A stretch of DNA of 64,000 nt from Dermatophagoides farinae (Eukaryota > Arthropoda > Arachnida > Sarcoptiformes > Pyroglyphidae), in NCBI RefSeq assembly GCF_024713945.1, contig NC_134677.1, positions 1,739,001-1,803,000 of the forward strand, written 5' to 3'. Within the stretch, counting starts at the first letter, position 1. Each line of letters opens with the position of its first letter. Shown piece after piece: positions 1 through 64,000 of the stretch. The position numbers and the translations under genes are program-made. Below the pieces are notes generated by a model, which was given only the letters and a program-made list of their open reading frames with translations, searched no databases and was not told the origin of the DNA.

Positions 1-43
1 TTTTCCCCCCACTAATTTCTAATCATAGAATGAGTTTTTATTT

Positions 44-675
44 TTAAATAAACATTGCCAACCATCCTAAAATGAACATCATACCACCAATTGGTGTGAA
101 TCGTACGACCAAATTATTATCAGTGATGGCATTACAATAACATGTTCCAGAAAATATGGCAATACCACCAAGGAATAGACTACCAACCTGACAGAAAAAA
201 ATAATCATTAGTAAGTCTTTTGTTTTTGTTTTTTTGCAATCAAATATATTGCATTCGATTAATTTTTTTCATTTAACCACATACCAAATTAGATCTACGT
301 ACAAACGGTGTTGCCAATAATGCCAACGAATGATAAAAATGATATTTATTGGCCGTTTCATAAATTGCTCGTTTTTCTGTATTTTTCAATCCTTTAAATA
401 AAAGAAAAAAAATCCAATTAATAAATGATGAGTAAATAGATCCATGATTTTAAATTACCATGTGCTCCATATGCACCCATAACAACGGCTGCAGCACCGG
501 TAATAGCAGCAATTTTTATCCATGGTGATGATGAATAATATTCGGTAATTAATTTGAAATCCAATTTAGGTGTTGCAGATTGTGTGGCCATTTTTTGACT
601 TGAATAATTTAGATAAGAAAAACAATGGTATAATAGATCTTTTGGAATATTTATGTATGATTGAAGAGACGACAT
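44..675 (-). CDS. TMEM256 / UPF0382 (DUF423) family small membrane protein, complete, 3 exons
   Basis: Exons on the minus strand are 459-675, 285-391 and 44-187, all with GT-AG borders that keep frame, giving 155 aa. Conserved family features are visible: a glycine/alanine-rich first membrane segment ending in GAYGAHG at the exon 1/2 junction, then NKYHFYHSLALL in exon 2, and a C-terminal pair of hydrophobic segments ending in GWLAMFI. This matches animal TMEM256 and bacterial DUF423 proteins in order and size (about 110-130 aa). Function is not established; the family consists of multi-pass membrane proteins. A second ATG at 589-591 (Met29, context AAAATGGC) gives 127 aa, closer to the usual length, and may be the true start. 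An AATAAA on the minus strand at 37-42 lies 1 nt past the stop codon, so the 3' UTR would be very short. Family assignment is solid; the start codon is uncertain. Confidence 0.88.
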
Positions 676-1240
676 TTTTTTATGCTCGCCAATTTATTTG
701 TAAGATAATCCTCGTATTTGTTAGCAACAATCAAATCAAACAAATAATGTGATAAATAAAAAAACGCCACACAAAATGATGTAATAAATGTAATCAATAA
801 GTGATGAAGATAATCGCTTGTTGATTATAAAATTGATTTTGATTGATTAATGTATGGATTTTTTCGAATTGTCAATGAACAACAAATATATTCATTAAAA
901 AATGAGTTTGTGAAACTTACGGAATTTTAATCACTTTTTTAACGTAATTGTACATTTGACAGTGATGATATTTTAAAAAATGGATGGAATGATGGAAAAA
1001 AAATTATGATGAGCAAATAAATGATGATTTCGATTGTATCGATTATTACCAAATACAAAAATTTTTTGTTTTTGTTATTTGAAACGCATTGAAAATAATT
1101 AAAAACGAACAATATCAAAAAAAAAAATGCCACTGACATCTGGTGAATCTATTTGAAAATTGAAAACACGTGAATTTAGTTTACATCCATACGTATTTTT
1201 TTTTTTTATTACTTATTTTATAAATTATAATTTCATTAGA
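676..1240. other. Intergenic AT-rich stretch, no gene seen
   Basis: This lies between the 5' end of the TMEM256-like gene and the first transposon remnant. Only short chance reading frames rich in F, I, N and K are present. The minus-strand gene's promoter should lie in its first part. No repeat or RNA gene was recognised. Confidence 0.5.
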
Positions 1241-1249
1241 TTAAAACAT

Positions 1250-1590
1250 ATCAATTGCAATCTGTTACACCTTTAAATGTCTCGAGATTAACACGCCAAA
1301 GAAACTGGATTATGGAAAAAATGGAACAATTATTGATTAAATGAATTGAGGACAATAACACAAACGGATAATGCCAATGAGTCAAATGACTATCCAGGAA
1401 AAAGCTTTAAGTATTTTGAAGAAAATTTGAAGAATGAAGATACCGATGAATCTGCTGAAGATGTCATATTCCAAGCAAGCCAAGGATGGTTTAAAAAATT
1501 TAACATTAAAAATAGATTTAATTTGCATAATTTGAAAAAAAATTATGTATTGTAAAACATACACATATTTTATGTAACATGAAGATGTTT
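1250..1590 (+). mobile_element. Tigger/pogo-type transposase N-terminal fragment, copy 1, decayed and internally deleted
   Basis: Read in shifting frames, this stretch gives SVTPLNVSRLTRQRNWIMEK, then MEQLLIK-stop-IEDNNTNG, MPMSQMTIQEKALSI and, in another frame, FQASQGWFKKFNIKNRFNLH. These are the consecutive hallmarks of the pogo/Tigger/Jerky transposase N-terminus: an HTH domain with a MEKME..L..WIED motif, a T-I-Q-x-K-A helix and a CENP-B-like F-x-AS-x-GWF-x-x-F motif. Two in-frame stops and at least one frameshift make it dead. After NLHNLKK the sequence runs straight into the AT-rich element end (about 1540-1590), which recurs after the Tigger C-terminus near 3550, so the catalytic DDE domain is deleted. 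The superfamily is confident; exact element ends are not determined. Confidence 0.75.
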
Positions 1591-2196
1591 CATTTTTGTT
1601 AAAAAAATAAAAAGATAAAATGCATTGAATGATAAACCATGTTACAAATTTTAACATTGGGCAGGGAAACCGTTTGTTATCAATGGCAATTTGATAATTA
1701 CAGCAATTTATTATATTTTTTATCACACCCCTCATAGGGACATGAAAACAAACTATTCCAGGAAAAAGCTTTAAGTATTTTGAAGAAAATTTGAAGAATG
1801 AAGATACCGATGAATCTGCTGAAGATGTCATATTCCAAGCAAGCCAAGGATGGTTTAAAAAATATTAACATTAAAAATAGATTTAATTTGCATAATTTGT
1901 AAAAAAAAATTATGTACATTTGAATAAAACATACACATGCTTTTATGACATAACATGACTATATCCAAGCAAAAAATGTTTCATTTTTGTTAAAAAAATA
2001 AAAAGAATATTTTCATAAAATGCATCTGTGATCAAAGGACATTGAACATCAACTCATAGTGATCACAAGGATCCAAACCATGTTACAGTACGATTTTCCG
2101 CAACCGGATATTGGGCAGGGAAACCGTCTGTTATCATGTTTGATGGCAATTTGATAATTACATTGAAGCAATTTATTTATATTTTTTGAATACCAC
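1392..2196. repeat. Tandem duplication of a Tigger-end plus zinc-finger block
   Basis: Two diverged copies lie head to tail, about 1392-1740 and 1756-2196. Each begins at CCAGGAAAAAGCTTTAAG, runs through the transposase HTH segment and the element's AT-rich end (ATGTTTCATTTTTGTT), and finishes with the zinc-finger remnant containing ATTGGGCAGGGAAACCGT. The spacing between matching points grows from 364 bp to 441 bp, so copy 2 has about 77 bp that copy 1 lacks, or copy 1 has deletions. The duplicated unit fuses two unrelated sources, so the fusion preceded the duplication. Confidence 0.8.
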
Positions 2197-2516
2197 CATC
2201 CCCATTACCATCGATCTTTGTAGTTCCAATTGTATGGAACCATCATTTATGATGTGTTCCTATATGTCTATGAACAAAGAGTGGTATCAATCACCAATCC
2301 AGCACATAAACCGTTTATTTTGGTGTTCGTTTGCCACGTGATCTTGATAGCTGTACTTGCAACGATATTTTTTTTACAGCCTTCATATGGACATAAAAAA
2401 TAACCGTTGTGGTGGCGTTTTTTTCCGGTTTTAATAGTGGTACCTGGGTCGCAAAAAGATTTTTTACAACCCGTTATTGGGCAGCGAATCCGTTTTTGTT
2501 GATGTTTGAACATCAT
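1650..2516 (-). pseudogene. Decayed array of C2H2-like zinc-finger motifs
   Basis: On the minus strand, starting at 2516, translation gives IRCPITGCKKSF, a run ending in GKKRHH, then YFLCPYEGCKKN. Further along (about 2090-2130) comes RFPCPISGCGKSYCN, and at about 1700-1745 FSCPYEGCDKKYNK followed by RFPCPM. The two types, CPI-x-GC-x-KS and CPYEGC-x-K, alternate with about 20-25 residues between them, as expected for a two-finger repeating unit. Frameshifts, stops and lost histidines show that it is not functional as it stands. It is partly duplicated together with the Tigger fragment. The parent gene is unknown; it could be a host multi-finger gene or a finger domain carried by a transposon. 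Confidence 0.6.
1756..1990 (+). mobile_element. Tigger/pogo-type transposase N-terminal fragment, copy 2
   Basis: This is a second, near-identical copy of the F-x-AS-x-GWF CENP-B-like segment of copy 1, entering at the CCAGGAAAAAGC point and continuing into the same AT-rich element end. An extra base in the run after GGTTTAAAAAA disrupts the frame relative to copy 1. It lacks the upstream HTH part that copy 1 retains. It arose by duplication of copy 1 rather than by independent transposition, because the adjoining zinc-finger remnant is duplicated too. Confidence 0.7.
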
Positions 2517-2804
2517 GTGAAATGACTTTAACGCTCACCGCATAAAATGGTGTTGTTGTTATCCATCAATTTTTTTTGGGTGGGGATGATGGTGGAGAAG
2601 ATGCTGGTGGTGGTTGTCGCTGGGGCTCAATGATGCACCTTAAAAAAAAATATTTCACCAAAAAAAACCAAAAAAAAAACGAATATTTTATGATGATGGA
2701 CACTATGATGTAATTTCGAAAACGTTATTGTGCTTCGACTACAATTGCAGCTCAATTTTTCATACCGGACTTATAACAAAAAAAAACGAAAAAAAATAAA
2801 GCCA

Positions 2805-2849
2805 ACTATATCCACACTAGAGGCTAAAAATCGACTATATCCACACTAG
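2805..2849. repeat. Short direct repeat (16 bp, twice)
   Basis: The 16-bp sequence ACTATATCCACACTAG occurs at 2805-2820 and 2834-2849. It lies in the transposon-rich interval between the zinc-finger remnants and the Helitron fragment. It may be a scar of element insertion or slippage, but nothing ties it to a specific element. Confidence 0.6.
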
Positions 2850-3034
2850 TCTCTCAAAATTCATTTTACTTTCAAAAATAGAGGTTATTCAGAAATACAA
2901 TGATAGTAATAATAAACATGAACATGAGTATAGTAATAAAGAAAATCATACTAATAATGTTTTTCTTTTAACAATTACCCAGGTATAAGCAGCCATTTCA
3001 TCAAATATTTTGTTTTTTACCCTACTATAGTATA

Positions 3035-3328
3035 TCATCCAATTTGAGTTTGAAAACTGTCTGTTTGAACCAAGTCTGGCCGATCAGATGCATTTTGGCC
3101 GGGTGCAAGATTTTCGACGATTTTCCGCCAACTTGGGTCGCATGTAACAGTGATGAACCAATTCGGTTTTCCATATCTCGTTACTATAGTCATTGCGTCT
3201 TGATATGAAGCCACCATTGATCGTGTGGTCCACCTTGATACGTTGATGGCAGAATATATCGTCTTCCATGCTAGTCCTTGTTCTTGATCACCTATCATAT
3301 GATATAGGATACAAGGAATAAACATCAT
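3035..3328 (-). mobile_element. Helitron Rep/helicase N-terminal domain fragment (Helitron_like_N)
   Basis: The minus-strand translation contains ASYQDAMTIVTRYGKPNWFI followed by TVTCDPSWRKIVENL and APGQNASDRPDLV. This is the characteristic block of the Helitron-like N domain (usual form: YQDAMAIV.. FGKPD.FIT.TCNP.W.EI.. L.. GQ.. DRPDL) found in Rep-helicases of eukaryotic rolling-circle transposons. Only about 80 residues survive, with no HUH motif, no helicase and no recognisable 3' hairpin. It is a relic, in the opposite orientation to the neighbouring Tigger pieces and abutting the Tigger C-terminus near 3335. Confidence 0.85.
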
Positions 3329-3335
3329 CCTTGAA

Positions 3336-3720
3336 AACGATCCTGACGTCGAACGTAGAGCTAAAGTTTCTCAAGGAATTAATTCAGCCATTAGCTGTTA
3401 TAAATCACTTAAAAACGAAATAGACAAGAAGGCAAGACAAACAACGTTGGACAATTTTTTTTAAGCCAGGTCCATCCTTACTAGCGAAAAATGATGACGA
3501 CAGTGATCTTCAGGTTACCATTTCTTCATCGTCTTAAGAATAAAACCATTGAAAAAAAAATTATGTATTGTAAAACATATACATATTGTTGGTTTTTGGA
3601 GTATGTTAATATTTTATGTACAAATGTATGTACTTGTTATGTATGTATTTTTATATATATAAACAATATGATATCATTACAATACGTTTGAAAAATAAAA
3701 TTTCCATATCCGTCATAATA
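3336..3720 (+). mobile_element. Tigger/pogo transposase C-terminal fragment and element end
   Basis: From about 3340 the plus strand reads ENDPDVERRAKVSQGINSAI, then SCYKSLKNEIDKKARQTTLD and NFF, followed by a stop caused by one extra T in a T run. In the shifted frame it continues KPGPSLLAKNDDDSDLQVTI and ends in a serine run and stop. The DPDVER...Y..L..E....QTTLDNFF tail is diagnostic for Tigger/Jerky-type transposases. The following AT-rich part (TTATGTATTGTAAAACATA) matches the end of the two deleted copies at 1250-1990, so all three pieces come from one element family. The catalytic core is absent here as well. Confidence 0.8.
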
Positions 3721-3793
3721 AATATGAAAATCGAATTTTCTAGAATTTTTTTTTGTCAACCATAGATGGCAACACCGTAGTACGATTTATTAT

Positions 3794-3812
3794 CCAATCA
3801 AAACCTGCCAAG
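3794..3812 (+). promoter_or_regulatory. ERSE-like element upstream of HYOU1
   Basis: CCAAT, nine bases, then CCAAG. The ER stress response element is CCAAT-N9-CCACG; this differs by one base in the second half and has the exact spacing. It lies 576 bp upstream of the HYOU1 ATG. HYOU1/GRP170 is a classic unfolded-protein-response target in animals, which makes the match plausible, but a single degenerate match can arise by chance. Confidence 0.4.
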
Positions 3813-3900
3813 TTGTATTCTTTAATAAACATCGTCGTCGTCTTCTCTCATTCTCAAACAAACTTGCAGACGGACACAATATTTGACGAGTGATTTTGTA

Positions 3901-3922
3901 TGTGTGTGTGTGTGTGTGTGTG
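3901..3922. repeat. (TG)11 microsatellite
   Basis: An uninterrupted TG dinucleotide run upstream of HYOU1, between the ERSE-like and XBP1-like motifs. Confidence 0.95.
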
Positions 3923-4170
3923 ATTCTATTGGTTTAACAATTCTCAATTCAACATAAATTATATACCCGGCATTCTTTTTTTTCTCTTAACGTTTCAATT
4001 ACCTAGCCTGTTGTTGATTATCTTGATCTTGATTTACTTTTAAATATCTAAATTTCCAAATATTCCAATTTATTATTGTACATCTACAAACAAACACGCG
4101 TGTGCTTAAAGCACATGTTATTCTCATCATCATTAATTTATTGCTGTCATTTGTCGTTGTTTTTTTTCCA

Positions 4171-4180
4171 TGACACGTCA
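4171..4180. promoter_or_regulatory. XBP1/UPRE-like palindrome upstream of HYOU1
   Basis: TGACACGTCA is a 10-bp palindrome-like site whose minus-strand reading, TGACGTGTCA, contains the TGACGTG core bound by XBP1/ATF6-type bZIP factors. It lies 208 bp upstream of the HYOU1 start codon, within promoter range. Function is inferred from the motif and from the known UPR control of HYOU1 in animals. Confidence 0.4.
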
Positions 4181-4387
4181 ATATTACAACATTGAATTTG
4201 TTTATATTTTCAAATCCATGTTTTTATAATATATTAGTATAATAGACAAAAGACACAGACAAACACAAAACCACAGCAAGCAATCGAATAAATGAATGAA
4301 TGAATAAGTGAATTTAGTTTTTTCTAAAATATTTTTAAAATTTTTATTCTGTATACCAAATAAAACAACAAAACAATTCTATCAAAT

Positions 4388-7300
4388 ATGAGATTATTAT
4401 TCTCATTGATACAACTATTTTTCGTGATATTATTCTCATCTTTTATCGTTCAAAATGGTATGTCATTTATTTAGTTTATTAAAATCGATTATTAATTATT
4501 TAAAAAAATCATTGGCTCTTTATAATAGTCACATGTGTGGCAGTTATGTCGGTTGATCTTGGATCCGAATGGATGAAGATTGCCATTGTTAGTCCGGGTG
4601 TACCAATGGAAATCATATTGAATACGGATTCACAAAGAAAAACACCATTAGCTGTTGCATTCCGTGATGGTGAACGTTATATAGGTGATTCAGCATTAAA
4701 TGTTGGTATACGATTTCCGGAGAAAACATTTACACATTTTATCGATTTATTGGGTAAATATCGTATCGATTCGATTGCTGTACGGAAATATCTGGAAAGA
4801 TTTCCTTATCATACTATTGTTGAAAATGAAAAAGATCGAACCATTGAATTTGTGATAAAAGATCAAGATCAAGAATTACGTTTTACACCCGAAGAATTAC
4901 TGGCAATGATGCTCAATAAAGCTCGACATTATGCTGAAATTGCATCGGCATCATCATCACCTACTGGTCAGGCACAAACAATAACCGATTGTGTATTAAC
5001 GGTTCCGCCATATTTTTCTCAAACCGAACGTAAAGCTCTAAAATATGCAGCTCAATTAGCTGGACTAAAAGTTTTACAATTGATCAATGTAAATTCAGCT
5101 TTTGCATTGAATTATGGAATATTTCGACGTAAAGATTTCAATTCAACAAATCCAACCAACATTTTATTCTATGATATGGGTGCCGGTTCAACATTAGCTA
5201 CTATTGCCAGCTATCGATTGGTTAAAACGAAAGAACGTGGCTTCACCGAAACTGATCCACAATTGACAATCAAAGGTTTGATAATCATCATCATGATAAA
5301 AAAAGAATAACTTTTGATTTCGAATCATACACACTAGGTGTCGCCTTTGATCGTTATCTTGGTGGTTTTGAATTACAATTACGTCTTCGTGATCATTTAT
5401 TGAAATTATTCGCTGAACATAGTAAGAAAACTATCGATGAAATCCGAAAGAATAAACGTGCAATGGCAAAATTATTGAAAGAAGCTGGCCGATTGAAAAA
5501 AGTTCTATCGGCTAATCAAGAACATAAAGCACAGGTTGAAAATGTGATGAATGATATCGATTTAAAAGCAATGGTTACACGTGAACAATTCGAAACAATG
5601 GCAACAGATTTATTGAATGAACGTTTAATGAAAACATTGGATGATGTTTTCAAAAATGCCGGTATAACATTGGATGAAATTGATTCATTCATAATTATTG
5701 GTGGATCGACACGTATACCTAAAATTCAACAACAATTGGAATCATATTGGTCACGTGAATTGAGTAAAAATATCAATGCCGATGAAGCCGGTGCATTAGG
5801 TGCTGCATACCAGGCTGCCTATCTATCTAAAGGTAATGTTTTTTAATTGAAGTCAATTTTTTTTGGTGAATAAACTCATCATTTTTTTTTGTTACAGGAT
5901 TCAAAGTAAAAGTATTTCATCTAAAAGATTGGAATCAATATCAAATGAATGTGGATTTCGAACGTGAAAATGCTACGGATAAAAAAGTTGTATCACGTAC
6001 ATTGTTTGCACGTGGTAATACATTCCCACAGAAAAAAGTCATAACATTCAATAAGAATCGTGATGATTTTGAATTTAAAGTTAACTATGTTGAACCGAGC
6101 ATTCCGCAAGATAGTAAATCGACCATAATGAAAGTTTCATTGACAAATGTAGCGGAAATATTCGATAAATTTACCACAAATTCTAGTGTTGAATCAAAAG
6201 GAATTAAAGTACATTTTCGTATGGATGAAAGTGGAATTCTCAAACTAGAAAGCAGTGAAGCATCGTTCGAAGTGGAATATGAAGAGATTATCGAAAAGGA
6301 TAATTATGAACAGATCAGTAATCTTGTTGGTGATGCTATATCGAAATTTGGTAGTAAACTTTCAAGTCTTTTCAGTGGTAATGAGGTAAGTTACAGTTAC
6401 TTTATAGAAAAGAAACAAACAAACCAATCATTCATTCCATTGATATTGTGCACCTCTACTGAGCTCTTTCGTTTTTTTTCCACATATAATGATATTGAGT
6501 TCCAACTGGGTGCTAAATTAAATGTCATTTGCTTTTTTAGAGTTGATGTTTTATCTCAGATTTTTTTTTGAAAAAATCCTTACCGTTTAAAATATCATAG
6601 TTAAAAAGCAAACATTTCGTTTAATTCATTTAACTTAACATTTGTTTTATTTTTGATGAAACAAAAAAAAACGTTAATTCCTTTCTCTCTTTTTTTCGAC
6701 AGAATCTTTCAGCAAATGAGACGGAAAATGTTAATGGCACTGAATCGAAACAAGATGAAGATACACTGAAAGCAAATACAACAAATACCACCGATTCTGG
6801 ATTGGAGGAAAAAATCCTAAACAATACCAGTTCGAATCAAAACAATTTTACAGGTACTAATGATACTAATAATAGTCAGAAGAATGAAAGTTTGAATGCA
6901 ACGATGGAACTGAATCAAAATGGTACTACCAAAAGTTTTCAAAAAGAAATTAAGAAAAAAATTATCAAAGAAGAGATTATAACAAATGTCGAACAATTAT
7001 TGGGTGGTGATTTTCAATTATCATCCGAAACGATTGCTGCATCACAACAAAAATTGGATACATTGAATAAAAGGTTTGTATTTCTATTTTTTTACTGGAA
7101 AAACAATTTAAAATTTTTTAATTTAACCAGAGAAAAAGATAAACTTAAACGTGATCAGATGAAAAATGCATTAGAATCATTTATACATGAAACAAGAGAT
7201 AAATTAAATCAAGATGATTATAGCCAATCGGTTACGGATGATGAACGTGAACGCATTGAAAATGAATTACGTACCGTATCTGAATGGCTTGATTATGAAT

Positions 7301-8008
7301 CGGATTCTGAACAGGCATCAACATTTGAAGAAAAATTGTCCAAACTTAATGGCCAGACAAAAGAACTATTTGAACGTGTACGTGAACATAGTGATCGTCC
7401 AGAAGCGTTATCATCATTGACGAATATGTTGAACATAGCTGATATGTTCCATACAAACGCCATGAATGTGTCGAAAGATGAACAAATTTTTAGTGATGTT
7501 GAATTGTCTACATTAAGAAAATTGATTGATGATACGAAAACCTGGATGGATGATCAGATACGTGAACAAGATTTGTTACCACGTACAGCGAATCCATCTC
7601 TGACCGTTAGAATCATTGTGGAAAAAACAATGTTGGTTGATCGTGAAGTGAAATACCTGTTGAACAAAGCTCGAATTACACCGCCAAAGAAAAAACCCAC
7701 AACAACAACAACAACAGCCGATTCTAATGAAGAAACTGGGAAAAATACCACTGAATCAACTAATGAAAAGGTATACTTTTTCCTTTTGTTCAAAGTAATT
7801 GTTTTTAATTATGATTGTATTTCTTTTACAGAACGATACAATTACTATTGATGAAAAAATCCGAAACGATTCAATGAGTGAAGAAATAAAGACAAATAGT
7901 GATGATAAAATTCCAGAAGAATCGAATACAATTGTTGATGATGAACAGACAATCAAACCGGATAATACAAACACTGATTCTGGTCATTCTAGTAAAACTG
8001 AATTGTAA
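4388..8008 (+). CDS. HYOU1: Hypoxia up-regulated protein 1 (GRP170/ORP150), ER-lumenal large Hsp70, complete, 7 exons
   Basis: Exons are 4388-4457, 4529-5275, 5338-5832, 5898-6385, 6703-7073, 7131-7770 and 7832-8008, giving 995 aa (human about 999). Exon 1 encodes a signal peptide (MRLLFSLIQLFFVILFSSFI). The nucleotide-binding domain (about 28-440) shows VMSVDLGSEWMKIAIVSPGV, YDMGAGSTLATIASY and IIGGSTRIPKIQQQL. A beta domain follows (about 440-600). Next is an acidic, N-glycosylation-rich loop (about 600-690) and a helical domain with ALESFIHETRDKL and DREVKYLLNKA. The C-terminus is KTEL, a KDEL-type ER retention signal. GRP170 acts in the ER lumen as a holdase and as nucleotide-exchange factor for BiP. 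All introns are 56-317 bp. The stop is followed by overlapping AATAAA signals at 8052-8062. UPR-like motifs lie upstream. Identity is certain; small splice-site errors are possible. Confidence 0.95.
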
Positions 8009-8051
8009 TATATGCACACACATATATAATATTTCTTACTTATACATTCTA

Positions 8052-8062
8052 AATAAAATAAA
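8052..8062 (+). terminator. HYOU1 poly(A) signals
   Basis: Two overlapping AATAAA hexamers (8052-8057 and 8057-8062) start 44 nt after the HYOU1 stop codon and 165 nt before the UTP14 start, as expected for a closely packed gene pair. Confidence 0.6.
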
Positions 8063-8226
8063 AAATTTCTAATTTATCAAATTAAATTGATTCTCAATCG
8101 TCATTTATTCATTTTAGAATGTCGATTGAAATTAAAAATAACGACCTCTATCGACTATCATTGTGATTGATCAAAATTGCACGTGTGTTTAAAATTGTGT
8201 TTTGTTTATATCGATGTGTGTCAAAA

Positions 8227-9711
8227 ATGGCAATCAATATTGTTGATGATTCGATGATATTAAAATCTGAAAATGATAATACTCGATGGCAATGGTCTTC
8301 AGTACGTGGTGAAACGCGATCCAAAATTGCTCCATATAATATTACGAAAAATTCGAAAACAAAACTTCAAATAACAGAATTATTTGAGAATGAATTAGAA
8401 AATAAACGTTTTATGAAACGAAATCTGCGAAATTTACGAAACAAGAAGCTCTTGAATCAATCGCTTAAGAAACCGATTGCAGATCGTATTGTACGAGAAA
8501 TAAATTTCAAAGAATTATGTAATTCCATTGAAAAGTATGATGAAATCGTAAATCAAATGCGTCATGCTGATCAATTAATTTTTCCGGCTGATGATTGTTC
8601 ACCTAGTTTTGAAAATGAAATGAATTCAATGTCAAAAACATCCATCAATGGTATTGGGCAGGAAATCACAGAAAATTCTCGGGATGAACATTTTAATGAA
8701 GCTATTCTTGATGAAAATGAAAATCAATTATTGAAATCTTTAAATCTAAATGAAGCACGACGATTACATCGAGAGATGCAAAGATTACGTGTATTAATCA
8801 GCCACAATGAAGCTAAATATCGTCGAATAAAACGAATAAAATCTAAAAAATATCATCGTATACAGAGAAAAAGAAAAAATGCTGACAATACTATGAACGG
8901 AATAAGCAATATTCAAGAATCTGATCGATTACGTGCTCTTGAACGTGCCAGTTTGAAACATACGAATTTAAGTAAATGGTCTAAGCGGCAAAAGACGCAT
9001 TGTCAATTTGTTGAGCAATCTCGAAATGCATTAAATGAACAAATTAATTTCAACAGAGCTTTGATGGCTAAACAAACTGAATTTACGCAATCATTACTTC
9101 CATCAGAAAATGATGATAATGATTCAAACGTAGAATTAGATGAATCAAAAACAATTCCATCCAACAACTATTGTCCATGGTCATCATACAAAAAAAATCA
9201 TCAACCGATGGAAAATCCAAAAAATATTCGATTCGAACCAAATGCCATTTCGAAATGTAATGATTTTGATTCAATGGAATTCGGTGAAAGAACAGAAAAA
9301 TTGCATCAAATTTTTGGCATCGACTATGAAATAGATGAACAGATTATGATTCAAAATGAAAATCAAAATCAGTCCGGAACTGAACAACAATATTTACCTG
9401 GATGGTCAACAAAACGATGGTCTGGTTTCGGTATCAAAGAGACGAATAAATACAAATTAAAGGCAATAAAAAAACAAATCATTCACCAGAATGAACAAGA
9501 TGAACGGATTTGTCATGCAATATTTTTTCAGAATGAAGAAAAAAATTCTACAATTACAGATAAATATAAACATTATTTAACAGCCAAACAATCGTTACGA
9601 TTATCGAAACCAAACGGTTCGAATTGGAATCCGGTGATAATTGAAAAAAACTTAAATGAACCACCGGTGATTATACGTCAAGGAAAATTGATTGAACCAA
9701 TGAAATTTTGA
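8227..9711 (+). CDS. UTP14: U3 small nucleolar RNA-associated protein 14 (UTP14), single exon
   Basis: 494 aa from the ATG at 8227 (context AAAATGG); the upstream in-frame codons have no ATG. UTP14 is a nucleolar component of the small-subunit processome, needed for 18S pre-rRNA processing; in yeast it activates the helicase Dhr1. Conserved blocks appear in order: the N-terminal region ending in QMRHADQLIFP, the KRIKSKKYHRIQRKRK signature, ALERASLKHTNLSKWSKRQK, a short CPWSSY motif, LPGWSTKRWSGFG (usual form PGWGxWxGxG), and C-terminal NGSNWNP and GKLIEP. The protein is much shorter than human (771 aa) or yeast (about 900 aa) because the acidic central linkers are reduced. No intron interrupts it. 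It starts 218 bp after HYOU1 and converges on the gene at 9841, only 129 bp away. AATAAA signals at 9768 and 9782 follow the stop. Confidence 0.9.
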   Translation: MAINIVDDSMILKSENDNTRWQWSSVRGETRSKIAPYNITKNSKTKLQITELFENELENKRFMKRNLRNLRNKKLLNQSLKKPIADRIVREINFKELCNSIEKYDEIVNQMRHADQLIFPADDCSPSFENEMNSMSKTSINGIGQEITENSRDEHFNEAILDENENQLLKSLNLNEARRLHREMQRLRVLISHNEAKYRRIKRIKSKKYHRIQRKRKNADNTMNGISNIQESDRLRALERASLKHTNLSKWSKRQKTHCQFVEQSRNALNEQINFNRALMAKQTEFTQSLLPSENDDNDSNVELDESKTIPSNNYCPWSSYKKNHQPMENPKNIRFEPNAISKCNDFDSMEFGERTEKLHQIFGIDYEIDEQIMIQNENQNQSGTEQQYLPGWSTKRWSGFGIKETNKYKLKAIKKQIIHQNEQDERICHAIFFQNEEKNSTITDKYKHYLTAKQSLRLSKPNGSNWNPVIIEKNLNEPPVIIRQGKLIEPMKF

Positions 9712-9767
9712 TTTGTTATATATTATCATTTTCATATTATTATCATCATTATTGATTCATTATTAAT

Positions 9768-9787
9768 AATAAAATGAAATGAATAAA
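9768..9787 (+). terminator. UTP14 poly(A) signals
   Basis: AATAAA at 9768-9773 and 9782-9787, 57 and 71 nt after the UTP14 stop. They lie in the 129-bp gap shared with the convergent gene, so the two 3' ends probably overlap. Confidence 0.55.
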
Positions 9788-9840
9788 TGCTACTGAAAAA
9801 TTTAAAGAAACAAAAAAAAAATCATAACATTTCATGAACA

Positions 9841-11277
9841 TTATTCACGAACTACTTTACGATATAATACACGTAATGGTTCATATAATGATTTTCCTTT
9901 ATATTCAGCATCGGTTATTGGTGGTATTTCAACATTTTCACATTTATCACGATTATAATCATCGCATACGATCGATGTCATTTCGAGACGAATTTTTTGT
10001 TGCATTTCACGCATATAATCGATATCATCTTTGGAACAAACTGATGATCCTTTTGATCGCATTGCTTTACCTACACATGGTATTGTTTGACGAATTTTGC
10101 TAGATTTTTTTTCATATATGTTGTCGTTATAGGATAAGGACAGGAAAAAGAATGAAAAAAAAATTGTTAGAAACAATAATGTATACACACACACACACAA
10201 GACATGTTGGACATGTTCTTTTTTTTCTGTTGGTTTAGTTATTGTGTCGTTGCCATTTTTTTTCTGTATATTCATTCTTTTTTTTTTTATCTGTCTGTGT
10301 TTCTTTTCAGGATTTCTTTAATAATATTCTTGAACTAACGACAACGAAAAAAAAGAATGAAATTGAAGAAAAAAAAAATCTAAGGAAAAAAAATGTGAAT
10401 GACATGTAGTCCCAAAAGGATAACTGTCATTTGGATCACAAACACACACACACACACATAGTTTATAGTTTTTTTTTTCTCGGTAAAAACATCCAAACAA
10501 AAAGACAAACATTGACTATCTGTATACAACTGCAGTACTATGTTCAATTCACCAATGCGATACATGATTTCCAAGGAAAAAATATGAAAATTTTTTTTGT
10601 TTGTTTGTTTGTTTGTTACTTACCAGCAAAGAATTCGTAGAATTTTATGTTTATCATTAAATTTATTTGCTGCAAATACTAATTTCTGATAATCACCAAT
10701 ACAACGATATGTATCATCAACAACCGAATTAGCACAGCCAACATGTGTAAGTAATTCTTTATTATTGATTGATTATGTTTGGTGATTGGTAAATGAATGG
10801 TAGCAAAGAAATACAAAAAAAAACATCGAACACATTAAAAGAAATCAATCAATATGATAACAAGAAGCATACCTTTTTTACGGCCATTAGTTCGACATAA
10901 ACGTTTCATAACACGATTTGATCCTTCCAAAAGATGATTCAATATACGTTCTTCGAATGTATTATCCGAACAACGATTAATGAAATTTGTTGCACATTGT
11001 TCTGAACGTTTCAGTTCATTACATTTATCATTCAATGTTGACATTGTTGTTGGAAATCCTTGAAATCGTTTTGCATTCGATTCCAATAGGAAACCAAGAT
11101 TTAAACATTCTTGAATGGCTTTTTTAATATCACAATCCGATGTTGTACGTAATGTCCATGTTGAGCCTATATTTGATTAATTGATTTGATTGATTATAAT
11201 ATAATTTGTTTATTAATTTAGAATAAAATAAATTTACCGATAAAAACCGCTATCAATACAATGTATCGGGCAAACAT
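9841..11277 (-). CDS. Cysteine-rich secreted protein, 4 exons, family uncertain (haemolymph-glycoprotein-like)
   Basis: Minus-strand exons are 11238-11277, 10873-11166, 10624-10756 and 9841-10099, in frame across all GT-AG junctions, giving 241 aa. Exon 1 starts a signal peptide (MFARYIVLIAVFIGSTW), so the product is predicted to be secreted. The mature chain has 14 cysteines, an even number, spread over the whole length (for example TSDC..QEC, DKCNELKRSEQC, RCIGDY, PCVGKAM). There is no membrane segment. This pattern recalls arthropod secreted helical cysteine-rich proteins such as the 27-kDa haemolymph glycoprotein (DUF1397), but I could not confirm membership. The exon 3/4 junction creates adjacent cysteines and has a weak pyrimidine tract, so that junction is the least certain. 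The gene is convergent with UTP14. Confidence 0.7.
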
Positions 11278-12657
11278 GATGATGGTCTAATTTAATCATG
11301 TAATTCACGTTTAAAATTTTTTTTTTCAATTTCCAATCGATGATTCCAAATGTGATAAATGCAAAGAAAACTTTGTAAGAAAAATTGGCTATTTATACCA
11401 AATTAATGACAAGAGAGAAAGTTATTTAAATTTAAAAAGTCATTCGTTTCTTTTCTCTTTTTATTTTCCAAATCATTAATTCTAGAAGGTCAGTATTAAA
11501 AATTGATAATTGATTGATTTTTTTTTTCATTAGAAAAAAATTCTTTCATTTCATTTCATTTATCGTTGATTGCACAGATCAAATGACAATAATTGCAATC
11601 ATCATCTGTATAATATATGTTCATTTTGTGTTCATTTTTATTTTCTACTACCTTTCACCATCATCACCATCAACATCATTGATCGATCAGCATAAACAAG
11701 ATACATTTACTACGTCAATTGAATGGGTTTCTTTCAAACCAAACAAACAAACAAACAAACAGCAAAAAAAAAAGAAAAAATAAAATCTCATCATCATCAT
11801 TATCAAATGTTGCCCAGTTCAAATCAATAACCAATCATTTCAACTTTTGAAATGTGTCTGATAATGTATGTAATTTTTTTTTTGGTGTGTGTGTGATCAA
11901 TTCTTACCAACCAACCACACACACACAAAAAAAAACTGGGAAAAATTCGCTTGCATCCATGATGATGATGATGATGAAAAGATTTTCTAATCAGAAAAAA
12001 AATCTCATTTTTTTTTATTATGTAATTTATTAATTTATAGGTACCTTCTAAAATGTATTTTTTTACCGATGTTTTTGATTGATTGCAATCGATTAGATTC
12101 GATACGATCGATAGTGGGGATAAGATAGTGTATTGGCGATCAATCATCGATCATAACAATCACATCATCATCATTATCATCGGAAACAATGGAAAATAAA
12201 AAAAAAGACTATTATCATCACACAATATATTAATCAAAAGCAGCAATCTGAATAATTAACCAGGAAAAAAAACAAGCAACAGCAACAAAAAGGAATTAAA
12301 ATCCAAAACATGATTGTTTTGGAATGTTAATGATCAAAGTTGTGATGTTTGAATATTTTAAATGGAATGTTCGACTTTGATTTAAAAAACAATTGATTGT
12401 AATCTGAATAATTAACCAAAAAAAAACTGAATAATTAACCAGGAAAAAAAATGCAACAACATTAACAGAAAAAAATTTATTGATTGATTGATTCTTGATT
12501 TGATCATTTCATTGTTTTTTGTACGTTTAAATGTTCATCATCATCATCATCTTACGTTCATGTTAATCTATATTCATCATTTTATATTGAAAAGGAATTA
12601 TTGTTATTTTATAAATTCAAAATCGATATATATATATCAGAATCGTATCGATCATTT
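11278..12657. other. Non-coding stretch upstream of the secreted-protein gene
   Basis: Promoter-proximal region of the minus-strand gene followed by AT-rich DNA with (CAT)n, (TG)n and poly-A/T tracts. A motif CTGAATAATTAACCA followed by an A run occurs three times (near 12247, 12403 and 12428), suggesting local duplication. No protein-like reading frame is seen. Confidence 0.5.
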
Positions 12658-12769
12658 ACCATACGTCATCGTCATCATTGATTTCTGAATTTGATCCAAT
12701 ATTTGGAAATACCAACCACACCATACGTCATCGTCATCATTGATTTCTGAATTTGATCCAATATTTGGA
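12658..12769. repeat. Perfect 50-bp direct repeat
   Basis: The same 50 bases, containing CCATACGTCATCGTCATCAT and TTTGATCCAATATTTGGA, occur at 12658-12707 and 12720-12769, separated by 12 bp. The absence of any difference implies a recent duplication or ongoing conversion. Confidence 0.9.
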
Positions 12770-12844
12770 TCAGAATTAAACATTTTAGATTTGTACTGAA
12801 GAACAAACAAAAAAACAATTCAACCATATGAATTCTCAAAAACA

Positions 12845-12976
12845 AATATATGGGTCATCGTCATATTTGGTCGGAAATTTTTTTTTTTATATGGAAATCT
12901 GTCTTGTCTTCGGAAAATGAATAAATGTTCTAATATATGGGTCATCGTCATATTTGGTCGGAAATTTTTTTTTTAT
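12845..12976. repeat. Direct repeat of about 44 bp
   Basis: Sequence beginning AATATATGGGTCATCGTCAT and continuing ATTTGGTCGGAAA plus a T run occurs at about 12845-12890 and 12932-12976, an 87-bp offset. It differs only in T-run length (11 versus 10). It lies just beyond the 50-bp duplication and shares its GTCATCGTCAT core. Confidence 0.85.
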
Positions 12977-13264
12977 AAAGAAGAACACACAAATTTTTTT
13001 TTTATATTCCTCATCATCAATAATAATCGAGTTCAAACATCATATGGATAGATAATTTCAAGAAAAAAAAAAAGATTTCTGTGGATTTTTATCCAACAAC
13101 AACATATTTGGTTATTACTATTATATACAATGAATCTAGTTATCCAAATAAATATAGAAATGAAACATAAATTCAATATAGTTCCATGGATCTCAGTATA
13201 TTAAATTATCATATTTTTTTTTCTTCTCTATCTGATATCATCATTATTTCATTCATTCTTCATC

Positions 13265-13296
<32 letters not shown>

Positions 13297-16200
13297 GATC
13301 TTACGGCTGAATTGTTGATGATCGGTCACATACACACACACACACAGATTATTGACAAAATTATTATTCTGTAACCGAAATTTTTTTTTGCTCGATAATT
13401 TTTCATCGCAGTCATTCACAAACATTTTTTTTTCTGTTTGATCAAAATGTTTCCATACATTCCAAGACAACAACTGTGTGACGACGACAACAACAACAAC
13501 AAAAATCGAATACAAATTGACCGTCTTGATATTCTTCTAAGAAATGTTGTTTCGCTGATCATTTCAGTCCTGTTCAAAAACAATGTTCACGAAACAAAGA
13601 TAAATTGATACCACCACCATCATCAATTATCATCATCATTTTTTTTTATAAATGAACAAAAGAAACAAAGATAAAATTACCTGTGTAAAAAAAAGATTTG
13701 CAATTTTCATTCAAAACATTGTTGAAGAATTTGAAAACACAAGAATCGTCCAAAAAAAAAATAAAGAATAAAAACTTGATGATGATGACGAGAATGATGG
13801 ACAGAATCTGGAAGGAAAAACAACAACAACAAACAACTATAGTTTGTTAAATGAATGAATTATTTAATTTAATTAATTACAATCTTTGCATGGAAACAAT
13901 TTTTTTGTTGCTAGAATCCATTTTACCATTACATCGCATCAATTTTTTTTTTGTTTCATTTCATTAATCTTAATTTATAATAATAATTATGCACAACAAG
14001 AGAAATAAGTTTACACGTTTTTCTGTTTTTTTTTTTTTTTTGTTTCAATCAAATTTCAAGAGTAAAAAAAATGGGGATTAAAAATTCCAGTTCATGATTG
14101 AAATTGATTAATTAAAAACGACGGTTGTTGTCGTTGTTGTTGTTGTTGTTGTTGTTTCGAGAAAAAAAAATCGTAAAAAGGCTTGCCTGAAAATTAATAA
14201 ATTTTCAAAATCATCATATATGGTTTTGATGGGCTTTCATACCAAAGAAAAAAACGTTAAAAATTTTGAAAAGTTGCTCGAGATGTTTTTTTTTGTAATG
14301 TGTGAACAACAAAAATGATGATGATATACAAGAATTGGGATGAGCCATCCATACAAACATACAAATCATCATCATCGTGTGTGTGTGTGTCATGACCAAA
14401 TAATCTCAATTTGAATGAGTGAGAAAAAAAAATTTGAAAACGAAAAAAACAAGACGTACGAAAACAGTTTAATTATCAAATTATTTTTTTCCCTTTCGTC
14501 TAGCAGTGGAGAATTCAACAATTTTTTTGATTATATAAACGAAATTAGAACAAAAAAAATAAAATAAAAAATAAAGACGATAATCATGGATATGGTAATC
14601 ACAACAAGATCAAGATTGATTAGGCTTCAAAATTATGTAATGGTGAAAAAAAAATGGTTAAGCCCTAAAAAATCATCATCATTCTGTTGATGGCGATGAT
14701 GATGATGATGATAATACCCAATTAACGGGAAAAAAAATTCTTTTGTCTATCTCTTTTGTTTTCAATATTCTGATTTTGGTTTCATCATCATCATCATTGT
14801 CGTCATGTTTGTTCAAATATATTATAACTCATAAGACAAAAAAAACGAACGATGAATATGAAAATTGAACAAAAACGAACGAAACAAACTTGAAGAGATT
14901 AACTGATAAAAAAAAGAAAAGAAAAAGTTTCGACAATAATAACAAATTTTTTTTCACATCTTAAATGATGATGATGATGATCGTGATAATGGTGAAGAAA
15001 GTTAACATGAATGAAAATGAAATCAAAATGTGTCCATGTCAGAATCAATGGCAGAATTTTTTTTTTTTTTTTTTGTTGCTTTCTCGGAACAATGAAAATA
15101 ATCGAAAAAGGAAAAAAAAACCCACACACCCACACACACACACACATACAAACAGTGAAAATGAATTTGCATAATGTGTCTTTCGATTCTGTGACGATAT
15201 GATTTTTTTTTTTTTTGAACACACGCACACAATGAATGTTTCATAACTTTTTTTTCTATATTTTCTGAACAAAAATTCTTGCAAAAAGAAATTTGTTTAA
15301 ATGAATGAATGAATGAATGATTGTATTGAATGATATTCAAATGATAAGAATTGAAAATGAAGAGAGAGAGAGAGAAAAAAAATGTAGAAATAAAGTTTTA
15401 CTTACGTGATTTACGAATATATTTTGATTTATATAATTCTGTCGATTTTTATTCTATTTGATTCCTTCATCATCATCGTCATTCTTTTTTGGATTCCAAT
15501 TGATGATTTGTTATGTGTGGATTTTTTTGTTGTTGTTGTTGTTGTCTGCAATAAAAGAAATATATATGAAAAGAGACCGTTCCGTTCCGTACCTTTTTTT
15601 TCTGTGCCCAGGTTGCTCATTCTGTATTCAGAAAGCGATGTTGTTTATCGAGAAAAAAAAATCTAAATGAAAAAAGCCGAAAAATGTATGCTTTACCACA
15701 TGTTTGGCTTTGATTCATCATCATCATCATCATCATAATCATTTTCTGGCTCTTCTTCTGGTGGTGGTGGTGGCGGTTAATTTTCTACTGTAGCAAAGTT
15801 TATTCGTTCTGTATACGAAAATTTTATTGAATTGTCGTTACCCAAACGGAAATAAAAGATCTCTGAGAGAAAGAAAGAAAATGATTTTGATTCAAAATTG
15901 AATTCCATATAATTTGGTTTTTCTTGCTCGATATTTTGTTGTTTGTTGTTTTTTTCTTGTTAATTCACTCAAACACAACAACAACAACAACGACGATAAC
16001 ATTGATTTCAATTTACATTTTACATGACGGTCAACGTGGATCGTGAAGCGGGTGCAAAAAAAAAGAACTACAGACTATCACTTTTCACTGGAACTTTTAA
16101 TCCATGATCGGGCAAAAAAAAATGATCCATTTTTCAAACATTAAATCTTATGGAATGTGGTGAACAAAAAAAAATAAATGTCGACATATAAAAACAAACA

Positions 16201-18884
16201 AACAAAGTTTTGTTTTTCTCACTCGTTGAAATTCATATAGAATGATAAATAACTTATTTTTTATTTTTTTATTTTTTTATTTTTTTTGAATTGTCGGTCG
16301 TCGGGTAAGTTTGGCGCTAAATACCACAAAAAACAAAACAAACAAACGAAACACAAATCGAAAGTTATTCGTTATGTACAACAACAACAACAACTGATGG
16401 CCTCAAATCATGGGCAAATAAATATTTTGTGTGTGTGTTGTCTTGTACTATGGTTAGTATACTACACTAACCTTTTTTTCCAGAAATGAAAATGAAATGG
16501 CTCATATTTTTTTCCGAAGAAGAAAAAACTTTTTTTTTCAAGTGAAAAAACAATAAGAATTTTGTTGTTGTTGTTGACTATTGACTATCCGTATTGAATA
16601 TGAATATTTTTACCATTCATCTGCCCGAAAAAAAGGTGGCTGGCTGTTTTCGTATCGGTTTTTTTTTTGTTCACAAACTTTTCTATTTTCGAACCAAATA
16701 ACAACAACAACAACAACAAAAAAAATATTCGGAATTAACAACAACAACAAAAACTGAATAAAGATTATAGAAAAAAAAACTTTAAGAATTAGGAAAATAT
16801 TCAAACAGGAAATAATAGGAAAAAAAAAAAATAAAGAGAAAAAAAAAATAACCGGATCTAAAGGAATAATAAATGTCAAAATATAATCGTATCTGTGCGT
16901 GTTTTACATTATCATCATCATCATCATCATCGAAAAAATGTTTCCATTAATCTTATTTTCGGGCCGAAAACAGAAAAAAATTATTTATTTACCCAAGACC
17001 AGAATCTAGTTGTCTATAATTTTATCAATGAAATCAATGGCAGAAATTTCAATGAAATTTTTCTATGAACATAAAAATAGCTGTAATGAAAATGTTAATT
17101 CAGGTGATATAATTCAACGGAAATGAAATGAAATGATAATTTCCGTACATAATTATGGTGAAATGAATTTTTTTTTTGTTTTTCAAGAATTATCATTCAA
17201 CATTAATCATTGAAAATTGTTGAAAATTTTTTTTCTCAAAATGATCCGGATACGTGAGTCAATTGTATTGTAGTTGTTTATTTTGTTTTTTTTTTGTTTT
17301 TTTTTTGGTCCATTCACTGGAACTATGGGACATTTCAAAGGTTTCCATACACACACAAACATTGCATCTTTTTTTCCCGTACATTAATCATAAGTGACTT
17401 GTGAGTGAAACAAGAGAATCCTTTCATACATTGTATCGATAATGAAACACAAAATGAACTTATATTTTGTTTTTTTTTTCCTCGTTTCTTTCCACTGAAA
17501 CAGAATATAATGTTTTAAGTAAAAAAAAACTATTGTGGGAAAAAAAAGCTCATAATGATTCTTTTCACATTGTTCTCATTACTTTGTCTGATTTCTCGCT
17601 TCATTTTCATTATTTTATCCGTTTTGAAGCTCAAAATGAAATAAGGAAACAATAACAAAAATGGTTGAAAAAAAATTCCAAAGAATTTGCTTAACATTTT
17701 CCATACACAACAACCACACACATTCACAAACACACACACACCAACGAAAATGAACAAGCCAGAAATTCATTCCGGATTTTGTCTTTTAGATTTTTTTTTC
17801 TTTTTTTTTTCACTGTTGACAGTGGATTTGATAGATGGATGAATGGATTGTGTGTGTGTATATGGAGACAATCGGAAAAAAACAACAACAACGACACATC
17901 TTTTTTTTTACAAGGAAAAAACCCACAGAATAATACTGATTCATTGAGAAATGAAAAATATAAATTTTTACCAAAACTAAAATGAATGGGGAGAGTGGGG
18001 CATGAGTGTAAGGCATACTTTTATAATATATAAAATTCATCTACGGGGACATTGTAGATAATAATAATAATATTATGCATGCCGCCCGGTTATTTATTTT
18101 TTCTTCCAACAATTTCCGATCTATTTTCTTGTTCATAAACCAACCAAAAAAAAAAAAAAAAAAAAAATTCATCCATCATCATTTCATTAGACCAATTGGC
18201 AAAAAAAATAAGAGATTTAAATAAAAAAATTGTCAATTCAGCTTTGAAAATTGTCGCTGTCCAGTCATTCATGTGATAATGATGATGATGATGACGATGA
18301 TGATGGCCAAATAAATTTGACCCATGAGAATTAAAATTGATTTTTTTTTCTCAATATTTTGATGCACAAAAACTTTTGTTCAATCAAAAACAACAACTGC
18401 TTCAATAATATTGATGAAAATCATTGAAGGAAAATAAAAGTTTGAATGGTGAAAAAAAAGTGAAATGGAAAATATTCGCTCGATCAACCGAAGATATTCG
18501 ATTATCGATTAATTAGTAGTAATAATTAGAAAAAAAATGGTCAAGAAAATTTACTGCATCAAAATTTGTTGGCAGTTTTTTTTATTACATAAAAACATAA
18601 CTACGTTTTGTATGACCAATGATGTCCATAGATAAAAAAAAACACAAACATCAATAAGTCAGTGTTTGATGTTTTGAAACACACACACACACACACAAAA
18701 AAAAATAGGAAATAAAAATGCAAAAATACAAACAGTGTGTGGCTATTTTATTCCATAGTTTCCAAATCATCATTGTCATCATCGACAATAAATATAAACA
18801 AAAGAATTCAGACCATTTTTTTTGTTTTGTTTTGTTTTGTTTTGTCGTTGCCGTTATCACAACAACACCAATAACGTCGATGAT

Positions 18885-18927
<43 letters not shown>

Positions 18928-20520
18928 AAAACAAAATGGAAAGAAACAACATTCAGAAATAATAATAAATAAAACATATTGGGAAAAGAAACCAGAAAAC
19001 AAAAACCGATCACATCATTCACACATAAATATATTTCGATCAATATTTCATTGAAACAAAAAGTAGAAAAAATTTCGACCAACAAACTGGTCAATTCTAT
19101 TATTAGTTATCTCGTCGTATTATTCTAATTTTTGTTTTCTTTCTCTACTGTTTCTTCTTGTTTGTCCGGTCAAATATATTCGGTTTTTTGTTTTTGTTGA
19201 TGATTTTTGATTTTTATACTCGGCATGTGTTAGCCGTTGTTGTTGTTGTTTGATATGTTGCGTAAACGTTATTCAAAGATAAGAGAGAGAAAGGGAAATA
19301 TGTCAGAGAAAAAAAAACTTTTATAGTCATCATCATCATCTGACACCCAAAAGTTATCTTGACTGGACACATTCATAAACACCAAACACATAATGTTGTT
19401 AACAATGTTGCAATGTAGAACACTACTGTTTCTGCTGACCAGTCTATAATTGATACTCGTGGCATATTCATCATCATCATCATCATTGAAATAAATGACA
19501 TGAATGCAACAGAGAGAGAAAAAAAAATCAAGAGAAAAATCCCGTCATTCATTCATTCTCATTGCGAAAAAATTCAAAAGTCTAAAATATTAGTTCATCA
19601 TTTTCTTCAGAATAAAAGGGGTGGTGCCAGTTAATTTCCTACAAATCCTTTTATGTTATTTAATACTTATTATCATTATAATCATAATCATTTTCAAGAA
19701 ACAAACAAACAACGTTTTTTTTTAATCATCTTAAGACTAGCATTCTTTAGCTCAAAAAAACAATGTTGTTGCATATGAGTGTGTTCCAGAAAATTTAAAT
19801 TAATCAGGCTTGTTTTTTTTTGTTATTCAAACAAAGAACTAAACTTTTTTTTTGGAAAAAGAAACTCTTGTTTTTTGTTGTTCTGGAACTTGTCGAAAAG
19901 TCTTGTTTAGTTTCGTTCGTTTTTTTTTAAGAAGAGAAAAAAACGAAACAAAATTCTGATCTTTATATAAATTCTGGTGTTTTCTGATTTTTTTTTCTTT
20001 TGTTATGAATAATATTCAAACAAGGAGAGAGAGAGAGAAAAATAAATTAAAAATTTAAACAATGAATTTTTTTTCCCTTTTTTTCGTACAAAATAGGATT
20101 AATTGATGCTGATGATGATGATCATGAATTCTGTACACATTCATACGCCCAACACACACACACACACAAGAATATTATAGATACGAGAACAAAAAAAAAA
20201 CATAAAGCGGATATAGTCGAAACAAAACAAAACAAAAAAAACAGAAAAAAAAGAAGGCAACTAGTAATCGATCCAGAAAATTTCATCATTCAAACATTCA
20301 GATTATTTATTTTTTGCTTCAGCAAAAAAAAAGAAAAAGAAAATTCCTCTTCATTTGCAATGGGAAAAGAAACCTTTTACACACAGATAAACACTGTAGT
20401 TGTCATTATTGCTACTAGCTAGCCCATAGTACGGGTTATATATTCTCAAAGTGGTAAGAATAAAATTCAAAATGAAAAGAACGCAAGTGAGAAAAAAAAT
20501 GTTTTATTTTTTTGGAAGAA
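12977..20520. other. Non-coding, microsatellite-rich DNA, first half of the gene desert
   Basis: No reading frame here looks like protein; the long frames translate simple repeats. Landmarks: (CAT)10 at 13267-13296, a (TTG)n tract near 14123-14156, a CA run near 15126-15146, poly-A of 22 at 18146-18167 and (TG)18 at 18888-18923. A GTAAGT donor-like site in an unusually CG-containing context lies at 16305-16310. I saw no tRNA, rRNA or transposon protein fragment. Confidence 0.5.
18888..18923. repeat. (TG)18 microsatellite
   Basis: Uninterrupted TG repeat, the longest dinucleotide run I located in the window. Confidence 0.95.
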
Positions 20521-20523
20521 TTT

Positions 20524-20535
20524 CGGCGCGCGCCG
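20524..20535. promoter_or_regulatory. 12-bp CG-only palindrome
   Basis: CGGCGCGCGCCG is a perfect palindrome made only of C and G, embedded in DNA dominated by A and T. It could be part of a promoter or a binding site; there is no adjacent gene to support either. Confidence 0.25.
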
Positions 20536-21513
20536 TTTTTATTTCATTCCAATATTGTTGGTTAGTTTGCTGTTTGAAACACATTTTCTAACACACACAC
20601 ACACACTCGATACACATAAAATAGTCACATTCATTCACAATTCTCACTCATATCCATTTGGTTCATTCAAATTATCATCATCATACGATACACACACACA
20701 CCAGCAGTTTAAATTTCAATATTAAACCAAAAAAAAAAACATTTAACATTTGACCGCGAAATTGTTTTCGCAAGTGTGTGTGTTTTTTGTTTGTTTGTTT
20801 GTGTGATTCTATTCTATGTGTGTGTGTGCTGTGGTGATATGGTGTATATTTAGGGCGTGAACAGTATTTTTTTTTCAATTATTTCCAAACGAATGGATAA
20901 TTTTTTTTCTCAGCGGAAAAAATTGTTTTTTTTTTTGTTCTTCACAACAAAATATGGTTGGTTGGTGGTTTTTTTTCATCAAAATTGCTTCATTTTCTTT
21001 CTATTTATGTGTGTGTGTGTGTGTGTGTTTTGCCAATCTGTAAATCCCAAAAGTTTCAAATCTTGAAAATTGAAATATTTTTTTCCTTCTCAATTGTTAT
21101 TAAAATTTAAATTTTTTAAAATTTTGAGCTAAAATTGAATTTTTTGTTGTTGTTGTTGTTCATTCCACATCTCTTTTTCTGGTTGCATCAGTTGTGTTAT
21201 CTTTATTTGTTTTTTTTTCTTTTTTTTCGTTTTAATTTTTTTGCGCTTCATATCATCATATCATCATGAACTAAAAAAAAAAAAAAAAAAAAACATTGCC
21301 ATCACACACGAGCATTATTTCTTGTTTTCTTAAGAATTAAAAATTATTAGTATTCTGCACAATCGATTCTTGTCATCAATGATTTCATATTTTTTTTTTG
21401 TGTGTGTGTGTGTATCTGTGATTTTCACTAAAATCTCACATTCGAAATAAACAACAGTTTGTGTGCATGACTACATTTCAAAAAAACAACTTGAGATTTT
21501 TTGTTGTTGTTGC

Positions 21514-21521
<8 letters not shown>

Positions 21522-21551
<30 letters not shown>
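21522..21551. repeat. Poly-T tract, 30 bp
   Basis: Uninterrupted run of 30 T. Confidence 0.9.
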
Positions 21552-21552
<1 letters not shown>

Positions 21553-23167
21553 ATTTAAAAGTTGTTTTTGTTGTTGTCGTTGTCGTTGTAGTTGTATTCA
21601 TCACAAAGATAACCAAAATATAAACACATTTTTTCCATCTTCTTCTTTAAGCGAAAAAAAATTGAGAAATCAAAATATCAATAACCGATTTTTCGACATC
21701 CGGGAAAAGAATCAAAAAAAAAAATGTTAAAGTTTCATATTTATCGGATTTTCTTTTTGATTTGTTTCGGAAAGATTTTTTTCACTCATCATCGTCATCA
21801 TCAACATTAGTGATAGTCATTTTAGTAGCAGTCTTTTTTTTCTTGTCGGTCGGATATCTTTCGTTTTGGCACAAAAAAAAGGAGAAAAAAAAATTTGAAA
21901 TTGTTATTTTCATTTAATAGTTAAGAAAGTTGTTTGCAAATCCGGAATCTGTCAAAAGAAGATTTTTTTTTCTCTTCATTTGATTTGATACAACGAAAAT
22001 GTAACTCTCTCTCTCTCTCTCACTCTATTTCTATCTGATTCAACGGTCAAAAAAAAAAAAATATAAAGTTTTCATTTCATAAGTCAAAATTCGTGCTCGA
22101 AACCATGTATTTCAATATGAAACTTTATTCTGGCAGAATACATTTTACCACTGGTTGTTGTGTGCATAGAAGAAACTTGATCTTTTCCTGTTCCTATCCA
22201 CATTAACAAATGTTATTCATGTATATCATGAAAACATTATTAAGAGTTGAGCCAATTTTTTTTCAATTAGTCAGCTTTCTTTCATTTCATTTCATTTCAT
22301 TACTTATTTATTTGAATTAAATCAAACACAATGAATTCTTCTATTCACCATTGATATTGAAAAAGGATGACCATTCGTGATGATGGAAAAACATTGTTTT
22401 TTTTCACTCATTCTTGTTTTGATTTCATGGATTGGAAAAAAAACGAAGACATGATGATGATGATGATATATGAATCGAATTGAATTGACTGAATGAATGA
22501 ATACGAATAAGAATGATTCCACAAAGAAATGCTGATAATCTTCTTAAAGATGATGATGACGATGATGATGAACAATAATAATTTATCAATTTATCTATTA
22601 TTTGGTTTGTTTGTTCTATAGAACAATTTTTGCTTTTGTTTTTTTTATTGCATCCATTGTTCAGTTATGAATTAGACTGGCTGAATATGAATTTTTTTTT
22701 TTCGTTTCCTTTCGAACTGCATAGACAAAAAAAAAGCCAAGTGATCCATGTATAAAATAAGTATAGATCGGTGGCCATTACATTTTGATGAGTAAATATA
22801 GAAAGAAATGAAATGAAATGAAAAAAAAAATCTCAAACAACATGCAATCCTTATGAAACACACAGACACAAGAATTGATGATGATGATAATAATAATAAT
22901 AATAAATTGATGATAAAGTTGATGCTAAAATAAATAAATATAAAAAAAAAAAACAAACTACACCATAGTATGTGCGTGTTCATCGACTTTTGAATGCCAA
23001 GAATAGCTGGAAAAAAAAGAAAAGAAAAATATCTATTCTTTCACAGAAAAAAAACGTGACCAAATCTTTTCATAGTTCATGGATCATTTTGATTATTGGA
23101 TCTAAATCATTTCCGGTCCGAAGTAGAAAAAAAATTCATTAATCTTTGTGGTCAAAATTCATGGACC

Positions 23168-23194
<27 letters not shown>
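23168..23194. repeat. Poly-A tract, 27 bp
   Basis: Uninterrupted run of 27 A, not linked to a recognisable retroposed gene. Confidence 0.9.
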
Positions 23195-23198
<4 letters not shown>

Positions 23199-26100
23199 AT
23201 AAAAACAAAAATTAAACAAACAAACAAAAAAATCAATTGAAATCTAAATTGAATTTTAAATTTGTTGTTGGCATTTTTTGTCATCATCATTATTTTGACA
23301 ACAACAACAACAAAAACAAACTAAATTTTTCACAAATTTCAGAATAAAAAAAAAACAAAAAACATAAACGTGACTGTATTTCGATTACCTAAAGGCATAA
23401 GTTTTTTTTCACAAATGAAAAACAAAGAATAAATTTTTTTCAATTTAAATTCTCGAAAAAAAAATATTTCACAATAATCAAATGAAGATAACAAACAAAC
23501 AAAAATGACAATATGGCTTCATGTTGTTCATCAGTCAACACCACAATAATAATAATAATGAAATCGATGCCCCATGTGTAACAATGAAGTAAACGATTTT
23601 CGGGTCATTGTTGGCCATTTTGAATGACACAATCATTGTAGTGGATCTGCAATCGAATTAAATCGTTGGAAAAAAAATGAAAAAAAAATTGCAATCTCTT
23701 TACCAAGAAAGGAAATTTCATTGATGTAATCGGTATCATCATCATCATCATCATCATCTGGTTGATGTTTTGTGATTGTCAACAATTTGACAGTTTTCGT
23801 TATTAAATTCTTTTTTTTTCCTTCTTTAGCTCGTACACTCAGACACACGAATTTTCAATTTTCATTCAATTTTATAAAAAGTTTTCAATTCTGATTGTTG
23901 TTGTTTTTTTCTCAATCTTTCATCTGGAACATTCACAACAATCGATTGTAACGAATGGTTGAAATTCATTTAGAATTGATGATTATTTGGGATTTTTTGG
24001 GCGCATAACAAAAACAAAAAAAAAACATCCAATACAGAATCTAGAAATGAGAAAGAACAAACTTGAAATATCTATAGGATTCTTTCTGATTCTTTAGCCA
24101 TTAACTCTAGAAAATAGAAAAAAAAGATTCCACTTCACAAATGTGACAGGAAGATGGATTCATGGATTTTTTTGTTGTTGTTGTTTTGTTTTCATTTGAA
24201 GATGATTTTGGTCATTTTCAATTCTTGAAAAATTCAGATGATGATTATATGGCTATCTGCTTGTTGTTGGTCTGGTGATTTATTTATTAGGATATTTTTT
24301 TGGCGCTAGAAAATGAAATTGGCCTGTTTTTTTTTTGCTTTTGCTTTTTCGATTTTGATCAAATCGAAATAATTCCGTAATATAGATCAAAATATATATA
24401 GGAATTTCTTGGAATCAAAATACCTGGATACACCGACTGACCGACCGACTGACCATCCATCACCGATAATCGATGATTGAATTTTAATCGTTTAATATTT
24501 TATTTATACAATTTTTTTTATCCATCATCATCATCATCTTGATTCTGTCTTTACAAATCCAATCAAATTAGCTGTCATTTGCCGCTAAATTTACCAAATT
24601 GAATTGAATTTTCTTTTTTCTCTTTTTTTTCTACCATTTAAAGCATTATTGCCAGCCAGACGAAAAAATTATTTTATTTTAGCGCTGACACACACACACA
24701 CACACAGACGCAGAAAAAAAATTCGATTTGGTCAATTTCTTTAATTTTCGCATGACTAAATCATAGAAAAATCTATAGATTTGGAAAAATTTGTTTTCAC
24801 TTTTTGCTTTCACTTTCACATTTTACACACACACACACACAAGCAGACATTTTGCCTTTTTAAATGTAAAAAATTTCATTTGGATATTTATCAAACATCA
24901 TATGGCCAGAAAAGATAAACTTTTCTTTTCTTTAGTTAACTAATCATGAAAAAAGAAAACGAAGATGATTATGATAAGTTGGTAACTAAATTCTGGCTAA
25001 AAGTTTCTCACTGGGTTTTGTGTGCATGTAAAAGAAAAAAAAAATCCAAACATCATCTAACAGGATGTGTGTGTGTGTGTGTGTGTTTGTAGTTGTGTAG
25101 CGATGATGAAGATGAACACAACAAATGAATCCGAGTCTTTTTTCATCGTAACCAATTTTCGTTTTAAATCTTATATTCCAAGAATGCTGCTTTTCATTTT
25201 TTTTTTTTTTTTTTTGTTCATTTCATGAGAAAGAAAAATCACTGAATCAATGATGATTATCATCGTCAAGTTGAAAGAAAAAAGATAAAAAGGAAAAAAA
25301 TGGGTTAAATGAGCATCATTAAAAGATTTGAATCAAGTAGAAAAAATCCTCATCTCTTTATCTCTCGATACAATAAGATGGTATATAGCAAATAGCAAAT
25401 GAAACATTTTCTGGATATTTAGATTTTAATCATCCAAAAAAACCGTGCCAAAATTTTTCTGGTAAACCTAAAATTATCCAGGTAATTTTTATTGTTTTTT
25501 TTTTGCTGTACGAGATTTGTGAAAAGAAAACCAAAAAATAAAAAAACGTTCAAATAACCAAAACATATATAAATGAAGATGTTTCAAATCAAAGAATTGA
25601 TTTTGAAAATCAATAGATTGTGAATAGTGTCAAGAATTCTGTTATAGAATCAAAGATTTTTATCGTTTTCTATTATTTTATATATCAATCATTGTGTTGT
25701 ATACAAAAGTTGGCAGCCAGATCAACGAAAAAAGAATCAAACAATAACATCAACAATCAACAACGATGACAATGACAACAATCAATAAAGGGACAATGTG
25801 AATGATGACAACAACAACAACAACAACAACAACCAGAAAAAAACAACGATGATGATGATGAAAAAAATAAATAATGTGCTATATATCGTATTCAAACACA
25901 CACACACACACACACACATCCAAGCGATTAGAGTTAATTAAAAGCGACACATTATTTGTTTACTGTTTGTTTGTGTTTGTGGAGAAAAACAAAACATGAA
26001 AGAATGAAGAATGGTAACCTTATTCCATACATACAAACAATGTATATCCCGGGCAAAATATATCGATCGACATTGAGGCCTAAAAATTTAGTCTCAGACA

Positions 26101-29100
26101 ATGTCCACACACACAGCAAGAACAATGTATACGATACCGAAACAGAATCAGGAAAGAATTAACAACAGAAAAAAAGAGGCAATTCTTTTTTTTCAAAAAA
26201 AAAAAAAAAACGAATCTTCATCTGGAAAACATTATTCAGAAATCAATAAATTGAAAAATAAATACAGCAAACAAGTAACAATATGATGATGATGATGATG
26301 ATGATGACAGCCCTAAAATGTTTGCAATATATTAGAAAAATTGGAAAATTCCAATTCATCATCCATATGTTTTGAGTTTGAGAATTGTTTTTTTTCTCAT
26401 TCAATCACATTGATCACTGATCATTGATCAATGATTATTCTGTTTTTTTTCTTGTTTAGATACAGAATCAATGGTTGTTTATCGCCAAAAAAAAAAATTA
26501 TTGCATTTTGTCGTTACGTATCATTTCATTTTCAATATTCTTGTATATATCGATATCAGATCAAACTGCTGCTGGTGCTGCCACTGCTACTACTACTACT
26601 ACTATTGTTGAGTACTAGATATTCAAAATACTTGAAAAATAGATGAACCATATTATTGAACGAAAACAAAAAAAAAACATGAAATAAAATACTCTGGAGA
26701 ATTATCGCTTCATAAAATACAACAAACAAACAAACAAACAAGCAAGCAAAAAAAAAAAAAAGAATGAGCCGAATAAACAAACAACGCTGATATCGAAAAT
26801 AATAATAAAAATAAAAAAAAACACTATCAATCTATCCAGGAATCTGGATGGCTGATGATGAGATGAACAATTTAATATTGGAAATCAGGAAACAAAACAA
26901 AACAAAAAAATAGCTGAATAAAAGTTTAGTTCATCAAAGAAAAAATAAAAAACACACACAATCCAAAAATTGTGTTGATGATCATGGATCACACATACAA
27001 AAACTATACGATGATCATGATCATGATCATTTTCTATTGAAAAATACTGCCAAAAAAAAAACAGATTTCACTGTTGTTTGGTTATTGTTTTCAATCACAT
27101 CAACGATGATGATGATGATCTTTTAGCAATCATCAAATTGATGGCCAAAAAAAATATCAAATTTTTTTTTTTTGAAAATAAAATTCCACATAAAAATTTG
27201 GCCATGTTCAATGTGTTTTTTTGTTGTTGTTGTTGTTGTTGTCGTTATGCGGGGGTGTAATAGATGATGATAAAAACAATTTGGATGATTTCTATTTTAT
27301 ATGGAAAAAAAGATGGATTCAACAGAAAAGATTATTCGTAAAGAAAATTTTTTTGTATATGAAAATTGAAAATTTAAATTCACATTTAATAGTGGTTTAA
27401 AAGTTTCAAAAAAAAAAATTTAGTTTTTTGTTTGGCTTTGAAATAATTTAATTCGTCCAGTGATGGAATTTTCTTTCATGGAATTTCAATTTCATTTTTT
27501 TTTCTCGTCATCATCGTTTATTGGTCAAAAAAGCGGTGAATTGAGAATTAATTTCATTTTTCAAATGAAATAAAAAAAAAATTCTAACTATTGAAAAATT
27601 TGTTTTCATCAAAAAAAAAAATCAAATCAAATCAAATCCACCAAACTCAAAGTGAATATTTTTTTTCAATTTCACAGGAAAAGATTAAAAGTTTTTTTTT
27701 TGTTTCTTTGAATGAATCTGCACAATTTTCAACAGGCCATAATGATAATGATGATGATGATAGCTGTGTGTGTGTGTGTGTGTGTGCATGAGAATGGAAA
27801 ACATGTATGAAAAGTTTTTTCCGTTTTTTTTCAAATATCAATCTACGACAGATTGAATTTTATTAATTGTTGTTATAGTAGTTACTGTTGTTGTTGTTGT
27901 TGTTGAAAAGAATTTTTTCGTTAAAGTTTTTTTATATCAATCACACAATAATCAACAGAATCTCAACAGAATTTTGACTATAACAAATTGGAACGAAAAA
28001 AATAGCTCAAAAGTATCTGTATAAAATCACGAATCAAAAGTGGAGAGAATAGAAAAAAAAACAATAAAAACGGAAACAAGTTTTCGTAGAATTAAAAAAA
28101 AAAACAAGAATTGAATGAACACAACTGATGGAAAAAAAAGGAATTAAGATGATGATTATGATGTTGATGATTTGCCAAATTAGACAAAAAAAAATATTTT
28201 CATATCTTCATTATTGATATCCGAATCCTCAGAATCATTATCATCATCATCTGATCTTATGATGATGATGATGCTCATAATAAAAAATATGTATGTATGA
28301 TGATTGTTAGCAAACTAAATCAAACAACAAAAACAAAAACAACAACAACAACAACTCTCATAAAAAAACATTCCAAACTTATTGGATAGATCGTTTCAAG
28401 ACATAAATACATAAATAGATTGAATGGATGATACACGTTTCAAGATCATCAAGATCGACATCAGATCTTTCGAGAAAACGAGAGAGAGAGAGATCATAAC
28501 CATATAACAGGGTTGCCAATTATCCTGATTAGTTTTTATTCATTAATTTTTTTTCTGGTTGTTTTTGTTGTTGTTGTTGTTTTGTAGATAACATGAACAA
28601 TATATGGATAATTATTAATATAAACATACACACAGACAGACACAAAAAAATGATGTTTTCAATTTGTTATTGACTTAGTGATTTTGAATGAAGAAAAAAA
28701 AAGGGAAAAGAATGAATGAATGAATATTTTTCTCTTGTAATAATCGTCATCGTCATCATCATCATCATAATTATTTTTATTATTGCCATATGTATCGACA
28801 CAATATAATAAATTTTCAGGATATTTGACCAACTACATTGAACAATCTAGCAATAACGATAATCATAATGATTGTTCAATTCAGTCCACTCTCTCTTTCT
28901 CTGTCTGTCTGGGTCTTTATCAACAAATTCATGTTTTTAGCTTGATTGTTTCGATTGTCGCCCATTCATTATTATTATTATTATGTTTCATTGTTCATCA
29001 TAAACACACACACACACACAAACACAAAAAAAGATCATAAGGGACATCAAAATTGATTGTCCATACAAAAAGAAACAACATCAACAACAACAACAAAATA

Positions 29101-29333
29101 AACGATAATAAGAATCAAAGTAAAAAAAAATTGAACAAGTAACACGAATCGTTTTTTCCAAATCATCAAATTGAACAAAGTATCGAAATTTGGTTTTAGT
29201 TTTCTGTTGCTGTTGTTGTTCCGTTTTTAAAACTTTATAAATTTTTTTTTTATAAATGAAACATATGAGAATCCTAATTGCTTGATAATGATGACGATGA
29301 AAGTGATCAATTTGTTATATTGGAGAAAAAAAA

Positions 29334-29368
29334 ACAATGTCCATTCATGTTCTTTACATGGACATTGT
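29334..29368. repeat. Inverted repeat, 11-bp arms, 13-nt loop
   Basis: ACAATGTCCAT (29334-29344) pairs perfectly with ATGGACATTGT (29358-29368). Short palindromes are common in such DNA; no terminator or RNA gene is implied. Confidence 0.7.
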
Positions 29369-32114
29369 CCATTCAATTTTTTTTTTTTTTTGATGATCAA
29401 TGAAATTTTTATCGAATCAAAAACACACACACACTTGTGATTGGTGTCACCATAAATTCTATCGGATGATTAATCTTTCATTCGAACACACACACACACA
29501 CACACAAGTTTACATATCGATACATCGATTATTTCAATCACAATAATGACCATTTCACAATAAACATAGTGGGTGGTATCGATTATTGATTATTATTATT
29601 ATTATTTGAACAAAATGAAAAATATTTGATAAATGATCTTCTGCCATTGATTATGTCATCATAATCATTATCATCAATTGTTATTAGTTTTGAATTTAAA
29701 ATGATGGTCAATCGACATTGATAAATTTTTCACCATGTTTCATTATTGACCATAACAGATTTTGTGGAATTTCATTCATTCATTCATTGACCTGAACATT
29801 AATGATGTTGTGGATGATGGGAAAAAAAATTCAAGTTTTTTTTTAACTTTTAGTTTGACTATCGATTTTTTTTGTTGTTGTTGTTGTTGGCAGTTTCCAT
29901 TTCCATATCACATCAAATAAAAATATTTAATGGTGTTTGTCAAGCAGCGATCTCAGTGAATTTATCAAAGTTTTTTTTTGTTTTGTTTCTCTCCTTCAAT
30001 TCTTTATTTCTATTTTCTTCATTACAACCAAAATGAATGAGTGCAATGAGCGTAATGATGGAAAAAAAGGAATTTCTTTTTTTTTTATCTGATCCAAAAC
30101 CTAAAAAACCGTAATATAGTCTGACATTAATTGTCATAGTCATCGTTGTCGTAGTCATCGTTGTCGATTATTTCTGGTTGCAAATCATTTCAATGGATGT
30201 GACATGTGAATACACACACACACACACACACATCGTGAAAAAACATTCAATGAAATAAAATGAATCCAATAGGCGTGTGTGAATGCATTTTCATTTTTTT
30301 TTTTGTTTTACCCGGTTTTTTTTTGCAACTGAATTGTGAATGGAAACTATTAATTATTGATATTGGTTGGTTGATAATAATCATTATCATCATCATCAAA
30401 GTTAATCAATTCAATTAATCAATCCAATGCCATTGTCATTGTTTTTTTTTTATTTAGTGATCCATATGAAGTAAAACAATACTGAATTGGTAGAAAAAAA
30501 AGTGAAGAACTAGAAATTTGAAATTCAGAAATTCAGAGATGGCAAATGTAACCATCATCATTTTTTTCATTTTCATTGATTTTGATGTTTTTTTTCAGAA
30601 TGGCAGATGATTTTGATTTTTTTTTTTTGAGAAACTCTGCTTTTTCATTGATTTTTTCTTCAATTCTTTTGTCGGATTGTGATCATTTTCAAAGAAAAAG
30701 AATGAGAGAATTCATTCTAACTATTAGTTTAATTAGTGAATGAAACAAAACAACAAAAAACACAATTAGACTCAAATCGTTTCACAAACTGGAAACTGTG
30801 TGAAAAAAAGCGACTAAATCAATTAAAAAATTGTTTCCATTAAACCGGAAAATAATCTCTGTCTGACGAATAATTTGAGTGAATTCCCTCTTTTGCTTTT
30901 GGAATTTTTGAAAATCAGTAGAAAAAAACGTTTTCTATCGACATGCCAAAAGTTTTACAGTTTTTTCCTCAGTCTTGGTCAGTTTGTTTTAAATGGATTT
31001 TCGATTAGGTTGATTTAATTTAAAAAAAATTTTTGATTCTATCAAGCATAATTTCCATTGCATCAATTATCTTTTGAAGACGAAAAAAAAAAAAATAAAA
31101 ATGTTTTTGCGAAACAAATCGATGTGCCATTGATTTGTTCGTTGGAAAAATATTGATCGTATGATTATGATGATGATGATGATGATGATGAATCCAAAAA
31201 TTCTTACAAAATGTTAAATGTTTAGTGGAAAATGATAAAAAAAAATAGTCATTGACTTTTTCAAAAGAATTTCTGTTTTTTTTTCCTATTCAAGTGAAGT
31301 GAATGAATGAATGAATGAATGGAAAAAAAACAAAGAAATTTCAATCTTTTCAAGGTTTGAATTTGCCCTTTATTTCTTTGAATAACGGACAAAAAAATTT
31401 AAAATTCAAATTCACTATTCAGAGCCCATTACGGAAACATTCACCAAACATCATCAACAAATAGAGAATTGCACACTACATTCTAGATTGAAACCATTGA
31501 AAGAAAAAGAGTAGAGAAAAAAAAAACGAATCAAATGAAAAAAAAACTCTGCTTCTGCTTTTAATATGAGAAAAAAAACGCATAAAATCAAAGCAATATA
31601 TTAATATTTCGATGATAATAATAATAATAATAATAATGAAAGCATGATTCACCTTTTGATGTGAAAAAAATACAATAAAAAAAATGTAATTTTTTTTCAC
31701 GTTAGTTGAACTGAAAAAAATATCTGGGTTTGAGCAACAGAAAAGAATTATTTGGTTTTTTTTTCTCCATAAAAAACTTATGAGAAATGTTGTTAACATG
31801 GCCACCACCACTGCCACCATAACGTACCAAAAAAGGAAAAAAACTGCAATAGAAAAGATAAATTTTTGATTTATTATTATTGAATTGAATGGAATAAAAT
31901 GGAATTTTTTTGAAAAAAAAAGTTGAAAACTTGTGGCGATAGGGCGAGAATGAATGAATGAGAAAAAAAAATCTTCAGTCATTGATCCGATGATGAGGTG
32001 ATGTTATTCCGTTTTTTTCAGCAAAAAAAAAAATGGAAAAAAATCGAAAATTTTTTTTCGAAATTCTATTTCAGAATGTTGTTGTAGTTCATTTCTCATT
32101 CTTTGAATTTTTTT

Positions 32115-32654
32115 TTCATTTCACTTTCTATTTTTCTTTTTCTTTTTATATTTAGAACTATATTGTCCACCACCACCACCATCGCTAGCATCGCCACTTC
32201 AAATGCCAATGAAAATCATGCATGAAATCGGTTGATCAACATTCATTCCTGGAACGATTCGTTTTTTTTTCATTCTCTCGTTGTCCATTCAATTTGATTG
32301 TTGCTGACAACAACAACAACAACAACAACAACATTTTATTCAAAATAAAACGAAACGGTCATCAACACACCATCATTGATAGTGATGCAAATCAAATATG
32401 TGTGTGTGTGTATGTGTAAACAACATTTGAGAATCCACTGAATCCTAGTATGTATATATGAATGTTATCAAAAAAAATGCACATACAAAACAGTAAATAC
32501 TACCGGATATTAAAACAAATCCATCGAAAAAACGACAGAGTGAAAATACAAAAATCCAACAAAAGTCATTGAAAATTGACATCAATTGAATTGAACCACT
32601 CAACATTTATATATGTGTGTGTGTGTTATAAATTAATCAGAAAATGGTCATCAT
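32115..32654 (+). promoter_or_regulatory. Possible 3' splice site and 5' untranslated exon of the Sidestep-like gene
   Basis: A long pyrimidine tract followed by TATATTTAG ends at 32155, one of the best acceptor-like sites in the region, about 500 bp upstream of the signal-peptide ATG. If used, 32156-32654 is 5' UTR spliced to an exon further upstream. This leader contains several upstream ATGs, for example in CCAATGAAAATCATGCATG near 32205. Inference from sequence only. Confidence 0.35.
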
Positions 32655-33033
32655 ATGAATAATATATATATTGTAATCATGAATTATCAAATGATTAAAT
32701 TTATATTACTATTACTACTGATGATAATCATAAATATCATCACCACAATCATTGGAATGGAATCACAACAAGAAACAACAACAACGACAACAATGTTAAT
32801 GATGATGAATATGACTATGATTGAAGCATTGAAATCAACAAAAACAATAACAACAACCACGACTATTAAACCAAATATTTTGAAAACAACCACGAGCTTA
32901 CCATCATCATCATCGTCATCGATAACATTGAAAAATTTTTACATTTGGAATCAATTTGATGATGAATCTGATTATTATCATACAGCATCCATATCATCCA
33001 CATCAATTGATTCGGATATTGTGGATAGAAAAA
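32655..33033 (+). CDS. Sidestep-like exon 1: signal peptide and low-complexity start
   Basis: Encodes a hydrophobic leader (MIKFILLLLLMIIINIITTI) and then T- and S-rich sequence. Alternative starts are Met9 (32679) and Met13. The donor GTAAGA at 33034 leaves phase 1. No known domain. Confidence 0.7.
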
Positions 33034-36000
33034 GTAAGAAAATTTTCTCTTTTCATATTTTTTTTTTAGCAAATAATCTACTGGCTATCATCATTATCAT
33101 TAATGTAATGTGAAAAAAACGAAACGAAACGAAAAGAAACGAAAAGAAAATTTTGTCATTAATAGACTTTAGTCAACGAATAATAACACTGAAAGATGTT
33201 TATACAGAGATTCTATTTTTTTTCTCTATCGGACAAAACACTACTATTATTATTATTATCACTTCAGAGACTTTTGAATCACAGACAAAAAAAAATGATA
33301 ATTATTATCAACAGACACAGACGCACAATCAATATATATCTTAAATGCCATTTTTTTTGTATGTGACAAAGTCTGAAAAGAAATTTTGTCCATTTGATCG
33401 ATGTCTGACTGTTGTTTGTAAGCCAAACAAAAAAACGAATTTGGATTCCATACTAACAATTGACAAATGAATGGCCAACCAAACCATTTTTGATATCTAA
33501 TATTCATTCATGTGATAATATCGAATCTAATCAAAATGATTATTGTTGACGTGAATGATGAAGAAATAAGAAAAATCATCGTCATCGAATCATAAACACC
33601 TGGAATTTTTTTCGTTTTTTTTCGTTTCACATTTAGTTGATTCAGTGCAATAATAATATCAATATATTAAATGCCGTCCAACTGTAAATCCAATAACCAG
33701 AAAAATTGGGACAACAATGAAATATGGTCCCCTCCAAAAAAAATGTCACACACACACACACACACACAAATAGTGAATAAGAAAAATGAGATATCATTAT
33801 CATTGGAACCCTATGGGCAATGGATATAAACAAAACAAAAAAACTTAGTCATCATCACCGATGGTTTTCATTGAATTTGCATCCGGCTGTGTGAATATCG
33901 TCATCATCATCATCAGCAGAACTGGCTTATGATTCACGAATGAATCATAAAGTTATCTTGTTACCAAAAGAATAAAAAAAAACATCAGTATCTACAACGG
34001 AAACTGTGCATGATGGACTGTGTATACCGAAATAGTTACCGACAAACAAAATATGATTATTATTTATATACTGCTCTACCTACATCCACATCATCATATC
34101 GTATTATAATTCCTGTTTTTTTTCCCTGATTCCAATGATGAAGAAAAAAAAACTATAAGAATCTTTATCCATAATTCTATTAGACACACACACACATACA
34201 CACATTCATATATATAATACTTGACATTGTGTGCATATAGTCTGTTCAGTTGTAGTAGAAAAAAAAGAGAAAAAAGATGATTTATTTTAATGAATAATGA
34301 TGATGATGATCACGGATTCCGGGCATTTATATAAATATGAAAGAGAAACCAAACAAAAACAAAAAAGTTTTTTTTTAGCTGAAAAAGAGACAAAAAAAAA
34401 GATTTAGAATCCATGATGGCAATGATGATGATGATAATATGATCATCATCATCATCATCATCATGATGTTGTTAAGCTTCATTTCAAGTCTTAAAATGAT
34501 AATATTCAAAATGAACCGGAAAAAAATGTATACACATTTTCAATTCGCCGTTGTCGTTTCTGTGTGTGTGTGTGTGTGTATCATTTTCGGTAACAGAAAA
34601 AAAAATACAAGACACGGTAAAAGTAGTAGCAATATTTTGTAATAAAAGAAGAACTGAATTATCAGATGAAATTGAAAATGAAAATCTACAATTCAAATAA
34701 AAAAAAAAAATAATATATTATTATATTCATTCAAACTTTACCTAATAGATTCTAAGTATATCTTATTTTAAAGTATATTTTAAATCGATATGAAAAACAG
34801 GAAGAGTTCTAGAACAGAATAAAAATGGATTTTCATTTTCCATTTTTTTTTCGGGTGGGGGGGAGAGGAATGTATGTAACGATGTGTAACGACGTTCACG
34901 TTTGTGTTTATGGAACTGAATTTTTTTTTTTTTTTAATTCTCACCATTATCATCATATATCGAACTGGTGGTGATTCGAAACAAAACAGAATCGATTCCA
35001 TTCATAGTGAATAGGAAAAAAAATAATTCAAAAGATTTTCGGCATAAGCATCATGATCATCATCCAAATAAAAAAGCAAACAACAAACAAACGATTCTAT
35101 ACACACACACACATTAAACACATTCATTCATACATTCACGGTTATTCTATAGACACGAGAGAAAGAAAAACTCGCATAATAATAACCGAAAATAAAAATA
35201 AGCTTCGTTTGGATACAAAACAAAACAAAACAATATCCTGATTTATGTTGATCACTAAAATTCTTTCTTTTTATTTCACATTTTCACACTATCTATTTAT
35301 CTATCTATCGAACAGAAAAAAAAATCAAAAAGCTTTGATTTTTCTCCAATAGTCAACGGATTTTTAAAATATTCTATATATATTGGAAGCGAACAAAAAA
35401 AAATTTGGCCAAACATTATCACACATGGTGATGGTAATAATTTGTTTACCACCATTTTCATTGTTCATCGAATAATATCTCCCTTTATTTATTCAGTTTT
35501 TTTTTCTGCATTAAAATTTTTCTTTCATCATCATCATCATCATCGATTATGATGATCAAAAAAAAAAAATGTTTTCAAATAAAAAAATTGAATAATAACT
35601 AAGCTGTAGAGTTTGCACTAGATCAGCTGATTATTTTCAATTTGTTTCTTTTTCATCATCATCATCAAAATTCTGGGTCATGGAATATGATGATAATTCA
35701 AGTAAAAAAAAAAATAGAGAGACGACATCTATATCGAGACTTTGTATCTCTTTTTCCACCATCATCATCATCATCATCATCATTAATCTTTTCATTGTTC
35801 TTGGTCGTATGTATAGGATACATACATTGTTTTTTTTCTGCGTTTAGTTTTTCATGACTTACAACATGGCAAATCAACAACCATAATAAGAACTAAAAAA
35901 AAAATTTATTTTGGATCAAAAATGAAACACTAACTCATGAAATAATGAAATTTTATTTTATTTTTTCTTCATTTTTTAGATTCATTTCAAATGTGGACAA

Positions 36001-38961
36001 ACGTTGTTGATGATGAAGATGATGACGATGATCCATTGGCGATAATGAACAATGATCATCATATCAACAATAAAAATGGTCATACTAGTGGTCACAACCA
36101 AAAGAATTTATTGGAATCATTAACAACAACTACAACAACAACAACAACAACAACAGTGAGGCCATCAAAGATTAATGACCGGAACAATATAGGTTATCAT
36201 GAACAACAACAACAATCTTATGATGAAGAAGATACAGATGATGATGATGATGATGGCGATGGCGATGGCGATGGCGATGGCGATGGCGATGAACAAATAA
36301 ATAATAAAATATTACAAAGAAAAATACGACAACAAAATATTTTATTATTATCACCACGAGTTAAAAAACCGTTAATCGAAGCTCATCAACATCAGAGTAA
36401 GTGAAAAATTTTAAGTATCAAATTATCATATTGAAAAATGATGGAAAAACAAATCCAAATCTTTTCAAACAACAACAACAACGATAACAACAAAAACCCT
36501 AAATATTACAGGCAATCAATATTGCGAAAAAAAAAAATTTATGCAAACTAAAAACCATACATGTTATATGTCGATAAATAAATGAGTTGACGGGCCCGGG
36601 ACCAGAAAAAAATAAATGTTTGTGAAATGGGCAAAAAAAAAGCGAAAAAGCAACACACATAGGGCCATTTATTAGTATTGATGTATCAAACATGAACGAA
36701 CAAACAAACAAGCGTTGACATTGCTTTTTTTCATAATAATAATGATAATATTAATAATGTAATCAAATAAGATCCAAAAGAAAGAAAAGAAAAGAAAATG
36801 AGATGCAAAATAAACGAAAATCTAAAAAAAAATGCAACAACAACAGTAACAACAACGGAAACAGATGATGTACAACTTTGTCGTTTAGTTATTATTATAA
36901 TTTATTACAATAAAAAAAAACTATGCTGCCATTGTCTCATTTTCAATTCTTGGTGATTCTTAGCGATCATCGCTATTATTCAAACAAAGAACAAAATGGC
37001 AAAACACTACTAGCATTCAACACTATTATAATATTATTATTTTGTGTAATGAAGCAGACAGACATAGAAAGAGAAAGCAGAATTTTGAAGGTCCTATCTA
37101 GGACCTTTGATGATGAGTCTACATTTTGTTTCAATTATTTAGAAGCAACAAAAAAAATAAATAAAGTGAAATCAACAACAACAACAACAACCAAATGGTC
37201 AAAATGAAACAACAAGACAATGATGAACCAAGGTTTTTAGTGAGAAATTTTTCACTGTAATGAATACGTATTCATAACTAGTTTGTTGTTGTTGTTGTTG
37301 TGGTTCTTGGAAATCATGGAAATGAGAGAAAAGAAAAAAATCGTATCAAAAAAAAAAACGCAAAAATTATAAAGATTCAGGTTTTTTTCCTTCTGGATGG
37401 TTTGGTACAGTTCATCATCATCATAATGTTGGCAGAACCATCTGGTCCATATGATATGATGTTCATTTGATTTTGATTCTTATGAATCTGAAAAAAAAAT
37501 TACCAAATAATCCATATAGACTGAAACAAACTGGTCAGAGAAATGGTGAAAAAAAAACCTGGTGAAATTTTCATTCAACCAGAAAAATTCCAATGAAAAC
37601 AATGAAGAAAGCAATCAATCATCGTATTATAGAATAGTTTTCAGTTGTAGTGGTAATGTGTGTGTGTGTGTATTTGAGATATATTTTTTTCCAAAAAAAA
37701 CCGGAAACAAAAGTCATTGAGTGATTGACTATTTTTTGTTCTGTTCTTTGGAATTTATTGGGTATTGACCATTTATTTGATGATGAAATATTTAATGTTT
37801 TCGATTCTCAATTTTATTTTGTTTTTCTTTAAAAAAAAATTCAGTTTATAGTGATGTGAGTGCAATTGATGGACGATTAACTCGTTTGCCTTGTTTTGTA
37901 CGTCCATTAAATCCATCGGATTCAATATCATTAGTATTATGGTATCGTGGTGATGATATATCTGGTTCACCAATATATAGTGTCGATGCTAGACATCAAC
38001 CATTTGAATATGCTCAACATTTTATACATAAAACCTATCAACATAAACAATTAATGAATTTTACATTAAATCAATCGATTGATCGACAACAACAATCGAT
38101 AAATCAAACAATGAATCCAAAACAACAACAACAACAACAACAACAACGACAAAAAACGGGTGATATAATAATAACCAATAATAATAATTCTGCGAAACAA
38201 CAAAAACATTTGGAAACGGAATTGGAATTTCAAAAATTTAAAACAACACTATCATCGTCATCATCATTTTCAACGATGCCTTCAACAACAACAACTACGA
38301 CAACGACCACGACAACAACAACAACATCGAAACCAATATCCAAATCGACAGCACATCTTTATATAATGCCAATTGAAGAAAAAGATTCTGGTCTTTATTG
38401 GTGTCGTGTTGATTATAAATGGGAACGTACAACCATTTCAACCGTAACATTAAATGTGATTGGTATGTGTCATATGAATTTTTTTTTTTTTTGATATCGG
38501 CGCTTAACTTGATTTTTTTTTGGGGGGGTTTTTTCCGTTCAGTACCACCAAAACAATTACAGATATTATTAAAAATGGATAGAAAAAATTATTTCTTTAC
38601 ATTGAAAAATCATACGAATGAAAAAAATGTCAACAATCAACAATCGAGCTTAACAACAACAACAACAATGACAACAACAGCAATGACAACTATTCATTCA
38701 CAACGACCAAATCCATCATTAGCATCCATATCGAATAATAATAAAATGATTATATTAAAATCATTGGAAACAAATCAAACAATAGTGTTGAATGAAAATG
38801 AATCGGCAACATTGATTTGTCTATCCGAAGGCGGTAATTTTCCAAAAAATGCTTTTTATTTTCAACATAATGAATGTCTATTTATTTTCTAGTTTTTTTT
38901 GTTTTGTTTTTGTTTTGATACCATTGATTTTATTGAATGATAATAAATTAATTAGCATTAG

Positions 38962-38992
<31 letters not shown>

Positions 38993-39311
38993 TTCAATAT
39001 ACATCTGTTTATTCTCCGGGAAACAAAAAAAAAACAAAGATTTAATTCATTCATTCGTCTTGATTTTACATTACATTCATTCATTCTATGTGGCAAACAA
39101 CAGCGAATATTCAGTTCGAGTTTATAGTCATCTGAATAGCTCATAATAATAATAATCATCATCATTCTGTAGTAAATTTTTCAACAATGGCACATACAGC
39201 CATTTTTTTTGTATGGGAAAGCCATCAATGAAAATACAAAAAAAAACAATGAACACACACATACAAACATACTAATTAATCACAATTAATCTTCGTTCCA
39301 GAACTAGTACT

Positions 39312-39342
<31 letters not shown>

Positions 39343-42300
39343 ACATTCGTGCATATTATTTTTCCCGAAAAAAAGGCATATTTTATTCATTTGTGAATGA
39401 TAAGTTATGTTCAAAAAAAAGAAGAGACAGATAAGTGGAAATAGAAAAAACTATCAAGACAGTTTCAAAATTATATATATATCTGATGATCTGATTTATT
39501 CCATTATTTATTCCATACACATATGACGTAATAGAATAGAAATGAACAGGAAACAAAACAACAACAAAAAATTCTACAAATATACATGAAACGTGTGTAT
39601 TAATTTTAATTAGTCAATGAAATAAAAAAAAAAAAAAATACAACGACAAACGTATTAATTTAGTTTTTTTTTGGTCTACATTGACAATGTTCAACAACGA
39701 AAATGAATGAATGAATGAAAAACCCGCACGTCAAACTATCAATACCTGCATCAATTATAAATTGCATGATGATGATGATGAATACATTTTCAATGTTACT
39801 GTTTGGATACAATGAGAAATGTTTCTATTTTTTTTTTTCGTTTCGTTTCGTTTCATAGGTAAACCATTACCAATATTAAATTGGTATCGTAATGAACAAC
39901 TTATACGGCGACAAATATTTCATATATTGAGTGAAAAAAATCATACATTACAAAGTGAATTACATTTAACACCAATACAAGCCGATGATCATAATTGTTG
40001 GTTCAAGTGCCTATCCAGTAATGATAATCAAACATTTTTAAATGTAAAAATTTTAATGAAAGTTAATAGTAAGTTTATTGATTGTTTTTCTTGCTCAAAT
40101 TATTTAATTTTCGTTGTTTTGTTCATCCACAACAAAGCAAAACCAAAACGTGTTGAAATTACCGCATATCCATCATCATCATCTTCATCATCATCATCAT
40201 CATCATCGAATTTTTACAATAAAAATCAAACAAAAACATCGACATCGATGACGACGAAACCGTCATTTATATCCGGACAGGAAATAATAATACGTTGTCG
40301 ATCATATGGATCAAGACCACCGGCAAATCATAGCTGGTTTATGATGCCTGGCCATCGGCCAATACCAGTTTTAGAGTAAGTTCATTTAGACTAATAATTA
40401 AAAAACAAAAAAAAAAAAAAATTCCACCTTCCAGGAAAACAAACGTAGCGAAAAAAAAGTAATTTTTTTTTTTTTGGTACTCACGAAATGAAATTTTCAA
40501 AAAAAAGAGAGAAAAATATTCAAATTGCTCCAAGAACAAAAAAAAAACAAAAACAAAAACAAAACACAATTCAAAATGAATAAAAAAAAATAAAGTGAGC
40601 TAACTATAGGAAAGAAAGTAAAATGAAAAATCTAAAAGCCCCCGGAAGGTATATATGAATGGGCGAATGGCAGAGATTTTTTTTTGTTTTTGTTTTTGTT
40701 TTCAAACTGTCAAAATTTGCATATACAATTTTTAAATTGAATTAAAATTGATGTGAAAAGTGTTTTTTTTCGTAGTTGTTTCTCTTTCACTTTCTCAATG
40801 ATTTTCACTGGAATTTTTTTTTTTTTGGTTTCAACTAAAAAATGGAGAGACAAGCGACAAACACGTACAAATTTTCTAATTTTTAGTGACAAATTTTCTA
40901 ATTTTTTTTTCTACGAATTTGAAATGAAATTTTTTTTTTCGTTTGTTTCTTCAGGGAAATTCAAATCAAATTCTGAAATTTTTGAATTAAAATGATTTAA
41001 AAATTATTTCAAAATTAAAAAATCGATAAATATAGCTCTCTATTCAATTCATCACACCCACACTTAGACACAGAATAAAGAATCAAAAATAAGCTTGATG
41101 AATTTTTTTTATTCTATTCTCACTTTGTTGATGTAGTTCATTGTAGCGTGAACGACAAACGAAAAAAAAATTCAATTTCAAAGACAATGCCTGAATCGTT
41201 TTTTTTTTGTTCATTCTAGACTCTAGAATCTAGAATACGAATACGAATGAAGAAGAAAAAACAATTGACAACAAACAGACCGAACATAATCGAGTGTGTG
41301 TGTGTGTGTGTGTGCGGAGATACCGAAAACAAACAGATACTGATTTGACTGATGAAAGAATCACCAAGAAATATACAAAAATAAAGATCGATAACAATCT
41401 ATCAATCATCATGATGATTAATATTGAAATATGATATAGAAAGTTGATTTATTCCAATTCAAGTGTGTTTGTCTGGGTGTGTGTGTTATGTAATCAAAAT
41501 TCATACTTTTATAATTACATAAATAGAATCTATGGACAAAACATTACGTCATAATTTGTAATTTATATTCAAAAAATAAAAATAAAAAATGATGGTGAAT
41601 TAATAATCACGTTATTGTGTGTGTGTGAGTGTGTGTGGGTGTGTGTATGAAAAGAAAAGAAGAAATTCTTATAAGATGATTTTGATTCTTTTCAATTGTG
41701 GTTCTCATTCTGGAATCAAAGAACTAAACAAAAAAAAATAGGATTCTAAACATTAAAACACGATCATTCATTCATTTTTTTTCTTTGGATATTACGGGTT
41801 TCATCGGCTCGTTTTGATCTCATTTTGGAGCAATTAAGACATTTTAACATTCCACCTAATTTGTATGCCATTTTATTCAATTACTTTTGTGACAGATGGG
41901 TGGAATTACCCCTTATTGGAACATCGGCCGTGAAACAATGCTCTGGTGGTTGCCCGCAGGGTGGGAAAATTTCCCCGTTATTGTGGAATATATTAATTGA
42001 CAAATTGTTAAAATTGCCTTTGCCACACAATTGTCATCTACAAGCCTATGCGGATGATTGTCTGATTTTTTGTGAACATCCGAACGCTGATAATTGTACT
42101 TGGCTTGTTAATAATTGTTTAGAGATTATCAATGGGGATTAGCCCATGGACTAACTTTTAACCCTTCCAAATCGGAAGCTATGATTATTACCAAAAAGAG
42201 AAAATTTAACATTCCATCGATATTTTTAAACGACCAGGCTATAGGACTTGTTCCTTATATCAAAATACTTGGCTTAGTCGTTGATTCGAAACTCTCTTGG

Positions 42301-45300
42301 AGCCATCATATCGATTATATTTCTTCCAAAGCTACTAAGATTTTCAATATTATTAAAAGAAGATTCGGTTCACTTTGGGGCTTGTCTTTTGATGTACTCC
42401 GCACCATATATTTACAGGCTATTGAACCGATGATCCTATATGCTTGTCCGGTTTGGCATAAACATGGTACAAATATGAAACGATTATTGAGAATACAAAG
42501 GTCATTCGCAATTGGCATGATCCGTGCCTACCGAACCGTCTCTTTGGAAGCCTCATTGATCATAGCAAACATTCCTCCTATTCATTTTAAATTGGATTAC
42601 CTGGTAAAAATGTTTTCTTTAAAAAATAACTCGACCGCTATGGATTGTTATTATAATTTGATCCATATAATCTTTCGGTTACAAATGAAAATGATACTTG
42701 TTTTCAACATCAACATTATTATCATATATACACTGATGGATCCAAATTCGAAAATTATGTTGGTGCTGCGTTTGTTGTTTTTTCAGTCCATGAAAACCGT
42801 ATACCATTTTTGAGAAAAATGTTTCGTCTGGATAATCGTTGTTCAATTTACCAAGCCGAACTTTTGGCTGTTGTTGAGGCTATAAATTGGGTTGTTGATA
42901 ATAATGTTCCTGGCGTTAAAATTATGTCTGATTCTCAAGCTGTATTGTTGTCGATTCAAAAAATCTATTCTTCCAATAACATTAATAACTGAATCGATTA
43001 TTCAGCTAACTGTACAGCATGGAATGAGATTTGGACAACATGCTCTAATGGATCCACTACTAAAAAATTTTTTCCACTGGTAAGCATCAGATCAGGAATC
43101 AATCTGTCTCCCGATTTCATTCTTACCCAATTTCTTACAAACCATGGAAAATTCAACCAGTATTTAAACAGAATGCGAATCAAAGATCAATCGTCATGTT
43201 TCTGTGGTAATCCTTCACAAACATCTTTACATTTAATTTTGGAATGTGATCGTTTTGCAGCACAGAGATGTTTTTTCGCTTGTTACTGTTCTGATATGTC
43301 TAATTCTCTATCCAATATGTTGGATGAAAATATTAGAAAATATTTTTCAAATTTCCTTCTTTCAACAATTTTTTGTTATACTCAAATTTTTTGTAAATCT
43401 TTATCAACTCCTATTTTAAGGTATAGGAGCGTTTTGCTTTTTCTAAATAAATAAATAAATTAAAACACGATCATTCATTCATTTTTTTTCTTATTTTCAT
43501 TGTTTGTTTTTTTTCATTTCCATTTGCTTTAGGCAATATGTGATCGTTACTGGTCGACATCATCATCATCATCATTCACATGGTCGTCAACGTGATAATT
43601 CAAGAAATAAACAACAGCAACGGAATTTAATGAAAAATAAAAGATTTCGTCAGGCAAAATATAACAATCAGAATGATGATGATGCAATAGTGACGGAAAT
43701 TCAACATGATGATTATAACTATGATGATGATGATGAGGCAATAATTATAAACTATGATGATATAATAAACAATAATGGTAGATATCAACTTGACAATTTT
43801 GGTTACGGTAACGGTAACGATAACGATAATGATGATGAAATGATCAAATCAACAACAACAACATTAATAACTGAATCGATTATTCAGCTAACTGTACAGA
43901 CTGAAGATAATGGTAATGATATTATTTGTAATGCTGAAAATTTATTGCTCAAAAATAACAACAATGATAAACAAAGACAACAACAACAACAACAACAAAA
44001 TGTACTTGAAAATACATTCAAATTGGACATTGTTTGTAAGTAAATGGAAATTTTGAAATTTTCAAATTATAACAAAGAAAAAAAAATAACTCAAAAATAA
44101 TTGACTGGTACAAATGTAAATAAACAACAGACAAAATGTTGAAATTTTTAAATTCGATCGAAATAGAGTATGAGAACAAAAAAAAAATCGATACAATCGA
44201 TATATTCATCACAATATTGAAGCGATGAAATAGATGAAATAACAAGTTAACAACTTGGTTTTTTTTCCAGAAGCTTTTTTTTTATTCAAAAAACTTTTCT
44301 CGCCACAAATTCCTGATTGATTTTTTTTTATTTAAAATAAAAAAAAACAAACAAAGTTTCTTCAAATTCTTTACTCTTCGATCAGATGATCTTTTCATCA
44401 CTTGATGAAGAAACGGACAATAGATTTTTACTCGAAGAAAACAAACCAAAAAAAAAAAAAATTTTTCCTTAGTTACACATTTGTTTTCTTCATTTCATTG
44501 TATTTTCATCAACATTCAATTTCCATTAATGGAATTTATTATTATTGAATTCTGCGCATTGTGTACCACATATATGGTTCAAAATGAAAAGAGCAAAATG
44601 ACCAAGAAACCAAAAAGTAAATAGATAGTAAAAGATTTCCAAAAGAAAAAAAAATGTTATCATTCCATTTTGTCATCACCATTGTTTATCGGGTATGTTG
44701 TCTTAAAATGTCAATTTCAACCATTTTCATCCATACAAGATGAAAATGGAACCAAACCAAAAAAAAGGTATTATTATTGTTATATTGAAATACAAACAGC
44801 GAAAGAGAGTGGTGGAGAAAAATGTTCTTAATTCAAATCATTGATGATTTTCATTCAATGGCAAAAAAAAAATCTCTGGAAATCTGATCCACTATCATCA
44901 TGATCATTATCATTATCATCATGATCATCGTAATCATTATTGTTATTATTAGATAACAATAAAACAACTAAAGTAAAGTAAATGGATCGACTTTATTCTC
45001 TGTAAAAAAAAAATGATAAAAAGATTTTTTTTTCTGCTGAATGAAAAAACATGAAATTCAATGCTAAAAGCCAAAATTGTACATCATTGTAGTGTAGTAA
45101 GTAAACATGAACTTTCAAATGAATATATATATGAGTTGAAAACCAAAAATGAAAAGAGAAAAGAAAATTCTTATTCTTCCTGACGATGATGATGATGATG
45201 ATGATGATGGTTTTTGTTTGAAGTTATTTAAATTCAATTATACAATAGATTTACGGTAAGATTTCATTTCCTTTATTGTTGCTGTTGGTTTCCGGGGTTT

Positions 45301-48300
45301 GTTTTTTCCATTCGTCAGGTTCAAACAGAATTAAAATACGTGGAAAAAAAGTCAAAGATTCTATCACCATTGCTCCATCCATCCATCCATCATTATTATC
45401 GGTCTCGTAAAAAAAGTCGAATTTCAAAAAAAAAAAATTTTTCTCATGAAAATGATGATGATGTCCAGTTTCTTTTTCGATTGTCGTCAGTTGTCGTCAG
45501 TTCGGTTTTGTTATTGTTTTTTTTTACCCATCCACCCACCGATCATTTTCAGAGAAAATAAAGTTTAATCCCATTATCATTAATATATTGGCACACAGAC
45601 ACACACACACACACAAAAATGTCTTTCAAACAACAACAACAAATGATAATCATGATGATATCATCATCATCATCATATGAACTGTCAAAATAAAATATTA
45701 AATTCGTGCTCAGAGTATTTAGTAATTCTTTGAAATATATTATTCTTTATTATTATTGTTGTTTTTCAGGCAATTGTAAAAAAAAACATCCGTTGTTGCC
45801 GTTACTGTTGCCATGTTATATCAGTTCATTTCATATTTCCTATTTGTTGATGTTGTTGTTGTTCTACGACCAAAATTAATGACATTGACAATGATGATAA
45901 ATAAAAAAAAAAACAAAATTGACCTAAATACTAGATTCTCGAGGGGAACCTGTGTGTTATGAACGAATCAATTTAATTTTGTCCATGGCCAACAAGAAAA
46001 AAAAGAAGATATTATTTTTAAATCGATTTTGTTGTCGTTTTATATTTTCCAAAAATCCAATCAAATGTACATTTGTGTCCATTTTTTTTTTTGGTTCAAT
46101 ATGATTAAAGAAATATATTTTAGAATCTGAAAAGAAAAAAAAACCTATTCCTGAAATTTTGTCTGTAGTTGCCTGCCTGCCTGCCTGCCTGCCATACGAA
46201 ACAAATAGTAATCGGAGGATATGGATGGATAGAATACAGAATCGGAATAGGAAAAAAAATGTTTCAAAATCATTTTATTGATTTACGGGAAAAAATTGAG
46301 ATAAAATTCATGCAGAAAAATTGTATCAATTTCTTGGAACAACGGTTGTTGTTTCTCATGCATATGTACCATTCCATAATGATGTTGGACCATGAAAAGC
46401 TTTTGGTTGTTGTTTTTTAATATATTCCGAAACTCTTGGCAATGCTTCAATACGTTCATGAAATTTTTTAAGATTTTCAAATTTATCATAAACTTCTGGC
46501 ACTAGTATCTTAAGTTTAGTTAGATATTCATATAGCAAAAAATCAGCATAAGAAATGTTTGCACCGGCAATGAATGGTTGATCGCCAAGAAATTTTGACA
46601 ATAATTCCACTTGTTCAGGTAATGATTTAAGAAATTCTGGTTTCAATTTTTCACAATTTGGATTATATGCAATACGTGCAATAGCCATATTCATATCGAT
46701 AATCTGTTGTTCAGCTAATGATGCACGTATTTCTTCATGTTCATTTTGTCCAATTAATTTTTGTTTACGTGCAATATATCGAATAATGGCCAATGATTGT
46801 GATAATTTTACATTACCATCAATATAATATGGACACTGTATATAGGATGTGAGCAATGAATTAAGAGAGAATAAAAAAACAAAAACCAAAAAAAAAAAAC
46901 AAAGCAAGAACTTACATTTGGAAAATCTAATCCAAGATTATATTTATCATTCAACCATTGTGAACGATCATAATTTGGTGGTGGACCAACAGTATAACGT
47001 TTATCGATGAAATCAACACCGGCATATGTTAATAATAAACGTATGGCTTGACCAAGACCACGTGCATCCCAATAGCCAAGAATTGGTTTTGTTTCGCTCA
47101 TTTTTTTTTCTATTAAAGATTGAAAGATGAATATTTAACCACAAAACAATATATATAATGATGATGGTTTGTAACTTTCAATGTAAATTTATACTGAAAG
47201 AAAAAAAAATTTTTCTACAATCAATCAATGATGACAGTCAATGTCTATGTTGTTGCCAACCACAACAAAATGACCTTGTATTTGTCTCATTGTCGTTTGT
47301 TGAATGAAAAAAAAAAATTTGTCTATTCATTGAATAAAAGTGAGAAAATGCAAATGATAATGATAATAGCATCATCAATAGAAAACATCATTGCAATTGC
47401 AGCACACACACACACACATTGATAATGATAATTTGTTGATAATGGCCTTGACTGAAAATTATCATTCAAATAAAAACAATACCAAAAATTGAGTTTTTAT
47501 GATACTCAAATCTTATCAATGATATTTGGTTCGAGACTTTTTCATCATCAAAAAAAAAAAAAAAAACAAGTGCAACCACCCAAATTTTGGTTTTTTTGGT
47601 TTTTCAAGTACGATTTTTCATTTACTGAAATTGATTTTGTTTTTGATTTTGAAAAAAAAACTGAGAAAAAAAATTAATAAATTCAATTTAAATCAACCAA
47701 CACACATTCTGTGGATGAAAAAAAAAATTCCAAAAAGAATCGTCTTATATATATATAAAATCTTTTAAGTGCTTAATCTATTTTTCGTTCGATGAGCACA
47801 TTAGTGGATAAAACTTGCATTGGTTACTTTGACATATGTCAAACAAACAATCATTCTGGACGATTCTGGAATAATCCTGAAATAAAAAAAATAAACAAAC
47901 AAACAAACAAGATTTCTGATCTGATTTCTGTTATTTAGAAAAATGAAAAAAAAAGATAATTCTTCTCACCCATTTACATCTCGAGAGAGAGAATGGTTTG
48001 AAAAAAATTAATATTGATACATTTTTTCTATAATAAGTAGTAGCAGCAGTAGTAGCAGCAGCAGTAATTGTAGAAGAAAATCCAATAACCAACAAAAAAA
48101 AAGAAAAGAAATCAAATCCGAAGCAAATAATCTCGTTTCCCGATGAAAGAAAGAAAGAAAGAAAAAAAAATTCCGTTCCAAAATGGATTGCAATGCTTTG
48201 ATGATTTGATATCTTTGGTCCCTTTTTTTTCATCTGGGGCTAAGAATTTATTTTAGGAAAAGAATTTTTTTTTAGCAAAAAAAAAACGAAAAGATTCTGA

Positions 48301-51300
48301 TGACAACTTAATCTTTTTCCAAAAAAAACCAACCAAACCAACCAACCACCATTATTCTTATAATCGTGTGTGTGTGTGTGTGTTTAGTTGGTTTGTTTAT
48401 CCCTATTTATGCTTTAATAATAATAATAAAAATGAAAACATTCCACATATCTATTTTTTTTGTGACCTTAATCGATACACAATGGTGTGGGAGAAATTCC
48501 AAATAAAAAAAAAACAACCACACAAAAACAGTCGAACAATGTGAAAAGAAATTGAAAAAAAAACAACAACAAAGTTTTGATTTAGCTTTCTGCTGATTGA
48601 AATTGATCGATCGGAATGATGATGAGGATGATGATGATGATGATTCGTCGTAGATTTTTTTTGTTGTTGTGTGCAAACATTTATCAAGAAAAAGACATTG
48701 AAAAAAATTTATTCTACAATTGGGTGTTTATTCTATTTGTTTTTTGTTTGAAAATTTTTCCAAGAATTTTGGTCACCACTTTTAGCTACAAAGTTTTTAT
48801 TATTCCCCAATAAAACTTCATTACGTAATTTAAAATAATAGGAGAAGAATGAAAAAAAAATCAAAGATAATTCCTAATTCATACATACAAGCCGGTTTTC
48901 CATTCGAGATAAAAATCAATCAATCAAACATTATCGAATCAATGATTTTTCTTTTGTTTTGTTGTTGTTGTTGTTATTGAAATTGAATGATTTTCTGTTT
49001 CATTAATTAATTCATTAATAATATCGATACCGGGAATGATATCGATTTTTTTTTCTGGTCGTCGTCGTCGTCGCCGTCGTCGTAGATAATGAAAAGAGGA
49101 AACATTTTCACAATGTATACACCATCATCGGCATTCAATAATCATCGACACAAATATCGATCGATGTCGATTCAAAAATGTACATCCATGATAATCGAAA
49201 ATGAATATCATCATCGCATAATGGACGGAAAATTTCTCATTCTCCAAAAAAAAAAACAGAAAAAAATCGGCCACTTTTTTTCTAGTTACCATTGCAAACA
49301 TTCGACTTTCGACAAATTAAATTCATTTAATTAATGAAATTAATTAATAAAGCTTTCGATTTTCTTCCTGCTGCTGCTGCTGCTGCTGTTGTTGTTGTTG
49401 TTGTTTATTATTCGAATGAAACACACGAATCATGCAGAATATCAGAAATTGGCCATACTGTATTGTTGTTGTTGTTGTTGTTACAAATTAATTAACCATG
49501 TAACATGATTAATTCTTTCTAAAGAAAAACAAAAAAACAACAACAACACAGTGTTCGAACATAGTTCGAATAATTTTTAGAGTATTTAACCAGTTTACTA
49601 TGGCCATTATTGATGTTTATTATTTCTATTTATTTTTTTCTTGTTTGTATATTTATTTTGACTATTTTTTTGGGATTTATCAAGTAAATCAAGTGTCCAT
49701 CACACACACACACCACATCTTTGAAACAATGTCTGATAATGATAATGGTGAAACTGCTAATGAAAGTCAATCAACAGGTAAAGAATCATCAACTGCAACT
49801 GAACCGAATTCAACAGAAAGTGAATATATTAAAGCATCGAGAAAATTTCAAGAAGAAGAAGATGAACAGAGAAAAATTTTTGATACAAAATTAGCTGAAA
49901 AACGTACAATGTTAATGCAATCAGTTATGGGTGAAGATGTATCGAAAATTAAGGCACGTTGTCAGGCTGAATCATTTCGTCAGAAGAAAAATATTGATGA
50001 AGAAGTGGAAAAATTATCCAAATCAATGCGTGATCAATTTGTATTACAAGCCGAACAGATGCGTACAGAATTACGTGGTAAAATTGAAAAAATGATTGAA
50101 AATAAAAAACAAAAATTAGAACAAGATAAACAACGTTTATCATCAATGTTGGATAGTGAATTGGAAGCAAAACGTAAATTAATGGAAAATGAAACTGAAC
50201 GTTTGAAACATGTGACAAATATTGCACAATCCGATATTGATCATCGTGATAGAGTGAAAAAAATAATGGTTGATTATAAAAATTTTCCTGGAACAAAAAC
50301 ATTGGTAGATGAATTTGGATTGAAACGTTATCAAGTTGTGATCAATAAACAATCAATATGGGCAGGAAAAACCTGTATCATTTATCGTGGCCAATTTCAG
50401 CAACAATCTTGTTATGTAAAAATTGTTGTTCTTAGTGATCGTAGTGTACGATATAAACAACATATTCCTGAATCGACAAAAATTCGACAATTTCTATGTC
50501 GAACAAATGAACAACAACAACAGCTGCAACATGAAGCATTTGTACGAGTGTATGATGTATTTATAACTGATCAAAAAATCTATACATTTATGGATGATTG
50601 TGATTCACAGAATCTAATGTTACGTGCACGTAAAGGTTTTCTTTCATTGGATGAATTACGTAAACATATGCGTAAAATATTATCATGTTTAGAATATATG
50701 CATCAACGTGCATTTGCACATCTTAAAATACGTGGTGAAAGTATTGTATTTGATAATAATAACAATGTAAAATTGGTTGGTTTTGGCAATGCAGCCGCTT
50801 ATTTTGATTCGAATACGGAGAAATTTTTAAAATTACCACAATTAGAATCAAAACATCGGCTATTGGATAATCATTTTCCACCAGAAGTATTTGTCGATTC
50901 ATTTGATCCACAATTGGCTGATGTATATTCATTCGGTTTATTGATCTATATGATGGCCAATTTTATAAGTAATAAAAAATTTACACGTGAAGATTGGAAA
51001 CAATGGACAATTATAAAATTGGATTCAATTACCGATGAAAAGACTAGAGAATTGGTTGAAACAACAACAATGTTGGATATAGAAAAACGTTGTAAACTAT
51101 TTGATATTCGAAATTTAGCATATTTTTCTCAATGAATTTTTGTTATTTTTTTTTTGCAATTTTGAAATTGAATGAATTTTTGTATTTTGTGTGTGTGTAG
51201 TGTAGTGCTTGATGATTTATGAAAATAAAAATTTTATTGAGAAAAAATTTTTTTATTTAATTTTTTTTCACTGTAGTTGCACCAAAAGTAACACTGCAAC

Positions 51301-54300
51301 AGATTGAAGATGAATTTGGCAATAAAAATCAATTAACATGGAAATTAAAAATAACCGATAATGGTGGTGGTTATGCTATACGTGGCAGACAATTACAATT
51401 ATATTGTAATATATCTGCAAATCCATTGGTATTGGCAACGGATATTCGTTGGTATAAAGATTCAATGTTAATCACTGATGATGATCGAATAATTGTCAAT
51501 AATAAAACAAACAACAGCGGTGATGGTAAGTTTGAATTTTATTAGAAAAATGTGCATTATGGTAGGAAAAAAAAGAGTTGAATAAGTAAAATATATGTGG
51601 ATATGCATGAATGGCTAAAAATGATACAAAGAAATGATAGATAGATAGAGTCCGGATAATATTATTCCATTACCGGACACTATTTTTATTTATTTGGAAA
51701 ATAATATTCAGCGATTTCCGGATTCATTATATATTCTACAAATACCGTATTAATCATATGTATTCGTTTTAATTTTTTTTTCGCTTTCACTCCCACTCTC
51801 TATCCAATATTTGTTTTCATTATTTAGAAATAGTGACAACATCATCAACATCATCATCATCGAATAACAGAACACCAGACGGTAATAATGGTGGTGCTGG
51901 TGGTGGTGGTGGATACATAAAATTTACACATAACGGTACAAGATTATTGATTACAAAAGTGACCGATGAATGGCAAGGATTCTATCAATGTATTGCACAA
52001 AATTCATTGGGCACCGGTTTTAGTAATCAATTTAAGGTCCAAATTCTATGTAAGTATAATGAATCTTTTTTTTTACAAATTCATTATTAATATGGTTGTT
52101 GGTTGATATATTCAAAATATTTCTCTATGGAAAACAATTTTTCATTGCCATTGCCCATATATCATCAACATTATGAACCAAAAAACTAAAACTAGCCAGT
52201 CAGGGTGGCACCAAAAAAAACCAGTGCATACACAACAAAAACGTTGTTGATTGATTTATTATTATTATTAATTAATTAATTCGTCGTTATTTTGTTTGTT
52301 GTTGTTGTTGAACATTCACACATGCACACATGCACACACACACATGTATATTAGCCTGATTTATTAATAAGTAATTATTAATTGGATTATTTATATATTT
52401 CGGCTGCTGCCAGATTTTTGTTTCCAACGTTTAGTCGTCGTCGTCGTCGTCGCTGTTGTTGTTGTTGTTGTTATTGTGATTGATCGTTTGTGATTGTGTT
52501 ATTTTATTTTCGTTTTTCGTTGTTGATTAAATCCAGATGATATAGATATATTAAGAGAAAAGTTAATTATTTATTCATCCACTCTTTCTCTCTCTTTCTC
52601 TCTCTGGTGGCTCTTTAATGCAATGGATCAAACTAATCACTATCACTAGTATCACTTGACATTGTAGATGTGGCCGATGATCCTGAACTATAACTCGATA
52701 ATTGTTGTTGTTGTTGTTGCTGTTGTTGATAAAATGGTGGAAATGGTTGTTGTTGATAAAAGGGTGGAAATTGTTGTTGTTGTTGTTGTTGTTTATCCAT
52801 AAACATTGGTGGATACATTGATTTTCCTTTCATTAACATTGGCATCATATATGGTGGTTGTTGTTGTTGTTGTTTTTGTTGAAATGGTGATTTTGGTTGA
52901 TGCTTCATTTTCATCATCATTGGTGAACGTTGAAATTTTTTCAATTTTACTTTTACTTTCATACGTTTTTTCATTTTCATTCGTTTTTTTATTGGCATTC
53001 GCATCATCATTGCTGGTGATATTTGTTGTTCAAGAATTTGTTTTCCACCACCACCACCTTTTTTATCACCAACATTCATCATCATCATCATAATTGTTTT
53101 AAGATTCTGTTTGACTATTTGTCCTGTAATATTATCTAGTTTTTGTTTTTGTTGTGAATTCTGTTGCTGCCCTTGTAATGATGGTGGTGATTGATGTTCT
53201 GGTGCAGTTTGTTGTTGTTGTTGTTGTTGTTGCTGTTGTTTAGGTGGATCAATCATAATTTTTGGTTCACAAGTTTTTAATTTTGGAATATTTTTATCCA
53301 TTGGTGCATCAATCAACCACGGATGTTGTACTAGATCAACCATACGTATACGTATTAATGGATTTGGCTGAAATATTTGTGTCATCAAATCAATAAGACG
53401 ATCATCTGGTTTGAATGACATTTTATCTGTAAATTGAAATTGGCCACTAAGCTGTTGTTGTAGCATTACATCTTGATCCATTGAAAATGGAAATTGTCCT
53501 TGATTTATCATACAATATAATACAACGCCTAATGCCCAAACATCTGCTTGTAAAACATCGAATATAATTTTTGTGATTAAAAATAGATGAATTTCTGGCG
53601 CCATATATGGTATTGTACCACAATAATTTGGTGCATTCACTACACGGCCTTCTTTTTGTATGACAACAATGCTTAGACCAAAATCCGTAACTAAACAGTT
53701 ATATTTTTTATCCAAAAGAATATTTTCCAATTTAATATCACGATGTGCAATATTTCTTCGATGTAAATATTCAATTGCTGATGTAATCTGTTTGAACATT
53801 TTTCTTGCCTGTTTTTCTTTCATTCCTGTTTCTAATTTTTTTCTTACCAAATTCCATAAATCTGATTTATCGGCAAATTGCATAAATATATAGACATGTG
53901 CACTTTTTGATGATTGTAATATAAAATGTTTATAAACACGTATAATATGTTTATGTTCTACTGAATGTAAAATGAATAATTCTTTTTTAATCAATAGCTG
54001 ATCTTTACGATTTGTACTGACAGTCATTACTTTACATGCAACTTTTTGTTTAGTTTTTAAATCGATTGCTTTATAAACAGTACCGAAACCACCTTTGCCG
54101 ATTTGTTTTTCTAATCGATAACCAATACGTTCAATTATTTTTTCAGTATCTGAACCATCCGATTTACATGATAATATCGGTGTTACATCCGTTGTCGGTA
54201 TTCGTGATATAGTGACCTGAATTTTTGATGATTTATGTTTTTTTGATTTTTCTTTTTCTTTTTCTTTCTGATGTTTTCGTTTTTCTTTTGATCGTTTACG

Positions 54301-57300
54301 TTTTTTACCAATTTTACCTGTAGTCGTTGATTCTGGTGTTTGTTGTTCCTGTTGTTGTTCTTGTTGTTGTTGTTCTTGTAATTGTTCATCATCCATTTGT
54401 GGTTCACCATTTTCATCAGCCATATAATTACTTTCATCATATTGTTCATTTGCGGGATTTCTTCGGCCAATTTTAAAGCACTTACATCCCATAACCAATT
54501 GTGTTTCAACCGTCATATATGTAGCCACGGTTGTGTACATTCAAAGATTTTTGCCATTTTTCTTGGACATTTTTTATATCACAATAAAAAATTGTTTCGA
54601 ACTTTTGTTTTTTATTCTATAGAAAAAAAATTGAATTAGAAAACAACAACAACAACAACAATTTCCTTTTGGAACAAATGATTGTTTTTTCTCTTTTGAT
54701 TTTGTAAACGTAAAATTATTATTTCTAGCCAACAATGATCCAATTTCTTGTGGACCACACACACACACACACACACATACACGCCCACTCATTGTCCAAT
54801 ATTAATGACGATGATCATTTCTTGGTTCTTGTTTGAATAAAAAAAATTTTGTTTCTCACTTTATGTTAATTCACTTTGTTGTTGTCTTCAATGTCGATTT
54901 TTTTTCTTTCTTTATGGGGCACTTTATAAACAACACCATGATCATCATGATGATCATGATGATCATTATTCTATGAACCAGCAATAAATGATGCGTTTTT
55001 TTCTGTAAAGAAAACACTGAAAAGAAATTCAACCGAGTTCATTAATCACAATACAAACACACACACACAGATATAGTCCAAGAAAAAAAGTTCAGTTCAG
55101 TTCAGTTGATTCATTCATTCATTCATTTTTTTTCACTTCAAGTTCAGCCCATATTTTCTTTTACTTTTTTTTCTCGTTTGTTTGTTTCTTTTCTTTTGGT
55201 ATTCATGAGTTCTGTGTGTGTGTGTGTGTATTTTGATTTATTATTCGGAAAAGGATCACATACAAACACACGAAAAAAAGTTGTTGTTGTTGTTGTTATT
55301 ATTATTATTGACCATATTGCCCGCGTTAATTGGATATGGGGGTAGAAATGTACCATCAACTTTTAGCCAAAAAAAAAAAAAACATGGGCCACTCATAAAT
55401 AATGGTGAACGAAAAAAAAGTCAGCAACAAGAACAAAAAAAAATGTAATTCTTTCATTCATGAAAAAAAAATCGTGTTCATTGCCATTGTTGGATCAATC
55501 TTAAACCAATGGCTAAAATAATAATAAATTGGTTTACTATGTGTCGACACATGATCATCGTGAAGGCGGTGTGGTAGCAGAAAAAAAATAAAGAAAACAT
55601 CATCATCAAACAAACAAAAAAATATAAATAAATAAATCTGTGAAAATTTAGAAACTAAACCACCGCCACCACCACCACCAGTAGCAACAACAACAACAAA
55701 AAACATTTTTGAATTTCAAACTACAACAACAACAACAACAAAAGCAGTAGTAATATATCTTATTTTTTGGATTTTTTCTACTTTATTTATTCATAATCTC
55801 AAAAAAAACTGAACAAAAGAAATGAGAGAAAAAAGCCATTATCTCCATATACAATGGGGGATGGGTTGGTGGGATTCGATCAATATTTTTTTTCCCCCCA
55901 AAAAAGAAAAGAATCTTCATTTTCATTTCTTTTGGTGGTAACACATGAACATGGCCATCACAATGTGTAAAACTGAATTGAATGAACTTTGAATCGGTTC
56001 TCGGGGAAAAAAATGGTTTTAAATTTTAATTAGAAAAAATGTTTGTTTGGATCATTTTATTGTTGAACATCAGACAAACACACGCACACACACACACACA
56101 TGAAATGATAAAATTCACTAGGGAACCGAATAACGATGAAAAAAAACCCGGAATCATCATCAGATAACTTAGTAACAACAAGATAACTTTTTTGACTTGA
56201 TTATATTTGACTAATTGACTTTTGTACATTTATATCCATATAATGTTCTATAAACAAACAAATCATCGATATTATCGATTTTACAATCTTACAATCATTT
56301 TCTTTTCATTTGTAACTATCTTGAATGTAATAAAATGATATTAGAATTACGAATTTTTTTTTGTTTCGTTTATTTAAAAAAAAATATAGATTACAAATGA
56401 ATATGAATAGAATCCAGAATGGATTTATTATCAGAATGGATTTCTCCAGTGGGACATATATTCATGTATTCATAATAATCAACAATGATAAGAAAAAAAC
56501 AAAACAAAACATTATTCTCAATATTCACTTTGTTTTTTTTTTACTTTGCCATTCTAAATCGAATGAAAAAAAACTCATATCATTCATATATATAGTAGTA
56601 TTCTTGAAAATAAAGGCATACTTTCATTCAAGAATTTTTCAAGAATCTTGGATAAAATTTGAAGAAAAAAAAATTAAATAAATAGACCAGGAACCGAAAA
56701 AAAAATTGAAGATGATCTTTATAACAAATTGTTTGTGAGAAAGAAAAAATAGAGAAAAACACAGACTCTGAAAACTTTATCTCTATGGAGCAATTTATCT
56801 ATTCTATTTTTTTTCGTGTAATTTTGCTCAATTTTTGAACCAAATTCAAAGCCAGTGTGTGAGAGGGTGAAAAAAACTATTGAAAATTATTCAAATATGA
56901 CTTGGTTTTGTTGTTGTTGTTGTCGTCATAAAATGAATATATATATTCTCCACATTATGTATTTTAAAAGATTTCCAAATATTTTTCAATGAAAATTGAT
57001 TGAAAAAACCGCTTCGTTAATAGCTTTCTTTTATTTATTTATCTGTCGGGATCCTGGTTCAGATTTTGTTGTTGTTGTTGTTGATATGGTTGACATTTGA
57101 AATAAATATGTGAAAATTTATCAACAAAACAAAACAAAAACAACTGGCTATTAGCCATGGAAAATATGTCTGTGTGTGTGTGTGAGTGTGTTTGAATTTT
57201 TTACCACATTCCAAAATGGCCATATTAATTGAAACTCATTTAAATTTAAATTTAAATTTAATAATCAGAATGATTATGAAATGTTGAAAAAACCGGAATA

Positions 57301-58365
57301 TATTCTGAATAGAATGTATTGTTTTTTCTTCAACCAGAAAAAAAGGTGAATGACCTATGAAGAAGAGAAAGTCCATAACTGGGGAAAAAACATTTTTTTC
57401 TTTTTCACACCAAAAAAATATATTAATTTCAATTAATTAACTCTCTTTGAATGTGACTATGCCATGTGTGTGCATGTGTTTGTTGCGTGTAAATAAATGA
57501 TATTCATGGATAAAAAGAGCTACTATATATGTACATTTTCTTATGTTGGAAAGGGAGAGAGAGAGAAAAAAAAACTTTTCTGGACAGTGTGTGTGTGGTG
57601 TATATAATCACTTTATTAACACTTTTTTTTTCTTGGCAAGTGTGTATATATGGATCATTTTACTATTAAATAACTTTTTTTTTCTTTCACACTACTATGA
57701 AAATAGAATATTCTTTTCACTACATCATCATCATCATCATCATTATATATGAAACTATGAATGAGAAAAAAAGAAAGATAATCTTAAACAATTATCATAA
57801 TGATGATATCATAATATCATATACAAGCCAACACACATAAATACTACACTTGTATATTCAATGTATGTGTGTGTGTGTAAGTATGTATTACATTCATTAA
57901 CTAGGAAACTTGTGTGAAAATTTTCTACCACCATCTCTCATTTTATATGATGATAACGGTGATATATGGTGGATTACATTAATATTAATGAACAATATGA
58001 TCTAATTAAAAATCATTGTCTTTTTATATATACTGCAAATACTTTTTTTTAACGAAAAAAAAGTCGTAGAAAGAAAAAAAGTTTTTAACATTCAGAATAA
58101 TTTCTTGATACTTTTTTTTGTTGCACCCATATTTACACACACACACACACAAAACACCTATCCATTTATTTATCTACTCATTTTCATTCGATTTAATGTA
58201 TTGTGTGTGTGTGTTTATGTGAGAAAAAAAAAAATGAAATTTATTATTGAAAACGTTTTGTTTTTGTTTCCTATTCACTTTTCCGGTCTATGGAATTGGA
58301 TGAAACAAAACAAAATGAAATGAAATGAAATAAAATGTGATGATTATGAGAGAGAGAGATAGAAC

Positions 58366-58398
<33 letters not shown>

Positions 58399-59377
58399 TA
58401 TGATCGAGATGAGCAATGGATGGCAATTACCTATGATTATGTTTTGTGTGTATGATAAAATATAGTAAGAGAATTAACAGAATTCTAGCTTTAATTTCAC
58501 AATCATCATCATTTATGATTACTTTTCTTTTGTTTCTTGTTGTTGTTGTTGTTGTTATGATTATTTACTTGGAATTATTCTACTACAATATAGATTCCAT
58601 AGATATCGTAAATATAGTAATGAAACGGAAATAAATTGTGACTGTGAAATTCTTTACGATATGAATTCACAGTCATCATCATCATAATAAACATCGTGAG
58701 TTTATTTGGAATATTTTTGCCGAATCCTTTTTTCACTGCTTTGACAACAAAAAACGATGACAATGATGATGACAAAAAATTACATCCCATTACTATAAAA
58801 TAAATAAATTCTATTATCACACCGAATGATGGTAACAACAGAAAAAAATCCATGTTTTTTTTTCGTTCTCAACCAAAATAATCTTGATGTTCCATGATCA
58901 TTCATTTATTTTCATCTGAATTATATGATGATGATGATGATGATGATGATCTGACAACAGAAAATGATTCGAAAAAACTCGAAAAAATTCTTTGATTCAT
59001 TGATGATGAGAAACTTGAATTGTGAAAATTTCATAATCATTGGTTTGATGGTTTATTTTTAGACTTATTCTAGATTTGTTTGTTTTCACATCACAACATA
59101 TTATAGTTTGGAATTCTTAATTCGTGGACAGTACATTTAAAAATAACCGGTAAAGATTCTATGCGGAAAAAACCTAACCGATTCTTCTAGAAAGAAATCA
59201 AAAAAAAAAGACCAAAAAAAAAAGAGAAAAAAATCAAAACAATTTGCCAAATAAAATACAGTGTTTACATTACCCACAGAATGGTTCATCTTTATTTGAG
59301 TTCAATCGAACGAAAAACTTTTCAATATTTACTTTCCATTTTCGATTCAATGTTTTTTTTTCTTTAACCATTTACTT

Positions 59378-59421
<44 letters not shown>

Positions 59422-62400
59422 TGGTCATTGGCTTGATTTTTGTTTGTTTGTTTGTTTTTTTGTTTTTGTTCATCTACCACCATCACCATCAAATAGATGT
59501 GATTGAAATAAATAAATAGCAAAAAAAAAAAAAAAAAATAAAAATAAAAATAAAACACCATGTGATGTGTTAATGAAACCAGACACAACCAACAACAAAA
59601 GTCTACGGTTTTTTTTTATTCTGCAAAAAAAAATCTTAAATCTACCTACACACAAAGAGAGAACATAAAATGCATATACATGCTTTTCATTCATTCATTC
59701 ATTCGAGATATATTCTTCCACTATTTCTGGTCAATTAGTTTTTTTTCGTTGTTTTTTCCAAATAATTATGATGATGATGATGATGATGATGATGATAATT
59801 ATTGTCCATTAGTTGAAAATAAATGAATGAATGGTGATAAAGTAAATAGAATTGAGAGACAGTGGAAAAAAACCTATTATTTTTTTCTGCTGTTGTTCGA
59901 TTCGATTCTATTCGATTCAATTCGATATTAGATTCATCAAATGAATAGATGCTACTCAATATTATTGTTTTACAATTTTTTTCACATTCTCGGTTCAATG
60001 GCTTTTAAAAACAATGGCAAAAAACCATTTTTTCTTGGAACATTCTACCACCACCACCACCACCACCCCAGAAAAAATAATGCATTCACATTTTTATATT
60101 AGGTATAGGTGCAAAATATTCATTTGGATCAATTATATTGGTCACGCTAAATTTCATTTTTTTTTTGTTTGTTTGAAGATTGAAAAAAACCTGAACCTGG
60201 TATTTTTAACAAACAAACAAATAAACATGGTTAACATTGATTTCGATTTGCATTTATTATATACATTACAAACATATGATTATTATTTTTTTTCATTTAT
60301 TTTCGATTCCCAATGGCAAAAAAAAAAAAAAATTTTTTTTTACTCATCTTTGATCGATTTTTGGACAATCATCATCATCATAATAATAATGTTCAATATA
60401 ATTTTTCTTTGTGTGTTTTCTCATTGCAGATGTACCAAATTGCGTGACACCAACGCAAACAATACCGGCCAATATTGGCAGTATTGTTACAATGATCTGT
60501 GAAGTGGATGCTAATCCAACAAATGTTACATTTTTATGGCGTACAAAACATCAGGAAATATTATTTCCATCATCATCAACTGGATCATCATCATCAACAT
60601 CATCAACATATCAATATAATAATAATCATCATATGGAACAACAAAAATATTCAACAGAAACATCAATGTTGATACTTGGTTCGTCATCAAATTCATTTTC
60701 ATCATCATCATCAAGTGAACAACAACAACAACAGCAGCAAAATAATTATCGAAAAATCATCAGAAATCGATTAGAATTACGTATCGAATCCGATGATGAT
60801 TATGGCCAATATCAATGTTGGGCAAGAAATTTGGCCGGTGATCAAACAGAACCTTGTTTTTATAATATTTATGGTAAATAAAAAAAAATGAATGAATTTC
60901 AAATAAAAACAGACAGAAAGAAAAAACCAGACCATCCACATGATCATCATTATCATGATTAGATTAATATATAACTTTTAAATTTATATTAAACAAGTAA
61001 AATATGAAAAAGTTTATCATTATTGATTAATTTTTTTTCCAGAATTTTGAATTGAAAACATCCATTATGGATGATCATGTTTGTTCATCTACGTGATCTT
61101 CTTTTCGGTACTTGTGTTATATTTAAATGAGAATCTAGGGAAAAAAAATTCATCTTCAAATGATGAATATTCAATCTCTCTCTCCCCCCTCTCTTGCACT
61201 TTTAAATCACAATCTAATGTTTCAAAAGTCAAGTTGTCGTTCATATTCTAACGAAAAAAAAAAATCATTCAGTTGAAAAAATTTACAGTTGAAAAAACCG
61301 CACACACGTTAATAATGATGATAACAAACTAAAAAAAAAATAAAATAAATTATGCAGATAGCAAAGATGAACCTTCCACTTAATAATAGGTATAATTAGA
61401 GACGAAACACATGACCTATATATTCCATTGAAAATATAGAAAAAAAATTGGATTTTCTTTGAAAATAAAATTAAAATAAAAAAAAAATTCAAATCATACC
61501 CAAGGGGTAAAATTATCATTACCATCACCGAATGATGGAATGATGAAAGAAAATTTTCACAATTGAAAACAAAACAAAAAAAACAAATAAATCGAATGTA
61601 AATATCAATATTATTCAATTCAATTATGACAAAAAAAAAATTAATTTTAGCGGAAAAAAAGTGAAATGAAGAACGAATGATTCAACGGCTGAATTGAATT
61701 AATTGAATTCGATCTAATTTATTCAACAAGAAAGAAAGAAAATATTCAAATTCATAATGGATTTTTTTTTGGCTCCGGTAAATTACACAAAGGTACCCGA
61801 AGCTGGAAAAATCAAATAATTTGAAATTGAAATTTGGAGAACAAAAGCATAAACAAAAAAAAACCATGCAAAAAACACCCCAAGACAATGAATTGCTTCT
61901 TTTTCTTGATCATTCATATTCTAAATTTTATTGTTTAAATTTTTTTTGAAATATAGAAAATCCAATAAATCATCAATTGATCTGTGATACAAAAATATCA
62001 TTTGAATTGATACAAGTTGAATGTCGCCAACCGAATCATTTGTTTGTTCGATCTTCTTCTATTACAACATCGATGAATGAATCAATGATTAATGTCAACA
62101 ATAATAATCATCATCATCATGATCATGATCATGATCATGATTCTATACGACCGATCGATAAAAATTTCCAAGTTGATCTAAATCCAACTTACTATGGCCA
62201 ACAACAACATTATTATCATTCTTCACATCATAATCATCATCATCATCAAAATCAGAATTTATCGATCCATTATAATCTTAAAATTTTCAAAGACAAGTAA
62301 GTTTTCTCTTTTTTTTGATGAAAAGTGAAATGACGCGAGTTGTTTTTTTTTATTTCAATGATTTTTTTTTCTGCTTTATCGTTTTTTTTTCAAATTCATT

Positions 62401-64000
62401 TTCATCTAAATAAAGACGGCAACTGATCAATATTACATCTATTGAGCCAAGATTTTTAGTTCATGTCGATGAATTAGACCATAATCATAATCATCATCAG
62501 CATCAAAATCATGATTCTTCTGGAAGAAAAGAATTTCAATCCATACAAAATGTCAATAATGATGATGAAGATGGTAGTGAACAACAACAAACAACAGTAA
62601 ATTATTTGATGTATATTTCAGCACAGATGAATGGCCGTTCGATTAGTGATATAAGTCTTTCATTTCGAGTTCCACCACCACCAACACGTCGTTCAACATC
62701 TGAATCATCATCATCACCATACAATGATCATGATCATCGATTACAGTCGGAAATGATATTCAAACATGATTCATCCATAATAAGTATTAACGAAAATAAA
62801 ATGAAGAATAATAATAATCATTCGACAACTGTATCAAGATATAAAAAAATTTCAACAAATATTCATGATAATGAACATGGTAATTACGATATAGACAATC
62901 ATGATAACGATGATGATGTTGATGACAATGATAATGATAATGATGATGGCAATGAATCGAAAATGGGTCCAACAAAAACGAATCGTGCTGAACATCGTAC
63001 AACAACAACAACAACATTGTTAAATATATCACATTTACCATTCATATGGATTGTCATTATTTCTATTGTAGTAATCCTTTTACTTATTTCATTATTGGTG
63101 GCAACATTGTTGATTAAAGTTCATACTGGACATCAACAACAATGTCGACGACAAAAACGTAGCAGTAAAAACAAAACAACAACAACAACAACAACGAGTC
63201 TAACAAAACGATCGAAAACAGTTCGTTTTGATAATCTATCCGAAAATTTAAGCACAGAAATGGTAATAACATCCGATATAAATAATCTAAATGAATCGAA
63301 ACAAACAACAAATGATAACAGGTAAATGATCATCATTATTACATTGTAATTAACAAACAAAAAAATCAATGTTTCTTCCATTTAATTCTTAATAATTTCT
63401 TATTTTCTCTCATTATGTACATATTATTATCTGGAAATATTCAACGCACACGCATTTATATTGGATTGGATTTAATTATTAGCTGTACAAATAATTTGCT
63501 AATTAACAGCAAAACTCAAATATTTAATGATGATCATAACGATGATGATGATGATGATGATGACCATAGATCAATTAAATTGTTTACATTGACCAATTTC
63601 GATACATTTGATCACCATTCATTATTACCATCATCATCGACTACGGCAACATCAACAACAACAGCTACTACTTCTTATTTTGATACGATACCTCAACAAT
63701 ATCCTGAATTTAATCAGATAAATTCCAAACAACAACAACAACAACAGAATCTACATAACAATAATAGAGAAATGTTACCAGATTTAATGATGGATACATT
63801 ACAAGCATCTGCTCATATAGCAAACTGTTTAGATCATCAAGGTGATATACAATCGAATGATACTGTATCGATTTGTGAACAACAACAACAACAACCACGA
63901 AAATTATGTGATCTATTATTGAATAATAATAATAATCATCATCATCATTCTGTTCATCGTTCGAATACAACGATCGAACAACAACAACAACAACGATCTG
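32655..64000 (+). CDS. Sidestep-family immunoglobulin receptor, 13 coding exons, 3' end beyond the window
   Basis: Exons: 32655-33033, 35980-36396, 37845-38462, 38543-38833, 39859-40068, 40138-40375, 43533-44035, 51277-51525, 51828-52049, 60430-60873, 61957-62296, 62416-63321, 63510-64000 and onward; at least 1769 aa. All junctions are GT-AG and hold frame; nine of twelve introns are phase 1. Order: signal peptide, long low-complexity N-terminal extension (to about 265), Ig1 V-set, Ig2, Ig3, Ig4, Ig5, FN3-like region, one membrane span (about 1512-1537), cytoplasmic tail. Sidestep hallmarks are LVLWYRGDD, SVDAR and CRVDYKWE in Ig1, then the linkers VIVPP, IVFAPKV and LYVPNC. In Drosophila, Sidestep proteins are cell-surface ligands for Beaten-path receptors in axon guidance. 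Runs of Q, T, S, D, N and H greatly enlarge loops. Which Sidestep paralogue this is cannot be told. Three other genes and a LINE lie in its introns. Confidence 0.85.
33034..35979. other. Intron 1 of the Sidestep-like gene
   Basis: 2.9 kb of AT-rich sequence with (CA)n near 33747-33768, (TG)n near 34560-34579 and (CAT)n runs. No nested gene or element recognised. Confidence 0.5.
35980..36396 (+). CDS. Sidestep-like exon 2: acidic, T- and Q-rich extension
   Basis: Encodes an aspartate-rich start, an 11-threonine stretch, a Q run and a hexanucleotide-encoded Gly-Asp repeat (GGCGAT units near 36253-36289). The donor GTAAGT at 36397 is phase 1. No domain is recognised; it precedes the first Ig domain. 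Confidence 0.7.
36397..37844. other. Intron 2 of the Sidestep-like gene
   Basis: 1.4 kb, AT-rich, with short (CAA)n, (TTG)n and (TG)n tracts. No gene seen. Confidence 0.5.
37845..38462 (+). CDS. Sidestep-like exon 3: Ig1, V-set
   Basis: Contains RLPCFVRPL, LVLWYRGDD, PIYSVDARHQ and DSGLYWCRVDYKWERT, the Sidestep-type V-set with both disulfide cysteines and the core tryptophan. About 90 residues of Q, N, S and T repeats are inserted between the C'-D region and the E-F strands. Confidence 0.9.
38543..38833 (+). CDS. Sidestep-like exon 4: linker and start of Ig2
   Basis: Begins VPPKQLQILL after the typical LNVI linker, then a T-rich insert and ESATLICLSEG with the first Ig2 cysteine. The donor GTAATT at 38834 is phase 1. 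Confidence 0.85.
38834..39858. other. Intron 4 of the Sidestep-like gene
   Basis: 1.0 kb, AT-rich, with a (CT)n run near 38963-38988. No gene seen. Confidence 0.5.
39859..40068 (+). CDS. Sidestep-like exon 5: rest of Ig2
   Basis: Encodes GKPLPILNWYRNEQ (core tryptophan) and DDHNCWFKCLSSN with the second cysteine. Confidence 0.88.
40138..40375 (+). CDS. Sidestep-like exon 6: first half of Ig3
   Basis: Encodes KPKRVEITAYP, a 12-serine run from (TCA)n, then QEIIIRCRSYGSRPP and NHSWFMMPGHRP. The donor GTAAGT at 40376 is phase 2. The acceptor (ACAAAG at 40132-40137) has a modest pyrimidine tract, so the start is slightly uncertain. Confidence 0.85.
40376..41751. other. 5' part of intron 6 of the Sidestep-like gene
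   Basis: AT-rich with poly-A/T and (TG)n tracts. No gene seen before the LINE insertion. Confidence 0.5.
41752..41785 (+). repeat. Left target-site duplication of the LINE
   Basis: 34 bp, starting ATTAAAACACGATCATTC, identical to 43459-43492. The first two or three bases may belong to the element tail. Confidence 0.9.
41786..43458 (+). mobile_element. 5'-truncated, inactive R1/I-group LINE (RT - RNase H - CCHC)
   Basis: The insert is bounded by the 34-bp duplication. It starts inside the reverse transcriptase at LDI (after the A-motif beginning) and reads LILEQLRHFNIPPNL, GCPQGGKISPLLWNI, AYADDCLIF (catalytic YADD box), then SKLSWSHHIDYIS and LRTIYLQAIEPMILYACPVW. RNase H follows with YTDGSKFEN, IYQAELLAVVEAINWV and MSDSQAVLLSI. 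After a disturbed region comes WNEIWTTCSNG, LTNHGKFNQYL and a C-terminal CFCGNPSQTSLHLILEC zinc-knuckle-like motif. The 3' end is an AAAT-rich tail. Several frameshifts and stops make it dead. It sits in intron 6 of the Sidestep-like gene in sense orientation. The clade within R1/I/LOA is inferred from domain order. Confidence 0.9.
42978..43017 (+). repeat. 40-bp block in the LINE identical to host exon 7
   Basis: All 40 bases match 43860-43899 exactly. In the LINE the block brings a TGA stop and sits between the middle of the RNase H domain and its C-terminal part; in the host gene it encodes LITESIIQLTVQ of Ig3. Confidence 0.95.
43459..43492 (+). repeat. Right target-site duplication of the LINE
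   Basis: 34 bp identical to 41752-41785, directly after the AAAT-repeat tail. Confidence 0.9.
43533..44035 (+). CDS. Sidestep-like exon 7: second half of Ig3
   Basis: Encodes QYVIVTGRHHHHHHSHGR, a long D- and N-rich insertion, then ESIIQLTVQTEDNGNDIICN with the second Ig3 cysteine, a Q run and TFKLDIV. The donor GTAAGT at 44036 is phase 1. Part of this exon (43860-43899) is duplicated in the upstream LINE. Confidence 0.85.
44036..46273. other. Proximal part of intron 7 of the Sidestep-like gene
   Basis: 2.2 kb, AT-rich, with (ATG)n near 45185-45209 and (CA)n near 45598-45616. No gene seen before the nested GST. Confidence 0.5.
46274..46279 (-). terminator. Poly(A) signal of the nested GST gene
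   Basis: AATAAA on the minus strand, 76 nt past the GST stop codon. Confidence 0.6.
46356..47101 (-). CDS. Mu-class glutathione S-transferase (group 8 mite-allergen-like), 2 exons, nested
   Basis: Minus-strand exons are 46916-47101 and 46356-46835 (phase 0 intron of 80 bp), giving 221 aa. It conjugates glutathione to electrophiles in the cytosol. The N-terminal thioredoxin-like domain shows ILGYWDARGLGQAIRLLL with the catalytic tyrosine, the mu-type YDRSQWLNDKYNLGLDFPN and the glutathione-site stretch LSQSLAIIRYIARK. The C-terminal helical domain has AEQQIIDMNMAIARI and the capping motif FIAGANISYADFLLYEYL, ending PRVSEYIKKQQPKAFHGPTS. Length and motifs fit mite mu GSTs related to allergen Der p 8, but with many substitutions, so it is probably a paralogue rather than Der p 8 itself. 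The whole gene lies, antisense, inside intron 7 of the Sidestep-like gene. Confidence 0.93.
47102..49728. other. Middle of intron 7, between the nested GST and the pseudokinase
   Basis: 2.6 kb holding both divergent promoters. AT-rich with (TG)n near 48366-48382, a (CTG)n/(TTG)n block at about 49370-49404, and (GTC/CGT)n near 49060-49083. No further gene seen. Confidence 0.5.
49729..51135 (+). CDS. Single-exon pseudokinase with N-terminal coiled coil, nested
   Basis: 468 aa from the ATG at 49729 (A at -3); the upstream in-frame sequence looks like 5' UTR. Residues about 35-175 are a charged heptad-like coiled coil (for example RGKIEKMIENKKQKLEQDK). Residues about 200-460 have a protein-kinase fold: CYVKIVV with the beta-3 lysine (K231), YTFMDDCDSQNLMLRARKG, LRKHMRKILSCLEYMHQ, FPPEVF (386 E) and ADVYSFGLLIYMM. 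The catalytic motifs are broken: no glycine loop, HRD is HLK (331-333), and DFG is GFG (351-353). Phosphotransfer is therefore unlikely; a scaffold or regulator role is inferred. It resembles degenerate TSSK/CAMK-group kinases, but the family is not certain. It lies in sense inside intron 7 of the Sidestep-like gene, with its poly(A) signal 48 bp before the next host exon. Confidence 0.85.
   Translation: MSDNDNGETANESQSTGKESSTATEPNSTESEYIKASRKFQEEEDEQRKIFDTKLAEKRTMLMQSVMGEDVSKIKARCQAESFRQKKNIDEEVEKLSKSMRDQFVLQAEQMRTELRGKIEKMIENKKQKLEQDKQRLSSMLDSELEAKRKLMENETERLKHVTNIAQSDIDHRDRVKKIMVDYKNFPGTKTLVDEFGLKRYQVVINKQSIWAGKTCIIYRGQFQQQSCYVKIVVLSDRSVRYKQHIPESTKIRQFLCRTNEQQQQLQHEAFVRVYDVFITDQKIYTFMDDCDSQNLMLRARKGFLSLDELRKHMRKILSCLEYMHQRAFAHLKIRGESIVFDNNNNVKLVGFGNAAAYFDSNTEKFLKLPQLESKHRLLDNHFPPEVFVDSFDPQLADVYSFGLLIYMMANFISNKKFTREDWKQWTIIKLDSITDEKTRELVETTTMLDIEKRCKLFDIRNLAYFSQ
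51224..51229 (+). terminator. Poly(A) signal of the nested pseudokinase
   Basis: AATAAA 89 nt after the stop codon and 47 nt before host exon 8, overlapping the region needed for that exon's branch point and pyrimidine tract. Confidence 0.6.
51277..51525 (+). CDS. Sidestep-like exon 8: linker and first half of Ig4
   Basis: Encodes APKVTLQQIED after the IVF junction, then GRQLQLYCNISANPLVLATD and IRWYKDSMLITDDD. The donor GTAAGT at 51526 is phase 1. Confidence 0.88.
51828..52049 (+). CDS. Sidestep-like exon 9: second half of Ig4
   Basis: A glycine/serine-rich insert, then TRLLITKVTDEWQGFYQCIA with the second cysteine, and FSNQFKVQIL. The donor GTAAGT at 52050 is phase 1. Confidence 0.88.
52050..52569. 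other. Start of intron 9 of the Sidestep-like gene
   Basis: AT-rich, with (GTC)n/(TTG)n near 52433-52470 and a (CT)n stretch near 52580-52605 just beyond. No gene seen. Confidence 0.5.
52570..52575 (-). terminator. Poly(A) signal of the nested kinase
   Basis: AATAAA on the minus strand, 57 nt past the kinase stop codon. Confidence 0.55.
52633..54540 (-). CDS. Single-exon serine/threonine kinase, TSSK-like (CAMK group), nested
   Basis: 635 aa from the first ATG, or 619 aa from Met17 (54490-54492), which begins MGCKCFKIGRR and has a better context. The kinase domain spans about 139-410 of the longer form, with all motifs present: GKGGFGTV loop, ACKVM lysine (K170), KKEL glutamate (E187), AHRDIKLENIL (D268), VTDFGLS (D286), GTIPYMAPE and ADVWALGVVLYCM. 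It should be an active kinase. The domain resembles testis-specific (TSSK) kinases, but that is inference. Before it lie Q-rich and lysine-rich segments (KRKRSKEKRKHQKEKEKEK). After it is an unusual tail rich in Q, M, K and P, ending SSDTSDSD. The gene is intronless and antisense in intron 9 of the Sidestep-like gene. Confidence 0.88.
   Translation of the reverse strand: MYTTVATYMTVETQLVMGCKCFKIGRRNPANEQYDESNYMADENGEPQMDDEQLQEQQQQEQQQEQQTPESTTTGKIGKKRKRSKEKRKHQKEKEKEKSKKHKSSKIQVTISRIPTTDVTPILSCKSDGSDTEKIIERIGYRLEKQIGKGGFGTVYKAIDLKTKQKVACKVMTVSTNRKDQLLIKKELFILHSVEHKHIIRVYKHFILQSSKSAHVYIFMQFADKSDLWNLVRKKLETGMKEKQARKMFKQITSAIEYLHRRNIAHRDIKLENILLDKKYNCLVTDFGLSIVVIQKEGRVVNAPNYCGTIPYMAPEIHLFLITKIIFDVLQADVWALGVVLYCMINQGQFPFSMDQDVMLQQQLSGQFQFTDKMSFKPDDRLIDLMTQIFQPNPLIRIRMVDLVQHPWLIDAPMDKNIPKLKTCEPKIMIDPPKQQQQQQQQQQTAPEHQSPPSLQGQQQNSQQKQKLDNITGQIVKQNLKTIMMMMMNVGDKKGGGGGKQILEQQISPAMMMRMPIKKRMKMKKRMKVKVKLKKFQRSPMMMKMKHQPKSPFQQKQQQQQPPYMMPMLMKGKSMYPPMFMDKQQQQQQQFPPFYQQQPFPPFYQQQQQQQQQLSSYSSGSSATSTMSSDTSDSD
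54541..60429. other. Distal part of intron 9 of the Sidestep-like gene
   Basis: 5.9 kb without a recognisable gene. Landmarks: (CA)n at about 54758-54777, a palindromic ATGATCATC cluster near 54940-54966, (TG)n tracts, (CT/GA)n tracts, and a long (CAT)n run at about 59379-59420. The kinase promoter should be in its first part. Confidence 0.5.
60430..60873 (+). CDS. Sidestep-like exon 10: Ig5
   Basis: After the typical LYVPNCVTP linker: SIVTMICEVDANPTNVTFLW and DDDYGQYQCWARNLAGDQTE carry both cysteines and the core tryptophan. About 60 S-, N-, Q- and H-rich residues are inserted between them. The donor GTAAAT at 60874 is phase 1. Confidence 0.9.
60874..61956. other. Intron 10 of the Sidestep-like gene
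   Basis: 1.1 kb, AT-rich, with a (CT)n stretch near 61172-61194. No gene seen. Confidence 0.5.
61957..62296 (+). CDS. Sidestep-like exon 11: first part of the FN3-like region
   Basis: Encodes NPINHQLICDTKISFELIQV ending in ECRQPN, at the position where Sidestep proteins pass into their FN3 domain, then H- and D-rich inserts and LSIHYNLKIFKD. The FN3 assignment rests on position and weak similarity. Confidence 0.75.
62416..63321 (+). CDS. Sidestep-like exon 12: end of FN3-like region, membrane span, cytoplasmic start
   Basis: Encodes INITSIEPRFLVHVDELD and NYLMYISAQMNGRSISDISL (end of the FN3-like fold), an acidic juxtamembrane stretch, the span FIWIVIISIVVILLLISLLV extending into ATLLI, and a basic stop-transfer sequence (CRRQKRSSKNK). 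The donor GTAAAT at 63322 is phase 2. Confidence 0.85.
63510..64000 (+). CDS. Sidestep-like exon 13: cytoplasmic tail, continues past the window
   Basis: Open to the window end with no stop in frame. It encodes an acidic D run, KLFTLTNFDTFD, and N-, Q-, T- and H-rich sequence. No catalytic or interaction domain is recognised in the part visible. Confidence 0.75.

Follow-up and report, generated by a model that had tools for sequence, protein, structure and literature searches.

How did a piece of a host coding exon come to lie inside a LINE that occupies the neighboring intron of the same gene? At this locus of Dermatophagoides farinae, a 40-bp block is found twice, once within the LINE and once in the next exon downstream, and the direction, extent and time of copying all have to be established. 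We addressed these points in the window, i.e., the whole 64-kb stretch of DNA that was analyzed (C1:1739001-1803000 of a 62.4-Mb genome in 22 contigs), which sits within a 9.17-Mb contig.

Results

The LINE was found in an intron of an immunoglobulin (Ig)-domain gene, on the same strand as the gene. The exon upstream of it ends at 40375 and is followed by GTAAGT, and the downstream exon (43533-44035, + strand) starts after TTTAG, with the AG acceptor before 43533, and ends before GTAAGT, with the GT donor at 44036; these signals were placed by eye. Other exons of the host gene gave V-set, C2-set_2, and Ig_3 matches above the cut-offs. A profile search with the downstream exon itself returned no Pfam family match, and a search of solved structures with the joined host exons returned 57 distinct sequences at E≤1, the best at 0.0062, with both of the alignments shown entering a histidine stretch. 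Between exons of the Ig gene we also observed a glutathione S-transferase gene (46356-47134, − strand) and two single-frame protein kinase reading frames (49513-51135, + strand, and 52633-54540, − strand). Elsewhere in the window, a Helitron_like_N match was obtained at 3038-3370 (− strand; 2.3e-17), and the wider stretch around it was matched elsewhere in the genome only piecewise.

The LINE copy spans 41786-43460 (+ strand; its 3' boundary with the duplication can be placed only to within 2 bp), is 5'-truncated compared to its siblings L038 and L039, and carries AAAT repeats at its 3' end. Its flanks are formed by a target-site duplication of 34 bp, identical at the left (41752-41785) and at the right (43459-43492; both + strand). 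The left duplication ends in TTTCTT, 6 bp that belong to the LINE as well, amounting to a 6-bp microhomology with the target at the 5' junction. The copy matched RVT_1 (6.4e-8) and RNase_H, the latter over profile positions 4-80 of 141. In sibling L038, an open reading frame of 1,135 amino acids matched RVT_1 (4.7e-39), Exo_endo_phos_2 (5.5e-19), and RNase_H (6.6e-14, profile positions 4-140). By its domains, together with its target-site duplication, truncation and tail, the element is a non-LTR retrotransposon of an endonuclease/RT/RNase H family that was inserted by target-primed reverse transcription (TPRT). The family is small, with at least seven other places, several of them fragments, and at least two short matches found using three element pieces. 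The window copy is young: compared with both L038 and L039 it has a single private substitution in 1,582 columns, in agreement with the fairly recent event that the initial annotation had put forward as one of two readings of the identity.

Some relatives of this copy show rearrangements of their own. The LINE copy in L041 (C1:4692 kb) is interrupted by 131 bp that carry terminal inverted repeats, CAGTGATTCCCAACC (by eye), and are accompanied by an 8-bp duplication, CTCTAATG; we take this insertion to resemble a small hAT-type element. In L040 (C6:2901643-2901656), which belongs to the same LINE, ~470 bp are deleted; the short insert that accompanies this deletion reads AACAT (by eye) and echoes a motif found slightly further upstream, at a distance of a few bases. 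L042 (C7:3101.2-3101.6 kb) is a LINE fragment of ~416 bp with 15 substitutions and 0 indels compared to L039; it has neither the 5' nor the 3' end of the LINE, and its left edge follows a TTTCTTTTAG tract like a splice acceptor. Moreover, LINE reverse transcriptase frames that are ~30% identical to the window LINE family crowd near the ends of large contigs (e.g., C1:9141213-9163300 of 9.17 Mb, C2:8346052-8377522 of 8.39 Mb, C6:5216799-5234995 of 5.24 Mb, and C7:12050-41777), most of them in open frames of ~800 to 2,900 amino acids, a distribution such as subtelomeric or telomeric arrays would give.

The block at 42978-43017 in the LINE was identical over 40 of 40 positions to 43860-43899 (+ strand) in the downstream exon, as originally proposed; the exact identity extends 0 bp further leftward and stops after 43017/43899. 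At up to 3 mismatches, a pattern search of the 64-kb window returned the 40-mer at these two places only, and shuffled sequences (n = 100) gave an expectation of 0.00. When the genome was searched with 201 bp around the site, the exon was, among the matches listed, the sole other place for the stretch (44 bp at 98%). Exact matches to the 40-mer were absent from the viral collection and from the bacterial/archaeal collection. As an RNA hairpin the 40-mer is nothing special (z = −1.4; 17 of 200 shuffles were equally stable). A match by chance or through overlapping simple sequence might be suspected, since AAC repeats are abundant in the exon just upstream of the block; however, the block is not simple sequence, and with no match expected from the shuffles this explanation was ruled out, its probability being practically nil. 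The direction of copying was assessed by the comparison that the initial annotation had called for, an alignment of LINE relatives across the site. All four copies spanning it (L038, L039, L040, and L041) have uninterrupted LINE sequence there, and the exon block is found in none of them. Since the siblings are free of the block, the exon is, on this alignment evidence, the donor and the LINE the recipient, as had been claimed. The opposite transfer, of 40 bp from the LINE into the gene with the exon as the recipient, found no support; it was rejected on the same 4/4 siblings and is extremely unlikely. Indeed, the block in the exon is in frame, lies between the AG and GT splice signals, and encodes the strand leading to the second, Ig-type cysteine, LITESIIQLTVQTEDNGNDIICNAEN (by eye).

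The breakpoints were defined by an exact walk of the window LINE copy along L039. At the left breakpoint, the sole base common to the LINE and the exon is the final A (42978), inside the near-match CAAyA. The 33 bp that follow (42979-43011, + strand; indel 5) correspond to exon 43861-43893 and replace 5 bp of LINE; among all the sequence fetched, the 33-mer was held only by the window and by loci overlapping it. Next come 6 bp common to exon and LINE, GTACAG (43012-43017), after which CAT continues in the LINE. In the siblings, GTACAGCAT is located exactly 5 bp past the left breakpoint, and in the window copy it forms a LINE island (43012-43020, + strand) between indels 5 and 6. A junction match as long as GTACAG was obtained with 12 of 5,000 shuffles of the removed stretch and with 0 of 614 other stretches of the window. 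Directly after the island begins a 190-bp deletion (indel 6, junction 43020/43021, + strand), which has 1 bp of microhomology and removes most of the distal RNase H region.

Thus, the description of a 40-bp foreign block in the initial annotation stands as far as identity is concerned, but GTACAG and the first A are also LINE sequence. In the likelier of two parses of these junctions, 5 bp of LINE would have given way to about 33 copied bp, with closure through 6 bp of microhomology, and most of the loss of distal RNase H would be due to the separate 190-bp deletion. The block was correctly placed at the interruption of RNase H (profile positions 4-80 compared to 4-140 in L038), although the loss lies mostly in the adjacent deletion, and microhomology was indeed used, on one side (6 bp at right, 1 bp at left). 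The less likely parse takes the site as one event, a deletion of ~203 bp filled with a piece of the exon. Two bases are then unaccounted for, except if the ancestor carried the base found in L042, whose right flank has GCA and would fit this parse with 1 bp of microhomology; L042 is more diverged (~3 to 4%). This parse, in which 39 to 41 bp would fill the deletion, was set aside, since the bases after the exon match are explained by the LINE's own GTACAGCAT.

The patch and the 190-bp deletion are accompanied by six further indels (all + strand), and a single lesion patched by 40 bp is not supported. They consist of 4 bp in place of the siblings' 9 bp (indel 1, 41800-41803), a 4-bp deletion causing a frameshift (indel 2, junction 42130/42131), 3 bp for 24 bp (indel 3, 42650-42652), 2 bp for 12 bp (indel 4, 42667-42668), 3 bp for 17 bp (indel 7, 43364-43366), and 5 bp for 17 bp (indel 8, 43381-43385). 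Microhomology at the seven indels other than the patch amounts to 1 bp at the 190-bp deletion and 0 bp at the 4-bp deletion; the remaining five carry inserts. For these five short inserts (2 to 5 bases), no template better than that of random inserts was found, either within the LINE or within the host sequence, which was covered for 3 kb to each side. Three of the seven islands retained between indels are ≤14 bp long (P = 0.007 under random placement).

The exact walk along L039 gives a tally of 3 substitutions and 8 indels for the window copy. As a control, we pooled 10 of the 24 listed LINE pairs that do not include the window copy (≥300 columns, <6% substitution); of the others, 13 were redundant with a pooled pair or identical, and L048-L050 (53 substitutions, 4 indels) was more diverged. 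The pooled pairs had 181 substitutions and 12 indels (Fisher 2.7e-7 versus the window copy), and the four same-family pairs among them had 24 substitutions and 3 indels (Fisher 4e-4), both values being indicative since some copies recur among the pooled pairs (L039 belongs to three of them, and L041 and L056 to two each). Indels of the controls were counted by clustering of BLAST gaps, a procedure that gives 13 rather than 8 for the window copy versus L039. Very close single pairs are not always substitution-rich, as seen with the pooled pair L039-L041 (1 substitution, 1 indel) and the left-out pair L038-L041 (2 substitutions, 3 indels, one of them a small transposon). For LINE pairs close to contig ends, selection may act against indels. 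A comparable burst of indels was observed in none of the 24 other listed pairs. The eight scars of the window copy probably arose together, at insertion or in repair soon after.

Discussion

With moderate confidence, we favor a switch of template onto the adjacent exon that was guided by microhomology. It would have been part of a burst that took place during insertion or shortly afterward, with either the LINE reverse transcriptase (RT) or the host polymerase theta as the enzyme. The tract that was copied, the orientation it kept, the 6-bp microhomology, and the prompt return to LINE sequence all suggest that a polymerase briefly strayed onto the exon. In this scheme, the LINE would have entered the intron by ordinary TPRT, leaving the 5' truncation, the 34-bp duplication, and the AAAT-type tail, and at insertion or very soon after, the growing strand would have changed template several times. 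One switch would have gone to the host exon, where the donor copy lies 882 bp downstream. Read in the direction of first-strand cDNA, the strand would have departed from the LINE at GTACAG, its six bases annealing to the exon, copied ~33 nt in the same orientation, and returned to the LINE 5 nt beyond the point of departure, guided by at most one base (the A within the CAAyA near-match). Other jumps would have produced the seven additional indels, five of them with 2 to 5 inserted bases. The polymerase may have been the LINE RT or the host polymerase theta acting on an integration intermediate, and the exon template may have been DNA or a transcript. In vitro, human LINE-1 ORF2p is reported to extend primers of 5 to 10 nt, somewhat less efficiently at 5 and 6 nt, to add untemplated bases, and to switch templates, according to the available part of the study (PMC10830420), and template jumping was also described in TPRT assays in the accessible portion of another report (PMC7617806).

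An origin at or near insertion is favored because the scars are many relative to substitutions: 8 indels against 1 private substitution lean toward dating all scars to insertion, a ratio from a single copy, from which we infer one burst. The 6-bp match is on the right, the side expected for the 3' end of a growing minus strand; end joining gives the same geometry, and a detour onto the exon would suit it just as well, one broken end copying exon sequence until it can pair with the other end through a microhomology. Some observations count against the favored reading. Simple template slippage would be expected to favor microhomology, yet the 190-bp and 4-bp deletions have 1 and 0 bp of it, and the five remaining indels carry inserts instead. 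Moreover, none of the 24 other pairs yet supports a general process acting at insertion, and the five short inserts have no better-than-random template in LINE or host.

Breaks that occurred later, in the already inserted LINE, are a possible but distinctly less probable origin. Each double-strand break would have been joined by polymerase theta, one of them using the exon as the template and the others leaving 0 to 5 inserted bases. The scars indeed resemble the products of theta, with small deletions, small inserts, and a single templated insert whose closure used 6 bp of microhomology, and the template of the 33-bp insert is identifiable (exon 43861-43893), with microhomology at both switch points, albeit of only 1 bp at the left. 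A polymerase theta gene is present in the genome: a polymerase-A gene has polymerase theta as its best solved relative (E = 7.2e-72). A DNA-ligase family search of the genome gave 3 matches at 2 places; Pfam Ku had no match, with a control matching in 1 of 14 genomes, and neither did Ku_N, with 0 of 14 controls, numbers too weak to speak of absence. Sibling L040 has its own ~470-bp deletion with a short insert, and in the available part of a study on a bdelloid rotifer, internal deletions of Hebe elements were attributed to end joining (PMC2861651). However, five to eight breaks would have had to fall within 1.9 kb while just one private substitution accumulated, and the 24 other LINE pairs show no comparable excess of indels. 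Patchwork inserts are generally shorter than 25 bp, occasionally with more than 20 consecutive bases, and their templates flank the break, as far as the accessible text of a review goes (PMC12426944), whereas the exon template lies 882 bp away and the short inserts have no significant template in the flanks. Repair of a break from a nearby template, as suggested in the initial annotation, retains the copying from the exon and the one-sided microhomology but not the single 40-bp patch. Less probable still is a patchwork made in one insertion from LINE RNA that was already fragmented, e.g., by siRNA slicing. The RT would have jumped between fragments, once onto a fragment of the host sense transcript, and 0 to 5 bases would have been added at the gaps between RNA fragments. 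This idea was prompted by house dust mites, which are described as having no piRNAs and as using siRNAs against transposons in the part of the report available (PMC5805368). A fault of assembly or consensus at a repeated element is quite unlikely. A 40-bp local direct repeat and a repeated LINE are spots where assemblers can fail, but the junctions look biological, with a 6-bp microhomology, an intact 34-bp duplication, and nearly no substitutions; indels such as 9>4 or 17>3 are not homopolymer errors, and the locus lies inside the 9.17-Mb contig.

Resolved to single bases, the locus offers a natural example of a coding exon of the host serving as the template for a retroelement in the neighboring intron, with intact siblings as a reference. 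If all eight scars date from insertion, such copies are a genomic record of LINE RTs leaving and regaining their template in animals; scars of later date would instead make the locus a record of break repair at unusual density. Should the RNA have been fragmented beforehand, a new LINE insertion would record both RNA slicing and local host transcription. A literature search found no case of a host exon supplying an internal patch to a LINE, which does not imply that none is in print.

Several known systems resemble the locus in part. Templated insertions are regarded as a signature of polymerase theta and may have a patchwork structure, as stated in the accessible part of a review (PMC12426944), and in flies, theta-dependent junction insertions are often templated from flanking sequence, according to the available text (PMC2895639). 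The window LINE is similar to theta end joining in its small deletions with short inserts, its templated insert, its closure on a 6-bp microhomology, and the theta gene in the genome, and it is unlike it in a template that is 882 bp away and 33 bp long and in the many scars within one young element. Template switching of a LINE RT in TPRT is similar in the use of short primers, in untemplated bases, and in switching, as described for human ORF2p in vitro (PMC10830420, in the part available), and the polarity of the 6-nt microhomology in the window fits first-strand synthesis; in contrast, the excursion seen here is internal, goes onto a neighboring host exon, and returns to the same template 5 nt on. 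According to its accessible part, a human/chimpanzee survey assigned internal deletions, together with template switches, to a class that it left uncharacterized (PMC2912911). Human templated sequence insertion polymorphisms (TSIPs) of class 2, as far as the report is available (PMC5110952), are patches at breaks for which RNA was suggested as a template. They likewise consist of a patch from elsewhere with junction microhomology or a small deletion and an intact donor, but their donors are distant, whereas the donor in the window is the next exon in cis; the patch, moreover, is only 33 bp long. Internal deletions have similarly inactivated LINE copies among the Hebe non-LTR elements of Adineta vaga, copy O, for example, having four of them; most Hebe deletions have microhomologies of 5 to 14 bp, and a host-exon insert was not seen in the portion of that report available (PMC2861651). 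The window copy also differs in being 5'-truncated and intronic. The window case combines features of class 2 TSIPs and of Hebe copies, with the next exon in cis as the donor.
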